The translations under genes and the position numbers were made by a program. The notes below the pieces were generated by a model. That model was not told the origin of the DNA. It did not search any database and saw nothing but the letters and a program-made list of their open reading frames with translations. Shown in pieces: positions 1 through 61,370 of a stretch of 61,370 bases of DNA. The DNA is from Gammaproteobacteria bacterium (GTDB lineage Bacteria; Pseudomonadota; Gammaproteobacteria; Xanthomonadales; Wenzhouxiangellaceae). The stretch lies in contig PWYW01000011.1 in assembly GCA_003567685.1 (NCBI GenBank), positions 1 through 61,370 on the forward strand, written 5' to 3'. Positions within the stretch are counted from its first letter, which is position 1, and each line of letters opens with the position of its first letter.

Positions 1-243
1 GCATAAGTATTGCCTCATTCAGGGCTCCTGACGGATTCGCCTGCAAGGCAAAGTGGCGAAGGCATAGTTGTTCTACGTCGAGCCACTTTAACGCCGCAGG
101 CGGATTCGTCAGGAGCCCCCTCGGGCTTGCCTCTCGGCGTCCGTGGACTGCGTTCTCGGCGCTTGATGTAGGGTGGCTACACTGGCGCGCCGACGCCTTG
201 CCACAAACGCCGAGAGACAAGCTGAATGTGGCAATACTTATGC
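1..243. repeat. nested palindromic repeat element
   Basis: The two ends, 1-22 and 222-243, are inverted copies that match at 21 of 22 positions. Between them lie two further arms: 23-44 pairs with 96-117 (20 of 22), enclosing an 8-base stem 50-57 / 82-89, and 126-146 pairs with 201-221 (18 of 21). Folded, the whole unit would be a three-way junction or cruciform. It carries no credible reading frame. The form fits a non-autonomous MITE or multi-hairpin REP-type repeat, but no family is assigned. It starts at the window edge, so a left target duplication cannot be checked. Confidence 0.75.
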
Positions 244-259
244 AGGTACTAGTAAGCAT

Positions 260-288
260 TTGACACCACCGAGCTTCGCAAGTACTTT
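260..288 (+). promoter_or_regulatory. putative sigma-70 promoter of adk
   Basis: A perfect TTGACA (260-265) is followed by a 17-base spacer and TACTTT (283-288), which matches 3 of 6 of the -10 consensus. Transcription would start near 295, about 35 bases before the adk ATG. It lies just outside the palindromic element at 1-243. This is a sequence match only. Confidence 0.45.
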
Positions 289-330
289 TGACAGTTTGAT
301 AACTTTCGCGCGGAGCAGCGGCACCCCACC

Positions 331-891
331 ATGCGTATCGTATTTCTTGGCCCTCCCGGATCGGGCAAGGGCACCCAGGCCACCCTTTTGAAAGAACGCC
401 TTGGCGTTCCCCATATCTCGACCGGCGAGCTGCTCAGGGCAGCGGTTGCCGCCAAGACCCCGCTGGGCCTTCAGGCCAAAGCCGCCATGGACGCGGGCGA
501 ACTGGTCTCGGACGAGCTGGTACTTGGCCTGATCGAAGAAAGAATGGCCTCGGACGACACCGCCAAGGGCTACATCCTTGACGGCTATCCACGCAACCTG
601 GCCCAGGCCGAAGCGCTGGACCAGGTGCTGGGTTCATTGAACCGCCCGGTCCAAAAAGCGCTGGCGCTGATGGTTGACGAAGAACAAATCGTCCAGCGCC
701 TGGCCAAGCGGGCCGAAATGGAAGGTCGTTCCGACGACACCGAAGAGGTGGTTCGCAACCGGCTGGCCGTTTATCGCGAGCAAACCGCCCCGGTGGCCGA
801 CCACTATCGCGCCAAGGGCATCCTGGTGGATATCGATGGCGTTGGCACCATCGAGGAAATCAACCAGCGCCTCCAGAACGCGCTGGATTAA
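331..891 (+). CDS. adk: adenylate kinase, short form
   Basis: Interconverts ATP plus AMP and two ADP in the cytosol, balancing the adenylate pool. The protein has 186 residues. It begins with the P-loop GPPGSGKGT (residues 7-15), has the AMP-site run STGELLR near 31-37 and the DGYPRN signature near 89-94. It lacks the roughly 30-residue LID insert of E. coli Adk (214 aa); a short turn near REAEMEG-like residues AKRAEMEG takes its place, as in Xanthomonas and mitochondrial-type short kinases. The ATG is preceded by GGAG at 312-315, a rather long spacing. The 3' end overlaps the convergent TusA-like gene by 4 bases. Assignment is certain; regulation is probably by the promoter at 260-288. Confidence 0.97.
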   Translation: MRIVFLGPPGSGKGTQATLLKERLGVPHISTGELLRAAVAAKTPLGLQAKAAMDAGELVSDELVLGLIEERMASDDTAKGYILDGYPRNLAQAEALDQVLGSLNRPVQKALALMVDEEQIVQRLAKRAEMEGRSDDTEEVVRNRLAVYREQTAPVADHYRAKGILVDIDGVGTIEEINQRLQNALD

Positions 892-1193
892 ATCGTATTG
901 GCGGGCGGGCGTTGTCCCGCCCGTATCAGGACGCGCATGGCCTCGGTGCCATTCACAGGCTGGCAGCTGACCAGCTCATGCCCGGTCTGATCACAAAAAA
1001 TGGTCAAGTCCAGTTCTGCCAGCGGGTCGGTCACGATCAGCTCCAGCAGTTCGCCGGGCACCATGCTGCGCAAAGCCGCTCGCGCCTTGACCACCGGAAG
1101 CGGGCATAATGCGCCGGTCAGATCAAGCCGTTGCCTGATCTCGCCGGTGAACGGGGCATCTTCGGGCCCTGATGGGGAGGACTTTTCGACCAT
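888..1193 (-). CDS. TusA/SirA family sulfur-carrier protein
   Basis: A 101-residue member of the TusA/SirA fold, whose members carry persulfide sulfur on a conserved cysteine for tRNA thiolation, molybdenum cofactor or other sulfur-transfer work. The CPxP signature is present as ALCPLPVVKAR, with the cysteine at residue 30. The roughly 23 residues before it form an extra N-terminal stretch compared with E. coli TusA (81 aa), so a later start cannot be excluded. It lies tail to tail with adk. Its ATG is only 12 bases from the divergent start of the next gene. A perfect 7-base GC stem (903-909 / 916-922) sits in its 3' end. The family is clear; which TusA-like role it has is not. Confidence 0.85.
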   Translation of the reverse strand: MVEKSSPSGPEDAPFTGEIRQRLDLTGALCPLPVVKARAALRSMVPGELLELIVTDPLAELDLTIFCDQTGHELVSCQPVNGTEAMRVLIRAGQRPPANTI

Positions 1194-1205
1194 GTTGAAC
1201 GTCTC

Positions 1206-1703
1206 GTGCTGAATCTGTTTTCCAGGCTGGCGGCCATCGTGATGCTGAAACTCGGCCCGCAGGATCTGCCGGCCGGGTCCAACGTCGTGGTGCTTTGCGT
1301 GCTGGCCTATCTGGCTGTCACCACGATCAGCCTGACCGCTGGCGAAACGCCAGCCCAGCTACCGCTGGTGTTGCTGCTGGCCGTGGCGCTACCGATTGTG
1401 CTGTCGCGCATTGTACTGGGCCTGCGCGGCCACCTGGCCCGCTGGCCACAAACGTTGAGCGCCCTGTTTGGCACCAGCGCACTTCTCTCGCTGCTGACGC
1501 TGCCCATCAATCTGAGCGGTTCGGGACAAGCCTCCGGACCGGCGGCGTTGCTGATGCTGCTGGCGTTTTTCTGGTCGTTCTCGGTTGACGCCCACATTTG
1601 GCGGCACGCGCTCGAGGTGAGCTTTGCTGCCGGTCTGGCGCTGGCCGTCACCCTGTTCGCCATTTCTGTTTTCACCATATCAACCCTGGCAGGTCCGTTT
1701 TGA
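1206..1703 (+). CDS. small integral membrane protein, function unknown
   Basis: A 165-residue hydrophobic protein from a GTG start, with about four predicted membrane segments (roughly residues 28-44, 52-70, 84-100 and 108-125, plus a final one near 138-160). No family is recognised and no catalytic motif is visible. It ends by TTGA overlap with mpl, so the two genes are translationally coupled and presumably co-transcribed. This coupling is the only functional hint. The GTG at 1206 has no clear ribosome-binding site, and an in-frame ATG at 1242 is a reasonable alternative start. Confidence 0.7.
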   Translation: MLNLFSRLAAIVMLKLGPQDLPAGSNVVVLCVLAYLAVTTISLTAGETPAQLPLVLLLAVALPIVLSRIVLGLRGHLARWPQTLSALFGTSALLSLLTLPINLSGSGQASGPAALLMLLAFFWSFSVDAHIWRHALEVSFAAGLALAVTLFAISVFTISTLAGPF

Positions 1704-3070
1704 AGATTCACATTCTGGGTATTTGCGGCACGTTCATGGGCGGCCTGGCCGCGCTGGCCAAGGCCGATGGCCATGAGGTCACCGGGTCAGACCTGAACGT
1801 CTACCCACCAATGAGCGATCAGCTCGAAGCCTTGGGCATCACCCTGACCGAGGGCTGGGACCCGGCCCAACTGGAACCGCGGCCCGACCTGGTGCTGATT
1901 GGCAACGCCCTGGCCCGCGGCAACCCGGCCGTCGAAGCCGTGCTGAACGCGCGAATCCCCTTCACCAGCGGTCCGCGCTGGCTCGGCGAGAACTACCTGG
2001 CCGGGCGGCGGGTACTGGCGGTGGCTGGCACGCATGGCAAGACCACCACCGCCAGCATGCTGGCCTGGATTCTCGACCAGGCCGGGCTGGAGCCGGGCTT
2101 TCTGATTGGCGGCTTGCCGCTGAACTTCGGTGTCTCGGCTCGAGCCGGCGGCGACGTATTCGTTATTGAGGCCGACGAGTACGACACCGCCTTTTTCGAC
2201 AAGCGGGCCAAGTTCGTGCATTACCGACCACAGATTGCGGTACTGAACAACCTGGAGTTCGACCACGCCGATATTTATCCGGACCTGAAGGCCATCCAGA
2301 CTCAGTTTCATCACCTCGTGCGCACCATTCCCGGCAACGGCCAGATCATCCTCAACCAGGGCGACGGCGCCCTGCGCGACGTGCTCGAGCGTGGCTGCTG
2401 GACACCCACCACCGGCTTTGATCTGGACGATGGCCAGGATGCCGACTGGCAGGTCAAACTGCTTGAGCCAGGTGCCCGCAAACTGGCTTTCTTCCATCAA
2501 AACGAAGAATTGGCCCAGCTCGAATGGCCACTTAGTGGTCGACACAACGCGCTCAATGCACTGGCTGCGGTCAGCGCGGCGGCGGCCGTGGGCGTCGATC
2601 CAATTGCGGCCATTGGCGCGCTGGAAACCTTCCAGAGCGTCAAGCGACGCATGGAGTTGCTTGCCGAGGTCAACGGCATTCGGGTGTATGACGATTTCGC
2701 CCACCATCCAACTGCCATTCGACTGACCCTCGAAGGATTGCGGCGAAGTGTGGGCAGCGCCCGGATCCTGGTGGCTCTGGAACCGGCCAGCAACACCATG
2801 CGCGCGGGCCATCATGCAGACGATCTGCCTGCCGCGCTGGTGCCGGCCGATCATGTCTGGCTGAAAACCTCCGAAGCGATGGACTGGGACCCGCTGGCGA
2901 TTTTGTCGAAGCTGGACGGTGCCGGACGCCCGCGTCGCCAGACCAGCAACCTGATCCAGGACCTGCTGGATGCGGCCAAACCGGGCGACCACGTGCTGTT
3001 CATGAGCAACAAGGGCTTTGGCAACGCGCCCACGCGCTTTGTCGACGGACTGAAGGAAAAACACGCCTGA
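1700..3070 (+). CDS. mpl: UDP-N-acetylmuramate:L-Ala-gamma-D-Glu-meso-DAP ligase
   Basis: Recycles cell-wall fragments by joining the tripeptide L-Ala-D-Glu-meso-DAP released from peptidoglycan back onto UDP-MurNAc in the cytosol, by-passing MurC, MurD and MurE. The 456-residue length fits the family. The N-terminal dinucleotide-like motif is HILGICGTFMGG, the Mur-ligase ATP loop is GTHGKTTTAS at residues 110-119, and the central IEADEYDTAFFD and later YDDFAHHPTA motifs are typical of Mpl/MurC. The start is the TTG at 1700 that overlaps the stop of the preceding gene; reading further upstream would only translate that gene in another frame. The C-terminal run MSNKGFGN is also diagnostic. Confidence 0.95.
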   Translation: MKIHILGICGTFMGGLAALAKADGHEVTGSDLNVYPPMSDQLEALGITLTEGWDPAQLEPRPDLVLIGNALARGNPAVEAVLNARIPFTSGPRWLGENYLAGRRVLAVAGTHGKTTTASMLAWILDQAGLEPGFLIGGLPLNFGVSARAGGDVFVIEADEYDTAFFDKRAKFVHYRPQIAVLNNLEFDHADIYPDLKAIQTQFHHLVRTIPGNGQIILNQGDGALRDVLERGCWTPTTGFDLDDGQDADWQVKLLEPGARKLAFFHQNEELAQLEWPLSGRHNALNALAAVSAAAAVGVDPIAAIGALETFQSVKRRMELLAEVNGIRVYDDFAHHPTAIRLTLEGLRRSVGSARILVALEPASNTMRAGHHADDLPAALVPADHVWLKTSEAMDWDPLAILSKLDGAGRPRRQTSNLIQDLLDAAKPGDHVLFMSNKGFGNAPTRFVDGLKEKHA

Positions 3071-3483
3071 CTGGGATCAAACCCCACAGGCCGCGCGAAG
3101 CGCTGGGTGCTAGTCGATAGCGCCGAGCATCCGGTGGCGCCAGCTGCAGCAGGCTGAAAGATTGCAGGGGGCAAAACCCGACCTTCCCCCTAAACCATCA
3201 GCGGGGAGTGGTGTTGGCTGATGGCGAGCGCTGGCGCGCGGCGGCGGGCACGATGTTTCAGCCGTTTCAGGCGCCCGGGACCCACCCTGAAACCGCAGAG
3301 CACTCAATGGCCTCGATGGTATTCGTTGGCACCCAAGCTCCCTTGAATTCGCAGAATCGACACCGCCGGATAGCGCCAGCGCCCGCCAGCAGCCGGCACC
3401 ACTCGCCGCCGGCCACTTCAACCGATCAAGAAACGCTCCGCGTCTTTGCGCAAAAACGAGTCTTGCGGTGGTAGGTTTAAAGC
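3071..3483. other. 413-base stretch without a recognised gene
   Basis: No convincing gene is seen on either strand. The open frames here are short, overlap each other and have mixed composition. The stretch contains an 8-base inverted repeat (GTTTCAGG / CCTGAAAC) near 3266-3296 without a T-run, and several GC-rich short palindromes. It is unusually long for this compact segment. It could hold a decayed gene, an unrecognised small RNA or an extended 5' region for the next gene. I could not match it to 6S RNA, RNase P RNA or tmRNA. Confidence 0.6.
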
Positions 3484-4098
3484 ATGACTGAGACACTTCC
3501 ACTATTTCCACTCAACCTGGTGCTGTTTCCTGGTGCGCGCCTGCCGCTGAGGATTTTCGAATCGCGCTACATCGACATGGTGCGCGAGTGCATGCGCAAC
3601 CAGACCGGCTTTGGCGTGGTCTGGCGGATGGACACCACGTCGGAGAGCGGCCACGGGCACGCGCTGGTTGGCACCGAAGCCACCATTGAAGATTTCTCCA
3701 TGCTGGAGGACGGCCTGCTGGGCATAGAATGCCGCGGGCAACGGCGCTTTCGCATCCAGGCTACTCGCGCTCGCGACAACGGCTTGCTCATTGGCGAGGT
3801 CGAGTGGCTCAAGGATCAGCCGGCGGCCGCCATTTCGGCTCACCACGCGGCGTTGCAGTCGCTGATGCGCGAAATTCAGCAACACCAGGAACTGGCCGGG
3901 CAAATCGATGCCGATGCCGACGATGCGATCAGCCTCGGGCTGGGCCTGGCGTCAGTGCTGCCTATTGATCGACCGCGGGCCCAGAATTTACTGGAGATGA
4001 CCCATCCGGAGCAGCGCCTCGACGCCATCATGGCTATCGTCGAACACAATCTTCAGAGTGAGGACGGCGAAGGCGGTCGCAGTGAGGGGTCGGCGTAA
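3484..4098 (+). CDS. Lon N-terminal (substrate-binding) domain protein
   Basis: A 204-residue stand-alone LON substrate-binding domain. Members lack the AAA and protease parts of Lon, and their role is unproven (suggested peptide or substrate recognition). The opening LPLFPLNLVLFPGARLPLRI is the characteristic start of this domain. It is followed by the RYIDMV segment, a central beta region ending in QRRFRI, and a helical C-terminus with the QNLLEM / EQRLDAI pattern seen in these proteins. Its last 46 bases overlap the 3' end of the convergent DedA-family gene, so the two transcripts are complementary at their ends. Confidence 0.9.
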   Translation: MTETLPLFPLNLVLFPGARLPLRIFESRYIDMVRECMRNQTGFGVVWRMDTTSESGHGHALVGTEATIEDFSMLEDGLLGIECRGQRRFRIQATRARDNGLLIGEVEWLKDQPAAAISAHHAALQSLMREIQQHQELAGQIDADADDAISLGLGLASVLPIDRPRAQNLLEMTHPEQRLDAIMAIVEHNLQSEDGEGGRSEGSA

Positions 4099-6059
4099 AT
4101 CGCCGATGAATCGCCTTGCCGTCGGTTAAGCCATTGAAACAAGGCCTCCTCCAGCGCCTGGCCAGCGGCCTCCCGCCCGGCGTCGACCTCAATCCATCGG
4201 ACCAGGATCAACCCGGATTGGGGCTTTACCTGCCGCAGCTGACCCAGCCAGATCGGCGAGCCGGATTCTGCCAGCCGACCACCCGAAAACCAGAGTCGTA
4301 ACAGGAACACCCGGCCATCCTGATCGACCCTGCGCATCATCAAGGCTTCCGGAAGACCGCCGAAATCGCGGCTGAGATGAGGCAGCTCATCGACCGTTGG
4401 ACGCGACACCAGCAGTGACAACAGTGCGCCGCTGTCCGATCGCCCGGTTGGCTCCCAGTCCGCAGCTTCAAGCGCGGACTTAAGCGTCTGCAATTCACCG
4501 GCAATCTGGACATCAAAGCGCGTTCGCTCTGGCCGACCGATGCGGCTGACGCGGTCAGGCAGGCGCTGCCAGTCTGACAGCACCCAATCAGCCGGTGCCA
4601 ATAACCGCTCCGGCTGGGCAGGACGGGCAAGGTCGGCACGTCCATCGTAGGCCGTTGGCACCTGGGCCACGGCAATCACGACGAACAAGGCATAGAAAGC
4701 GAGGGCCAAGCCCAGCGGCCGACGCCGACGTGGGGCTCGCTGGCGATAGGCAATGCCGAGCAGGGCGACCCAGGCCAGTCCCAAAGCCAAGGCTGCCAGC
4801 AAACCTGTCACGGAGGCCAGACCCAGGTAAACGTGAGCGAAGCCGGCCAGGCTAAGCACCGCCGATGAAAACAGATAAGGCCATTTGCGGCGTCGCGGCT
4901 CCAGATCCTTGGCCAGCATGACGGCAAAGAAGCCGAAGACCATGGTTGCCATGGCAAATCCCCGGTGCGGCACCTCGCCAATGGTCGGCATGAAGCTGGG
5001 CTTGTCGACCAGCAGGCCCATCAGCGCGTGCAGCCCCTCGATAAGGAGGAAGCCGCCCAGGGACAGCACCAGCCAGTGCCAGGCGGCCTTGTAACGGCGA
5101 ATGACCAGCAGCAACACCAGCAGGCCCGTGGCCAACAGGCCCAGGGCCGGACGTTCTGCGGCCAGGCTCAGGGCAACAAAGAAGGGGTCGGCAAAGTGGT
5201 TGCGCAAGCTGGCTGCCCAGCCGGCCATCTGCTGCTCGGCGTCCCAGGTAGCACTGGCAAACGGGGCGGCAATCAGGGCGCCGACCAGAACGGTAAACGA
5301 GACTAGCAACAACAGTCCCAACATGGCGACCGAAATCACTTCACGGCCGCGCGGGTCCAGCAAGGGCTGAAACAGTCGACCGAGAAGCCGGCTCTCGCTG
5401 CTCCAGCGAATCAGGCCCCGCATCCACCAGGCGCTGCGGCGGGCGGTGAAGCCATAGACCAGCCGCGTCAGCCACAGCACCAGCCAAACGCCCATCACGG
5501 TAATCAGCAAGAGCACCGCCAGGCGACCGGCAAACTCGGCGGCCAGTTCCAGCGAGGCCCCGAATACCATGCCGGGCAGCAAGTACAACGGCGCCCACAG
5601 AATGCAGGCAGGCACGGCAAAGGCCATAAAGGTGGCCGGGCGCAGCGTCATCATGCCGGCCACCAGCGGAATAACCGGGCGAATCGGGCCGATGAAGCGG
5701 CCAATGAACACCGCCTTGCCGCCGTGACGGGCAAACATCAACTGTCCTGCCGTCAAAAGATCCGGGCGACGACTGAGCGGCCAGAGGCCCGGGATGCGGT
5801 GGCGGAAGCGTGCGCCCAGCCAGTAGCTCACCCCATCGCCCAGCAGAGCACCCCCTGAGGCGGCCAGCCAGCAGGCCAGAAACAGCGCGGCATCCATACC
5901 GATGACCGCGCCAACAAGAAACAGCAGCACGATGCCCGGCACCAGGATGCCGACGAGAGCCAGCGATTCCAGAAAGGCAAAAACAAAGGCCAGAACAACC
6001 AGCCAACCGGTGTTGGATTCGGCAAACTCGACGATCGCGCCCAGGAGCCCGTTATCCAT
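4053..6059 (-). CDS. DedA / degenerate PAP2 / LssY-type fusion membrane protein
   Basis: A 668-residue inner-membrane protein. Residues about 15-200 are a DedA (SNARE-associated) domain with the diagnostic FIGRFIGPIRPVIPLVAG run at 118-135; DedA proteins act in lipid flipping and envelope homeostasis. Residues about 240-440 align with a PAP2-type lipid phosphatase. However, where that family has PSGH this protein reads VPHRGFA (363-369), and where it has SRxYLGxHxxSD it reads AHVYLGLASVTG (408-419), so the catalytic histidines and arginine are missing. After basic RAPRRRR (441-447) and a last membrane segment comes a soluble domain resembling the LssY C-terminus (about 480-640). The ATG at 6059 is used. 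The DedA role is probably retained; phosphatase activity is doubtful. Confidence 0.85.
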   Translation of the reverse strand: MDNGLLGAIVEFAESNTGWLVVLAFVFAFLESLALVGILVPGIVLLFLVGAVIGMDAALFLACWLAASGGALLGDGVSYWLGARFRHRIPGLWPLSRRPDLLTAGQLMFARHGGKAVFIGRFIGPIRPVIPLVAGMMTLRPATFMAFAVPACILWAPLYLLPGMVFGASLELAAEFAGRLAVLLLITVMGVWLVLWLTRLVYGFTARRSAWWMRGLIRWSSESRLLGRLFQPLLDPRGREVISVAMLGLLLLVSFTVLVGALIAAPFASATWDAEQQMAGWAASLRNHFADPFFVALSLAAERPALGLLATGLLVLLLVIRRYKAAWHWLVLSLGGFLLIEGLHALMGLLVDKPSFMPTIGEVPHRGFAMATMVFGFFAVMLAKDLEPRRRKWPYLFSSAVLSLAGFAHVYLGLASVTGLLAALALGLAWVALLGIAYRQRAPRRRRPLGLALAFYALFVVIAVAQVPTAYDGRADLARPAQPERLLAPADWVLSDWQRLPDRVSRIGRPERTRFDVQIAGELQTLKSALEAADWEPTGRSDSGALLSLLVSRPTVDELPHLSRDFGGLPEALMMRRVDQDGRVFLLRLWFSGGRLAESGSPIWLGQLRQVKPQSGLILVRWIEVDAGREAAGQALEEALFQWLNRRQGDSSAIYADPSLRPPSPSSL

Positions 6060-6144
6060 TCATGTCACCGCCCGGAGCCGTTGGAATGCTTCACCAGCGG
6101 GTAGCATAATGCCTTGAAATCTTTTCTTGGAGTTCACGCAATCC

Positions 6145-6990
6145 ATGACCCAGACACTTAAGGGCAAAACCCTGTTCATTACCGGCGCGTCTCGCGGCAT
6201 TGGCAAGGCCATCGCGCTGCGAGCAGCTGCGGATGGCGCCAACCTCATCATCGCCGCCAAAACCGATCGCAAGCACCCCAAGCTGCCCGGCACCATTCAC
6301 GATGCCGCCGCCGAAGTGGAAGCTGCCGGCGGGCGCGCCCTGGCGATGAAGCTCGACATCCGCGATGAAGACGCCGTCGCCACGGCGATGGCCCGGGCGG
6401 CCGAGCACTTTGGCGGCATCGACATCCTGGTCAATAACGCCTCCGCCATTTACCTGGCACCTACCGACCAGGTTCCGATGAAACGCTTCGACCTGATGTT
6501 CGGGGTAAACGTTCGCGGCACATTCGTCTGCTCGCAGGCCGCCCTGCCCTACCTGCGCCAGGCCGACAACCCGCACATTCTGAATCTGTCACCGCCGCTG
6601 AACATGGACAAGAAATGGTTCGCCCCGCACGTGGCCTACACCATGGCCAAGTACGGCATGAGCCTGTGCGTACTGGGCATGGCCGAAGAATTCCGAAAAG
6701 ATGGCATTGCCGTCAATGCCTTGTGGCCAAGAACCGTGATCGCCACCGCGGCCCTGGCCATGCTGGGCGATGCGGTGAAACCCGAGCACTGCCGCAAGCC
6801 CGAGATCATGGCCGATGCCGCCCAGTGGATACTGAGCCAGCCGGCAAAAGCGGTGACCGGCAACTTCTTCATCGACGACGAAGCGCTGACCCGGGCCGGC
6901 GTGACCGATCTGGATCAATACGCGGTCAAACCGGGCGCACCGTTGTTGCCCGACCTGTTCCTGGACGGGCCGACGTTGCCGGGGTATTGA
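6145..6990 (+). CDS. short-chain dehydrogenase, HSDL2-like
   Basis: A 281-residue NAD(P)-dependent oxidoreductase of the classical SDR family. The nucleotide loop is TGASRGIG near residues 14-21, NNAS is near 98-101, and the catalytic YxxxK is YTMAK near 171-175, after LNLSPP, which supplies the serine. The C-terminal ending DLDQYAVKPGAPLLPDLFLD is characteristic of hydroxysteroid dehydrogenase-like protein 2 and its bacterial relatives. The true substrate is unknown; lipid or acyl metabolism is usually assumed. The ATG at 6145 is preferred over the in-frame TTG at 6127 because TTGGAG there is the ribosome-binding site. It is transcribed divergently from the DedA fusion gene. Confidence 0.9.
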   Translation: MTQTLKGKTLFITGASRGIGKAIALRAAADGANLIIAAKTDRKHPKLPGTIHDAAAEVEAAGGRALAMKLDIRDEDAVATAMARAAEHFGGIDILVNNASAIYLAPTDQVPMKRFDLMFGVNVRGTFVCSQAALPYLRQADNPHILNLSPPLNMDKKWFAPHVAYTMAKYGMSLCVLGMAEEFRKDGIAVNALWPRTVIATAALAMLGDAVKPEHCRKPEIMADAAQWILSQPAKAVTGNFFIDDEALTRAGVTDLDQYAVKPGAPLLPDLFLDGPTLPGY

Positions 6991-6997
6991 TTGTTAA

Positions 6998-7177
6998 GGG
7001 AGACGGGAGAAGGGAGAAGGGAGACGGAAGATGGGAGGGGAGAGCCGGGAACTTAGATTCTCTGCAATCGACGAACCTGCCAACCGCAAGTCTGAGTTCC
7101 CGGATATCGCTGCGCAATTCCGGGATAACAAGGCGGCGTCTTCCTTCTCCCGTCTCCCTTCTCCCGTCTTCCCTCTC
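6998..7177. repeat. purine-rich inverted-repeat element
   Basis: The left end (6998-7043) is built of tandem GGGAGA / CGGGAGAAG purine units. The right end (7138-7177) is their reverse complement, with one 16-base exact match (GACGGGAGAAGGGAGA). Inside, 7045-7057 pairs with 7091-7103 (12 of 13), and TCCCGG recurs inverted as CCGGGA. No reading frame is plausible. It looks like a small non-autonomous repeat inserted between the dehydrogenase and gltA. Confidence 0.7.
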
Positions 7178-7180
7178 TAG

Positions 7181-7212
7181 CGATTGACCAGCGCGTCAGC
7201 GCTGGTCAATCG
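7181..7212 (-). terminator. perfect 14-base hairpin enclosing the gltA stop codon
   Basis: CGATTGACCAGCGC (7181-7194) is perfectly complementary to 7199-7212 across a 4-base loop. The gltA stop codon (7196-7198) lies in the loop, and the last codons of gltA form one arm. There is no T-run after it on either strand, so it is not a canonical Rho-independent terminator. It may stabilise the mRNA 3' end or be the edge of the adjacent repeat. Confidence 0.45.
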
Positions 7213-8485
7213 AAACATAATCCCGTTCCGCCGCACCCGTGTAGACCTGGCGCGGGCGGCCGATGCGGTGTGGGGTAGCAGACTGCTCCAGCCACTGGCT
7301 GACCCAGCCGACCGTCCGGCCGATGGCGAACATGGCGGTGAACATGCTGGTCGGAATACCCAGGGCCTTGTAGATGATGCCCGAGTAGAAATCGACGTTC
7401 GGGTACAGTTTGCGCTGCACGAAGTAGTCGTCTTCCAGGGCGATCTTTTCGAGCTCCATGGCCAGGTCCAGCAGCGGATCCTTGATGCCCAGTTCGTCGA
7501 GCACTTCGTGGCAGGCCTTGCGGATGATGGTCGCGCGCGGGTCGAAATTCTTGTACACGCGGTGGCCGAAGCCCATCAGGCGGAAGGGGTCGTTCTTGTC
7601 CTTGGCCTTCTTGACGAACTCACCGACGCGGCTGACATCACCAATCTGGTTGAGCATGTTCAGGACCGCCTCGTTGGCGCCACCGTGGGCCGGGCCCCAC
7701 AGCGCGGCAATGCCGGCCGCGGTGCAGGCGTAGGGGTTGGCGCCCGTTGAACCGACCAGGCGAACGGTCGATGTCGAGGCGTTCTGCTCGTGATCGGCGT
7801 GCAGGATGAACAGCAAGTCCAGCGCCTTGGCGGCCACCGGGTTGACCTCGTAGTTCTCGGCCGGCACCGAGAACATCATGTGCAGGAAACGCTCGGAGTA
7901 ATTCAGCGAATTGCTCGGGTAGGCGTTCGGCCAGCCCATGGAGTGACGGTAAGCGGCGGCCGCAATGGTCGGCATCTTGGCAATCAGGCGCTTGGCGGCC
8001 AGATCGCGCTGCTCGGGGTCGTTGACATCGAGCTTGTCGTGGTAGAACCCGGCCATTGAGGCCACCACGCCCGACAGGATGGCCATCGGGTGGGCGTCGT
8101 AGTGGAAGCCGTCCATGAAGCTGTTGATGCGCTCGTGGACCATGGTGTGATAGGTGATATCACGCTCGAAACGGGCGAACTCGGTGTCCTTGGGCAGCTC
8201 GCCGTACAGCAGCAGGTAGGCCACTTCGAGGAAGCTCGATTTTTCGGCCAGTTGCTCGATCGGGTAACCGCGGTAGCGCAGGATGCCTTCGCCGCCGTCG
8301 ATATAGGTGATATCGCTCTTGCAGCTGGCCGTGGCCCCGTAACCGGGGTCGAAGGTAAACAGCCCGAGTTCGGGGTGCAGGCGGCTGATGTCGATGGTCG
8401 GGTCACCCTCGGTGCCGGATACCACCGGCAGATCCAGGGTTTTACCGGATTCGGAATCAGTCAGGGTCAGTTTGCGCTCGGCCAC
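7196..8485 (-). CDS. gltA: citrate synthase (type II)
   Basis: Condenses acetyl-CoA and oxaloacetate to citrate, the entry step of the TCA cycle. The 429-residue length is that of the large hexameric, NADH-sensitive gammaproteobacterial type. The N-terminal domain with the [20 protein letters not shown] start is typical. The catalytic stretches are [14 protein letters not shown] (about 260-273, active-site histidine) and [15 protein letters not shown] (about 303-317). The start codon is GTG at 8485, placed 6 bases after a strong AAGGAGAG ribosome-binding site. A possible operator and -10 box lie about 110 bases upstream. Confidence 0.97.
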
Positions 8486-8591
8486 CGGAACTCTCCTTGG
8501 CTAGATAAAGGTGGAAATTCAGACGAGTCGTCTGGCGGCGTGCCGTTGCTGCGAGGCTTCTTGGCCGGCTGCCAGTACGAAAGCGTATGTT

Positions 8592-8608
8592 TCAAACGTT
8601 TGATTATC
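8592..8608 (-). promoter_or_regulatory. candidate gltA -10 box overlapping a 12-base palindrome
   Basis: On the minus strand GATAAT (8603-8608) is followed directly by the perfect palindrome TCAAACGTTTGA (8592-8603). The central AACGTT core resembles operators of LacI-family repressors such as PurR and Cra. No good -35 hexamer precedes GATAAT, so the promoter would need an activator or be weak. Inference from pattern only. Confidence 0.35.
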
Positions 8609-8694
8609 TCATAACCGGCAATGATGACGCATCCACGCTGAGCGCGGGCTGACTCATACTTTCGTCGGCCGCACCACGCCTGATCGGACCCGGC

Positions 8695-9477
8695 TCAATC
8701 CAGTGCCAGTGGCGGCCAATCGCTGGAATCGATGGTTTCGCGATAGGCGTGCCAGGTGGCATGGCCCAGCAGCGGCATGATCACCAAAAACGCCAGCCAG
8801 GCGGTCAGCGCTGACAACCCGATCGCTGCCACAATGATCACTGCCCAGACCAGCAGTGTCAGCTTGTTTCTCAGCACCGCATGGACGCTGCTGATGACTG
8901 CCGTCACGGCATCGGCCTCGCGGTCCATCAACATCGGCAGGCTGAAGGCGCTGACGGCGAATACGACCAGGCTGAACAGGGCCCCGACCGCACTGCCGGC
9001 ACTGAGGAACAAGGCCAGATCGCGCAGGGCCGGCTCGCTGGTATCAGGGAAGAAGATGTACATGGTGTTGGCGGCTCGCGCCCAGACCAGCAGCACAATG
9101 ACCAGAATGACGGCAAACACCAGGGCCGAGCGCACCGCCTTTGCGGCGTCTCGCATCGCGCCCAGCATGCTCACCGGCTGGTCCAGTTCGAGACGACGCG
9201 ATACGGCATATAGCGTCAACGCCAGCCACGGCCCGACAAAGACGAAACCCGAAACCAGGCCCAGGTAGAGTCCGACATTGCCAAACTTCCAGGCAGCCAG
9301 GCTGATCAGCCAGCTAAGAAGAACCATCAGCAGGCCAAAACCCAGGCTTTGTCGCGGCGCAGCTCGAAGGTCGGCCCAACCCAGGCGCAGCCAGCGCCAT
9401 GGCGCAGCCGGCGTCAAGTCGCGGCACGGTGCCAGGAAGGGCAATTCTGACGGGTTCTTGTCGGTTGATTGGTTCAT
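8695..9477 (-). CDS. DUF2189 family membrane protein
   Basis: A 260-residue inner-membrane protein of the DUF2189 family, function unknown. After a soluble N-terminus it has about six membrane segments in pairs (roughly residues 43-63, 68-90, 116-135, 158-182, 207-230 and 225-245). The PWRWLRLGWADLRAAP and FVGPWLALTLYAVSRRLE stretches are typical of the family. The ATG at 9477 is chosen over the upstream in-frame start because a strong GGAGGAAGG precedes it. It follows ilvA in the same direction after 126 bases, but with its own ribosome-binding site and an intervening weak hairpin, so membership of the amino-acid operon is unlikely. Confidence 0.85.
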   Translation of the reverse strand: MNQSTDKNPSELPFLAPCRDLTPAAPWRWLRLGWADLRAAPRQSLGFGLLMVLLSWLISLAAWKFGNVGLYLGLVSGFVFVGPWLALTLYAVSRRLELDQPVSMLGAMRDAAKAVRSALVFAVILVIVLLVWARAANTMYIFFPDTSEPALRDLALFLSAGSAVGALFSLVVFAVSAFSLPMLMDREADAVTAVISSVHAVLRNKLTLLVWAVIIVAAIGLSALTAWLAFLVIMPLLGHATWHAYRETIDSSDWPPLALD

Positions 9478-9603
9478 CGCCTTCCTCCCGTTTGCCGTCG
9501 ATAGTGCCCTGAATCGCAAGCGCCATGCAAGCGCCATCCAACGGCTACGCTCGCGTGGTTACCGTCGCTACCCAAGACCTTCGTATTCAAAGGTCCTGGC
9601 AGG

Positions 9604-11166
9604 TCAGATCAGTGGCAGGCGGTCTTTATGACCCTCGCGCAGAACCGGCCTTGCCTGGCCAATGAAGCGTTTCAGCGTCGGGTCATCGACGGGCTCCCAC
9701 GGATAGGTGGTCGCATTCAGAAACGCCAGAAACTGAGCGTGCTCGGCTTCGGGCACCAGGAACCCGGCCAGGACTCGACCGTACGCTGCCCCGTGGTTGC
9801 GGTAGTGAAAGAGACTGATGGACCAGCGCCCGCGCAACTCCGCCAGAAACGCTTCCAGTGCGCCCGGGCGCTCCGGAAAGCGGAAGCGATAGAAATGCTC
9901 CGGCAGGCTGGCCGGACAAGCGCCTCCCACCAGGTGGCGAAGATGGTCACGGGCCAGCTCGTTGTCGGTCAGATCAACCACGTCGTAACCGGTCTGGCGA
10001 AGGCGTTGATAAAGCGCTTCACGGTGGCCGCGCCCGTTGGTCAGCCGCAACCCGACAAACACCTGGGCGCACTCGGTAGAGCCATGGCGATAGTTGAACT
10101 CGGTCAGCTCGGGCTGCCCAAGCGACCGGCAAAAGTCCAGGAAGCTGCCTGGCCGCTCGGGAATGGTGGCAGCAAACAACACCTCGCGACCGGCGCCAAT
10201 CTCGGCGCGCTCAACCACATGGGCAATGCGTTCCAGCCCGATATTGGCCCCGGAATTGACGGCGACCAGGCAGTCGCCCTCCCCGCCCTGGCGACGATAT
10301 CGGGACAAACCCGCCAAGGCCAGGGCGCCCGCCGGTTCAATGACTGCGCGCGTGTCTAGGAAAACATCATGAACACTGGAGCAAATTTCATCAACGCTGA
10401 CGGCAAGCATCTCGTCGACCAGCGGCGCAGCCAATCGGAACGGCCACGCGCCCACCCGTCGCACGGCCACGCCATCGGCGAACAGATTGACAGGACCAAT
10501 ATCCACCGGCTGCCCGGCACGCAGTGCCGCCGCGAAACTGGCCGCACCGTCCGGCTCGACACCAATCACGCGGGTCGTCGGCGAGACCGTCTTGATGACG
10601 GCGGCCATACCGGCCAGCAAACCGCCACCGCCCACCGGAATGAAGACCGCGTCCGGGCGCTGCGGTAGCTGTCGCAAAAGCTCCAGCGCCACCGTCCCTT
10701 GGCCGGCAATGACGTCCGGATCATCGAACGGGTGGATGTAGACCGCACCGCGCTGTTCGCATTCCAATCGCGCCCTGGCCTCGGCAGCATCAAAGGCATC
10801 ACCGTCCAGAATGACCTGGGCACCGAGGCGGCGTACCGCCTCAACCTTGATGCCCGGCGTTGTCCTCGGCATGACCAGACAGGCCCGCATGCCGAGGCGC
10901 TGCGCCGCCAGCGCCACGCCCTGGGCATGGTTGCCGGCGCTGGCTGCAACCACGCCCTGCCGACGTTCTTCGGGGCACATGCGGCTCATACGGGCATAGG
11001 CACCGCGCAATTTGAACGAAAATACCGGCTGCAAATCCTCACGCTTGAGCCAGACCTGGCAGCCCAATTTGTCGGACAACAGACTGGCCCGCTGCAGCGC
11101 GGTTTCCTCAGCCACGTGGTGAACCGGTGCCGCCACCACCCGGGCGAAAAGGTCGGCAATGTCCAT
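9604..11166 (-). CDS. ilvA: threonine deaminase, biosynthetic
   Basis: Converts threonine to 2-oxobutanoate and ammonia, the committed step to isoleucine. The 520-residue protein has an N-terminal PLP domain, with the cofactor lysine in FSFKLRGAYAR (about residue 53) and the phosphate-binding loop PVGGGGLLAG near 177-186. Two C-terminal ACT-like regulatory repeats follow (about 329-405 and 420-505, each opening with PERPGS/A), so isoleucine feedback inhibition as in E. coli IlvA is expected. It is the last gene of the branched-chain operon, 22 bases after leuB. No frameshift or missing key residue is seen. Confidence 0.96.
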   Translation of the reverse strand: MDIADLFARVVAAPVHHVAEETALQRASLLSDKLGCQVWLKREDLQPVFSFKLRGAYARMSRMCPEERRQGVVAASAGNHAQGVALAAQRLGMRACLVMPRTTPGIKVEAVRRLGAQVILDGDAFDAAEARARLECEQRGAVYIHPFDDPDVIAGQGTVALELLRQLPQRPDAVFIPVGGGGLLAGMAAVIKTVSPTTRVIGVEPDGAASFAAALRAGQPVDIGPVNLFADGVAVRRVGAWPFRLAAPLVDEMLAVSVDEICSSVHDVFLDTRAVIEPAGALALAGLSRYRRQGGEGDCLVAVNSGANIGLERIAHVVERAEIGAGREVLFAATIPERPGSFLDFCRSLGQPELTEFNYRHGSTECAQVFVGLRLTNGRGHREALYQRLRQTGYDVVDLTDNELARDHLRHLVGGACPASLPEHFYRFRFPERPGALEAFLAELRGRWSISLFHYRNHGAAYGRVLAGFLVPEAEHAQFLAFLNATTYPWEPVDDPTLKRFIGQARPVLREGHKDRLPLI

Positions 11167-11188
11167 CGTCAGGAACTCGCGCGACGCA

Positions 11189-12289
11189 TCAGGCGCTCAG
11201 CGCGGCAGGCTGGCCGCGCCCGTATCGCTGGTCAAGCTGACGGTCCAGTTCAGCTCGAACAGCAGCGCCGGCGGCCCGTGTGCCCAGCCGACCGCCCACA
11301 TCCACGGTGGTCTGGCCCGACTCAATGCATCGGTCAACGGCCGACTCGAGCAACCGGGCCTCGTCTACCAGGCCCAGCGAATGGTCCAGCATCATGGCCA
11401 GCGACAGCAGCATGGCAAAGGGGTTGGCGCAATCCTGGCCGGCCAGGTCGGGAGCAGAACCGTGAATGGGCTCATACAACCCCGGACCGGCGTCACCCAG
11501 CGAAGCCGAGGGCAGCAAGCCCAGCGAGCCGGTCAGCATGGCCGCTTCATCGGTCAGGATGTCGCCGAACAGGTTCTCGGTCACCAACACATCGAAGTCT
11601 GAAGGTCGGGACAACAGATGCATGGCAGCCGCATCCACCAGCAAGATGTCCAGTTCCACATCGGGAAATTCCCGGGCGATCAGCGACTGGGTGACCTTGC
11701 GCCACAGGCGAGACGTGGCCAGGACATTGGCCTTGTCGACCAGCGTCAACCGACGGCGCCGCCGACGTGCCAGCGATGCGGCCTGTCGAACAACTCGCTC
11801 TATTTCGGCACGACTGTAACGACAAACGTCTTCGGCCGTATCGGCCATTTCCAGCTTTCGGCCGAAATACAATCCACCGGTCAACTCCCGCACAACCATC
11901 AAGTCCACGCCCGCCAGCCGCTCCGGCCGGATCGGACTGGCATCGTACAAGGCGGGATGCGGCTTGACCGGTCGCAAATTGGCGAACAGGCCAAGCGCCT
12001 GGCGCAGCTGCAGAAGGCCCTGTTCGGGACGCACCGAAGCGTCGGGATCGTCCCACTTTGGCCCGCCAACCGCGCCAAGCAGGATTGCATCAGCCGCTCG
12101 GCAGCTGGCCAGCGTATTGGAGGGCAAGGGTTGGCCAACGGCGTCAATGGCCGCGCCGCCAATCAGGCGCTTGACCAGGGTGAACCGATGACCGCAACGA
12201 TCGGCCAGTTGATCGAGAACGGCGACCGCTTCGTGCATGATATCGACGCCAACCCCGTCCCCGGGCAGAATCACAATGTTGGCCTCCAT
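11189..12289 (-). CDS. leuB: 3-isopropylmalate dehydrogenase
   Basis: Oxidises and decarboxylates 3-isopropylmalate with NAD to 2-oxoisocaproate, the third leucine-specific step. The 366-residue protein shows the LPGDGVG start, LLGAVGGPKWDD (about 71-82), the paired arginines around LRQALGLFANLRPVK (96-110), VTENLFGDILTDEAA with the metal-binding aspartates, and the NAD-site run YEPIHGSAPDLAG. The C-terminal tail is slightly longer than usual and ends in a basic stretch. Its ATG overlaps the leuD stop by a single base. Part of the leuA-ilvE-leuC-leuD-leuB-ilvA run. Confidence 0.96.
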   Translation of the reverse strand: MEANIVILPGDGVGVDIMHEAVAVLDQLADRCGHRFTLVKRLIGGAAIDAVGQPLPSNTLASCRAADAILLGAVGGPKWDDPDASVRPEQGLLQLRQALGLFANLRPVKPHPALYDASPIRPERLAGVDLMVVRELTGGLYFGRKLEMADTAEDVCRYSRAEIERVVRQAASLARRRRRRLTLVDKANVLATSRLWRKVTQSLIAREFPDVELDILLVDAAAMHLLSRPSDFDVLVTENLFGDILTDEAAMLTGSLGLLPSASLGDAGPGLYEPIHGSAPDLAGQDCANPFAMLLSLAMMLDHSLGLVDEARLLESAVDRCIESGQTTVDVGGRLGTRAAGAAVRAELDRQLDQRYGRGQPAALSA

Positions 12290-12873
12290 CAGGACGCTCC
12301 CGCCTGGCTCACCTCATGGCGAGCGATCAGGTCCGTCTTCGCCAGCAGATAACCCAGGGCATCCACGCCTTCCATCAGGCAGGTCCTGGCAAACGGATCC
12401 AGATTGAAACCATGGCTGGCACCATCGGGCAGGGTTACCCGGCAGTCCTCCAGACAAATGTCCAGTTCCACGCCAGGATGCTGGCGCAGCCACGCCACCA
12501 CCGGTCGCCCAAGCTCGATAGCGAGCAGGCCATTCTTTAGCGCATTGGCCCGGAAAATATCGGCAAGGCGAGCGCTGATCACCGCCTTGAAGCCGAATTG
12601 CTCCAGCGCCCAGACGGCATGTTCGCGCGACGAACCGCAGCCGAAGTTGTCACCGGCCACCAGGATCTGGCAGTCGCTGGCACCCGGCGCATTCAACGAG
12701 CAGTCGGCCCGGAGCCGGCCATCGGCATCGAATCGCCAATCGGCAAACGCCGCCTTGGCCAGACCCTCGCGCTGCGTGGTAGTCAGGAACCGTGCCGGAA
12801 TGATCTGGTCGGTGTCGATATTGTCCTGGTCCAGCACCAGGGTCCGTGACTTGAGTTTCTGCAGGGGCTTCAT
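12289..12873 (-). CDS. leuD: 3-isopropylmalate dehydratase small subunit
   Basis: The small (swivelling) subunit that with LeuC isomerises 2-isopropylmalate to 3-isopropylmalate. The 194 residues fit the family (about 200). Typical motifs are [17 protein letters not shown] near 15-31, the [13 protein letters not shown] active-site loop near 73-85 and the KNGLLAIEL stretch. The start ATG at 12873 overlaps the leuC stop by 4 bases (ATGA), so large and small subunits are translationally coupled at about equal amounts. Confidence 0.96.
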
Positions 12874-14321
12874 GGCCTGGCCTCCATATGGCGCGGACTG
12901 GGAAAGTGAATGCAGACTTCAGGTTCCCCATCGAGAAACCGTGGGTCGGCGATGCAACCCCGGACGGCACAGGCAGCTGCCGTCGCCGGGCTGGCCAGGA
13001 AGGTGCGGCTACCCGGCCCCTGTCGGCCTTCAAAATTTCGGTTGGAGGTGCTGACTGCTGTCTGGCCGGGTGCTACCCGGTCGCCATTCATGGCAATGCA
13101 CATCGAGCAGCCTGGCTCGCGCCATTCGGCTCCGGCATTGATGAACCCCCGGTCCAGGCCTTCGGCTTCGGCAGCGCGCCTGACCTGCTCGGAGCCTGGC
13201 ACCACGAGCATACGCACGCCAGGCGCCACCTGACGGCCGCGGATGATGTCGGCCGCAGCGCGCAAGTCGCCGAGTCGGGCGTTGGTGCAGGAGCCGATGA
13301 ACACCACGTCCACCGGACGGCCCTGCAGGGTTTCGCCGGGTTTGACCTGCATGTACTCCAGTGCCCGCGCTGCCGTGCCGTCGGCCGGCATTGGAACCGG
13401 CTGGTCGACGGCAACCACCATGCCGGGATGGGTACCGTAAGTCATGGTGGGCGCAACGGTCGTTGCATCAATCAGAATTTCACGGTCGTAGACCGCGCCG
13501 GGGTCACTGGCCAGCGAGAGCCAGTCCTCGGCGGCTCGCTCGAACTGCTCGCCCTGGGGGCAGTGGCGCCGTCCCCGCAACCAGTCGATGGTGGTCTGGT
13601 CGGGCGCAATCAGACCGGCCCGGGCGCCGGCCTCGATCGCCATATTGCAGACCGTCATCCGGCCTTCCATGTCGAGACTCCGGATAGCGCTGCCGGCAAA
13701 CTCGATGACGTGACCGGTACCGGCATCCACGCCAACCTTGCCAATGATGTGCAACACCAGATCCTTGGCGGTGACGCCCGGGCCCAGTTCACCTTCAACC
13801 CGGATGCACAAGGTTTTGGGTTTGCGCTGGAGCAGGCATTGGCTGGCCAGCACATGGCCCACTTCGCTGGTGCCAATCCCGAAGGCCAGGGCACCGAATG
13901 CCCCATGGGTCGAGGTATGCGAATCGCCGCAAACTATGGTCATTCCGGGCTGGGTCAGGCCGAGCTCGGGTGCCATCACGTGGACCACGCCGCGATTCGG
14001 ACTGTCCCAGTCATGCAGCACGATTCCGTGGCGATCACAATTTTCCATCAGGGTTTGAACCTGCTCCCAGGCTTGCTCACTGGCGTAGCGCCGCTGGCCC
14101 TGGAGATCCGCCGACCAGGTCGGCGTGGAATGATCCATCGTGGCGACCGTGCGTTCGGGACAACGGACGGTCAATCGACGCTGCTGAAGCTCGGTAAACG
14201 CTTGTGGGCTGGTCACTTCATGAATCAGGTGCAGATCAATGTAAAGCAGCGCCGGCGCATCCGCGGTTTCGTCCTGAACCAGGTGCCGGTTCCATACTTT
14301 CTCAAACAGCGTTTGCGACAT
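12870..14321 (-). CDS. leuC: 3-isopropylmalate dehydratase large subunit
   Basis: The aconitase-like iron-sulfur subunit of isopropylmalate isomerase. The 483-residue protein carries the three cluster cysteines, one in [10 protein letters not shown] (about 352-361) and two in CSMCIAMN (about 412-419). It also shows DHSTPTW near the N-terminus, [14 protein letters not shown] near 130-143 and the final NRNFEGRQG motif. It begins inside the 3' end of ilvE (20-base overlap) and overlaps leuD by 4 bases. All features are intact. Confidence 0.97.
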
Positions 14322-15279
14322 GGGGAAATTCCTCTTGTAACGATGATTGTTGCCGGGAAAAATGGGTCAGCCAGCCAAATCGATCGGCATGACGACCTTC
14401 GAACAGTCCGAAAAACTGGTCCTGCAACTGGCCAGTAATCGGGCCACGGCCACCGGCCCGGACGGTGATACCGTCAACCGACCGGACCGGCGTGATTTCG
14501 GCTGCGGTACCGGTAAAGAAAATCTCGTCGGCCAGGTAAAGCATTTCGCGCGGCATTGGCTGCTCAACCACTCGATGGCCCAAGTCACCCGCCAGTCGAA
14601 TGACGGTATCGCGGGTAATGCCGCCCAGGATCGAGGCGGCCACTGGCGGGGTATAAAGCACACCATCCCTGGCCAGGAACAGATTTTCCCCCGCCCCTTC
14701 ACTGATCAGCCCGTCATGGGAGAGTGCGATGCCCTCGCCATAGCCGTGGCGTTTTGCCTCGCCGCTGATCAAGGCGCCGGACAAGTAATTGCCACCGGCC
14801 TTGGCCAGCGCCGGCACCGTGTTGGGTGCCGGGCGTTGCCACGAGGTCACCGCGGCATCAACACCCTGCTCCATGGCCTCTTCACCCAGGTACCGCCCCC
14901 ATGACACCGCCGCCACCACAACCTCGGTCGCAACGTCATCGCCGGCAACCAACCCCAGGCTGCCATAGCCACGAAAAACAATCGGCCGGAGATAGGCGGC
15001 CTCAAGCCCATTCTCGAGGACAACCGAGCAGCAGGCCTGCATCAGCGTTTCCGCATCAAAGGGCATGGGAATGCGGTGAATACGCGCCGAATCGAACAAG
15101 CGCTCGATGTGTTCTTCAAGCCGAAAGGCCGCCGGGCCTTCAGGGGTGCGATACACGCGAATACCTTCAAACACGCTCGAGCCGTAGTGCAGCGCATGAC
15201 TCAGCACGTGCACGGTGGCATCGGCCCAATCGATCAGCTGGCCGTTTTTCCAGATGTACTTCGATGCCTGTATTGCCAT
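14302..15279 (-). CDS. ilvE: branched-chain amino acid aminotransferase
   Basis: Transfers the amino group from glutamate to the 2-oxo acids in the last step of isoleucine, valine and leucine synthesis. It is a 325-residue class IV PLP enzyme. [16 protein letters not shown] near 28-43 is the usual opening, [10 protein letters not shown] holds the PLP lysine (about residue 164) and [12 protein letters not shown] near 190-201 binds the phosphate. Its position between leuA and leuC puts the shared terminal enzyme inside the same transcript as all three pathways. It starts 36 bases after leuA and ends 20 bases inside leuC. Confidence 0.96.
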
Positions 15280-15315
15280 GATCCGAATTCCTTCTATGCG
15301 TTTGTTTGACGGGTA

Positions 15316-16920
15316 TCAGCCACTGGCCGATGCACGTGGCGAAGCGTGACCGGGGGTAGCCGCCGGCTGCACCCAGGCCGGGGCGCGACTGCCCTGCTGG
15401 CGACTGACCCGGTTGATGATTTCGAGGAACGCCTGGGCACAGGCCGCAACGATGTCGGTATCAACACCGCGCCCGGCCTGCAGCACGCCGTCGATGCGGG
15501 CAGTCAGCTCGGCTTCACCCTGGGCATCCTCCCCCTCGCTGACCGAGCGCACGCGCATCGAGACGAGTTCAAAATCAATCGCGGTTGCCCTCGCCATGGC
15601 CTTCAGCAACGCATCGACCGGCCCGTCCCCGGTGGCGGCCTCGCGCACCGAGCGACCGTCTGCACCCATCAGGGCCACCGCCGCACTGGGAATCTGGCCC
15701 TCGCCCAGGCTGCTGGTGGTATGCAGGCTCTGCAAGCGCCATGGCATATCCGTTTCGCCCGCCTCTCCGGCCAGCAGCGCTTCGATGTCGGCGTCGAAAA
15801 CCTGCCGTTTGCGATCAGCCAGGTGCTTGAAACGAACGAACAGCTGCTCCAGCTCCACGTCGGTAACCGTGAAACCCAACTGACCAACCCGCTCGGCCAA
15901 TGCATGGCGCCCCGAGTGCTTGCCCAGTACCAGCGTTGATCGATGGATACCGACTTCCTCGGGCCGCATGATTTCGTAGGTCTCCCGATTGGCCAGCATG
16001 CCGTGCTGATGAATGCCGGCCTCATGGGCAAAGGCGTTGTCGCCAACAATCGCCTTGTTGGCCGGCACAAAGCTGCCAATGATGGCCGCCAGCTGGCGGG
16101 AGGCGGGGTACAGACCACGGGTATCGATCGCGGTTTCGACGCCGAAATGGTCGGCTCGGGTCTTCAGCGCCATGACTACCTCCTCAAGCGCGCAGTTGCC
16201 GGCCCGCTCGCCAATGCCATTGATGGTGCATTCCACCTGCCGGGCACCCGCATGCACCGCCGCCAGCGAATTGGCCACGGCCATGCCCAGGTCATCGTGG
16301 CAGTGGGCGGAAATCACCACCTGGTCAATGCCCGGCACCCGGGATCGCAGCAAGGCCACTCGCGCGGCCATTTCGGCCGGCGTGGTGTAACCCACCGTGT
16401 CGGGGATATTGACCGTGGTCGCACCCGCTTCGATGACCGCCGAAATGACGTCGACCAGGAACGCCGGCTCGGTGCGCATGGCATCTTCAGCCGAAAACTC
16501 GACATCGCGGCAAAACTCTCGGGCGAGGCGAACACCGGCAACGGCACGCTCCACCACCTGGTCGGGACTCAGTCCCAGCTTGTGTTCGCGGTGGATCGGA
16601 CTGGTCGCGATGAACACGTGCAATCGCTTTTTCCGGGCCGGGGCCAGTGCCCGGGCAGCCTGGGCAATATCGGCCTCATGGCAGCGCGCCAGCGAGCAGA
16701 TTGTCGGGCCTTCAACGGCGCGTGCCACCTCCTCAATGGCTTCAAGGTCGCGGGGCGAAGCGGCCGCAAACCCTGCTTCGATGATGTCGACGCCCATCTC
16801 CGCAAGGGTGCGCGCCACCCGTAACTTTTGCGCAACGGTCATGCTGCAACCGGGCGATTGCTCGCCATCGCGCAGCGTCGTGTCGAAAATCAGTACGCGG
16901 TCCTGGCCTGGAGCGCTCAT
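15316..16920 (-). CDS. leuA: 2-isopropylmalate synthase
   Basis: Condenses acetyl-CoA with 2-oxoisovalerate, the committed step to leucine. The 534-residue protein starts with the TIM-barrel motif DTTLRDGEQSPGC (about 13-25). It has the metal-ligand run HCHDDLGMAVANS (about 204-216) and keeps the complete C-terminal LeuA regulatory domain (about 390-510), so leucine feedback inhibition is expected. The ATG overlaps the ilvM stop by 4 bases. The last roughly 20 residues are a low-complexity Ala/Ser/Pro tail beyond the usual domain end. Confidence 0.96.
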   Translation of the reverse strand: MSAPGQDRVLIFDTTLRDGEQSPGCSMTVAQKLRVARTLAEMGVDIIEAGFAAASPRDLEAIEEVARAVEGPTICSLARCHEADIAQAARALAPARKKRLHVFIATSPIHREHKLGLSPDQVVERAVAGVRLAREFCRDVEFSAEDAMRTEPAFLVDVISAVIEAGATTVNIPDTVGYTTPAEMAARVALLRSRVPGIDQVVISAHCHDDLGMAVANSLAAVHAGARQVECTINGIGERAGNCALEEVVMALKTRADHFGVETAIDTRGLYPASRQLAAIIGSFVPANKAIVGDNAFAHEAGIHQHGMLANRETYEIMRPEEVGIHRSTLVLGKHSGRHALAERVGQLGFTVTDVELEQLFVRFKHLADRKRQVFDADIEALLAGEAGETDMPWRLQSLHTTSSLGEGQIPSAAVALMGADGRSVREAATGDGPVDALLKAMARATAIDFELVSMRVRSVSEGEDAQGEAELTARIDGVLQAGRGVDTDIVAACAQAFLEIINRVSRQQGSRAPAWVQPAATPGHASPRASASG

Positions 16921-17240
16921 CGTCTGGCCTCGGCTGGAACGGCGCTCATCGACGGGGTGGCCTGCGACGCCACCATGGCGGCCATGCCATGGACGCCCAA
17001 CGGCCAGGGCTCGGCAGCCGCTCGTTCGACGCGCTCAACATCGTGGAGCCGTCCAATCTGGCGGGTCAGCAGGTCGACGCAGCGGCCATCCCCAACCACC
17101 GAGCAATGCAGCCGCTGGCCAAACTCGACGGACTCAAGCCGCATTTCAGTGACGCTGAAGCCACGACGCTGGATCAGGCCCAGCGTTCGCAACAAGGCGC
17201 CTTCGGCGGGTTTCAAATGAACTTCGATATGAGCAGTCAT
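16917..17240 (-). CDS. ilvM: acetolactate synthase regulatory subunit (ACT domain)
   Basis: The small subunit of acetohydroxyacid synthase, needed for full activity and possibly for valine control. It has 107 residues, of which about 1-75 form one ACT domain opening with TAHIEVHLKPAEGALLRTLG. The size and single domain resemble E. coli IlvM rather than the larger IlvH. The ATG at 17240 follows GGAGACGCCCG and overlaps the ilvG stop by 4 bases; in-frame codons upstream would only run into ilvG. The C-terminal 25 residues are a low-complexity Ala-rich tail. Confidence 0.9.
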   Translation of the reverse strand: MTAHIEVHLKPAEGALLRTLGLIQRRGFSVTEMRLESVEFGQRLHCSVVGDGRCVDLLTRQIGRLHDVERVERAAAEPWPLGVHGMAAMVASQATPSMSAVPAEARR

Positions 17241-18958
17241 CGGGCGTCTCCTTCCATCATGTCGGCGTTGTTGCAGCCTGGGGCTACCAGGGGCCAAACG
17301 TTGGCCCGAGGATCGATTCGAACGTGCAGCAGCGACGGGCCCGGCTCATCAAGGAGCCAGTCAATGGCGTCCTCGACCTGGTCGCGGCGATCGATGCTGC
17401 GAGCCTGCAAGCCAAAGACCCGTGCCAGGGCGGCGAAGTCGGGGTTGTCGGACAAGTCGATTTCCGAGTAATTACCGGCAAAGAACAGCTCCTGCCATTG
17501 GCGCACCATGCCCAGCGAGCTGTTGTCCAGGAGGACGATCCGGACATCAATCCGGTAGCGGTTAAGCGTGGCCAGTTCCTGGATATTCATCATGATCGAG
17601 CCGTCGCCGGACACCACCACGACGGTTTCCTCCGGGCAGGCCAGCTTGGCTCCCATGCCGGCGGGCAGGCCATAGCCCATGGTGCCCAGCCCGCCCGACG
17701 TCAGATGGGTGCGGGGTCGGCGAAAGCGACAGTGCTGGGCCACCCACATCTGGTGTTGACCGACATCACAGGCGATCGTCAGGCGGTCATGACCGCGCTC
17801 ACTCAGGGTTTTCAGCAGGGCCGGGGCATAGATGAATTCACCCGGCGCGTCGTAGCGCCAGGCGTGCCGTTGCCGCAACTCGCGGCAGCGCTGAAGCCAG
17901 GGCTCGATTGATGGCGCGGGCAATGATTGCCAAGCCGCAGACAAGGCCTGGAGGTTGCTTCCCAGGTCACCTGCCAGACCAATATCGGCGCGGCGCAGCT
18001 TGCCAATTTCAGCGGCGTCACCATCCAGGTGCACGACCCGGGCATGCGGCGCAAACTCATCGAGCTTGCCGGTTGCCCGATCGTCGAAACGGGCACCGGC
18101 CACAATCAGCAAGTCCGATTCCTGCACGGCAAGGTTGGCCGCCTGGTGCCCGTGCATGCCCAGCATGCCCATTGCCTGAGGATGATCGGTCGGCACCGCG
18201 CCCAGACCCTTCAATGTCGCCACGAAGGGAAAACCGGTCTGATCAACCAGCTCGCGAATGTGGCCTTCGCAGGCGGCCAGCTCAATGCCACCACCGAGGT
18301 AGAACAGCGGACGCCGGGCGCCGGCCATGAGTTGGCCTGCCTGCATGACCGCCGGCACCGCCGTGGCCGGCCGGGGCGGGAAATGCGGCAGGGTCAACGA
18401 CGGCGGCACCTCGACCACGGTCACGTCCTTGGGCACATCGATAAGCACCGGCCCCGGTCGCCCTTCGCGCGCCAGATGAAAGGCCTCAGCCAACACGAAG
18501 GGAATGTCTTCGGCCCGACGAATGATGTAGCTGTGCTTGACCACCGGCAAGGTCATGCCGAAAACGTCCACCTCCTGAAAGGCGTCGGTGCCCATCAAGG
18601 CGTTGGGAACCTGACCGGTGATCGCGACAACCGGAACCGAATCAAGCATGCTGTTGGCCAGGCCTGTCACCAGGTTGGTTGCCCCCGGGCCAGACGTGGC
18701 CATGCAGACGCCCACCCGGTTGCTGGCCCTTGCATAGCCATCGGCAGCCAGGGCGGCACCCTGTTCATGTCGTGTCAGGATGTGGGTGATGCCCGACTGT
18801 GGCAGCGCATCATAGATTGGCATGATCGCGCCGCCGGGGTAGCCAAACACCACATCCACACCCAGTTCGCGCAAGCAGCGTACGAACAGATCCGCACCAC
18901 GATGGGTGGTTCGTTTCGACGGCCTGCGTGCGGTTGTCGTGGCGCTGTTCATCGTCAC
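17237..18958 (-). CDS. ilvG: acetolactate synthase catalytic subunit
   Basis: A thiamine-diphosphate enzyme that makes acetolactate (valine, leucine) or acetohydroxybutyrate (isoleucine). The 573 residues contain the catalytic glutamate in TRHEQGAALAADGYARA (about 61-77), the FAD-binding middle domain and the TPP motif GDGSIMMNIQELATLNR (about 453-469), ending in the NSS motif. A basic N-terminal stretch (ARRPSKRTTH) precedes the domain. It sits 6 bases after ilvC and is coupled to ilvM. No frameshift is present, unlike the ilvG of E. coli K-12. Confidence 0.96.
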   Translation of the reverse strand: MTMNSATTTARRPSKRTTHRGADLFVRCLRELGVDVVFGYPGGAIMPIYDALPQSGITHILTRHEQGAALAADGYARASNRVGVCMATSGPGATNLVTGLANSMLDSVPVVAITGQVPNALMGTDAFQEVDVFGMTLPVVKHSYIIRRAEDIPFVLAEAFHLAREGRPGPVLIDVPKDVTVVEVPPSLTLPHFPPRPATAVPAVMQAGQLMAGARRPLFYLGGGIELAACEGHIRELVDQTGFPFVATLKGLGAVPTDHPQAMGMLGMHGHQAANLAVQESDLLIVAGARFDDRATGKLDEFAPHARVVHLDGDAAEIGKLRRADIGLAGDLGSNLQALSAAWQSLPAPSIEPWLQRCRELRQRHAWRYDAPGEFIYAPALLKTLSERGHDRLTIACDVGQHQMWVAQHCRFRRPRTHLTSGGLGTMGYGLPAGMGAKLACPEETVVVVSGDGSIMMNIQELATLNRYRIDVRIVLLDNSSLGMVRQWQELFFAGNYSEIDLSDNPDFAALARVFGLQARSIDRRDQVEDAIDWLLDEPGPSLLHVRIDPRANVWPLVAPGCNNADMMEGDAR

Positions 18959-18964
18959 GACCCC

Positions 18965-20005
18965 TCAGGCGGCGCGTTCGGTGGACGGCTTGCCGGCAGG
19001 CTCCGACGCATCAGCGACCGGCGGCTGCAGCCAACTCATGCGTGAACGCAGCGCGCTGCCGACCTGTTCGATGGGATGCGCGGTACGCGCGCGCATCAGC
19101 GCCCGATGGCGGGGCAGCCCGGCCTGGTTTTCCAGAATCCAGTCGCGCGCGAACTCGCCGGTGCGGATTTCCTCCAGCACGACCTTCATCCGCGCTTTGG
19201 TGGATGCGTCGATGATGCGGGGCCCGCGGCTCAGGTCACCAAAGGCCGCCGTGTCCGAGATGAACTCATACATCTTGGCCATGCCACCTTCGTGCAGCAG
19301 ATCGACAATCAGCTTCAGTTCGTGCAGACACTCGAAGTAGGCGACTTCAGGCTGGTAACCCGCCTCAATCAGGGTTTCGAAACCCTGAATGACCAGTTCG
19401 GCGGTCCCACCGCACAGCACCACCTGCTCGCCGAACAGGTCGGTTTCGGTCTCCTCGGCGAAGGTGGTGTCGATGACCCCTCCCCGGGTGCCGCCAAGCC
19501 CATGGGCGTAAGAAAGGGCACGCTCGGCAGCCTGGCCAGAGGTGTCCTGGGCCACTGCGCGCAGGCAGGGCACCCCTCGCCCCTCTTCGAACTGCCGGCG
19601 AACCAGGGCTCCCGGGCCTTTTGGCGCCACCATGATCACGTCAATGTCCGCTCGCGGCTGAATGCAGCCGAAATGGACGTTGAAACCATGAGCAAACAGC
19701 AGTGCCGACCCTGGCTTCAGAGCGGCTTCAATCTGCCCATAAACCTGTGGCTGGGCCATGTCAGGCGTCAGCAAGGCAATCAGCCCGGCTTCGGCAGCGG
19801 CGGCAGCGGGTTCAGCCACGCGGAAACCCTCCTGCCGCGCGCGTTGCCAGCTGGCACCGTTCTTGCGCGCACCGACCACCACGTCATGCCCCGAGTCACG
19901 CAGGTTTCTGGCATGGGCACTGCCTTGGCTGCCGTAGCCGATGATGGCGATGGAGTGGCCAGCCAGCGCATTGTTTTGGTGGTCTCGTTCTGTCCAGATC
20001 TTCAT
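18965..20005 (-). CDS. ilvC: ketol-acid reductoisomerase, class I
   Basis: Performs the methyl or ethyl shift and NADPH reduction that convert acetolactate and acetohydroxybutyrate to dihydroxy acids. It is the short class I form (346 residues, against 491 in E. coli). The nucleotide-binding [13 protein letters not shown] is near 23-35, [10 protein letters not shown] near 104-113 and the knotted metal-binding domain contains [15 protein letters not shown] (about 184-198) and [12 protein letters not shown]. About 30 C-terminal residues rich in Ala/Ser/Pro extend beyond the usual end. It follows ilvD after only 3 bases. Confidence 0.95.
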
Positions 20006-20008
20006 GAG

Positions 20009-21751
20009 TCAAGCTCCTTGGGAGGTTTCAGAGGGAATCGCCACTGGCGCAGCCTGGCCGGCTTCCTTCGCCGGGACCGCCGGCCTGGCAGGCCGTGTAT
20101 CAAAGGGAAATGCCGTGGTCGCACCGGTCGACGCGCTGGAAACCTGGGCGATGTAGCGGGCGAACACGCCCTGGGTCGCGACAGGCGGCCGCGGCTGCCA
20201 GGCTGCGCGCCGGGCCGACAGATCGGCGTTGGTCGAAAGCTTGCGGGCGTCGACATCGATGCTGACCTGATCGCCTTCGGCGAGCAACGCCAGGGGGCCA
20301 CCGTCGGCTGCCTCGGGGCTGACATGACCAATCATGAAACCGTAGGTGGCCCCGCTGAAACGTCCGTCGGTCACCAAGGCAACCGACTCACTCAAGCCCT
20401 GGCCAACCAGGGCCGCAGTGACCGCCAGCATTTCTCGCATGCCGGGCCCGCCGCGCGGGCCCTCGTACCGAATGACCACCACGTCCCCCGGCTGAATCAA
20501 ACCGGCTTGCACGGCGGCAAAGGCGGCTTCCTCACCGTCGAAAACCCGGGCCGGACCGCTGTGCTGGAGACGACCATGCCCGGCCAGCTTGATCACACAG
20601 CCTTCGGGGGCCAGATTGCCGTACAAAATGCCGAAGCCGCCGCGTGGCTTGAAGGGCGCCGCCACCGAACGAACCACCTGCTGGCCCTCGCTGGCCTGCG
20701 CTGTCCGACAGGCTTCCAACAGCGATTCACCCGTGCAGGTCATGGCGTCCTTAACCTTGCTGGCGGCCGCCAGCTCCTTGACGACCAGGGCCGTTCCGCC
20801 GGCGGCGTACAAGTCCGGCGCCATGAAGCGTCCGCCCGGCTTGAGATCCGTGATGACCGGTGTTTCGCGAGCGATCTGGTCGAATTCGTCGATGGCAAAG
20901 CGCTGGCCGGCCTCCCGGGCGATAGCCAACAAGTGCAGGATGGCGTTGGTCGAGCCGGCCGTTGCGGTCACGATGGTCGCGGCATTACGCAGGCTGTCAG
21001 CGGTGATCAGCTGCCGGGCGCTTACACCCCGGGACAGCATGTCCATGACCACTGCGCCACACCGCCGCGCCTGGGCAGGTTTCTCGGGGTGCACGGCTGG
21101 TACGTCGTTGGCACCCATCGGCGACAAACCGAGGACGGTCAGCGCCTGGGCCATGGTGTTGGCCGTGAACTGTCCACCACAGGCACCTGCCCCGGGGCAG
21201 GCGGCGTTTTCGACGCTGGTCAAGGTCTCCTCGTCGATCTTGCCCGAAGCACAAGAGCCGACGGCCTCGAAAACGTCCTGGATGGTAATGGCCAGGCCGC
21301 GATGTCGCCCCGGCATGATAGAACCGCCGTAGAAGATCAGTCCCGGTCGGTCAAGGCGAGCCAGGGCCATGGCGGCAGCCGGCAAGGTCTTGTCACAGCC
21401 GACGACCACCACGACCGCATCGAGGCAATGGCCGCGAACCGCCAGCTCGATGGAATCGGCAATGGTTTCGCGCGATACCAGCGAGGCCTGCATGCCGTCA
21501 CTGCCCATGGCAATCCCGTCGGTGACGAGGATGGTATTGAATTCAATCGGGGTACCGCCGGCTTCCCGCACACCGGCCTTGACCGGTTCGGCAAGCTCGC
21601 GCAAGTGCAGGTTGCAGGGAGTGACTTCGCTCCAGGTATTGACAATCGCGACCAGCGGACGGTCAATCGCTTCATCGCTCAAACCCGTGGCCTTGAGCAT
21701 GGCGCGCGCCGGAGCACGGTGTCGTCCTTTCTTGATTTTGTCGCTTTCCAT
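20009..21751 (-). CDS. ilvD: dihydroxy-acid dehydratase
   Basis: Dehydrates dihydroxy acids to the 2-oxo acids of valine and isoleucine using an iron-sulfur cluster. The 580-residue protein has the expected cysteines in [10 protein letters not shown] (about 41-50), [13 protein letters not shown] (about 117-129) and [16 protein letters not shown] (about 184-199). [18 protein letters not shown] and [17 protein letters not shown] follow. The C-terminal 30 residues form an Ala/Pro tail. It is the first structural gene of the operon, 34 bases after the attenuator terminator, so all downstream enzymes depend on read-through. Confidence 0.96.
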
Positions 21752-21785
21752 GGCTGTATGTATTTTCAGTTCCTGAGCTTGGATA

Positions 21786-21867
21786 CAAAAAAACCCCGCT
21801 CCTTTCGGTAGCGGGGTTCTGACGGTCTTTTTGGCTGGTGGTGATTGCGCTAGACGTACCCGCTACC
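21786..21867 (-). promoter_or_regulatory. transcription attenuator of the ilv-leu operon
   Basis: The terminator is AACCCCGCT (21792-21800) pairing with 21810-21818 and followed on the minus strand by seven T residues. The alternative structure is a perfect 9-base pairing of GGTAGCGGG (21859-21867), located in the last codons of the leader peptide, with CCCGCTACC (21807-21815), which removes one terminator arm. The two pairings cannot coexist. A ribosome stalled on the Leu/Val/Ile codons would leave the antiterminator free; one that reaches the stop codon would cover it. Confidence 0.9.
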
Positions 21868-21990
21868 TGTGGCAGGAATAATGAGTACGAGTACGAGTAC
21901 GAGCACCAGGCTGGCAACCGGGGCCATCAGTGAGGCGCGACGGGTTAGGTCGTTTTGCGCAAAGGTGGACTGGGTGGTTGCCGCGTTCAT
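21850..21990 (-). CDS. ilvL: ilv operon leader peptide
   Basis: A 46-residue leader peptide of the attenuation type. The N-terminal half is ordinary. Residues 28-38 read [11 protein letters not shown], encoded by alternating CTG/CTC, GTG/GTA and then two ATT codons, so all three end products of the operon act as control codons. It ends in PATGSGYV just before the antiterminator strand. E. coli IlvL (32 residues) has the analogous VVVIIIPP run. The ATG at 21990 has no clear ribosome-binding site, and the best promoter upstream would start transcription at or next to it. Its product presumably has no function beyond being translated. Confidence 0.88.
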
Positions 21991-21996
21991 GGCCCG

Positions 21997-22026
21997 AGAC
22001 TAGATCGGTCGGGAAACGGCTGTCAA
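21997..22026 (-). promoter_or_regulatory. putative promoter of the ilv-leu operon
   Basis: On the minus strand a perfect TTGACA (22021-22026) is followed by an 18-base spacer and TAGTCT (21997-22002), which matches 3 of 6 of the -10 consensus. Transcription would begin around 21990, the first base of the ilvL ATG, giving a leaderless mRNA. The -35 is convincing; the exact -10 is less sure. Confidence 0.5.
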
Positions 22027-22067
22027 GCGATTTTTGACATTTTTTTCACGCTGGACCCGATGCCCGC

Positions 22068-22234
22068 TAGCCCGGATAATTCATGAACTCGCGCGATGAT
22101 CGCGCAGGATAGTGTTCGCACAGTGGATTTTCCGATGGAGGGCCGTATCGAGCCATACGGCCGACTGAGGAAAATCTGCTGTGCGGACGCTAGACTAGCG
22201 AGGGCGCGCGCATGTTCATGAATTGTCCGGGCTA
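22068..22234. repeat. long palindromic repeat element
   Basis: Ends 22068-22088 and 22214-22234 are inverted copies matching at 20 of 21 positions. A second arm pairs 22112-22133 with 22169-22190 with a few mismatches, and the centre is the perfect stem GGCCGTAT / ATACGGCC (22141-22148, 22155-22162). No reading frame is plausible. It lies between the ilv promoter and the recG stop codon, 4 bases from the latter. Its end sequence differs from that of the element at 1-243, so it is a separate repeat family. Confidence 0.75.
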
Positions 22235-22237
22235 GGC

Positions 22238-24316
22238 TCAAGCATCGATAAATTGTTCGGCCTGGCCAATCCAGCGACTGATCAATTCATCGCCCTGGGC
22301 ACGATCAAGGCCAGCCGCCAGGGCCTCGACCTGATCAAACAAGTCCGTATCCCGCGCCAGATCGGCAATACGAAACCGCAGCATGCCGGTCTGGCGGGTT
22401 CCCAAAACCTCACCCGGCCCGCGCAACTCCAGATCCTTCTCGGCGATCACGAAACCGTCGGTGGTTTCGCGCATTACGCCGATGCGCGCCTGGGCCATCT
22501 GGCCCAGCGGCGGCTTGTACAGCAACACGCAGGCGGCCTGGTCGCTGCCACGACCGACCCGGCCGCGCAGTTGGTGCAGCTGCGACAGGCCCAGACGCTC
22601 GGCGTTTTCAATGATCATCAGGCTGGCATTGGGCACGTCCACGCCCACCTCAATGACCGTGGTAGCCACCAGCAGGTCCAGCTGGCCGGCCGAAAACTCG
22701 GCCATGACCGCCTGCTTTTCGGCCGGCTTCAAGCGACCGTGAATCAGCCCGACGCGAAAACCCGGCAAGGCCGCGGTCAATTCGGCCGCCCGCGTCTGGG
22801 CCGCTTCGGCTTCGAGCAGCTCGGATTCTTCAATCAGCGGGCAGACCCAATAGGCCTGGCGGCCCTGGCCCAGGGCATGACGCAAACGCTCGACCACTTG
22901 CTCGCGGCGAACCTGGCTGGCCGCCACCGTGGTAACAGGCTTGCGGCCGGGCGGTAATTCGTCGATCACCGATACGTCCAGCCCGGCATAGGCGGTCATC
23001 GCCAGAGTGCGCGGAATCGGGGTGGCCGTCATGACCAGCTGATGCGGCAAGCGGCCGTCGCGCTGGCCCTTGGCCGCCAGCGACAGCCGCTGGTGGACGC
23101 CAAAGCGATGCTGCTCGTCAACGATCACCAGCGCCAGCTTGCGAAAGGCGACCTGTTCCTGGAACAGGGCGTGGGTACCAATGGCGACATCGGCATCGCC
23201 CGTCAAGGCCTCCAGCGCGGCTTTCCGGGCCCGACCCTTGACCTTGCCGGCCAGCCAGACGGTTTTCAAACCCAGTGCCTCGAGCCAGCCGCTCAGGGTA
23301 TGAAAGTGCTGCTCGGCCAGAATTTCGGTGGGCGCCACGATGGCCGCCTGGTAGCCGGCGCTGGCCGCGCTCGCCAGGGCGGCGGCGGCAATCACCGTCT
23401 TGCCCGAGCCGACATCGCCCTGCACCAGCCGGCGCATGGGTTGCTCGCCAGCCAGATCGGCCGCGACTTCGGCAATCACCCGCTGCTGCGCGCCGGTGGG
23501 TGCAAACGGCAGCAAGGCCAGCAAGCGCGGCACCAACTGCCGGGGATCATCCAGCGAAAAACCGCGCTGACGTGCGCGAACCCGGTTGACCCGTGCCAGC
23601 GCCAGATGATGGGCCAGCAACTCTTCCAGTGCCAGGCGTTGCACCGCCGGGTGCTGGCCGTCAGCCAGCCCGGCCAGGTCGTCCTTGGGACCAGGCGCGT
23701 GAACGCGCAGCAGCGCAGATTTGAGATCCAGACCGTCACTGATGGTCCCCAGTGGGTCGGCCAGACGAATATCGCCGGCTTTCAGTCGGTCCAGGGCTTC
23801 GGCGATCAGCCGGCTCAGGAGAGCGGGCGACAGCCCCTGGGTGCAGGGATACACCGGTGTCAGCGAGTCGGGCAACGGCGGGGCCGCTTGCCCCGGTCGC
23901 AGTTCGGTGACCTGCGGATGGGCCATTTCCAGGCCCTGCGGCCCAGGACGGACCTCGCCAAAGCAGCGAAGCCGCGCGCCCTCGCGCAACAGGCGCACCT
24001 GGCTGGGAAAGAAGCGAAACAGGCGCAGGTTGATTTGCCCGCTGTCGTCGGCCAGCACGGCCGTCATCATCGGCCGCGGGGCGCGCCGAACCTGCTGATG
24101 CACGATGCGTCCCTCGACCAGGGCGGTCTGGTTGGGCAGCAGGCGGTTGAGCGGGGTAATCTGGGTGCGGTCCTCGTACCGCAGCGGCAGATGGAACAGC
24201 AAGTCCACCTCGCGCTCCAGCCCCAGCGCCTTCAGGCGAGAAGCGATCTGCGGCCCGACGCCGTTCAGCGCCTCAAGCGGGCGCTGGCCGCCCTGGGCGG
24301 AATCAGCCGGCGCCAC
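22238..24316 (-). CDS. recG: ATP-dependent DNA helicase RecG
   Basis: Reverses stalled replication forks and branch-migrates Holliday junctions and R-loops. The 692 residues fit E. coli RecG (693). An N-terminal wedge/OB domain is followed by the helicase core with Walker [13 protein letters not shown] (about 297-308), [10 protein letters not shown], the DEQH box VDEQHRFG and [11 protein letters not shown], and then by [12 protein letters not shown]. The start codon is GTG at 24316, inside the 3' end of ridA (14-base overlap). Gene order spoT-ridA-recG suggests one transcript. Confidence 0.96.
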
Positions 24317-24704
24317 GATCCCCGGTCAACACCATGACCGCGTCCATTTCCACCGGCACGCCCTTGGGCAGGGCCGAAACCTCAACGGTGGCGCGGGCCG
24401 GATAGGGCTCGCTGAAGCGCTCGGCCATCAACTGATTGACCACGCCGAACTGGCCCAGGTCGGTCAGGAAAATGTTGAGCTTGACGATGTCGTCCAGGCT
24501 GCCGCCGGCAGCCTTGGCGACCGCCTCGAGGTTGTCGAAGACGCGCTTGACCAGGGTTTCGAAATCCCCCTGAACGAGCTCGCCGGTTGATGGGTCGAGC
24601 GGGATCTGGCCGGATACGTACACCGTATCGCCGGCGCGAACGGCCTGCACGTACGGACCAATCGCGGCCGGAGCCTCGGCGGTGTGGATGGTTTGTCGGC
24701 TCAT
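24303..24704 (-). CDS. ridA: reactive intermediate deaminase RidA
   Basis: Hydrolyses 2-aminoacrylate and related enamine/imine by-products of PLP enzymes such as threonine deaminase, protecting other PLP enzymes. The 133-residue protein has the YjgF/RidA fold. [20 protein letters not shown] is at about 15-34, and the functional arginine is in [14 protein letters not shown] (about 102-115). It lies with spoT and recG, the usual gammaproteobacterial spot, not in the ilvA operon whose product it would complement. Confidence 0.95.
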
Positions 24705-24761
24705 GCCGTCAATCTCCTAACAATGTCAGTGGCAAAACGGAAACGATGCCGAGCCCTTGGC

Positions 24762-26876
24762 TCAGGCCATCTCGCGGCTGATCTTGAGCACGTGCGGGTT
24801 GCGCTTCAGGCGGCGCATCACCCGGGCCAGCTGAATACGCCCGGTCACCGACAGCACGAACGAGAGGCTGGCGGTTTCGCGGGTGGAATCCTTCTGCTCG
24901 ACCCGCTCGATATTGGCGCCAATCTGGCCCAGCGTGCTTGATATGGAAGCCAGGACACCCGGACCATTGATCGTGACCAGGCGCAACAGTACCGAAAAAT
25001 GGCCTCGTGTCATTGGCTCCCAGGTCACATCAATGCAGCGATCCGGCTGGTTTTTCTGCAGCCCCGGCACGTTCGGGCAGCGTTGGCGGTGAATAACGAT
25101 GCCCTTCCCGGCCGACAGATACCCCATGATTGGGTCACCGGGAATCGGATGGCAGCAGCTCGCATAGGTAATGGCGCTGCCCTCGGTGCCGCCAATGGTC
25201 AGCGAGGTCACCGTGTCGGCAGTGGCACGGCGACGTTGGGTAAGCGGCAGCAGTTTGTGAGCGACCACGCCGGCCAGCATGTCGCCGCGGGCGATACGAA
25301 TCAGCAAATCTTCCATGCGCTCGAGCCCGCGCTTGGCCAGGTAGCGATCCAGCCGACGTTGACCGATCTGTTCCAGCGACGTGCCACGCCGGGCAAGCGC
25401 CTGGTCGAGCAATCGGTCGCCGATGGCCACTGAATCGGCCTGCTCAAGATTCTTCAGGTGTGACCGAATGGCCGTTCGCGCCTTCGAGGTCACCACGAAT
25501 TCGAGCCATTCCGGCTGCGGTGCCGAGCCTTTCTCGGTCATGATTTCAACCGTCTGGCCGTTTTCCAGTCGCGTACTCAGCGGCGAACGCTGGCGGTCAA
25601 TGCGGGCGGCGACGGCCTGGTTGCCCACATCGGTATGGATGGCGTAGGCGAAGTCCAGCGCCGTGGCCTCACCCTTGAGGTCAATGATCTTGCCGCGCGG
25701 CGTGAACACGAAAATCTCGTCGGGAAACAACTCCGACTTGGCGGCATCCAGGAATTCATTGGAATCCGTGGCGCGATACTGGCTGTCAACCAGCTTGAGC
25801 AGCCATTCGCGCGCTCGGGTGGCCGTGGCCCGATCCGGCGTCGCCTTGTACAACCAGTGGGCAGCGGCCCCCTTTTCCGCCACCAGATCCATTTCCTCAG
25901 TACGAATCTGGATTTCGATGGGCACATCGAAGGGCGAAGTCAAAACGGTATGTAGCGATTGGTAGCCATTCGGCTTGGGCAGCGCAATGTAATCCTTGAA
26001 CGCGCCGTGTTTCGGCCGATACAGACTGTGGGCGACGCCCAGCGCCTGGTAGCAGTGGGGCTCGGAATGGGTAATGATGCGAAACGCGAACAGGTCCGAG
26101 ACTTCCTCGTAGGACAGGCTCTTGTCACGCATTTTCGAATAAACGCTGTAGGCCGTCTTGGTGCGGCCTTCCACCCGGCACGGGATGCCGGCCTCGCTCA
26201 GGCGTTTCTTCAGTTCGGCCGTGATTTTGTCGATCACATCCTGACGATTGCCCGCCACCCGGGCGATGCGCTGGCTGATCACCTGATGGCGACGCGGGTA
26301 GCGGTTGGCAAAGCCAAGCTCTTCCAACTCTTCCTTGAGTGCATTCATGCCGAGCCGCTCGGCAATCGGGGAATAGATTTCCAGGGTTTCGGAAGAAATG
26401 CGCCGTCGCGAATCCGGCGACATGTGGCCGATGGTGCGCATATTGTGCAAACGGTCAGCCAGTTTGATGAAGATCACCCGCAAATCGCGGCTCATGGCCA
26501 GTAACAATTTGCGGAAACTTTCCGCATCGGCCTCACGCCGGGTGCGGAACTTCATCTTGTCGAGCTTGGTCACGCCGTCGACCAGGCGAGCGACGTCGCT
26601 GCCGAACTCGGCTTCGAGATCGTCCGAGCCCAAGTCGGTGTCTTCCACCGTATCGTGGAGGATGGCCGCCACGATGGTCTGCTGGTCCATCCGCATGCCG
26701 GCCAGGATCTGGGCGACGGCAATCGGGTGGAAGATGTAGTCCTCACCGGAGCGGCGTTTTTGGCCGCTGTGGGCTTCCGCGCCTACTTCGTAGGCTCGCA
26801 GCACGCGGGCCACCTGCTCGGGCTCGAGGTAGGTGTTGACCAGGTCACGCAGCTGGCGGACGGCGGTCGGGAGCAT
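24762..26876 (-). CDS. spoT: bifunctional (p)ppGpp synthetase/hydrolase
   Basis: Degrades, and under some stresses makes, the alarmone (p)ppGpp. The 704-residue protein has the HD hydrolase domain with RRSGEDYIFHP (41-51) and HDTVEDTD (74-81). The synthetase domain follows, with GRTKTAYSVYSKM, the YIALPKPNGYQSLHT loop and EIQIRTEEMD. Then come a TGS domain (VFTPRGKIIDLKGEATALDFAY) and a C-terminal ACT domain. Both catalytic halves look complete, in contrast to RelA, whose HD site is lost. It sits 32 bases after rpoZ. Confidence 0.96.
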   Translation of the reverse strand: MLPTAVRQLRDLVNTYLEPEQVARVLRAYEVGAEAHSGQKRRSGEDYIFHPIAVAQILAGMRMDQQTIVAAILHDTVEDTDLGSDDLEAEFGSDVARLVDGVTKLDKMKFRTRREADAESFRKLLLAMSRDLRVIFIKLADRLHNMRTIGHMSPDSRRRISSETLEIYSPIAERLGMNALKEELEELGFANRYPRRHQVISQRIARVAGNRQDVIDKITAELKKRLSEAGIPCRVEGRTKTAYSVYSKMRDKSLSYEEVSDLFAFRIITHSEPHCYQALGVAHSLYRPKHGAFKDYIALPKPNGYQSLHTVLTSPFDVPIEIQIRTEEMDLVAEKGAAAHWLYKATPDRATATRAREWLLKLVDSQYRATDSNEFLDAAKSELFPDEIFVFTPRGKIIDLKGEATALDFAYAIHTDVGNQAVAARIDRQRSPLSTRLENGQTVEIMTEKGSAPQPEWLEFVVTSKARTAIRSHLKNLEQADSVAIGDRLLDQALARRGTSLEQIGQRRLDRYLAKRGLERMEDLLIRIARGDMLAGVVAHKLLPLTQRRRATADTVTSLTIGGTEGSAITYASCCHPIPGDPIMGYLSAGKGIVIHRQRCPNVPGLQKNQPDRCIDVTWEPMTRGHFSVLLRLVTINGPGVLASISSTLGQIGANIERVEQKDSTRETASLSFVLSVTGRIQLARVMRRLKRNPHVLKISREMA

Positions 26877-26908
26877 TTAACAGGCGCCGGTCGGGCCGGG
26901 CAGACTAA

Positions 26909-27178
26909 TCAGTCGTCGTCTTCCGGCGGCGGCGGCACATCGGCCTGCATGGCCGCCAGGCGAGCATCCAGTTCGGCCTGCAGGTTGCCAATGTTGTCGT
27001 CGTTGACTTCGCCATCAGCAATTTCGCGCAGGGCGATCACGGTGGGCTTGTCGGACTCTTCATCAACCAGCGGGTCGGCGCCGTTGGCAATCATGCGGGC
27101 GCGCTGGGCGGCGGTTACTACAAGCTCGAAACGGTTCGGAACCGCCTCGATGCAATCTTCTACGGTGACACGTGCCAT
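26909..27178 (-). CDS. rpoZ: RNA polymerase omega subunit
   Basis: Small subunit that helps assemble the beta-prime subunit and forms part of a ppGpp site on RNA polymerase. The 89 residues begin with [20 protein letters not shown] and contain the [25 protein letters not shown]-type core. The C-terminus ends in an acidic Pro-rich tail. Its place between gmk and spoT is the classic gammaproteobacterial order and links it to alarmone biology. Confidence 0.96.
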
Positions 27179-27243
27179 GGTGGCGTACTCCTGAAAACGG
27201 GATTCGGTGCGGCGGTCTCAAGCATCAGACCACCAACGCAACA

Positions 27244-27909
27244 CTATATTCTACGTCGAGAGCGGCTTTCTTCCAATAGCGGTGCCAACGCAATGCGCTG
27301 CCGCGCCAGGCGCAGTGGCCAGGCCCTGACCACGGCAATCAGCTCGTCCAAGGCCTGCTCGAAAACGTCGTTGACGACCAGCCAGCGAAACCGGCTGCAC
27401 GCCTCGATTTCCCGACTGGCTTCGGCCAGGCGACGCCGGATGACCTCCGGCGCATCCGAGCCCCGCTGTCGCAGTCGCTCGGCAAGCACGTCGAGCGATG
27501 GCGGCAAAATGAAGATCGAGCACACCTCCGGGAACTGGCCGGCTACCTGGCTGGCTCCCTGCACATCGATCTCAAGCAGCACATCGCGACCAGAGGCCCA
27601 CAGGGCTTCAACCCGAGAGCGGCGTGTGCCGTAGTAGTTGTCATAGACCTTGGCGTATTCAAGGTAATCACCAGCGTCAATGCCGGCCTCGAATTGCTCG
27701 ACGGAGATGAAATGGTACTGCTCGCCGTCAATTTCACCGGCGCGAGGCGACCGGGTGGTGTCGGACACCGACAAGGCAAGGCGCGGCTCGCGGCGCAGCA
27801 GTTCGCGCATCAGGCTGGTCTTGCCGGCACCCGATGGCGCGGCAATCAGGTACAGATCGCCGGCGGAAGGCTCCGGGCAATGGCTGGGCGATTCGGCTGA
27901 CTGGCTCAT
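27244..27909 (-). CDS. gmk: guanylate kinase
   Basis: Phosphorylates GMP to GDP with ATP. The 221-residue protein has the P-loop APSGAGKTSLMREL (about 24-37). The GMP-binding TTRSPRAGEIDGEQYHFIS (about 51-69) and the DVLLEIDVQGA stretch follow. About 15 extra residues precede the P-loop relative to E. coli Gmk. The ATG overlaps the yicC stop by 4 bases. GMP kinases and (p)ppGpp enzymes share guanine nucleotides, which fits the neighbouring spoT. Confidence 0.96.
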   Translation of the reverse strand: MSQSAESPSHCPEPSAGDLYLIAAPSGAGKTSLMRELLRREPRLALSVSDTTRSPRAGEIDGEQYHFISVEQFEAGIDAGDYLEYAKVYDNYYGTRRSRVEALWASGRDVLLEIDVQGASQVAGQFPEVCSIFILPPSLDVLAERLRQRGSDAPEVIRRRLAEASREIEACSRFRWLVVNDVFEQALDELIAVVRAWPLRLARQRIALAPLLEESRSRRRI

Positions 27910-28775
27910 TCGATATTCTGGATCTGTTCGCGCATTTGCTCGATGAGCACCTTGAGCTCGACCGCCGCCTGGCCGGTTTCGACCATGGCGGCTTTCGAGC
28001 CCAGGGTGTTGGCCTCACGATTGAGCTCCTGCATCAGGAAATCGAGGCGTCGGCCAACCGGCTCATCCAGGGCCAGCACACGCCGAATCTCAGCGACGTG
28101 GGCACGCAGTCGATCAAGCTCTTCGTCAACGTCCAGCTTCTGCAGCTGGAGCACCAGCTCCTGCTCGATCCGCCCCGGCTCGACAGGCTCGCCGAGGGCG
28201 GCCAGGCGATCACGAAAACGCTTGTCCAGCGCCTCGCGGATGGCCGGCAGATGCGCCTCGACCGCGCTCACCTGAGCCTCAATCCCCTTGAGACGGGTTT
28301 CAATCATGTCGGCAATGGCTGCGCCTTCCTGCTCGCGGGCAGCAATCAACGCGGCGATGGCCTCGTCCAGCAAGGTCATGGCCATTTCACGTTCGGCCTC
28401 GAAATCCGGTCGCTGCTGCTGCACCAGGCCTGGCCAATTGAGCAGGTGAACCAGGTCGGGCTCGGCCGCACCGCCGGTGTGTCCGGCGAACTCGCGCACC
28501 ACCCGGCCTAGCGCCGAAGCCAGCTCCTCATTCAGTTCCACCCGGGCCGAGGCAGCCCCCGGATCCAGCTGGAAGCGCAGATTGGCCTCCACCTTCCCGC
28601 GGTTGATGGCGTCCTTGAAGCGCTGGCGCACCGCCGGCTCCAGGCTGCGGAAGTCTTCCGGCATACGCGGCGAAAGATCGAGAAAGCGCTGGTTAACCGA
28701 GCGCAGTTCCCAGCTCAACGTTCCCAGCGGCGTTTGCCGGGAACACAGCGCATAGGCGGTCATGCTTCGAATCAT
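27906..28775 (-). CDS. yicC: YicC family endoribonuclease
   Basis: A 289-residue member of the YicC/YloC family, reported as an endoribonuclease acting in RNA turnover. The N-terminal MIRSMTAYA and the [15 protein letters not shown] stretch (about 26-40) are family hallmarks. The C-terminal half is a long coiled coil ending in the conserved [20 protein letters not shown] (about 248-267). The ATG at 28775 follows AAGAGGA and gives the normal family length; an open frame continues far upstream, but that part is antisense to rph. Divergent from rph. Confidence 0.94.
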
Positions 28776-28886
28776 GGCATCCTCTTGCGGATCGATTGCC
28801 CGATCGGCCGAGGCCACCAGACAACCTGTTATCAAGCCGCCCATGGTAACCTTGCCGACCCTCGAATAGAAAGGAAAACGCGCGCC

Positions 28887-29606
28887 ATGAGACCTTCGGG
28901 ACGCCGTCCGGATCAGCTCCGCGACATTCGGATCCAGCGCCATTTCACCCGCCACGCCGAAGGCTCGGTGCTGGTCAGCTTTGGCGACACCCAGGTTCTG
29001 TGCACCGCGAGCGTGGAAGAGCGCCTGCCACCCTGGCTCCGAGGCAAAGGCTCTGGCTGGGTGACGGCCGAATACGGCATGCTTCCGCGTGCCACCGGCA
29101 GCCGTAACCAGCGCGAGGCCACCCGCGGCAAGCAAAGCGGCCGCACTCTGGAAATCCAGCGCCTGATTGGTCGCAGCTTGCGTGCCGTGGTTGACCTTGA
29201 AGCCCTTGGCGAGCGCTCGCTGACGCTGGACTGCGACGTAATCCAGGCCGACGGCGGCACCCGCACCGCGTCGATTACCGGGGCCTATGTGGCACTGGTC
29301 GATGCGGTCGATAAACTGATCGACGCCGGCAAGATCAAACGCAATCCAATTCACGGTCACGTGGCGGCCGTGTCAGTGGGCATGCTGGGCAGCGACCCTG
29401 TACTGGATCTCGACTACGCAGAGGATTCCACCGCCGATACTGACCTGAACGTCGTCATGAACGAGGCCGGTGGCTTCATCGAGGTGCAGGGCACGGCCGA
29501 GGGTCATGCGTTCCGCCGCGAGGAATTCAACGCCATGCTCGACCTGGCTGACAGCGGCATCCGCGAACTGGTCCGTCTGCAACAGGAGGCCCTGAATGGT
29601 GCTTGA
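28887..29606 (+). CDS. rph: ribonuclease PH
   Basis: A phosphate-dependent 3'-5' exonuclease that trims tRNA precursors. The 239-residue protein shows [15 protein letters not shown] at the start, [19 protein letters not shown] (about 60-78), the phosphate-site residues in TRGKQSGRT (about 85-93) and [20 protein letters not shown] (about 115-134). The ATG at 28887 follows AAAGGAAAA and replaces an upstream open stretch that overlaps yicC. The 3' end overlaps rdgB by 11 bases. Unlike rph of E. coli K-12 it is not truncated. Confidence 0.96.
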
Positions 29607-30192
29607 AAAGCTGGTTCTGGCCAGCGGCAATGCCGGCAAGCTAAAGGAGCTGGCCCATATGCTCAAGCCGCTCGACACCGAGGTGGTTTCCCAGCAGCAC
29701 TTTGACGTTCCCGAGGTAGAGGAAACCGGGCTTACCTTCGTCGAGAACGCCCTGCTCAAGGCCCGCGAGGCCGCCAGGGTCAGCAATCTGCCCGCGCTGG
29801 GTGATGATTCCGGCCTGGTGGTTGATGCTCTGAACGGCCAACCAGGCATCTATTCGGCCCGATTTGCCGGCGACAAGGCCAGCGATGACGACAACAATAG
29901 CTTGTTGCTGGAAAAACTGGCCGGCCTTCCCGCCGAGCGCCGTGGCGCTTCGTTCTACTGCTGTCTGGTGCTGCTGCGTCACGCCCGTGACCCGGCCCCG
30001 CTGGTCGTCACCGGCACCTGGCACGGCCAGATCCTGGAAGCGCCGCGCGGCCAGCAAGGGTTTGGCTACGACCCCTTGTTTCTGGATATCCAGCTGGGCG
30101 CCACCGCGGCCGAACTGAGCATGGCCGAGAAGGCCCGCGTGAGCCATCGAGGGCAAGCCCTGGCAAAGCTGATCGACGCGTTGACCAATTGA
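29596..30192 (+). CDS. rdgB: dITP/XTP pyrophosphatase
   Basis: Removes deaminated purine nucleotides (ITP, dITP, XTP) from the pool by cleavage to the monophosphate, preventing their use in DNA and RNA. The 198 residues begin [14 protein letters not shown] (about 6-19). They contain [29 protein letters not shown] with the catalytic aspartates (about 67-81), the [10 protein letters not shown] loop and GFGYDPLF. A strong AGGAGG precedes the ATG inside rph, so translation is coupled. Confidence 0.97.
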
Positions 30193-30251
30193 GTTTGGCA
30201 CCCCGTTCCTGAGCCGGGATAACCAAGCCCAGGGCGTGCGAAAATCCCACC

Positions 30252-31406
30252 ATGCTGCAAACCCCGCCCCTGTCGCTGTACATCCACATCCCCTGGTGCG
30301 TGGTCAAGTGCCCGTATTGCGACTTCAACTCGCACGCGGTCAAGGGCGACCTGCCCGAGCAAGCCTATATCGACGCCCTGCTCGACGATCTGGAGCTGGA
30401 CCTGCCCAAGGTCTGGGGCCGCACCGTCCACAGCATTTTCATCGGCGGCGGCACGCCCAGCCTGTTCTCTGGCCAGGCCATGGACCAACTCCTGTCGGGG
30501 GTTCGTGCGCGCATCCCGCTGGCCCCGGACGCCGAGATCACCATGGAGGCCAACCCAGGCACCGTCGAGCATGACCGTTTCGAACACTACCGCGCTGCCG
30601 GCATCAACCGGATCTCCCTGGGCATCCAGAGTTTCAACGGCCAGCACCTGAAAACCCTTGGCCGGATTCACGACGGTGAGCAGGCCCAGCGCGCCGTCGA
30701 AGCGGTCAAGGCGGCCGGTTTCGAACGTTTCAACCTGGATCTGATGTGGGCCCTGCCCGGCCAGACCGTCGACCAGGCCCTGGCCGATGTCGAACAGGCG
30801 CTGGCCTTTTCGCCCGGCCACCTCTCGCACTACCAGCTCACCATCGAGCCCAACACCGTGTTTGCCGCCCGCCCGCCCGTCCTTCCGGAGGAAGACCTCG
30901 CCTGGGATATCCAGGAGGCCTGCGCCGAGCGCCTGTTGCAGGCGGGCTTTCAGGCCTACGAGATTTCCGCCTGGACGCAGGCCGGGCAGGCTTCGCGCCA
31001 CAACCTGAACTACTGGCGCTTTGGCGACTACCTGGGCATCGGCGCCGGAGCCCATGCCAAGATCACCCTGCCGGCCGAACAGCGCATCGTGCGGCTGCGC
31101 CGGAAGACCCTGCCGCATTCCTACCTGCAGGCCGCCAGCCAGCGCGGGTTTGTTGCCGAACAACGCGAACTGGCCAGCGAGGACCGCGGCTTCGAATATT
31201 TCCTCAACCGTTTTCGCCTGGCCGAACCCTGCCCGCTTGACGAATTCGAGGCGCGTACCGGCCTGACGCGCCAGGCCATCGAAGAACCGCTTGCCCGGGC
31301 CGAGGCACTGGGACTGGTCGAGATTCATGAGAACCAGGTTCATCGCACCCTGCGTGGCGCACAATACCTGAACGATCTGCAGGCGTTGTTTCTTCCGCAA
31401 CAGTAA
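30252..31406 (+). CDS. hemW: radical SAM heme chaperone HemW
   Basis: A radical SAM protein that binds and delivers heme to respiratory enzymes; often misnamed oxygen-independent coproporphyrinogen oxidase. The 384-residue protein has the CxxxCxxC cluster motif at C16, C20 and C23 (PWCVVKCPYCDFNSH), then IFIGGGTPSLF (about 62-72) and ISLGIQSFN. The extra cysteine that follows the cluster in true HemN is absent (phenylalanine at that place), as in HemW. The gene follows rdgB after 59 bases, the usual partner in Gammaproteobacteria. Confidence 0.95.
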   Translation: MLQTPPLSLYIHIPWCVVKCPYCDFNSHAVKGDLPEQAYIDALLDDLELDLPKVWGRTVHSIFIGGGTPSLFSGQAMDQLLSGVRARIPLAPDAEITMEANPGTVEHDRFEHYRAAGINRISLGIQSFNGQHLKTLGRIHDGEQAQRAVEAVKAAGFERFNLDLMWALPGQTVDQALADVEQALAFSPGHLSHYQLTIEPNTVFAARPPVLPEEDLAWDIQEACAERLLQAGFQAYEISAWTQAGQASRHNLNYWRFGDYLGIGAGAHAKITLPAEQRIVRLRRKTLPHSYLQAASQRGFVAEQRELASEDRGFEYFLNRFRLAEPCPLDEFEARTGLTRQAIEEPLARAEALGLVEIHENQVHRTLRGAQYLNDLQALFLPQQ

Positions 31407-31516
31407 GGAATTGAGGCGACCGCCCGGTTTCAACACGCTTGAACTCGGGCAAACTCCGGCTCGGTTCTGTATTCTTGGCGTCCGAATCCGTTCAATTCGC
31501 CCGAGCCGGTATCACC

Positions 31517-32791
31517 ATGCAATCGATTGTCGCCATCGGCACACTGCTGATCGGAATCGCCATCATCCTGGCCGGCAACGGCCTGCTTGGCACCCTATTG
31601 GGTGTTCGCGGCGAAATCGAAGCCTTTGCCAGCGGCACGCTGGGCCTGGTGATGTCGGGCTACTTCGCCGGCTTCGTGATTGGCACCTTCTTCATCCCGA
31701 ACATGATCCGCCGGGTCGGCCACATCCGGATGTTTGCCAGCCTGGCCTCGATTGCCTCCGTGGTCACCCTGATGCACGGCCTGCTTATTCACCCCGTACC
31801 CTGGTTTGGGCTGCGCGTGCTGGCAGGCATTTGCGTCGTCGGCATTTACATCGTCATGGAAAGCTGGCTGAACGAACAGACACCCAATGACCAGCGTGGG
31901 CATGTGTTTTCGGCTTATATGACCATCACGCTGGTCGGCCTGGGCGCCGGCCAGTTATTGCTGCTGGCCGGCGACCCCCAGGGTCTCTACCTGTTTGCCA
32001 TCGCCGCTATTCTGTTCTCGATTGGCCTGGTTCCTGTGGCCCTGACCCGGGTGACCGAACCCGGAGTGGCCGAGTCCCAACGGCTGGGGCTTCGGGCCTT
32101 GTACCGGGTTTCACCGCTGGGCGTGGTCACCTGCGTGTTTTCCGGCATCGGCTCCGGGGCCTTTTGGGGCCTGGGGCCGGTGTTCGCCTCGGGGGTCGGT
32201 CTTGATTCAGGCGGCATTGCCGGATTCATGGCGCTGTCAATCCTGGCCGGCATGCTGGTGATGTGGCCCGTTGGCCGACTATCCGACCGCTTTGAGCGCC
32301 GCCAAGTGCTCACCTGGGTGTGTTTCCTGACGACGCTGGCCGCCATTGCCGCCTTTTTCCTTCTGCGCATTCAGACCGAATGGATCCTGCTCGGCGGCTT
32401 TCTCTGGGGTGCCTTTGGTTTCAGCATCTACGCACTGGCCGCGGCTCACACCAACGACCACGTCGAGCCCTCGCAGATGCTGGAAGTCAGCTCCAGCCTG
32501 CAACTGTTGTGGGGCAGCGGTGCCATTGCCGGGCCCATCGTAGCGGGCTATCTGATGCAGTTCATGGGCCCGAAAACCTTCATGCCCTTCCTGGCCCTGG
32601 CGGCACTGGCCCCGGCCCTGTTCGCCCGCTACCGGATGACCGTCAGCGAGCCGGTGCCGGAAGAAGACCAGGGTGACTGGGTGCCGCAATTTGCCACCTC
32701 GCCTGTCGCCCTGGAAATGCTGCCCGAAGCCCACGAAGACGACGCCTCAGCCCCAGCACCGGCTGGCCGGGAAGCCGACTCCGAACAATAG
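31517..32791 (+). CDS. MFS transporter (YcaD-like)
   Basis: A 424-residue major facilitator of the group that includes E. coli YcaD, substrate unknown. About twelve membrane segments are visible. They start at residues 4-24 (IGTLLIGIAIILAGNGLLGT) and include a MSGYFAGFVIGTFFIP motif and a central RLSDRFERRQVL loop (MFS motif A repeat). The last about 45 residues form an acidic cytosolic tail. The ATG at 31517 is used because the first membrane segment begins right after it. A shared bidirectional terminator separates it from rpmE2. Confidence 0.88.
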   Translation: MQSIVAIGTLLIGIAIILAGNGLLGTLLGVRGEIEAFASGTLGLVMSGYFAGFVIGTFFIPNMIRRVGHIRMFASLASIASVVTLMHGLLIHPVPWFGLRVLAGICVVGIYIVMESWLNEQTPNDQRGHVFSAYMTITLVGLGAGQLLLLAGDPQGLYLFAIAAILFSIGLVPVALTRVTEPGVAESQRLGLRALYRVSPLGVVTCVFSGIGSGAFWGLGPVFASGVGLDSGGIAGFMALSILAGMLVMWPVGRLSDRFERRQVLTWVCFLTTLAAIAAFFLLRIQTEWILLGGFLWGAFGFSIYALAAAHTNDHVEPSQMLEVSSSLQLLWGSGAIAGPIVAGYLMQFMGPKTFMPFLALAALAPALFARYRMTVSEPVPEEDQGDWVPQFATSPVALEMLPEAHEDDASAPAPAGREADSEQ

Positions 32792-32803
32792 CCGCCAGAC
32801 GAC

Positions 32804-32837
32804 AAAAAACCCGCAGCCCTCACAGGACTGCAGGTTT
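32804..32837. terminator. bidirectional terminator between MFS gene and rpmE2
   Basis: AAACCCGCAG (32807-32816) pairs with 32828-32837 (9 of 10), and CCT/AGG extends the stem inward. On the minus strand the hairpin runs into TTTTTT (32804-32809), a good terminator for rpmE2. On the plus strand it ends in TTTCTC, a weaker one for the transporter gene. Confidence 0.75.
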
Positions 32838-32901
32838 CTCGCGTTCGTTGCTGCTGGATGCCCCGGCCCGCGCGGCGCGCAGGGCCCGAAGCACGACAAT
32901 C

Positions 32902-33147
32902 TTACTTGCCGCCGTAGCGCTTCTTGAACTTGTCGACGCGACCACCGGTATCCATGATCTTGTGCTTACCGGTGTAAAACGGGTGCGAGGCGCTGGAAAC
33001 TTCCACCTTGACCAGCGGGTACTCGTTACCGTCTTCCCACTTGATGGTTTCCTTGGTCTGAACCGTCGAACGGGTCTTGAAGATCAGATCGCTGGACAGA
33101 TCCTGAAAGATCACGTCCCGGTAGTTCGGATGAATATCGGCCTTCAT
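32902..33147 (-). CDS. rpmE2: 50S ribosomal protein L31 type B (zinc-independent)
   Basis: An 81-residue L31 paralogue. The opening [16 protein letters not shown] and the closing KKRYGGK are typical. The two CxxC zinc pairs of ordinary L31 are absent (no cysteine at all), so this is the type B form that many bacteria make under zinc shortage under control of Zur. Whether a type A copy exists elsewhere cannot be seen here. The start ATG at 33147 is preceded by a weak GGA. A 22-base imperfect palindrome lies 33 bases upstream. Confidence 0.95.
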
Positions 33148-33179
33148 GGCGGTTTTTCCAAAAAGTAAAAGCAAGCCGC

Positions 33180-33201
33180 GTATTGTGGCCAAATTCAATA
33201 C
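33180..33201. promoter_or_regulatory. candidate operator upstream of rpmE2
   Basis: GTATTG (33180-33185) and CAATAC (33196-33201) are inverted across a 10-base AT-rich spacer. The location fits a repressor site for the zinc-free L31 gene, but the sequence is not a clear match to the E. coli Zur box. Weak evidence. Confidence 0.25.
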
Positions 33202-33234
33202 CAATTGCAAGCCCTCGCCGTGACCAAAACCCGC

Positions 33235-34245
33235 TCAGTCCGAACGCCGTTCGGGCAGGGTCAATTCCGCCCTGAACCATTGCTTGTCAGCGCTCAATTT
33301 CAGATAGGCATCGTCATCGTAGGCCAGGGCCAGTCTTTGGCGAATATTGTCAAGCGCCAGAGATCCCTCTGCCGAAGACGCTCGAGCATCTGGCAGCGGA
33401 TTTTCAACCACGAATCGCCAACGGCCAAAACGCCGCCGCTCGGCACGAATTTTCAGGATGCCCGGCTTCGAGCAGCGGGCAATACCATGCACAATGGCAT
33501 TTTCCACCAGCGGCTGAATCACCAGCGCCGGTAAAGCGATGTTGCCCGGCAAATCATCGGGCAGAGACCAGTCCACTTGCAGCCGGTCACCCAGTCGAAG
33601 CGCTTCGATGCGAAGGTAGCCCCGGACCAGCTCCAGTTCATCCTCAAGCGTATGAGAGCTGGCCCCTCTCAGCGCCGTCCGCAACAGATCCGACATGTCC
33701 AGCATGGCTTGCTCGGCTTCGGCCGGCCTCTCGTGAACCAGTTCGGTGAGGGTATTCAGCGTATTGAAAAGAAAGTGCGGTGCTATCCGGGCCTGCAGGG
33801 CATCCAGCCGACGTTCGGACTCCGCCGCCTGACGGTCACGCCATTGCTGCTGGGCGGTCATGTAGAAAACCAGCAGCGAGGCGACGACGAGTCCCGCCAG
33901 GCCATTTCGAAACAGCCACCAGCCTTGAAAAGCGCCGGTCGGGGAAAACTCCGAACGCATCAAAAGAACGCTGAGCACCAGAACCAGTACAGGCAGTAAA
34001 ACGATCAGCCAAACTCTCAGGTCAAGCGCCCAGTCGGCCGGCTTGATCCGACTGACCAGCCACCAGAAAAAAATCAGGGCGCTGGCAATCCAGAGGCAGA
34101 AGAGCGCATGCAGGGCAAGCACATTCAACCAGTCCTCGGATCGCGAGGTTGCGACCAGGGAAGTCAACAGGCTGACCAGCAGTGCGAAAAAGAACAGCAG
34201 CAGCGCCCCGCGAAGCGTAAATGGCCAGTCGCCTGATGCTTGCAT
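33235..34245 (-). CDS. LytS/AlgZ-type sensor histidine kinase
   Basis: A 336-residue inner-membrane sensor kinase of the His_kinase (PF06580) type, like P. aeruginosa AlgZ/FimS. Four membrane segments lie near residues 13-31, 42-63, 79-96 and 113-130. The phosphoacceptor region is RIAPHFLFNTLNTL with His157, and the ATPase domain has PALVIQPLVENAIVHGI (about 238-254) and a late glycine-poor lid. No response regulator (AlgR-like LytTR protein) or hem gene adjoins it, unlike the usual algZ-algR arrangement. It is downstream of, and in the same direction as, the minor pilin genes, whose homologues are controlled by AlgZ/AlgR in Pseudomonas. Confidence 0.88.
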   Translation of the reverse strand: MQASGDWPFTLRGALLLFFFALLVSLLTSLVATSRSEDWLNVLALHALFCLWIASALIFFWWLVSRIKPADWALDLRVWLIVLLPVLVLVLSVLLMRSEFSPTGAFQGWWLFRNGLAGLVVASLLVFYMTAQQQWRDRQAAESERRLDALQARIAPHFLFNTLNTLTELVHERPAEAEQAMLDMSDLLRTALRGASSHTLEDELELVRGYLRIEALRLGDRLQVDWSLPDDLPGNIALPALVIQPLVENAIVHGIARCSKPGILKIRAERRRFGRWRFVVENPLPDARASSAEGSLALDNIRQRLALAYDDDAYLKLSADKQWFRAELTLPERRSD

Positions 34246-34411
34246 TCCAGCCTCCGAAACCTAAGACGGATTCGTCCCTAGTGTACCGTGTCGTTAATCC
34301 TGCAACTCTCAGAGAGTCGGAAAGCGCTTGGCAGTGGAGCAACTGACATCCCCGTCATGTCACCCCGGAACTCATGGGGTGAAGGCCAGGAGTCACGGGG
34401 CACGACGGTCA

Positions 34412-36934
34412 TCAGTCCTCAACCCACCATGCCAGAGGAGCAGGAACGTACGACCTTCGAGCTGCTGCCAGCGCTGATCGCTCGGATTCGGTCAACGGCG
34501 ACAAGAACCACCCATCCAGCCCCCCCGAAGCCGCCGACAAGAGCTCCATATTGCGATCCCTGCCGCCGCTGTAGCGCGACAGCGGCGCTTCATACATTAG
34601 GAACGGCCAATCATCGCGGTGCGTGCGCGCGCCACCCGCGAGGGCCCGGATGCCCTCTGGAGCAAGCCAGATGCGCGCGAGCAAATCCCAAACGTCGGCA
34701 ACAGCCAGGGGCGAGGCGGCGAGGTCCTGCTGCAATTCAGGCTGCGCGAGCATTCGCTGCTCGATCGTTGCCGGGTCAATCTTGATGGGCTGCATGGAAC
34801 CGACCAACAACAAATCCGCGCCCACAATGGTGACAGCACCATAGCTGTAGGGAAACACTTGGTTGAATGTGTGCATGACCGCCTGGAGGTTGTCGGCACT
34901 GATGTCGTAAAGCTGAATCCACTGGGCAAACACGCCGCCATCGGTCAGGGCGCGCGCGCCAAGCCGGTAAAACTCTTCCGTGAACAGACTGGCAACTCCG
35001 GCAATCCACGGGTTGGAAGGAACGGAGACAATGACGTCATACTGCGATTCAACCAGCGACAGGTAAAACCGCCCGTCGATCACGCGAATTGACACATCAG
35101 GGTTGTCATGAATGCCATGATTGACCTCGGCAAACAAGCGAGCCCCTTCGACCATTGCCGGCTCAATTTCAAGCAGGGTGACCGCATTGACCGAATCGTG
35201 CAGGGTGGCCGCACCCGCGGTCACGCCGGTTCCCATACCGACGATGGCAACCTGTTCCGGCTCGGGATGCAGCAACAGCGGCAGGTGCGCGCTGAGTTGC
35301 TGGGTGGGCATATCACCCCAGGACGAGCCATCCACCTTGCCATTGGTCGAGATGAACAAGTGACGGGGCAGACTCCAGCGCTCGCGGGAAACCGAAATGG
35401 TGGCCGTGGGCCCATCCCGGTAGAACAGCAAATCAAATTGGTCGGCAAGGTGGTCGGCCAGCTGGTCTTGCGATACGCCGGCAAAGCGTTGCGCATATTC
35501 CGAGATGCCGGCCGACATCAACTGACTATTCCAGGGCGGCGTCGACCACCAGCCGAACGAAAAAACCAGCAGCATGCCGAGGCCAGCCGACAATCGCTGC
35601 CGCACCCGGGGCAAGCGCGGCAGCGCCAGCAGCAATGCGTAGCACAGCAGCCCGATTGCCAGCACCAGGGTGGGGGGGATGCCCAAGGTGGGTATCAACC
35701 AGAGGCCGGCCAACAAGGCACCGATGACACAACCGAACGTGTTGGCCAGGTAAACCCGACTGGTCACCAGGGCGGTGTCGGGAGACTCTTCTAGCACCTG
35801 CCTGAGCAACAAGGGGAACAAGGCACCCATCAGCAGGGCGGGCATCAGGAACAGGCTGGCGGCGGTACCTGCTTGGAGCAGGAAAACACCCAGCGTTTGG
35901 CCGAGCGAGTCGGGCTCGAACGCCTGCAGAAACCAGCCGGGCACCAGCGGCAGCAGATACAAGCTCAGGAACAGCGCCAGCAAGGCAGCAAACCCGAGCA
36001 AGACGTACAACTCAACCGCGCGTGTTGGCCATCGCTTCAAAGCCGACGAGGCAAGCCATGCCCCCAGGCCTAGCCCGGCAAGGAATACACCCAACACGGC
36101 AGAAAACGCGTAAGCGCTGCCGCCGACAACCAGGACAATCGTCCGCGTCCAGGCAATCTGGCAAATCATGGAGGCCAGGCCGATGAGCGCGGACATGGCC
36201 ATCCACGGCAGTGCCGTCAGGCCGTTGCGCTCGGTTGCCGCGCGGGCAACATCTGTCAAGGCTCCGCCATCAAGCGCAGGGTTGCGCTCCCAATAGCGCG
36301 CGAGAAACCATAAGCACAGCCCCAGCAGCATGTTCACCAACCCGGCCAACCACAACAGCGGGCTCATGGCAAACGTCGGCAGCAAGACAAAACCGGCGAG
36401 GAAAACGCCGGAAACCGCGCCGACCAGGTTCAAGGTGTACCAGGAAATCACCTGGCCAGGAGGGCGCCCGGCCACGTGGACGGCAAAGCGAGCCAGCAAG
36501 GGCAAACTGGCGCCCATCACCAGCGTCGGTGGCAGCAAGAGAAGGCCACCGGCAACAACGCGGAGAATCGTCAGCGACGAGCCGTCGCTGCCCAAGACCC
36601 CTGCCACCGCCACCAGCCCAGCCGAAAGCCAGCCGATCAGCCAGGGAGTGAGCACCACCCAGGCACCCAGGCCGATTTCAAGCAATGCATAAATACCCAG
36701 TGGTCGGGCGAGCCGGTCACCCAAGCGACCGGCCAGATGGGCGCCCAGACCAAGACCGAACATGAACAGGGCCACGACCACTGCAACCGAGACGGCGTCG
36801 GAACCAAACAAGGGCACCAGCTTGCGTGCCCAGATCACCTCGTACGACAGCGCAAGCGCACCCGATACGACGATGAAGGCACCAATCAGCGCGAAGGCAG
36901 CCGCTTCTGTGAAGCGGCTGTTCAGGTCACGCAT
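34412..36934 (-). CDS. transporter-like / spermidine synthase-like fusion protein
   Basis: An 840-residue protein. Residues about 10-480 contain some fourteen membrane segments in two related halves, each opening with an Ile/Trp-Ala-Arg stretch (ALSYEVIWARKLVPLFG and ASMICQIAWTRTIVLVVGG). Residues about 530-740 form a Rossmann-type methyltransferase fold as in spermidine synthase, with IVGMGTGVTAGAA and LLEIEPAMVEGARLF. The acidic aminopropyltransferase motif is replaced by VSVPSNPWIAGVASLFTEEFY, so polyamine synthesis is doubtful. Such fused proteins are common and uncharacterised. The ATG at 36934 is preferred to the in-frame TTG 15 bases earlier. It starts 41 bases after pilE and may share its transcript. 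Confidence 0.8.
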   Translation of the reverse strand: MRDLNSRFTEAAAFALIGAFIVVSGALALSYEVIWARKLVPLFGSDAVSVAVVVALFMFGLGLGAHLAGRLGDRLARPLGIYALLEIGLGAWVVLTPWLIGWLSAGLVAVAGVLGSDGSSLTILRVVAGGLLLLPPTLVMGASLPLLARFAVHVAGRPPGQVISWYTLNLVGAVSGVFLAGFVLLPTFAMSPLLWLAGLVNMLLGLCLWFLARYWERNPALDGGALTDVARAATERNGLTALPWMAMSALIGLASMICQIAWTRTIVLVVGGSAYAFSAVLGVFLAGLGLGAWLASSALKRWPTRAVELYVLLGFAALLALFLSLYLLPLVPGWFLQAFEPDSLGQTLGVFLLQAGTAASLFLMPALLMGALFPLLLRQVLEESPDTALVTSRVYLANTFGCVIGALLAGLWLIPTLGIPPTLVLAIGLLCYALLLALPRLPRVRQRLSAGLGMLLVFSFGWWSTPPWNSQLMSAGISEYAQRFAGVSQDQLADHLADQFDLLFYRDGPTATISVSRERWSLPRHLFISTNGKVDGSSWGDMPTQQLSAHLPLLLHPEPEQVAIVGMGTGVTAGAATLHDSVNAVTLLEIEPAMVEGARLFAEVNHGIHDNPDVSIRVIDGRFYLSLVESQYDVIVSVPSNPWIAGVASLFTEEFYRLGARALTDGGVFAQWIQLYDISADNLQAVMHTFNQVFPYSYGAVTIVGADLLLVGSMQPIKIDPATIEQRMLAQPELQQDLAASPLAVADVWDLLARIWLAPEGIRALAGGARTHRDDWPFLMYEAPLSRYSGGRDRNMELLSAASGGLDGWFLSPLTESERSALAAARRSYVPAPLAWWVED

Positions 36935-36975
36935 TTGGTCAGAGACCAACGATTCGCTTTACCAACCGCCCATTG

Positions 36976-37401
36976 CTACCAGCAGTCTTCAACGGTCACG
37001 TCCGCCCCGCTGACTGTTCGTACACCTTGGTGGTTGAGAGTGAGAGTGCCGCAACGATCGTTGTTCTGGCCGCCCAGCGCCTGCGGCGTTGCGGTGATGT
37101 CAAAGGTACCTGCCGTCGCCGCAACCGTGAACTGGTAGCGTTCGCTTTCCGACAATTCCTCATTGAAGGCGGCTACCAGGCCACAGGCGTTGTAGGCATT
37201 GGCCCGCGTCCGACAGCGCTCGAAGTTCTGGGCCAGCGTATTCATCTCGGTCTGAACGGCGTTTCGATGCGATTGCTGTACGTAGCGCTGATAGCTGGGA
37301 TAGGCAATCGCGGCCAGGATGGCCACGATTGCCACAGCGATCATCAACTCGATCAGTGAAAAGCCCGGCTGGCGGGAGGCGATCTGGCTCGACGCTCTCA
37401 T
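36976..37401 (-). CDS. pilE: type IV minor pilin PilE
   Basis: A 141-residue type IV pilin-like protein that joins the priming complex at the pilus tip. The prepilin peptidase site is QPGFSLIELMIAVAIV: cleavage after the glycine at residue 13, methylated Phe14 and the conserved glutamate five positions on. A single hydrophobic helix follows. Three cysteines (CRTRANAYNAC, DRCGT) and a final EDCW suggest a disulfide-closed D-region. The ATG overlaps the pilY1 stop by 4 bases. Last gene of the minor pilin operon. Confidence 0.92.
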   Translation of the reverse strand: MRASSQIASRQPGFSLIELMIAVAIVAILAAIAYPSYQRYVQQSHRNAVQTEMNTLAQNFERCRTRANAYNACGLVAAFNEELSESERYQFTVAATAGTFDITATPQALGGQNNDRCGTLTLNHQGVRTVSGADVTVEDCW

Positions 37402-40400
37402 CGGTTTTGTCTCCAGTTCAAACGCTCGCCGAAGGCTCGGGGCAGAGCATCCTGGTCAAACTCGGGGTCATCGATATCAACCAGCGTCGAGCCGTAACTG
37501 ATGGCCGTACTGGCCTCGACATCGCCGTCAACGGTCTCCACCCGGGTAACGTAGGTCGCGGTTACCGGCGCACCTTCCTCGGAGCCAACCAGGGGTGTAA
37601 AACCCTGACCGCTCGGGAACGCACCGCTGGCTTCACGCAAGTTCATCATGTACACGTTGCTCCTGCCACCGACCTCACAGGGGTCGTCGTTCGGACGGAA
37701 GCTGGTAAACAGCAAACGGCCAAGGCGGAAATCTGGCGTAAACAGGGCGCGAGCTCCATTTTGCCCGCCGTAGTCAAGCGCGGCGTACCAGCCGTTATGG
37801 ACGAAGCCCTGGTTATTGCGCTCGAACAGATTGAACTCACCAGCCGAACCGCCGGAAATTGCAGTGCTGCGGTTGACAAGGTCGCTCTGCTTCAAACCAC
37901 TGGCTGAGGGCCCGGCTGCACCACCATCGCGAATGACGTACATGTATTCGCTGGGCGCATTCTGGATATTGTCATCGCCCAATTCAAAGTACTTGCCGGT
38001 ACCGAAGACGACGATGTAGCCGTTGCCCTCTTCCGGGTAAATGGTCTGGGGCTGCATGGTAATCGGGCGATCACCTTCGAACACGCGTTGCACGGTCACG
38101 TTGCTGCTCAAGCTCTCGCCAAGATCGAAGCGCCACAGGTTGCCGCGCAGGTCGCCGGCATAGGCCCAACGGTCTGTCGTACCGCGATTGAGTACATCGC
38201 GCGCCACCCGCGGCGCTGACAGACCGTTGTTGCCCTGGTTATTCACTTCCACGGTCTGGGCAACCGACCCGGTGAAGAGATTGATCTTCACCAGGCTGGC
38301 CCGCCCACGATCCGAGCCGTAGCCGTTTCCGGCGACCAGCGCCCAATCGCCATTTTCCAATCGGGCTACCTGGGTCGTTCCAAAGGTGAAGCCAAGGCGA
38401 TCCTCCTGGCCTGGCGGCAGATCGTCTGGCCCAATCTCCCACATGAAGGACGGATTTTCAGGGTCGGTCACGTCAAGCGCGTAAATCGATTTCCCACCGG
38501 CACCCAGGGTGCCAACCAGGATCTGGCGCCAGCGCTGGCCCGCCGGTCGAGAGGCCTGATAAGCATCGAAGAGGCTAAGGTTCCCATCCACGGTGTACTG
38601 GAAATCCCGGGTGGCCATGCGGTACAGGTTGGGAAAAACGCCTCGCGGCACGTAACCGAACAATTCCTCGCCCGTGTCAACGTCGAAGGCATGAAGTACC
38701 CCGAGGTTACTGCCCACGTAGACAACGCGGGGCAGGTCTTCCTTATTCTGGACAAACTCGGCATACACGCTGCCGCCGCCCTGGCTGGCCGGCAACTGCG
38801 CCCAACCCAGGTTGCGAACTCGCTGCAGGACGGGCGCGCTACCGGCAATCGTACCGATGCGCGCATCGCCTCGATCAAAGAAGCTGACACCCAGACCCTG
38901 CATGTTATCGAGAACATCGGCAAAACCGCCGCGTACGTAGCGAACCACGTTTTCCGCCACGGTCGCGTTCGGGTGAATGCTTTCCAGAGCTTCCTCCGAC
39001 AAGCCGCCGGCACCCAGATTGAAGGAAGAACCCGCGGTCAGCAGATTGCGCATGGCGCCGGACGGCATCTCTCCGTTGGCCCGCCAGATCTCCTGTTCGG
39101 ACGGCAGATTGGGGTTACGCAAGCCGATCATTTCACCCGACCAGTTGGATGGATCACTTTCAAACCGGAAACCGATGGCGTCATCAATCTGTACGCTGCC
39201 ACTCACCTGCGAGCCGACTTCAATCTCGGAGTCGGCGATGATCTGCTGGAACAGATTATTCATTGCGGCTTGAAGAGAGTCTCGGTCATCCGCCATCAGC
39301 GCCTGGTCGGTACGTCCGGCGGTAGCCAGCACGTCCAGCGGATCGGCAGGCATATTCGGCAAATTGTCCACGCCCGGCGGCAGGGCAAATCCAACGATGT
39401 AGGTGCGCACACCCTCTCCCAATGCTTCCTCAGTGTCCTCATACAGATCGCTGATGGCGTCGCGGGCCTCAAGAAGCGCCGCAGCCGGGTTGTCGCCAAG
39501 GAGTGTGCCATCCGCCCTGACCGTAGGCAGCCCATCGGTGATCCAAATGTTGGCGTTGATACCGCAGGACGTGGGAAGCGGTGGCACGTCCTCGTTCCAG
39601 CCCTGGTCTGCACCAAAACTGGCTGTGGCATCCCCACCCGCATTGATGAAATAGTCGGTAGCAGTCCGCATCGTGCCATCAAGCGGGGTCAAGCCAGACG
39701 CAATCAGCGGCCAGCTTGGATCGACCAGAACATTACCGTCACCGTCCTCCCAGTCATGCCGCTGGGGCTGCAATTTGGCAACCAGAGCATCCCAATGAAC
39801 GTTATCTTCCTGGAGGTTGCCAGTATTGCCTCGAATAGGAACGTGTAGATAGCCAAGGCCAGGCGAAGTATTACTCCGCCATTCGAGCTGATTCAGCTGC
39901 GTGAACAGTATTCTGTCGCCCCATTCAGGGATGCCTCGCTGACGCATGCTGTCTGTCCGGGTGATCCTCCAGAACTGATTTGCATTTTGGTAGCGGTTGC
40001 TGAACCAAAAGCCACTGTCAGCGTCCTGTTGCCTGTCGCCAGCACCCGGCTGGGAAATGTGCATGTTTCTGAACAACCAATGCGCTTTGTCGCCCGTTCC
40101 GAAAAACAATCCACTCCACAACGCGAAGGTGGTTAGATCTGACTCAGGGGTCCCGAAGTCCTCATCACGATGGTAGCCAGGTGCTGCAAAATTGTAGAAA
40201 ACCCACATGCCATCGACAAAAGGATGCGGCTCACGGAACCGCTTGGTATTTGAGGTCAAGCTGCCGGTGAAATTGGGATCGTAAAAGGGCGGATTCGGAG
40301 TGGTGGCAAATCTGACATCACCCGGACGGTGAACCAACCGCCATAGCACGGTACCTGGCCCCGTGTCTTGAGAGTCTGGACTGGCAAATACGTCATTCCG

Positions 40401-40820
40401 CCAAGGACTTGGGGGGTTCTGCTGGTAAGAAAGCAGGCCCATATTGACCAGTCCCCGATAGTTTTCAATCAGGTCAAGCCCAACCCCTTTCACAATGCTC
40501 GCCTTGCTGAAAGGCGACCGGGCACCCGCTGGGCATTCGTCCGGGTCCATGTCGGGTCCTGGCACACAATTATCCCAGTCAAGGGCAACGCGACCCAGGC
40601 TAAGACCTTCCTGCATACTCTCCGACGTATCGGGAATCAGCAAAATGTTCGGCTGGAAGCTGCTGACGGCCAGCGTCAACGGGCGCTCGGCGATCTGGGT
40701 GGCGGCCAGGTTGGTCGTGCCGGTCAGCCAGGCGAACGAGGCAAACGCGAGGATGATCGCGGGCCGCAAGCGACCAAACGGCTTGCGCAACACAGGCAGG
40801 TTTTCGGGAGTGGTTTTCAT
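37398..40820 (-). CDS. pilY1: type IV pilus tip adhesin/assembly protein PilY1
   Basis: A large (1140-residue) secreted factor located at the pilus tip that controls pilus extension, adhesion and surface sensing. A signal-like segment is near residues 18-40. An N-terminal von Willebrand A-type domain starts with the metal-site motif DTSESMQ at 64-70. The C-terminal third is the PilY1 beta-propeller with the calcium-loop-like DVDTGEELFGYVPRG and the typical YALDVTDPENPSFMWEIG. The ATG at 40820 follows GGAG at proper spacing and is chosen over an in-frame start 57 bases upstream. Length is close to P. aeruginosa PilY1 (about 1160). Confidence 0.94.
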   Translation of the reverse strand: MKTTPENLPVLRKPFGRLRPAIILAFASFAWLTGTTNLAATQIAERPLTLAVSSFQPNILLIPDTSESMQEGLSLGRVALDWDNCVPGPDMDPDECPAGARSPFSKASIVKGVGLDLIENYRGLVNMGLLSYQQNPPSPWRNDVFASPDSQDTGPGTVLWRLVHRPGDVRFATTPNPPFYDPNFTGSLTSNTKRFREPHPFVDGMWVFYNFAAPGYHRDEDFGTPESDLTTFALWSGLFFGTGDKAHWLFRNMHISQPGAGDRQQDADSGFWFSNRYQNANQFWRITRTDSMRQRGIPEWGDRILFTQLNQLEWRSNTSPGLGYLHVPIRGNTGNLQEDNVHWDALVAKLQPQRHDWEDGDGNVLVDPSWPLIASGLTPLDGTMRTATDYFINAGGDATASFGADQGWNEDVPPLPTSCGINANIWITDGLPTVRADGTLLGDNPAAALLEARDAISDLYEDTEEALGEGVRTYIVGFALPPGVDNLPNMPADPLDVLATAGRTDQALMADDRDSLQAAMNNLFQQIIADSEIEVGSQVSGSVQIDDAIGFRFESDPSNWSGEMIGLRNPNLPSEQEIWRANGEMPSGAMRNLLTAGSSFNLGAGGLSEEALESIHPNATVAENVVRYVRGGFADVLDNMQGLGVSFFDRGDARIGTIAGSAPVLQRVRNLGWAQLPASQGGGSVYAEFVQNKEDLPRVVYVGSNLGVLHAFDVDTGEELFGYVPRGVFPNLYRMATRDFQYTVDGNLSLFDAYQASRPAGQRWRQILVGTLGAGGKSIYALDVTDPENPSFMWEIGPDDLPPGQEDRLGFTFGTTQVARLENGDWALVAGNGYGSDRGRASLVKINLFTGSVAQTVEVNNQGNNGLSAPRVARDVLNRGTTDRWAYAGDLRGNLWRFDLGESLSSNVTVQRVFEGDRPITMQPQTIYPEEGNGYIVVFGTGKYFELGDDNIQNAPSEYMYVIRDGGAAGPSASGLKQSDLVNRSTAISGGSAGEFNLFERNNQGFVHNGWYAALDYGGQNGARALFTPDFRLGRLLFTSFRPNDDPCEVGGRSNVYMMNLREASGAFPSGQGFTPLVGSEEGAPVTATYVTRVETVDGDVEASTAISYGSTLVDIDDPEFDQDALPRAFGERLNWRQNR

Positions 40821-40880
40821 GGCAGGGTCTCCAGCCAATGGCAATTTTTGAGTCGTATTGAAAAAAATCATGAGCATCCG

Positions 40881-41549
40881 CTACGGGCTAGGCGGCGTGG
40901 GCGGCGGCGAGGTCAGCGCCGCCGCATCCGGCCCCAGGTACATCGCCTGGACCAGTACGAACGACGTGCCGTCAGGCGCTCTGCCTTCGGCAAAAAACAA
41001 TCGCGTTTTATCGCCCTCGGTTCCCGATACGTTCGACCCGGTGGTTCCGCTGACGGTCGACGACGCGGTAATCCCCGATGGTGGCGTGCAACGCCCCATC
41101 TGCGCCTCATTGATCAACACCGTGTAGCGGGCACGCGACTGGCCCGGCTCGTTATCCGGGGTAGAAATGATCCACTGCGCACCGCCAGCTGTAATGGCTT
41201 CAACGCAGGCCGGCGACGCCGACACCGATGCCGCGCTGCAGGACAGCGTCTCCAGATCCGGGCAGGCCGCAGGCCAACTGGTCAGTTCGTCCACGTTGAA
41301 CGTGAGCGGCGGCGCACTGCCCTGCCTGAGTGCCTGGCTGTAGTCGCGCTCGGCGGTTCGAAGCGCCAGCTCGGCCAACTGGAAGGCTTGCTGTCGCTGG
41401 TCGAAATTGCCGGCCATCCGTTCCTGCAAGCCGGTATCCCGCATGGCGGCTAGGCCCAGCAGGGTGAGCACCAGCAGGAATATGAGAGAAATGATCAGGG
41501 CCGAGCCTGATGTTCGCTGCGCGGTCAATGGGTTGCTGTGCATGATCAA
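40881..41549 (-). CDS. pilX: type IV minor pilin PilX
   Basis: A 222-residue minor pilin. Unlike the others it lacks the GFSLIE motif; the N-terminus reads QRTSGSALIISLIFLLVLTLLGLAAM (only a hydrophobic helix after a short basic leader), which is how PilX proteins look. The following region QERMAGNFDQRQQAFQLAELALRTAE is the conserved PilX coil. A Ser/Thr-rich middle and a Pro-rich end follow. It overlaps pilW by ATGA and ends 60 bases before pilY1. Confidence 0.88.
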   Translation of the reverse strand: MIMHSNPLTAQRTSGSALIISLIFLLVLTLLGLAAMRDTGLQERMAGNFDQRQQAFQLAELALRTAERDYSQALRQGSAPPLTFNVDELTSWPAACPDLETLSCSAASVSASPACVEAITAGGAQWIISTPDNEPGQSRARYTVLINEAQMGRCTPPSGITASSTVSGTTGSNVSGTEGDKTRLFFAEGRAPDGTSFVLVQAMYLGPDAAALTSPPPTPPSP

Positions 41550-42697
41550 TTCACCGTGATGGCATTTCGGATGGCAACGGTGTTCGTGTACAGCTGCCGG
41601 ACACGACGATCGTTGATCTCGAACTCAAGGCCATTGTCGAGCACCAGGGTTTGCTGCAGCTGGCGAGAGTCGACCTGCTCGGGGGATCCCACGATCAGGT
41701 GCATGGCGACACCGCGCACATCCGCCCAGCCTGAACCGGAAGGCAAACTATCGGCGGCATACAAGTTGGTATCGCCTGCCACGCGATAGAACAACTGGAG
41801 GCTTTCGACGCCTTCAACCAGCTCTTCGACCTGGCACCCATCGCCCGGGCAGTTCGATGCCCGGTAAAGTGCCCGGCGCTCGTCATCCGAGGCACTGGCA
41901 GCGACGAAGTAATACAGAGAGGTCGGCCGGTGCAGCTCCATGTCGCTGCCGTAAACCGTGAGCCACTCACCGCCCGTCTTCTTGTTGCCCGACCCATTCG
42001 AGCAAACTAGCGTGTCGGCCTTTTGTTTTGCCGTATTGATGCAGACATCCATGAAACCCTGCTGGCAATCGACAACGGCAAAGGGCTGACCCTGGCCTAC
42101 ACCATGATCGGCTGACTTCGAAGCATCAGGTGGTTCACAGGTTTGCAGGCTTGTACTGGTTGTGTTGTTGTTCTTCGAGGGACAGCCCGTCACGTTAGCC
42201 GCCGGGTCGGAGGTGCGAATACCCAGCACGTCTGAATCGGGAAGCGCAGGGTTGTCGAAATCCAGAAGGAAGCCCGGGAGTCCCGAGCTGCCGTCCGACC
42301 AGTTACCTGTCGTGGCAGCGGTATCCGCTGGGTCGAAGGTCACCGTGTCATTATTTCCTGTACCGGTGAATTCCCAGCCCCGGATTCCGATATCGAACCC
42401 CAGCAGCTCGCCAATTCCTCCGGCAGCCGGGTCAACCCACACCTTGGTCTGCAATGGCTGGGTGCCGCCGCAGATGGCCCCCGACCCGGCCATGCGGATA
42501 TCGCGATTCATGACTTCCAGCGCGAAGCGCGCATTCTCTTGCACTCTCGCCAGCCCGGATGTGACGGTATAGGTCACTCTTGTGCCGATGAACAGCTGGA
42601 TCACGGCAGCCACGACCAGCAGGCCGAGGACCAGGGCAATCATCAGTTCAATCAACGACAGGCCTTGCTGGCCGGAACGATTGGAAAAACGTTTCAT
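41546..42697 (-). CDS. pilW: type IV minor pilin PilW
   Basis: A 383-residue minor pilin of the PilW class. The leader peptide ends at QQGLSLIELMIALVLGLLVVA (cleavage after the glycine at about residue 12), followed by IRMAGSG, the usual PilW signature near residue 58. Several cysteine pairs (CGGTQPLQTKV, CPSKNN, CEPP, CQQGFMDVC) suggest disulfides. The ATG at 42697 overlaps the pilV stop (TGATG); a GTG three bases upstream is the alternative start. Confidence 0.92.
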   Translation of the reverse strand: MKRFSNRSGQQGLSLIELMIALVLGLLVVAAVIQLFIGTRVTYTVTSGLARVQENARFALEVMNRDIRMAGSGAICGGTQPLQTKVWVDPAAGGIGELLGFDIGIRGWEFTGTGNNDTVTFDPADTAATTGNWSDGSSGLPGFLLDFDNPALPDSDVLGIRTSDPAANVTGCPSKNNNTTSTSLQTCEPPDASKSADHGVGQGQPFAVVDCQQGFMDVCINTAKQKADTLVCSNGSGNKKTGGEWLTVYGSDMELHRPTSLYYFVAASASDDERRALYRASNCPGDGCQVEELVEGVESLQLFYRVAGDTNLYAADSLPSGSGWADVRGVAMHLIVGSPEQVDSRQLQQTLVLDNGLEFEINDRRVRQLYTNTVAIRNAITVN

Positions 42698-43146
42698 CAC
42701 AACAGGCGTCCTCTCACTCGAACGGCATTGGCGCCGACATCAAAATCCGGCGTGTTGCCGGCGTCCAGGTCAAGCTGCAGCGCTTCATCCACCCAGCTGA
42801 CGGTAACGATGATGTCCCCGCTCTGGATAGCCATCGCCAGGGTGAAGTTTGACGGGAACCGATCCGCGTAGCGTGCAGCCAGGGCAGTCTGAATGGGGTC
42901 TCGCACGGAGGCCGGTACGGTGCCGCCCTGGATCACCCGGCCGTCAAGCGACAACCTTGCCTGCTCGAGTGCGTCATAGGCAATGACCGACGCGAGGGTA
43001 TGGTGGTGCGAACCCTGCGAATTCTGGATGGCGATGCCTTGCATGGCGACCACGCCCAGCAGGCCAACGGCAACCACGACCAGGGCGATCATCACTTCCA
43101 GCAAGGAAGCGCCTTGCTGCCTGTTAAGTTGATTTAGAGGTTTCAT
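42697..43146 (-). CDS. pilV: type IV minor pilin PilV
   Basis: A 149-residue minor pilin. The prepilin motif is QQGASLLEVMIALVVVAVGLLG, with alanine rather than phenylalanine at position +1, a common PilV variant. The conserved QGIAIQNSQGSHHHTLASVIAYDALEQAR follows the helix. The ATG at 43146 overlaps the fimT stop (ATGA); the longer in-frame stretch upstream is within fimT. It supplies one of the core minor pilins that start pilus assembly with PilW, PilX and PilE. Confidence 0.92.
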   Translation of the reverse strand: MKPLNQLNRQQGASLLEVMIALVVVAVGLLGVVAMQGIAIQNSQGSHHHTLASVIAYDALEQARLSLDGRVIQGGTVPASVRDPIQTALAARYADRFPSNFTLAMAIQSGDIIVTVSWVDEALQLDLDAGNTPDFDVGANAVRVRGRLL

Positions 43147-43688
43147 TCGCATCCACCGGTTGGCTGAACCACCTGGGCTCGTCCTGAGCGCCCCAGAATC
43201 ACTTCGCGACGAAAGGGCCTGCCCGCTGGACAATCAACCGGCTGCAATTCCAGAACGAACGTAAAGTCGGTGCCGCCAACGGCCACGTTGCCAAGCGGCA
43301 GGAAATCCACATGGTTGTCCGAGGCGGTGTCATCCAGGTCCTGGCCCAGGGCGATGGCCGAGGACAGTGGCTCCCAAACGCGCAAAATCTCTCCTTCACC
43401 CGGCCCTTCCTGCAGGCGGATGACCAGACCGCCCCCCCAATCATCATCACCGGAACAGTCGGTGAATGCGGCGTTGGCCGGGCACAGACGAACGATTGCC
43501 GATCGGGCTACCGCCTCGCTCCGTGCATAGGCCATGGCAGTGACCAGGCTGTTGGCAGCGCCACTGACCCGGTTGTTGTTGATCACCGACCGAAAATTCG
43601 GTACGGCCACCGTCAGCAGGATCGCCAGTACGGCGATCGTGATCATTAGCTCAACGATCGTGACGCCTGCCGCTCGGCTAGCGTTCAT
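43143..43688 (-). CDS. fimT: type IV minor pilin FimT/FimU (GspH-like)
   Basis: A 181-residue minor pilin with the GspH/FimT domain. The leader is very short, MNASRAAG, cleaved before VTIVELMITIAVLAILLTVA. The FRSVINNNRVSGAANSLVTAMAYARSEAV region (about 32-60) is typical of FimT/FimU. Cysteines at CPANAAFTDC and later CPAG are conserved in the group; some FimT proteins bind DNA for uptake, which is not predictable here. The ATG at 43688 has only a weak ribosome-binding site. First gene of the operon; a perfect AlgR-type site lies 119 bases upstream. Confidence 0.9.
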   Translation of the reverse strand: MNASRAAGVTIVELMITIAVLAILLTVAVPNFRSVINNNRVSGAANSLVTAMAYARSEAVARSAIVRLCPANAAFTDCSGDDDWGGGLVIRLQEGPGEGEILRVWEPLSSAIALGQDLDDTASDNHVDFLPLGNVAVGGTDFTFVLELQPVDCPAGRPFRREVILGRSGRAQVVQPTGGCE

Positions 43689-43806
43689 CGCTGACTGTTT
43701 TTTCGGTAGTGAGGCCACGGACGTCCCTGATGTTTTCTCGCACCATAAAGTATCTACAAGTCTGGCGACAGAGCCCAGCCTTTTCCGATGGACGGCCGAA
43801 TCCGGC

Positions 43807-43816
43807 GACGAACGGT
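43807..43816 (-). promoter_or_regulatory. AlgR-type binding site upstream of the pilin operon
   Basis: The minus strand reads ACCGTTCGTC, identical to the AlgR binding sequence known from the P. aeruginosa algD promoter. It lies 119 bases upstream of fimT on the same strand, the position expected for activation of the minor pilin operon, which AlgR controls in Pseudomonas. It is also 48 bases upstream of the divergent gamma-glutamyltransferase-like gene. Confidence 0.6.
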
Positions 43817-43863
43817 CATGGCCCTGCACTAAACTGTGGATTCTCTTGTCACGTCATCGCTTC

Positions 43864-45411
43864 ATGCCCCAGCTTTTTCGCCTGGCCAGTGGCCACCCTG
43901 AAACCAGCCGTGCGGCTGAAGCGATTCTGCAAGCCGATGGCAATGCGGCCGATGCCGCCATTGCCGGAGCCCTGGCAGCCAGCGTGGCTGAACCACTGCT
44001 GTGTTCCCTGGGGGGCGGCGCGCACGGGCTGATCCAGCGCGAGGGTCGGGCGCCGGTGGCGCTTGATGCCTTTGCCCAGACTCCCCGGCAGCGCCAGCCG
44101 GGCGAACTGGATTTTTTCCCCATCCTTGGCAACTTCGGCACGGATGTGCAGGAATTTCATGTCGGCATGGCCTCCATTGCCACGCCCGGCGTCATTGCCG
44201 GTCTGTTTGCCCTGCACGAACGCTTCGGGCGCACGCCATGGCCGGTGCTGGTTCAGCCGGCTGTTCGCCTGGCGCGACAAGGCGTCCGCCTGAATCCGAC
44301 CCAGGCCTTTGCCAACCGCATCCTCGAACCGATTGTTCGCAGCACAGCCGAGTGCGCCGCCTTTTTCGGCCTGGCTCAGCGTGATGACCGCTTGCCGCCG
44401 GAAGGCAGCCTGCGCTGCAGCCCGGCCCAGGCCGATTTCATCGAGGCGCTGGCCAGCGAGGGCCCGGCACTTTTCTACCAGGGCGAGCCCGCCCGTCACC
44501 TGGCAGAGGCCTGCATGCAGCGCGGCGGTCATCTGAGGCTGAAAGATCTGTCTGGCTACCGGCCACGCTGGCGCCGGCCTTTGCGCTGGCAATACCGGAG
44601 CGCCACGCTGTGGTCAACACCTCCGCCGGCGTTCGGCGGCATGATGCTCAGCCTGGCCTGCCAGCGTCTCGAGCATCATCTGGTGCCCGGCATACCGGTC
44701 GACTCACCGGACTTTCTTGCCGCATTGTGCCAGGCCATGGAAGAGTCCGAAAGCTTGCGCAGCCAGCTTGAGCAAAGCGAGCTTCTGGCTTCGGAATCCG
44801 CCCTGCGCGCCGCTTTCCGGGGGCTTGACCTGTCCACCCGAATCAGCCAGCGCGGCACCACCCACATCAGCATTGATGACGGCAAGGGGATGTCGGTTGC
44901 GCTGACGCTTTCCAATGGAGAAGCGTCCGGTTACGTGCTGCCGGGTACCGGCATCTTGCTGAACAATATGCTTGGCGAAGAGGACATCAATCGAGGCGGC
45001 TTCCATGCCTGGCCCAGGAACCGCCGACTGGCCTCGATGATGGCACCCACCTTCGTTCAACAGGGCCGTCAACGATGGATTCTGGGCAGCGGCGGCTCGA
45101 ACCGAATCCGTACAGCCCTGGCCCAGGTCATCAGCCGGCTGGTGGATTTCCGGCAGCCGCTGGCGCGCGCAGTCGAGGCGCCACGCGCCCACCTCGAACG
45201 CGGTTTGCTGTCGATTGAAATGCCAGCCGGTGAGTGGCCAGCGGCAAGTCGCGACTGGCTGTTCCGGCATCACCACGATGCCCGTTGCTGGCCTGAACGG
45301 AACATGTACTTTGGTGGCGTGCAGGCCGTGGGCCCGGGCGATGCCGTAGCCGATTCGCGTCGCGATGGCTTGGCACTGGATGGCCAGAAATCCCGCCAGG
45401 GCCCGACATGA
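43864..45411 (+). CDS. gamma-glutamyltransferase family protein
   Basis: A 515-residue Ntn hydrolase of the gamma-glutamyltranspeptidase family, cleaving gamma-glutamyl bonds such as in glutathione. The start of the large subunit is recognisable as LASGHPETSRAAEAILQADG with DAAIAGALAASVAEP and SLGGG. The autocleavage site and nucleophile are RGTTHISIDDG, with Thr332 (first T of TTH). The small subunit keeps PGTGILLNNMLG and GSGGSNRI. No signal peptide precedes the fold, so the enzyme would be cytosolic, unlike secreted E. coli Ggt. The ATG at 43864 lacks a good ribosome-binding site. Substrate is unknown. Confidence 0.85.
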   Translation: MPQLFRLASGHPETSRAAEAILQADGNAADAAIAGALAASVAEPLLCSLGGGAHGLIQREGRAPVALDAFAQTPRQRQPGELDFFPILGNFGTDVQEFHVGMASIATPGVIAGLFALHERFGRTPWPVLVQPAVRLARQGVRLNPTQAFANRILEPIVRSTAECAAFFGLAQRDDRLPPEGSLRCSPAQADFIEALASEGPALFYQGEPARHLAEACMQRGGHLRLKDLSGYRPRWRRPLRWQYRSATLWSTPPPAFGGMMLSLACQRLEHHLVPGIPVDSPDFLAALCQAMEESESLRSQLEQSELLASESALRAAFRGLDLSTRISQRGTTHISIDDGKGMSVALTLSNGEASGYVLPGTGILLNNMLGEEDINRGGFHAWPRNRRLASMMAPTFVQQGRQRWILGSGGSNRIRTALAQVISRLVDFRQPLARAVEAPRAHLERGLLSIEMPAGEWPAASRDWLFRHHHDARCWPERNMYFGGVQAVGPGDAVADSRRDGLALDGQKSRQGPT

Positions 45412-45413
45412 TC

Positions 45414-45442
45414 TTGACGGCACCGTTGTCTACTAAGGTAAT
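45414..45442 (+). promoter_or_regulatory. putative promoter of the small lipoprotein gene
   Basis: TTGACG (45414-45419), a 17-base spacer and GGTAAT (45437-45442) give 5 of 6 and 4 of 6 consensus matches. Transcription would start near 45449, 23 bases before the ATG. The box lies directly after the stop of the preceding gene, so the lipoprotein gene has its own promoter. Confidence 0.6.
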
Positions 45443-45471
45443 GTCAGTCATACGAAAGTGTGGAGAACGCC

Positions 45472-45744
45472 ATGAAACGACTGCTGATCTCAAGCCTTGT
45501 CGCACTGCTTGGCTTTGCGTTGACCGGTTGCGCCAGCACCCGAACGGCCGGCGATGCGACCGAAACACGCCAGGCCAGCCAGCGCAGTGAAATCGACTAT
45601 CGGTACGTCAATCGCGTGAACCGGCAGGCACAACGCCAGGGCACTCGCGTTCAGTGGGTCAACCCACCGAGGCGGGTACAGACTCCCAGCCTGGAGTTCA
45701 ACATAACGACATCCGAACCGGAATCCGAGCGCGACCCGAAGTGA
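45472..45744 (+). CDS. small lipoprotein of unknown function
   Basis: A 90-residue lipoprotein. The signal peptide KRLLISSLVALLGFALTGC ends in the lipobox LTGC, with the lipidated cysteine near residue 19. The mature part has a basic middle (YVNRVNRQAQRQGTRVQWV) and an acidic C-terminus. The Ala-Ser at the +2 position predicts outer-membrane sorting. The ATG at 45472 follows GTGGAG, which is why the in-frame GTG at 45460 is not used. No homologue recognised; the arginine-rich VQWVNPPRR stretch is its most distinctive part. Confidence 0.8.
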   Translation: MKRLLISSLVALLGFALTGCASTRTAGDATETRQASQRSEIDYRYVNRVNRQAQRQGTRVQWVNPPRRVQTPSLEFNITTSEPESERDPK

Positions 45745-45765
45745 TCCAGGTTATCGCCTGATCAC
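45741..45765. terminator. hairpin between lipoprotein gene and priA
   Basis: GTGAT plus CAGG (45741-45750) pairs with CCTGATCAC (45757-45765) with one bulged C. It overlaps both converging stop codons. There is no T-run, so a terminator role is only suggested by location. Confidence 0.35.
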
Positions 45766-47915
45766 AACTCGATCGGGTCCATATCCAGATGCCAGCGAGC
45801 CCTGCGCGCGCTTGGCAGATTGGCCAGCGTGGGCACGACATCGGCCAGCCGATTGACCAGTCGCGCTCGTCCGTCGGCCTGCAACCAGCACTGGAATCGC
45901 CAGTAACCGGCCCGCCGGCTCATGATGGCAGGGATAGGCCCGATGGCCTCGATCCCCGGTGCGCGAATGGCCAAGGCCGCTTCCCTGAGAAACGTTTCGG
46001 CATCGCCGGGCCGGTGGGATTCGGCCCGCAACAATGCCAGGGGGCCGGCCGGCGGCAGGCGGGTCTGATGACGCTCTTTCAGCAAGCGATCGGCAAATTG
46101 CAGATAGTCGGCCCGCAACAACTCACTCAGCAGCGGATGTTCCGGGTTGCGCGTCTGAAGCAGAAACTCTCCCTGCAAATCACCGCGACCGGCCCTTCCG
46201 GCCACTTGGTAAACGGCCTGGCCCAGGCGCTCCGGGGCGCGAAAATCGCCACTGAACAGTGCCTGGTCGACATCGAGCACCACGGCCAGGGTCACCCCAG
46301 GCAAATGGTGTCCCTTGGCCAGCATTTGGGTCCCGACCAGGATGCAGGGCCCTCCTGATCGAACCCGGTCGAGCAGTTCGTCAAAATCATGCCGGCCGGT
46401 CATGACGTCGCGATCAGCCCGAAAGACCGGGAATCCGTCGAAGCGCCGCGCCAGAGTCTCTTCCAATTGCTCGGTCCCGGCACCGAGGGCGCTCAGGCGG
46501 GGTGAACCGCATTCGGGGCAGCGACGGGGTTGGGGGCGGCTGGCGCCGCAGTGGTGACACTGCAGGCGCGACGGATGTTGATGCCAGGTCATGTGTGCAT
46601 CGCAGCGGTGGCAATCGGCCTGCCAGCCGCAGCTATCGCACATCAGCACCGGCGCATAACCACGCCGGTTGCGATAAACCAGCACCTGACCACCGGCCTT
46701 CAAATGGCGCTCGATAGCGGTGATTGCCCGGGCATCGAGGGCTTCGGACTGGCCACGCTGGTCCAGCACCTGCCAGCGAGGCTGGCGCGCACCACCTGCG
46801 CGCTGGGTCAGCTTGAGCAGCTGGTAACGTCCTTGGTCGACATTATTCAGGCTCTCCAGCGACGGCGTGGCCGAGCCCAGCAACACGGGCACATCCAGCA
46901 TGCGCGCGCGCAAAACCGCAATATCTCGTCCCTGGTAGCGTGCACCCTCCTGCTGCTTGAACGACGCATCGTGCTCCTCGTCGATGACGATCAGGCCGGG
47001 CCGCCGCAGCGGCATGAACACGGCCGAGCGGGTACCCACGATGACCTCTGCCCGACCCTCACGCGCAGCGTGCCAGCAAGCCAGCCGCTCACCTTCGCTC
47101 AAGCCTGAATGGTAGGTCCAGGCGCGACGCCCCAGGCGCGCCTCAATGCGGCGGACCAGCTGGGCCGTCAGGCCAATTTCCGGAATCAGAATCAGGATCT
47201 GGCGTTGCCGGCTCAGCAAGCGGCGCGCCGCCTGCAGGTAAACCTCGGTTTTGCCGCTGCCGGTCACCCCGGCCAGCAGCAGGGCAACGAAACCGTGCCG
47301 GGCTCTCAGCACGGCGGCCAGGGCAGTTCGTTGCTCCTCGTTAAGCGCCGGCCCTTGCTGAACGGGGCGATGTTCTGGTGGATCGACCGCCTCGATGAAT
47401 TGCAATTTCATCATCGTCGCAAGCAGCCCGGGACGCACCCCCTGGTCGACCAAAGCCTGGCGGGGCGTTGGGCCACTTTGCAGCAGGGATCGAACCTGGT
47501 CGCGGGCTGGGGCCCGACTGAAATCCGCCTTGTGCCCCGTCTCGGTCAGTGCCAGGCCAGTTGGCGAAGGCGCCCGAAAGGGCTGGGCCCGCCGAAGCGC
47601 ACCCGGGAGCAGCAGGTTGACGGCCTCACCCGGCGGAAACTGGTAATACGTCCGCGCCCACTCGACAACCGCATGCAAGTGATCGTCGATCAAGCCGACA
47701 TCCAGGACCTGTTCCATGGATTTCAGCCGCGAGTGCTCGAGATCGGCATCGGCCTTGCCCCAGACCAGGCCGATCAGCTTGCGCCGGCCAAAGGGCACCA
47801 GCACGCGACTGCCTGCCGGGGGGGCGGGTTCGCCCGGAGGTGGCAGGTAATCAAAGCGCCGCCAAAGCGGCGCAGGAATGGCAACGCTAACCGCCGCGGG
47901 CTCCCTGGCGGCCAT
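45762..47915 (-). CDS. priA: primosomal protein N' (PriA helicase)
   Basis: Reloads the replisome at repaired or stalled forks. The 717-residue protein has the N-terminal DNA-binding domain (SVAIPAPLWRRFDYLPP), the Walker A loop AGVTGSGKTEVYLQAAR (about 217-233) and the DEEH box VIDEEHDASFKQ. It also has the eight-cysteine zinc region (CDSCGWQADCHRC, CHHCGASRP, CPECGSPR; about 425-470) and the helicase VI motif VAGRAGRGDLQGE. The start is the ATG at 47915; a GTG three bases before it is possible. It converges with the lipoprotein gene. Confidence 0.96.
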   Translation of the reverse strand: MAAREPAAVSVAIPAPLWRRFDYLPPPGEPAPPAGSRVLVPFGRRKLIGLVWGKADADLEHSRLKSMEQVLDVGLIDDHLHAVVEWARTYYQFPPGEAVNLLLPGALRRAQPFRAPSPTGLALTETGHKADFSRAPARDQVRSLLQSGPTPRQALVDQGVRPGLLATMMKLQFIEAVDPPEHRPVQQGPALNEEQRTALAAVLRARHGFVALLLAGVTGSGKTEVYLQAARRLLSRQRQILILIPEIGLTAQLVRRIEARLGRRAWTYHSGLSEGERLACWHAAREGRAEVIVGTRSAVFMPLRRPGLIVIDEEHDASFKQQEGARYQGRDIAVLRARMLDVPVLLGSATPSLESLNNVDQGRYQLLKLTQRAGGARQPRWQVLDQRGQSEALDARAITAIERHLKAGGQVLVYRNRRGYAPVLMCDSCGWQADCHRCDAHMTWHQHPSRLQCHHCGASRPQPRRCPECGSPRLSALGAGTEQLEETLARRFDGFPVFRADRDVMTGRHDFDELLDRVRSGGPCILVGTQMLAKGHHLPGVTLAVVLDVDQALFSGDFRAPERLGQAVYQVAGRAGRGDLQGEFLLQTRNPEHPLLSELLRADYLQFADRLLKERHQTRLPPAGPLALLRAESHRPGDAETFLREAALAIRAPGIEAIGPIPAIMSRRAGYWRFQCWLQADGRARLVNRLADVVPTLANLPSARRARWHLDMDPIEL

Positions 47916-47948
47916 CACTCAGACCGTTTGCATCATGGATCGCCGGCG

Positions 47949-50090
47949 TCAGAGATCCAGACCAACCGCGCTTTCAAGATCGCCGCGATGGGCAAGGCGC
48001 TGGGTGTCGCGGTCAAGATCCATCAAGTCGACCAGGATGCGGGCGGTCTCGAACAGGAACAGGTCACGCTCATCCTCTTCGGTCGCCTCATCATCGTCGT
48101 CGCTGCTGGCCTCACCGTTCAATACATCGGCAAGATCAGCAGCCGGATGGCCGAACCGTGCCGCGCGTCGGGCCTCGGCCGCTTCCATCTCTTCACGCCG
48201 AAGCTCAAGGTTCAGAGACACCGTCGTGCGCTCGGATTCGCGCTCCCAATCGGCCATGTCTTCAAGCAGTCGGATCAACTCCTCGTCCTGGGTGAGACGC
48301 TGCTCGTGCCGTTCCCGCGCTTCAACGATCAAATCCGTCAGGTCGGCTACCGGCAGGAAATCCGTGGGGTCAATCTCGCCCCAGGGCAAGGCGAACTCGA
48401 GAGCGCTCTCGCCAAAGTCTGCCGGGTCACCCGGCGTCGGCAGGATGATGTCCGGCACCACCCCCTTCGACTGCGTCGAACCACCGGCAATGCGATAGAA
48501 CTGGGCCATGGTCAGGCGCACCTGGCCAAGGCGGGAATTCTCGCTGCGGGAAAACTCGTCAAGATCAATCAGGTTCTGAACGGTGCCCTTGCCGAAAGTG
48601 GTCTCGCCGACAACCACGCCACGACCGTAGTCCTGGATGGCGGCAGCAAAAATTTCCGAAGCCGAGGCACTGCGGCGATCCACCAACACGGCAAGCGGAC
48701 CATCCCAGGCCATCCCCGGCTCTCGATCTCGCTCCAGCGACACGCGACCGCGAGAATCACGCACCTGCACCACCGGACCCTCGTCAATGAACAAGCCGGT
48801 CATGGTGGTGGCTTCGACCAGCGCGCCGCCGCCGTTGCCGCGCAGGTCGACGACCAGACCGTCGATGCCTTCTTCCTTCAGCTCGTTGATCAGGCGACGG
48901 GTGTCACGGGTACTCGATCGGTAGTTGGGCTCATTCCGGGCACGGCCCTGGAAATCGACATAGAACACCGGAACCGATACGACGCCGATGCGACGGACGT
49001 CCGAACCATCGGGCACTTCGATAATTTCGCTACTGGCAGCCTGTTCCTCCAGCCGTACCTGGTCACGAACAATATCGATTTCACGAGTTGGTCCGCTCAA
49101 GCCGGTTTCGGCCGGCAGGACCTGCAAACGCACCACGGTTTCGCGCTCGCCACGGATAAGCGCGACCACGTCGTCCAGCCGCCAGCCGATCACTTCGACC
49201 ATCTCGTCATCACCCTGGGCAACACCCACCACCCGGTCGCCCGGCTGAAGACGGCCATCCAGATCGGCCGGGCCACCGGGGACGATCTCCATGATGGTGG
49301 TGTACTCGGAATCGCGCTGCAGCATGGCACCAATGCCGTCGAGCGACAGGCGCATGGAAATTTCGAAATTGTCAACGCTGCGCGGCGACATATAGGCCGA
49401 ATGCGGCTCGATCGAGCGCGCATAGGCGTTCATGAAAAACTGGAAGACGTCTTCGCTATTGAACTCCCGGATGCGCCGATACAGGTTGGCGTAACGGTCG
49501 GTCAGCGTCTCACGGATCTGTTCTTCGTCCTGGTCGGCGAGTTTGAGCAGCAGCCAATCGTTCTTGACCCGCTTGCGCCAGATATCATTCAGCGCCTCAC
49601 GGTTCGGCGCCCAGTCTGCCTCGCGACGGTCGAACTCGAATTCTTCATCAGTCGTGAAGTCAAAGCCGTCGTGAAGCAAGCCGATCGCAAACTCGGTGCG
49701 CTCGCCCACCCGGCGCAGGTAGCGGTTGAAGATATCGAAGGCCGGGTCCAGATCGGCCGCGGTCAGTGCGTCGTGCAAGTGATCGCGATACCGTTCCATC
49801 TCGGCGATGTCATTGGCATCGAAATAAAGGCGGTTCCCATCCAGCACCCGCAGGTACTGGGTGAACATCCGATCGGACAGATCGTCGATCTGTTCCTTGC
49901 TGTGATAGTGATAGCTGCCGATGAAACGGGTCGCCAGGCGGCTGGCAAAAAAGTGTTCTGTTTTTGGCGCCAGGCGTTGCGTGTCCGGCTCGACGATGTT
50001 GGCCTGCGTCGGGCCAAACAAGAGGGCGAACGGCGTCAGAACAACGGCGAACAAAAGGGCGATAGCGGTTCTTGACGTTGGCTTTTTCAT
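47949..50090 (-). CDS. prc: carboxy-terminal processing (tail-specific) protease
   Basis: A periplasmic S41 protease that trims C-termini and controls peptidoglycan hydrolases. The 713-residue protein starts with a signal segment (residues about 8-30). A helical N-terminal domain and a PDZ domain around SLDGIGAMLQRDSEYTTIMEIVPGGPA follow. The catalytic Ser476 (middle S of SASASEIFAAAIQDYG) and Lys501 (TTFGKGTVQ) are spaced exactly as in E. coli Prc. An acidic stretch, SSDDDDEATEEDERD, precedes the C-terminus. It is 30 bases from priA and 54 from lipB. Its place at the end of the cell-wall cluster fits a role in regulating wall hydrolases such as MltB-type enzymes. Confidence 0.94.
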   Translation of the reverse strand: MKKPTSRTAIALLFAVVLTPFALLFGPTQANIVEPDTQRLAPKTEHFFASRLATRFIGSYHYHSKEQIDDLSDRMFTQYLRVLDGNRLYFDANDIAEMERYRDHLHDALTAADLDPAFDIFNRYLRRVGERTEFAIGLLHDGFDFTTDEEFEFDRREADWAPNREALNDIWRKRVKNDWLLLKLADQDEEQIRETLTDRYANLYRRIREFNSEDVFQFFMNAYARSIEPHSAYMSPRSVDNFEISMRLSLDGIGAMLQRDSEYTTIMEIVPGGPADLDGRLQPGDRVVGVAQGDDEMVEVIGWRLDDVVALIRGERETVVRLQVLPAETGLSGPTREIDIVRDQVRLEEQAASSEIIEVPDGSDVRRIGVVSVPVFYVDFQGRARNEPNYRSSTRDTRRLINELKEEGIDGLVVDLRGNGGGALVEATTMTGLFIDEGPVVQVRDSRGRVSLERDREPGMAWDGPLAVLVDRRSASASEIFAAAIQDYGRGVVVGETTFGKGTVQNLIDLDEFSRSENSRLGQVRLTMAQFYRIAGGSTQSKGVVPDIILPTPGDPADFGESALEFALPWGEIDPTDFLPVADLTDLIVEARERHEQRLTQDEELIRLLEDMADWERESERTTVSLNLELRREEMEAAEARRAARFGHPAADLADVLNGEASSDDDDEATEEDERDLFLFETARILVDLMDLDRDTQRLAHRGDLESAVGLDL

Positions 50091-50144
50091 GATGGCTATG
50101 ACCAGCCTTGGCGGCATTGGTTTGATCGAGTATTGCCTGAGTGC

Positions 50145-50888
50145 TCAAACCCTCTGTTCATTCAGGCGCGACAGCGCTGACGGGGCAGTATCTTCAGACT
50201 TTTCCGCATGGTAGCCCAACAGGGTGCAAATTGCTGTCGTCAGAATTTCAGCCGTTTCCTGCCAGGTAGTGCCCGGTCGGTGGTCGACCACCCGGGTCAT
50301 GGCCAGCCCGGCATAGCCACAGGGATTGATCAGATCAAACGGCGCAAGGTCCACATCGACGTTGAAGGCCAGGCCGTGATAACTGCGCTGATGACGGATT
50401 TTCAGGCCAATCGACCCGATTTTGGCCGCGCCCACGTACACGCCGGGGGCGCCGTCGCGCCGGCAGGATTCAATGCCCCAGGCGGCCAGCACGTCAATCA
50501 TCGCTTGCTCGAGACGATCGACCAGGCAACGCACGCCCAGGCCACTGCGCTTGAGGTCAAGCAGCGGATAGGCCACCACCTGGCCCGGGCCGTGATACGT
50601 GACCTGGCCGCCACGATCAGTCTGAACGACCGGGATACGACCGGGATTCAGCAGGTGTTCGGGCTTGCCTGCCAGCCCCTGGGTAAAGACCGGCGGATGC
50701 TCGACCAGCCATAGCTCGTCTGCGGTGTCCGGCGTGCGCTGGTCGGTGAAATCACGCATGGCCTGCCAGACCGGCTCGTAATCGCGGCGCCCGAGGTAGC
50801 GCACGCGCAAGGGCTTGTTGTCGCCATCGGCCTCGGTGGCGGGAACACCCTGAGTGCAGACAGTGCCGGCCTCGGTCGATTCGCTCAA
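50145..50888 (-). CDS. lipB: lipoyl(octanoyl) transferase
   Basis: Transfers octanoyl groups from acyl carrier protein to the lipoyl domains of oxo-acid dehydrogenases. The 247-residue protein contains [20 protein letters not shown] (about 100-119). The lysine is in [14 protein letters not shown] and the catalytic cysteine in INPCGYAGL, the pair known from LipB. The start is taken as the TTG at 50888 that overlaps the YbeD-gene stop (TTGA), because no ATG occurs before the conserved region; a later GTG is possible. LipA is not found next to it. Confidence 0.93.
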
Positions 50889-51160
50889 AGCGTCATCACC
50901 ACGACATCGAGGGCTCGCAATTCGGTATACAGCCCCTCCAGGTGCTCGCGCGACTGCGCATGCACCGTCACGGTGATGCTTTCGAAACGCCCGTTCCGGC
51001 TGGGACGAACACGCACGTCGTCGCGATGATTGAAATCGCTGTGGCGGGCAACAGTCGTCAGCACCGTCGTCCGCGCCTCGGCACCGGCCCGAACCATGGC
51101 CTTGACCGGATAGCTGCACGGAAAAGTCAGCCCTTGTTGATCGGTATCCTGGGTACTCAT
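50885..51160 (-). CDS. ybeD: YbeD/DUF493 family protein
   Basis: A 91-residue YbeD-like protein with a small ACT-like alpha-beta fold. The ending [20 protein letters not shown] with VVVMTL is typical of the family. Its role is unclear; it accompanies lipB in many Gammaproteobacteria and a link to lipoate metabolism has been suggested from context only. The ATG at 51160 gives a length close to E. coli YbeD (87). It couples to lipB by TTGA overlap and follows dacA by 17 bases. Confidence 0.9.
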
Positions 51161-51177
51161 AGCAATGATCTGCGGAC

Positions 51178-52386
51178 TCAATTGCTGCCGAACAAGCCCC
51201 CGAACCAAAGACGGACACTGTCAGCACTGCGACCGAAGAAACCGGCCTGGTCGATTGCCTGGTGGGTGACCAGATCGCGGGCAGCGACGGTTTCCCCGTC
51301 GAGACGAATGGCCAACTGACCCACGCGCTGGCCGGATTCCAACGGGGCTTCCAGGGTACTGTCCAGCATGACTTCGGCCTGGAGGGCATCATAACGGCCG
51401 CGAGGAATGGTAACGAACAGAGGCTCGACCAGCCCAAGGCCAACCTCGTCGTCACGGCCTTTCCAGACCCGCTCGCGACGCAATTCTTCCCCGGCGTCGT
51501 ACAACTGGTAGGTCTCGAAGAAGCGGAAACCATAGTTCAACAGGGCCTGGCTGGCAGTGGCGCGTGCTTCTTCGCTATCGGTACCCATGACGACGCTGAT
51601 CAGGCGCATGCCGTCCCGGCTGGCCGAGGTCACCAGGCAGTAACCAGCAGAACTGGTGTGCCCGGTTTTCAGACCATCCACGGAAGGATCACGCCACAGC
51701 AAACGGTTGCGGTTGTGCTGGCGGATATCGGCATAAGTGAACTCACGTTCGGAATACCAGCTGTAAAACTCCGGAAAATCGTTGATGATGGCCGCCGCCA
51801 GCAAGGCAGAATCCCGGGCGGAGGTAAACTGGTCGGGATCCGGCAGGCCGGTGGAATTGACGTAATTGGTGTTGACCATGCCCAGGGCCTGGGCCTGCTG
51901 GTTCATCATCGAGGCAAAGACAGCCTCGCTGCCGCCCAGATGCTCGGCAATGGCCACGCTGGCATCGTTGCCCGACTGGATGATGACCCCGCGTAACAAG
52001 TCTTCCACGCTCACCCGCGAACCCACCTCGACGAACATCCGCGAACCCTGCGTGCGCCAGGCAGTCTCCGAAATGGTCACCTGATCGTCCAGCGACAAAT
52101 TGCCACGGGCGATTTCACTGAACGCCACGTAGGAGGTCATCAGCTTGGTAATGCTGGCTGGCTCGACTCGGCTGTCGGGCTCGCGCTCGGCCAGGACATG
52201 GCCAGAGTGAAAGTCGACCAGAATGAAACTCGTGGCCCCTACCGATGGCGCTGCCGGCACAGGTATCTGGGCCTGGGGTGCGGGAACCTGGGCCTGCAAC
52301 CCTGAAAAGAGGCCGAAGAGAGCCAGCAGGCTGACCAGGAGAAACGCCGGCAGGCGCGTTCGAATCGGTAAGTGTTTCATCAGCAT
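51178..52386 (-). CDS. dacA: D-alanyl-D-alanine carboxypeptidase (PBP5/6 type)
   Basis: Removes the terminal D-Ala from peptidoglycan pentapeptides in the periplasm. The 402-residue protein has a signal peptide (about 1-32). The penicillin-binding motifs are SITK (78-81), SGN (138-140) and KTG (240-242), with the extended [17 protein letters not shown]-terminal PBP5 beta domain follows, and the end, [15 protein letters not shown], looks like an amphipathic membrane anchor. All catalytic residues are present. It lies between rlpA and the YbeD gene as in E. coli. Confidence 0.95.
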
Positions 52387-52424
52387 GAAAATCAGGACTA
52401 TCCGTCAGTAGACAAGGTTTGAAA

Positions 52425-53255
52425 TCAAGGGTACACGTAACGCGGCTTGCCAAAACCCAGGTCGTAGATTTGTTCGACCAGGTCCATGGCGCGCTCTGCC
52501 GCATCCAGTGGCCCCACCTGCACGCGCCAGATGGTGCCGTTGGCGGTGCGGGCGCGCTCGGTCTTGAGCGGCCCGACGCCCGAGGCGCGAAGCCGGGCTT
52601 TCAGGGCATCGGCCCGGGCACGCTCGCCAAACGCGGCCACCTGCAATGAAACCGGCAAACGCGCCGGGCTATGGGCCAGGCGAGGCGGTTCATCAAAAGT
52701 AATGGCACGCACTTCGACCGGGCCGGTACCCGCCTGGTCGATGCCCAGCTTGACCGCGGCTGCCCAGGAAAGATCAATGATCCGGTCGGGGTGAAACGGC
52801 CCGCGATCATTGATGCGAACAATGATCGAACGGCCGTTCTCAAGATGGCGGACCTCGGCATACGTGGGCAAAGGCAGCGAGCGATGGGCGGCCGTGAGCT
52901 GGTGCATGTCGTAAGGCTCGCCGGATGACGTTGCGCGACCATGGAACTTGGTGCCGTACCACGATGCAATTCCCTGCTCGAGATAACCCTCGGCACTGTC
53001 CTTGACGTGGTATGTGATGCCAAACACCTCATAGGGCGAATGGTTCCCGTACGGACTGCGCGGCTCCGGGCGGGGATGAATGGGCTGGATACGAGCCGGA
53101 TCGAAGCGCTCGCTGGGCGGGCCATCCTGCTGGCGCTGCTGTTCACCCGGCGAGGGTCTGTCCGACGGGATCTGCCCAGGCAAGGTTTCCCGGGATTCAC
53201 GCGCGCAGGCAGCCAGCAAAAGTGCCAGCAGCAGCAACAGGATGACGCGACTCAT
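52425..53255 (-). CDS. rlpA: rare lipoprotein A (septal wall-binding/transglycosylase)
   Basis: An outer-membrane lipoprotein with a double-psi beta-barrel that in Pseudomonas acts as a lytic transglycosylase on denuded glycan strands. The 276-residue protein has a lipobox LLLAAC (cysteine at residue 17) and a Pro-rich linker. The barrel domain begins at QGIASWYGTKFHGRATSSGE (about 95-114) and contains VRINDRGPFHPDRIIDLS. A C-terminal SPOR domain (about 200-272) targets septal peptidoglycan. The ATG overlaps the mltB stop (TGATG). Confidence 0.94.
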   Translation of the reverse strand: MSRVILLLLLALLLAACARESRETLPGQIPSDRPSPGEQQRQQDGPPSERFDPARIQPIHPRPEPRSPYGNHSPYEVFGITYHVKDSAEGYLEQGIASWYGTKFHGRATSSGEPYDMHQLTAAHRSLPLPTYAEVRHLENGRSIIVRINDRGPFHPDRIIDLSWAAAVKLGIDQAGTGPVEVRAITFDEPPRLAHSPARLPVSLQVAAFGERARADALKARLRASGVGPLKTERARTANGTIWRVQVGPLDAAERAMDLVEQIYDLGFGKPRYVYP

Positions 53256-54226
53256 CAGGGAGCGCGCTCCAGAATGGCTTCAGCCAACTGCGTGACGGCC
53301 ATCGCGTAAAGCGGCGAGCGGTTGTAGCGGGTAATCACATAAAAGTTGTTCAGGGCCACCCAATGCTCATGACCGTCTTCATTTTCCAGCGTGACCAGGG
53401 TCGCCGGCATGTCAGCCGACAGCTCACCGCGATCAAAGTCGATGCCCAGTCCGGCCAGGCTTTCCAGCGTGTAGGTCAGGTTCATGTTGAAGTCAGCATC
53501 GAGGTCGTCGGGTACCGAGCCGACCGGCAACACAATAGGTTCACCCTCGCGCCAGCGATGCACGGCCAGGTAATTGGCCACCGAGCCCAGGGCATCGGGC
53601 AACGAGCGCCACAGATCACGGCGGCCCGTGCCGTCAAAGTCGACCGCGTAGGCACGATAGCTGGAGGGTATGAACTGGCCCAGGCCCATGGCACCGGCGT
53701 AAGAGCCGCGAACCTCGAACAGCGGCAGGTCTTCCTCGTCGGCGAGGGCGATGAAATGTCCCAGTTCGCTGGCGAAGAAATCGGCCCGGCGCGGGAAGTA
53801 GAAACCCAGCGTGGCCAAGGCGTCAATGACCCTGAAGCTGCCGGTATTGCCGCCGTAGTTGGTCTCCACGCCGACAATCGCCACGATAATTTCGATGGGC
53901 ACGCCGAACTGGCCGGAGATCTCTTCCAGCAAGGTCTGGTTGGCCCGCCAGAATTCGGCGCCGCCGCCAATCCGCGCTTCGGTCAGGAAAATCGGCCAGT
54001 AACGGTACCAGGGACGAGCTTCAGCCGGTCGGGTAATGGCATCGATGATGGCTTGCTGGTACTGGGCATCGGCCAGCACCGATCGAATATGGTCGGGGTC
54101 GAGATCATGCTGGGCGGCCATGCGTTCGACAAATGCCTCGGAACCGGGGTGCGGTTCATCGGCGAGTGCAGCAAGACTGAAACAGACGGCGGCAATCAGA
54201 GCGAGCAATCGAGTCATGGGCGTCAT
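53255..54226 (-). CDS. mltB: lytic murein transglycosylase B
   Basis: Cleaves the glycan backbone of peptidoglycan to 1,6-anhydromuropeptides, whose peptides are recycled by enzymes such as Mpl encoded at 1700-3070. The 323 residues start with a signal peptide (about 1-22, ending AALA) and no lipobox, so it would be soluble rather than lipid-anchored as E. coli MltB. The catalytic glutamate is Glu121 in VGVETNYGGNTG. MGLGQFIPSSYRAYAVDFDG follows. It is 151 bases after rodA, with coupled rlpA downstream. Confidence 0.94.
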   Translation of the reverse strand: MTPMTRLLALIAAVCFSLAALADEPHPGSEAFVERMAAQHDLDPDHIRSVLADAQYQQAIIDAITRPAEARPWYRYWPIFLTEARIGGGAEFWRANQTLLEEISGQFGVPIEIIVAIVGVETNYGGNTGSFRVIDALATLGFYFPRRADFFASELGHFIALADEEDLPLFEVRGSYAGAMGLGQFIPSSYRAYAVDFDGTGRRDLWRSLPDALGSVANYLAVHRWREGEPIVLPVGSVPDDLDADFNMNLTYTLESLAGLGIDFDRGELSADMPATLVTLENEDGHEHWVALNNFYVITRYNRSPLYAMAVTQLAEAILERAP

Positions 54227-54377
54227 CAGGTTCCAAGGTCCATCGTTGTAAGAGATTACGTTTTAAGAGGCTCAGGCCGCCAAAAAGTTTAGCCCCCGAT
54301 TGGTCGGCCCGACGGTCTAGTTTACCCTGCCTTTACCCTGCCGGCGCTGGTCGCCAGTAGACCACCAGCGGGCCACA

Positions 54378-55472
54378 CTAACTCATGAAGCGCCGCCGAC
54401 TGTACAGGCCCATGATCAGGCCGAAACCGGCCAGCAGGCTGACTGCCGACGTGCCTCCGTAGCTGACCAGCGGTAGCGGCACCCCCACCACTGGCAGCAA
54501 ACCGCTCACCATGGCCACATTCACGACCAGGTAGAGGAAAAACATCATTACCAGGGCACCCGACAGCAGGCGGCCGAAGCTGTCGCGGCAGGCACTCGCC
54601 ATGTGCAATCCGCGCAGCACGATAGCGGCATACAGCGCGAGAACGGCGACCACGCCGATGAAGCCGAATTCTTCCGCCAGAACGGAAAAAATGAAGTCCG
54701 TGTGCGGTTCGGGCAGGAATTCCAGGTGTGACTGGCTGCCCTGGGTCCAGCCCTTGCCGGTCAGGCCACCGGAACCCACGGCAATCTTGGACTGGATGAT
54801 GTTCCAGCCCTGCCCGAGAGGGTCACGCTCCGGATTGATGAAGGTCAGCACGCGGGATTTCTGATAAGCGTGAAGATTCAGCCAGAGCACCGGCAGCGCC
54901 GCCAGGCCCGCCGCGCCCACCGCCAGGATCAAGCGCCAGCGAAGACCAGCCAGAAACAGGATGGTCGCGCCACTGGCACCCACCAGCACCGCGGTACCCA
55001 GGTCAGGCTGCAACATGATCAGCCCGACAGGCAAGCCAATCAGCAACAGCGAAAAGCCCAGCGCCAGCCAGCCAGGCGGCAGCGGGCGTCGGGCAAACCA
55101 GGCCGCCAGCATCAACGGCAAGGCTATCTTCATGGCCTCGGACGGCTGAAAACGCACCACGCCCAGGTCCAGCCAGCGTTGTGCGCCCCGGCCCACCCCG
55201 AACAGGACCGTGGCCAGCAACAAGGCAACGGCTGCCACATACAGCCAGGGCGCCCAGATTTGCAGCAGGCGCGGCGGCAGGTGTGCCAGCACCAGCATCA
55301 CGCCAAGACCAAGCCCGAGTCGCACGGCCTGGCGCCAGACCATGCCAACGTTTTGCTCGGTGGCGCTGTACAAAACGATCAGGCCGAATCCCAGCAGCAA
55401 CACCAGGAACAGGCACATCCACGGGTCCAGGCGCAAACGCGGCAGCTGACCTGGCAAGGCCACCGAGGCCAT
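54378..55472 (-). CDS. rodA: rod-shape peptidoglycan glycosyltransferase RodA
   Basis: A SEDS-family polymerase that extends glycan strands during cell elongation together with PBP2. The 364-residue protein has ten membrane segments. WRQAVRLGLGLGVML is at the start, the large loop contains SKIAVGSGGLTGKGWTQGSQ (about 233-252) and EPHTDFIFSVLAEEFGF follows with the catalytic aspartate region. The final VGVPLPLVSYGGTSAVSLL is diagnostic. The ATG meets the mrdA stop at a single shared base, so RodA and PBP2 are coupled. Confidence 0.97.
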   Translation of the reverse strand: MASVALPGQLPRLRLDPWMCLFLVLLLGFGLIVLYSATEQNVGMVWRQAVRLGLGLGVMLVLAHLPPRLLQIWAPWLYVAAVALLLATVLFGVGRGAQRWLDLGVVRFQPSEAMKIALPLMLAAWFARRPLPPGWLALGFSLLLIGLPVGLIMLQPDLGTAVLVGASGATILFLAGLRWRLILAVGAAGLAALPVLWLNLHAYQKSRVLTFINPERDPLGQGWNIIQSKIAVGSGGLTGKGWTQGSQSHLEFLPEPHTDFIFSVLAEEFGFIGVVAVLALYAAIVLRGLHMASACRDSFGRLLSGALVMMFFLYLVVNVAMVSGLLPVVGVPLPLVSYGGTSAVSLLAGFGLIMGLYSRRRFMS

Positions 55473-57298
55473 CAGTAGCCCAGCTCCAGCGCACGGCCAA
55501 GCACTGCCGCCGCGACTGGCGCGGCCACGCTGGCACCACCACCGCCGTGTTCGGCCACCACGCTGATGGCCACGCGCGGCTCGTCGAGCGGGGCAAAGCC
55601 GACAAACAGCGCATGGTTGCGCAGATGTTCCGGTAATTCACTTTGGTCACGTCGCTGGTTGCCGTCGGCGTCGGTGGGCAGGCCGAACACCTGGGCCGTG
55701 CCGGTTTTTCCGGCCCACCGACCGGGTACCTGCCTGGCCACCGAGCGCGCGGTGCCGCTGGGACCATGCATGACCGCTTCCATGCCCTTGAACACGGCGG
55801 CCCAGTGGGCCTCGTCATGGACCACCATCTGGACCGGCTGCAAACCACCGACCAACGACGGCGGCGCGGTGTGACCGCGACCGGCCAGGATGGCCGTGGC
55901 ATGAGCCAGCTGCATCGGCGTGACCACGGTAAAGCCCTGGCCAATGCCGGTAATCACCGTTTCGCCAGGAAACCAGGGTTCGCCAAAGGTGGCGCGTTTC
56001 CAGCTGCGCGTGGGCAAAACGCCATTCTGCTCGCCCGGCAGGTCGAGCCCGGTGGCCCGCCCGAAACCAAAAAGGGCCAGCTCGCGGGAAATTCGGTCGA
56101 TACCCAGGTCCACCGCCAACTGGTAGAAGTACACGTTCACCGATTCAGCCAGGGCCAGCTCCAGATCGACCCAGCCGTGCCCTTCGCGTCGCCAGTCGCG
56201 GTAGCGCCGGCTATGGCCCGGCAGTTGGAACCAGCCTCGGGAAAATACCCGGGTTGACGGTGTAACGTGACCAGCATCCAGCCCGGCCAGGGCAATCATC
56301 GGCTTGACCGTGGAACCCGGCTCGTAGCCACCGGACAGGAAACGGTTGAACAACGGGCGTTGAGGGTCGTTAAGCAGGCGGTTGTAATCGGTCTGGCTGA
56401 TGCCATGGACAAACAGGTTCGGGTCAAAGCCAGGATGACTGACCAATGCCAGCACCTCGCCGGTTGCTACGTCCAGCAAAACGACGGCACCTGCCCGTTG
56501 GCCAAGCGCTTCGACGGCCGTCTGCTGCAGTTCAAGATCCAGTGTCAGGCGCAAGTTTTCTCCCGGCGCCGGGTCAACCCGCTCCAACACCCGCAGCACG
56601 CGACCCTGGGCATTGGTTTCAACTCGCTCCAGCCCGGCGCTGCCGTGCAGCCGATGTTCGTAATGCCGCTCGATGCCGGTCTTGCCGACGTGGGTCGTCG
56701 CCCGGTACTGGTCTCGATCGAGGCGAGCCAGATCGCGCGCATCGATTCGTCCGATGTAGCCGACAACATGAGCCAGCAGCTCACCATGCGGGTAGTGCCG
56801 GGTCAGGTAAGGTTCGATTTCGACCCCATGAAGCCGATGACGCTCAATCGCCAATCGTGCCACTTGGTCCTCGGTGAGATTGCTCTTGATCGGAATTGAC
56901 TGGAAACGGCGCGAACGCAGCCGTTGCTGCTCGAAACGCCGTTGTTCGTCCTCGCTGATTTCAACCAGCCCGGATAATGTCTCAAGCGTTTGCTCAAGCC
57001 CCTGGGTTCGTTCCGGAATGATGACTAATCGATAGGCCGGCCGGTTTTCAGCCAGCACACGGCCATGACGATCAAGGATCAGCCCGCGATTCGGCGCAAG
57101 GGCGCGCAACCGAATTCTGTTTTCATCCGCCCGCGCGGCAAATTGCTCGTGAGCGCCCAGTTGCAAATGACCATATCGCCATCCCAGCGCCAGCAACAGG
57201 GCGAGCACCAGCACGATCAATACCCGGAAACGCCGGGCAATCAGCGCCAGTTCGGCCTGCTCATCACGCACCGGCTGATAGCGGGAGGGGCGATTCAT
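55472..57298 (-). CDS. mrdA: penicillin-binding protein 2
   Basis: The transpeptidase of the elongation machinery, partner of RodA. The 608-residue protein has one N-terminal membrane helix (about 25-42), a pedestal domain with RGLILDRHGRVLAENRPAY (71-89), and the catalytic motifs STVK (329-332), SVN (386-388) and KTG (531-533). The ATG at 57298 is used; the longer open frame upstream overlaps mreD and has cysteine-rich nonsense sequence. It follows mreD by 10 bases. Confidence 0.96.
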   Translation of the reverse strand: MNRPSRYQPVRDEQAELALIARRFRVLIVLVLALLLALGWRYGHLQLGAHEQFAARADENRIRLRALAPNRGLILDRHGRVLAENRPAYRLVIIPERTQGLEQTLETLSGLVEISEDEQRRFEQQRLRSRRFQSIPIKSNLTEDQVARLAIERHRLHGVEIEPYLTRHYPHGELLAHVVGYIGRIDARDLARLDRDQYRATTHVGKTGIERHYEHRLHGSAGLERVETNAQGRVLRVLERVDPAPGENLRLTLDLELQQTAVEALGQRAGAVVLLDVATGEVLALVSHPGFDPNLFVHGISQTDYNRLLNDPQRPLFNRFLSGGYEPGSTVKPMIALAGLDAGHVTPSTRVFSRGWFQLPGHSRRYRDWRREGHGWVDLELALAESVNVYFYQLAVDLGIDRISRELALFGFGRATGLDLPGEQNGVLPTRSWKRATFGEPWFPGETVITGIGQGFTVVTPMQLAHATAILAGRGHTAPPSLVGGLQPVQMVVHDEAHWAAVFKGMEAVMHGPSGTARSVARQVPGRWAGKTGTAQVFGLPTDADGNQRRDQSELPEHLRNHALFVGFAPLDEPRVAISVVAEHGGGGASVAAPVAAAVLGRALELGY

Positions 57299-57308
57299 GC
57301 AGGCAACC

Positions 57309-57800
57309 TCATGTGGACTTGAGACGCTGACGCTGACGCAGCGCATCCAGCAACAAGAACAACCATGGCCACAACACGACGCCAACCAGCGGTGCCAGCC
57401 ACCAGCCCAGCGGCGGCCAGGCATTACCGATCAGCATGATCACCCACAGCTGGATGATGCGTTCATTCAGCAGCAAGGCGGCAATGGCAGCAGCCTGCTG
57501 CCAGGGCGGAAAGAAACGAATGCGCGAACGAAAGCGTTCGAGCAAAAAGACCAGGACGACCAGCCCCAGGGCATGCTGACCCAGCAGGGTGCCGGTAGCC
57601 AGGTCCAGCACCAGGCCAATCAGAAACGCCTGGCCGAGGTGACGCAGGCGACCGGTTTCCAGGTTCCAGTAAATAATGATCAGAGCGACCCAGTAAGGCC
57701 GCAGCGGTTGCAGCACCTCAGGCAATGGCATCAGGGTCAGCGCCAGCGCCAGGAACAGCGTCAGATTCATCAGCCAGGAGCTGTTGGCACGGCTGCTCAC
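57309..57800 (-). CDS. mreD: rod shape-determining membrane protein MreD
   Basis: Inner-membrane component of the Mre elongation complex linking MreB filaments to PBP2 and RodA. The 163-residue protein has about five membrane segments and the LRPYWVALIIIYWNLETG (about 33-50) and GLVLDLATGTLLGQHALG (about 62-79) motifs of MreD. The GTG at 57800 overlaps the mreC stop (GTGA); an ATG ten codons later is the alternative start. Confidence 0.92.
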   Translation of the reverse strand: MSSRANSSWLMNLTLFLALALTLMPLPEVLQPLRPYWVALIIIYWNLETGRLRHLGQAFLIGLVLDLATGTLLGQHALGLVVLVFLLERFRSRIRFFPPWQQAAAIAALLLNERIIQLWVIMLIGNAWPPLGWWLAPLVGVVLWPWLFLLLDALRQRQRLKST

Positions 57801-58756
57801 TCGTCCTCCTCCTGCTCCGTCGAATCACTTGTTGCCGAAGCCTGCCCGGCCTGCTCGTTCGGGTCAGGCAGGCCCTGTTCACCGGCCGGTTCAATGGGCC
57901 CCTCGAGCAGATCCAGCCCTGAACGCAGCACCAGAAGATGGCGTGCACCGGCCAGCTCGGCCGCCGGGCGGGCAAGGGCAAGGGCAAAGGCCTGGCCGGC
58001 CGGACGGTTGATCTCGCTGACCATCGCCACCGGCAGGCCAGGCGGAAAGCGCCCGCCCAGGCCAGAGGTCAACAGTTGGTCGCCGGGTTCGAGGTCCACA
58101 TTCATCGGCAGGTCCGTCAGTCGCAACTCATCGCTTCGACCACTGCCGTAGGCAATCGTGCGCAAACCCGTTCGCGCCACCTTTACAGGCAGGGCATGGT
58201 CAGGGTCAGAAATCAGCACCACGGTCGCCGAGCGCAAACGGACCTCATCAAGCTGCCCCATGACCCCCTGCGCGTCGATCACGGGCTGGCCGGCCTGGAG
58301 GCCATGCTGGCGGCCATGGCCAATCATGACTCGATGAGAATAGGGGTTGAGATCCAGATGGCGCAGTTCAACCGGTTGGAAATCCACGGCCAGCGCCTCG
58401 GAAGCACCCAGGAGGTCACGCAACTGGGCGTTTTCCCGCTCGATCTCTTGCAGCAACAACAAACGGGCACGACTCTCCCTTAGCAGCCGCTCGAATTCAT
58501 CACGCTCGGATTGCAGCTGGTGGCGGTCGCGAAACTGCTCAAGCGCGCGGATGCTCAGCGCATACGGTGCCTCGATGATCAGCAGCACGGGCTCGACGAG
58601 GAGGCCCATGGCTTGGCGTGCCTGCTCGACATAACGCCCGCGATAATCCAGGCCCATCAGGGTGACTGACAGCAGGATGTACACCATCAGCCTGACCATC
58701 CGGCGACCAAGATCGCCGACGGTAGACGCGTCGAAACGGGAACCCGGCTGGTTCAC
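57797..58756 (-). CDS. mreC: rod shape-determining protein MreC
   Basis: A periplasm-facing scaffold with one membrane helix (about 20-40), a coiled coil (about 65-115 with repeated RERLL/ERENAQL heptads) and a beta domain (about 120-260) that opens with LRHLDLNPYSHRVMIG and contains GVMGQLDEV. The 319-residue length is normal. The C-terminal 60 residues are an acidic Pro/Glu-rich tail (TEQEEDE at the end). It follows mreB after 63 bases and is coupled to mreD. Confidence 0.95.
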   Translation of the reverse strand: MNQPGSRFDASTVGDLGRRMVRLMVYILLSVTLMGLDYRGRYVEQARQAMGLLVEPVLLIIEAPYALSIRALEQFRDRHQLQSERDEFERLLRESRARLLLLQEIERENAQLRDLLGASEALAVDFQPVELRHLDLNPYSHRVMIGHGRQHGLQAGQPVIDAQGVMGQLDEVRLRSATVVLISDPDHALPVKVARTGLRTIAYGSGRSDELRLTDLPMNVDLEPGDQLLTSGLGGRFPPGLPVAMVSEINRPAGQAFALALARPAAELAGARHLLVLRSGLDLLEGPIEPAGEQGLPDPNEQAGQASATSDSTEQEEDE

Positions 58757-58819
58757 GGCATTTGCCCGGCAGCCGGCCGGGAAAGCGTGCAGGCTGCGCC
58801 CATCAGCCGGTCACGGGGA

Positions 58820-59908
<1,089 letters not shown>

Positions 59909-59910
59909 CT

Positions 59911-59939
59911 AATTTAACAACCCCACCAAATTCCAGCAA
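59911..59939 (-). promoter_or_regulatory. putative promoter of the mreB cluster
   Basis: On the minus strand TTGCTG (59934-59939), a 17-base spacer and TAAATT (59911-59916) form a fair sigma-70 promoter about 45 bases upstream of mreB. The surrounding region is clearly more AT-rich than the flanking genes. Confidence 0.4.
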
Positions 59940-60110
59940 GACGAATATTGGCAAAATTGCGTTAAAAACCCCTTGAATGCGGCGTTTTCCGCCAGAATCG
60001 CCCCAGATCAGCGAGACTCTGACGCTCGAACCGTGCCCACGACAACCCGTTTCCGGCGCCCGATTCGTTACACTTTTGCCTTGATCTCCCAACGCAAGGA
60101 AACCCCGTTC

Positions 60111-61052
60111 ATGTCCGTTCTGATCTGCGGCTCGCTGGCCTACGACAACATCATGGTCTTTCCCGAGCGGTTCAAGGACCACATTCTGCCCGACAAGACC
60201 CACATGCTGAACGTGGCTTTCCTTGTGCCGGAACTGCACCGGAATTTTGGCGGCTGCGCCGGCAACATTGCCTACAGCCTGAAAAAACTGGGCGGGAATC
60301 CGTTGCCGATGGCCTGCGTGGGGGCTGATTTCGACGACTATGCCCAACACCTGGACGCCTTGGAAATCGACCAGCGGCACGTGCGCGTCTGCGACCAGCT
60401 TTGGACAGCCCAGGCCTACATCACCACCGACATCGATGACAACCAGATCACCGCCTTCCATCCGGGCGCGATGAACGAAAACCACCACCAGAAGATCACT
60501 GCCGACCTGGGCTTGAGCTTCGGCATTGTTGCCCCCGACGGCAAGCAGGCGATGCTGGACCATTCCGCCCAGTTCAACGCCGCCGGCATACCGCACATTT
60601 TCGACCCCGGCCAGGGTCTGCCGATGTTCAGTGGCGACGAATTGATCGGCATGATCGACAACGCCAACTGGCTGACGGTGAATTCTTATGAGTGGGAAAT
60701 GCTCAAGAAAAAGACCGGTCTCGCACACGACCAGATCGCCGAACGGCTGGACGGCGGGCTGATCGTCACGCACGGCGGTGACGGCTCGGAACTGTTCCAC
60801 CAGGGCCAACGCCACATGATTCCCGCCGTGCGCCCGGCCCGCATTGCCGACCCGACCGGCTGCGGCGATGCTTTCCGGGCCGGCTTGCTGTTTGGCCTCG
60901 AAAAAGGCTGGTCGCCGCTGGATGCCTGCCGACTGGGCTCACTGCTGGGCTCAATCAAGATCGAGCACAGCGGCCCCCAGCACCACGACTTCAGCCCGCG
61001 CGAAATCGCACGCCGCTTCAAGGATGAATTCGGCCAGGCCATGCCTGACTGA
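60111..61052 (+). CDS. adenosine kinase-like PfkB family sugar kinase
   Basis: A 313-residue ribokinase/PfkB-family enzyme most like bacterial adenosine kinases. The N-terminus is SVLICGSLAYDNIMVFP, the NFGGCAGNIAYSLKKLGG run (about 44-61) is PfkB signature 1, and the catalytic signature DPTGCGDAFRAGLL (about 248-261) holds the base aspartate in GCGDAF. THGGDGS near 222-228 is the usual phosphate region. Adenosine salvage to AMP would connect it to Adk, but other nucleosides or sugars are possible. The ATG at 60111 follows AAGGAAA. Divergent from mreB. Confidence 0.88.
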   Translation: MSVLICGSLAYDNIMVFPERFKDHILPDKTHMLNVAFLVPELHRNFGGCAGNIAYSLKKLGGNPLPMACVGADFDDYAQHLDALEIDQRHVRVCDQLWTAQAYITTDIDDNQITAFHPGAMNENHHQKITADLGLSFGIVAPDGKQAMLDHSAQFNAAGIPHIFDPGQGLPMFSGDELIGMIDNANWLTVNSYEWEMLKKKTGLAHDQIAERLDGGLIVTHGGDGSELFHQGQRHMIPAVRPARIADPTGCGDAFRAGLLFGLEKGWSPLDACRLGSLLGSIKIEHSGPQHHDFSPREIARRFKDEFGQAMPD

Positions 61053-61080
61053 CACCGAGGGCCGGGCACACCCCGTCAAC

Positions 61081-61103
61081 GAAGCCCGGGCTGACCGGGC
61101 TTC
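61081..61103 (+). terminator. terminator-like hairpin after the sugar kinase
   Basis: GAAGCCCGG (61081-61089) is perfectly complementary to CCGGGCTTC (61095-61103) across a 5-base loop. GGCAGGTTTT follows 0-10 bases later, giving a short T-run. It probably ends the kinase transcript. Confidence 0.6.
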
Positions 61104-61249
61104 GGCAGGTTTTACAGGCGCTTCGGCGCACGATCACCGTGGTGGCAAGCGCTCTGCCGGGAGAACCCGTGACCAGCAAATACACCGAACGCAATCGGCA
61201 ATCCTCCCGGAAACTGACCTGGAAGCCTGAAAAACACCGCCCGTTGGTA

Positions 61250-61278
61250 TTGACGCTTATTTCCCGACTTGAGATAAT
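61250..61278 (+). promoter_or_regulatory. promoter of tRNA-Met
   Basis: TTGACG (61250-61255), a 17-base spacer and GATAAT (61273-61278) match 5 of 6 and 5 of 6 of the sigma-70 consensus. The GATGGGC discriminator is GC-rich, as in stringently controlled stable-RNA promoters. Expected start near 61285, nine bases before the tRNA. Confidence 0.85.
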
Positions 61279-61293
61279 GATGGGCTAAGGTTT

Positions 61294-61370
61294 GGCTACG
61301 TAGCTCAGTTGGTTAGAGCACAGCACTCATAATGCTGGGGTCGGTGGTTCGAGTCCACCCGTAGCCACCA
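61294..61370 (+). tRNA. elongator tRNA-Met (CAT)
   Basis: A 77-base tRNA that ends at the last base of the window. The acceptor GGCTACG pairs with CGTAGCC and the CCA is encoded. The anticodon loop CTCATAA carries CAT between CAGCA and TGCTG. The first base pair (G:C) and the body match the elongator, not the initiator, tRNA of Gammaproteobacteria. Confidence 0.97.

Follow-up and report, generated by a model that had tools for sequence, protein, structure and literature searches.

An AlgR-type tandem operator upstream of fimT-pilVWXY1E in the Wenzhouxiangellaceae and its probable role in a minor-pilin control circuit

The closest described counterpart of the locus reported here is found in Pseudomonas aeruginosa, where AlgR activates the fimU operon from two binding sites that precede the gene, and where AlgZ and AlgR are both needed for fimU expression (excerpts of PMC4064291 and PMC8787478). 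Marko et al. proposed that FimS (AlgZ) monitors the level of minor pilins in the inner membrane and raises expression of the operon when that level falls (excerpt of PMC5979040). With this AlgZ(FimS)/AlgR-fimU-pilVWXY1Y2E system our locus shares the AlgR boxes upstream of a minor-pilin operon and the families of the kinase and the regulator, and algR is next to hemC here as it is in Pseudomonas loci. The arrangement differs in that algZ adjoins algR in Pseudomonas, whereas here algZ lies at the pilin operon and algR lies by hemC. The excerpt of PMC4064291 describes AlgR sites singly, as 9-mers, and gives fimU sites (CCGTTTGGC and CCCTCGGGC) that are farther from the consensus than the perfect core found in our locus. 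Titles and abstract openings, for the most part of papers outside subscription, yielded no description of algZ in a pilin operon or of a tandem AlgR operator, so either may already be published.

AgrA-type LytTR operators also consist of two direct repeats upstream of a promoter, although the letters of the repeats differ from those found here, which are CCGYTNRTC-like. PilS and PilR, which belong to other kinase and regulator families than AlgZ and AlgR, act on the major pilin, whereas minor pilins are concerned here. The feature common to PilS/PilR control of PilA and the present case would be a kinase that monitors its pilin and resets expression, a likeness drawn for FimS in the excerpt of PMC5979040.

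We analyzed a stretch of 61,370 nucleotides, hereafter the window, from a gammaproteobacterium of the Wenzhouxiangellaceae (GCA_003567685.1, contig PWYW01000011.1), which carries a minor-pilin cluster on the minus strand (Table 1). The first-pass annotation of this DNA had reported an AlgR box, ACCGTTCGTC, on the strand of fimT and 119 bases before the gene, and its position, strand and distance were all correct. Two features were absent from that annotation: the box is one half of a direct repeat, and in relatives the kinase gene is part of the controlled locus. The core of the box, CCGTTCGTC, matches exactly the AlgR core consensus as given in the excerpt of PMC4064291, and is followed in the fimT promoter by a weaker repeat with two mismatches. 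The resulting pair, CCGTTCGTC-N11-CCGTCCATC, spans 43787-43815 with a period of 20 bp; its 11-bp spacer, which is 12 bp in most relatives, is shared with Pseudoalteromonas and two Rheinheimera sites.

Table 1. Features of the minor-pilin locus in the window, in window coordinates.
Feature	Position	Strand	Remarks
algZ/fimS-like kinase	33235..34245	-	PF06580; the genome's only PF06580 match
Spermidine-synthase-domain protein	34412..36949	-	PF01564; between pilE and algZ in the window genome
pilE	36976..37401	-	PF16732, N_methyl
pilY1	37398..40877	-	PF05567
pilX	40881..41549	-	PF14341
pilW	41546..42700	-	PF16074
pilV-like minor pilin	42697..43152	-	N_methyl only; named pilV by position
fimT, leading minor pilin	43143..43688	-	PF12019, N_methyl; prepilin start (MNASRAAGVTIVELM) at 43688
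Alternative -10, TACTTT	43747..43752	-	34 bp past second repeat
Possible -10, TAGATA	43751..43756	-	30 bp past second repeat; putative
Second, weaker repeat, CCGTCCATC	43787..43795	-	After the spacer
Reported box, ACCGTTCGTC	43807..43816	-	The 9-bp core, CCGTTCGTC (43807-43815), forms the upstream operator repeat
Gamma-glutamyltranspeptidase	43864..45411	+	PF01019; divergent neighbor

One alternative is that an intergenic stretch happens to contain the 10-mer by chance. The annotation had put a chance match at well under one in a thousand, a figure that ignores the freedom with which the motif was chosen and that we could not uphold. The window holds a single exact match to ACCGTTCGTC and three matches with at most one mismatch, against 3.84 expected, and the exact 10-mer occurs nine times in the 2.74-Mb genome, against 19 occurrences of its reversed control. 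Enrichment of the exact 10-mer, absent in genome and window, was thus discarded as evidence, and for a reader free to choose both site and motif the bare match is not beyond chance. Since an exact match alone proves little, the case for the box rests on conservation. When scored as a pair, the window site is the best N11 site of the genome, with two mismatches; six other sites have three, giving a total of seven against 12 for the control. When the 220 bp before fimT were dinucleotide-shuffled 500 times, the score of the window pair was never reached. A further box near the algR gene (C24:30699) was rejected as a regulatory site because it lies inside an ORF that we take to be dapF-like and not in a promoter.

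Conservation in relatives was the annotation's own suggested check, and on this point the box held up. FimT was matched in 29 of the 30 genus genomes, often as diverged paralogs, and 18 minor-pilin operons were obtained with the leading gene in hand, of which 17 were assessable after G027, with only 84 bp upstream, had been left out. A paired box, defined by a mismatch sum to CCGTTCGTC of at most 5 and a spacer of 11-12 bp on the coding strand within 220 bp, was found in 15 of these 17 operons, comprising 14 scored at the cut-off and that of G021, recognized by eye. The G021 pair, CCGCCTGTC-N12-CCGCCCGTC, lies before pilE with a sum of 5 and was identified post hoc; the cluster's three scored starts, the first of which is an upstream fimT, have sums of 7, 7 and 8, and counting G021 from that fimT (score 7) makes the total 14/17 instead of 15/17. 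Across the 15 operons the layout is that of a LytTR-type direct repeat, two 9-bp units separated by 11-12 bp and recurring at a period of about 21 bp. Over the 14 scored operons, between 0 and 42 of 500 shuffles reached the observed score, and only 3 of 34 stretches upstream of internal pilin genes scored 5 or less (excluded were the three rows of G021 and the leading row of G027, which is short).

The pair was not found in two of the 17 operons, that of G035, a genome without a close AlgR or a full AlgZ match, and that of G029, which has AlgR and no full AlgZ match. In G035 the fimT match (L070, G035:C1:245800-246291) contains an internal TGA, and the circuit has possibly been lost there. G024, which is 73% complete, has AlgZ and the paired box without a close AlgR match. 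AlgR without an AlgZ match was seen in G023, G002, G006, G005 and others, and many of the genus genomes are incomplete; in such genomes AlgR may serve a function unrelated to the pilus, or algZ may fall in an assembly gap. In G030 the promoter region contains two pairs of AlgR-like repeats, the second of which (L078, G030:C442:9468-9497) is 262 bp farther upstream.

We scanned the 30 genus genomes with a degenerate pattern, CCRYTNRTC-N12-CCGYYNRTC, that had been derived from promoters already seen, so that the match in G012:C74 alone was new. The scan returned 23 matches, 13 of them upstream of minor-pilin operons (12 operons, that of G030 twice) and 10 elsewhere. Nine of these 10 lie inside open frames of at least 120 aa and one between frames, by a mechanical test under which the window's own box also falls inside open frames. 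The raw count in the genus is not enriched, as the reversed pattern gives more matches (91 versus 23), indicating that the signal of the pattern is one of location only.

A second regularity, noticed by eye on the genus alignment and assigned its exact limits later, concerns the distance to the -10 element. Of 27 paired sites in and outside the genus, 21 have the hexamer TANNNT at a distance of 31-33 bp past the second repeat; the 27 comprise 14 genus sites, four from G101, G104, G084 and G066, and nine from named genomes. The rule fits 11 of the 13 first genus sites and 10 of the 14 sites added afterwards. Among the other 3-bp intervals tabulated, 29-31 holds 6 sites and 32-34 holds 17 (both overlap 31-33), 38-40 holds 5, and the rest hold 0 to 2. 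Pairs from Chitiniphilus (at -269), Rhodocyclaceae and Endobugula passed the shuffles and were excluded from this count. A fixed -10 distance implies that the repeats would sit just upstream of the -35 region, and the tandem operator together with this distance provides a searchable definition of AlgR target promoters that goes beyond a single loose 9-mer.

The sites that miss the rule are those of the window, G024, G101, Stutzerimonas and Pseudomonas daroniae and one of two Dyella sites. In the window, transcription of fimT is predicted to start at about 43744. The window operator is irregular, having a perfect first repeat, a weaker second repeat, the shorter spacer and no TANNNT at 31-33 bp, and coincidence can draw on this irregularity of second repeat and -10 as well as on the unenriched 10-mer. 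Same-strand pairs at a similar distance in nearly all of the assessable genus operons, together with the fixed -10 spacing, argue the other way, and because conservation speaks so strongly against it we regard coincidence as highly improbable. We conclude that the box is, very probably, a genuine regulatory site controlling the genes for assembly of the type IV pilus tip.

It could also be that the operator is real and serves mainly the divergent gamma-glutamyltranspeptidase gene, or both genes. This gene starts on the opposite strand 48 bp beyond the box, and of 25 stretches searched in relatives, those of G034 and G021 also carry a homolog upstream of the pilins. The 23 other stretches have no homolog, although several end too early to show one, and the paired box follows the pilin operon, with repeats and -10 facing the pilins in relatives. 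We consider it very improbable that this gene is the principal or a joint target, and it is probably not part of the pilin unit. A homolog of the spermidine-synthase-domain protein is encoded divergently upstream of fimT in G031 and G022 (L068 7747-9498; L076 31-2028), the same neighbor in another place.

Outside the genus, upstream stretches were scored in 21 loci of named genomes, and 12 of 29 had a score that no more than 10 of 300 shuffles reached; about one such stretch is expected. The passing stretches include those of Stutzerimonas, Pseudomonas daroniae, Dyella, Rhodanobacter, Rheinheimera and Pseudoalteromonas. No convincing pair was present in the remaining 17 (more than 10 of 300 shuffles); these include both or all rows from Pseudomonas NFR16, Pseudomonas LS-2, Dyella tabacisoli, Halothiobacillus, Caenimonas, Comamonadaceae and two gammaproteobacterial MAGs, as well as a stretch from a Rhodanobacteraceae MAG that just missed, at 11 of 300. 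A search of locus L196 found no pilin. In Rheinheimera and Pseudoalteromonas the minor-pilin genes directly follow algZ-algR, and in a Halothiobacillus MAG algZ-algR is divergent to them, so the link between algZ-algR and minor pilins recurs in gene order.

We then considered the regulator and kinase of the window genome. A single LytTR match exists in the whole genome, on contig C24, whereas the window is C56; it is a protein of 244 aa, encoded at L021 7777-8511, with receiver (PF00072) and LytTR (PF04397) domains and 40% identity to three Pseudomonas AlgR. Downstream of its gene comes hemC, an order shared with four Pseudomonas loci, and then what is presumably a hemD-like ORF; the preceding gene, which we take to encode an alpha/beta-hydrolase-like protein, is not algZ. 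The phospho-acceptor Asp56 and the R-x-H-R core are invariant across 11 aligned regulator sequences, and the excerpt of PMC4227749 gives the LytTR motif as FhRhHRS. No AlgR-named model was among the 25 NCBIfam matches listed for this protein, the best being BtsR at 131 of 246 bits, far below the cut-off; because no curated model names it, we call it AlgR on account of its similarity and its hemC neighbor.

The annotation had placed an AlgZ-like kinase 10 kb downstream, and such a kinase is present there, scoring 81 bits against PF06580; the regulator gene is not beside it and lies by hemC on the other contig. The kinase gene is followed by a small gene that we take to be rpmE-like and has no LytTR gene beside it. 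The AlgZ alignment (A1) detects relatives in Rheinheimera pacifica (35% identical, residues 6-332) and a Pseudomonas sp. (37%, residues 38-317), each followed by AlgR, and an NCBIfam search with the window kinase matched no model. The algZ-algR adjacency is thus not kept in the window genome while the algR-hemC order is, and in G022, a relative assembled as a single contig, algZ and algR are about 2 Mb apart. Since the genome has a single PF06580 and a single LytTR protein, the two are its only candidate AlgZ-AlgR pair.

The genus AlgZ alignment was also used to retrieve loci from named genomes, and in 76 of the best 80 an AlgR-like regulator lies downstream, on the same strand and no more than about 0.9 kb away; this set reaches distant phyla and may lack close relatives of the window. 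AlgZ was matched at 1e-25 or better in 58 of the 61 genomes of a sample spanning the order, and the best AlgZ row was compared with the best AlgR row in 57 of them, the 58th (G035) having a partial match only. Among the matches listed, algZ adjoins algR on the same strand in 47/57 and is split from it in 10/57. No minor-pilin operon was found near the 47 adjoining genes (tblastn at 1e-4, up to about 10 kb on each side, some cut by contig ends), one locus showing a lone weak PilE match about 8.5 kb off, and hemC was in the fetched stretch in 38 of the 47. Six of the 10 split genes lie downstream of a pilin cluster (five in the genus and one in G101, of the same family), and three (G104, G084 and G066, of another family) are head-to-head with fimT. 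One further split algZ (L215, G015:C1:4299470-4300441) has neither algR nor minor pilins recognized nearby. In all five split genomes whose algR region was read, algR is beside hemC. Within the genus, algZ is downstream of the last recognized pilin gene on the same strand in 12/12 genomes with a full-length AlgZ match, and algZ fragments lie downstream of pilins at contig ends in G001 and G031.

Taken together, we assign a probability of roughly 0.8 to the reading that an AlgR operator before fimT-pilVWXY1E is bound by AlgR and activated via AlgZ as a stock-keeping loop for minor pilins. The box would be the upstream one of two tandem repeats recognized by the single AlgR-like LytTR regulator; once phosphorylated, AlgR would occupy both repeats, immediately ahead of the -35 region, and switch on the operon, and AlgZ would phosphorylate AlgR when minor pilins become scarce, as proposed for FimS. 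Because algZ sits with the genes under its control, the sensor and the sensed parts would be coupled in expression. In relatives algZ follows pilE by a few hundred bases, and its predicted co-transcription with the pilins is less sure in the window, where a 2.5-kb spermidine-synthase-domain gene separates the two. The annotation had predicted a surface-sensing or pilus-control circuit, and while its chance argument fails, the conserved operator, the single AlgZ-like kinase and the single LytTR regulator support a circuit of pilus control, for which surface sensing would be a putative function. Sequence comparison provides good support for the view that the AlgZR-fimU circuit known from P. aeruginosa recurs here in a different lineage.

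A real operator would also be compatible with phosphorylation of AlgR by some other kinase, or with activity of the unphosphorylated protein, in which case the position of AlgZ would reflect something else. P. aeruginosa AlgR works unphosphorylated at algC and algD (excerpt of PMC8787478), and AlgR occurs with no AlgZ match in several genomes of the genus. As the window genome encodes a single protein of each family, PF06580 and LytTR, and as AlgZ adjoins AlgR in most of the order-wide sample (among the matches listed), we consider such a route improbable and favor AlgZ as the partner of AlgR.

That algZ lies at the pilin genes agrees with the role proposed in the literature for AlgZ/FimS as a monitor of minor pilins, and gene order, independently of P. 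aeruginosa genetics, points at minor pilins as its signal. We tentatively suggest, at somewhat less than even odds, that algZ left algR for the minor-pilin operon, downstream or head-to-head, since minor pilins are its signal; operator, pilins and kinase would then form one self-tuning feedback module, with algR staying by hemC as a general-purpose regulator. In an AlgZ tree in which G024 and G030 are absent, all 11 proteins of the downstream type group in a single clade, and the three of the head-to-head type in a second. A union of both clades is not rejected (p-AU 0.473, with G073 dropped as the longest branch), so one relocation and two are indistinguishable. Five genus genomes, two of them incomplete, have no PilY1 match (G021, G033, G011, G024 and G001), and in these same genomes algZ lies with a pilin cluster and follows the pilins (as a fragment in G001), suggesting that minor pilins rather than PilY1 may be the input of AlgZ. 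In G033 a 718-aa PilX-like protein is encoded before algZ. A second type of minor-pilin cluster was also observed in the genus (L081 6506-8662, in G033; L082, L083, L084 and in part L080), in which pilE comes first and algZ follows; it goes with the lack of a detectable PilY1 in the genome, and in G021 more pilins lie upstream of pilE.
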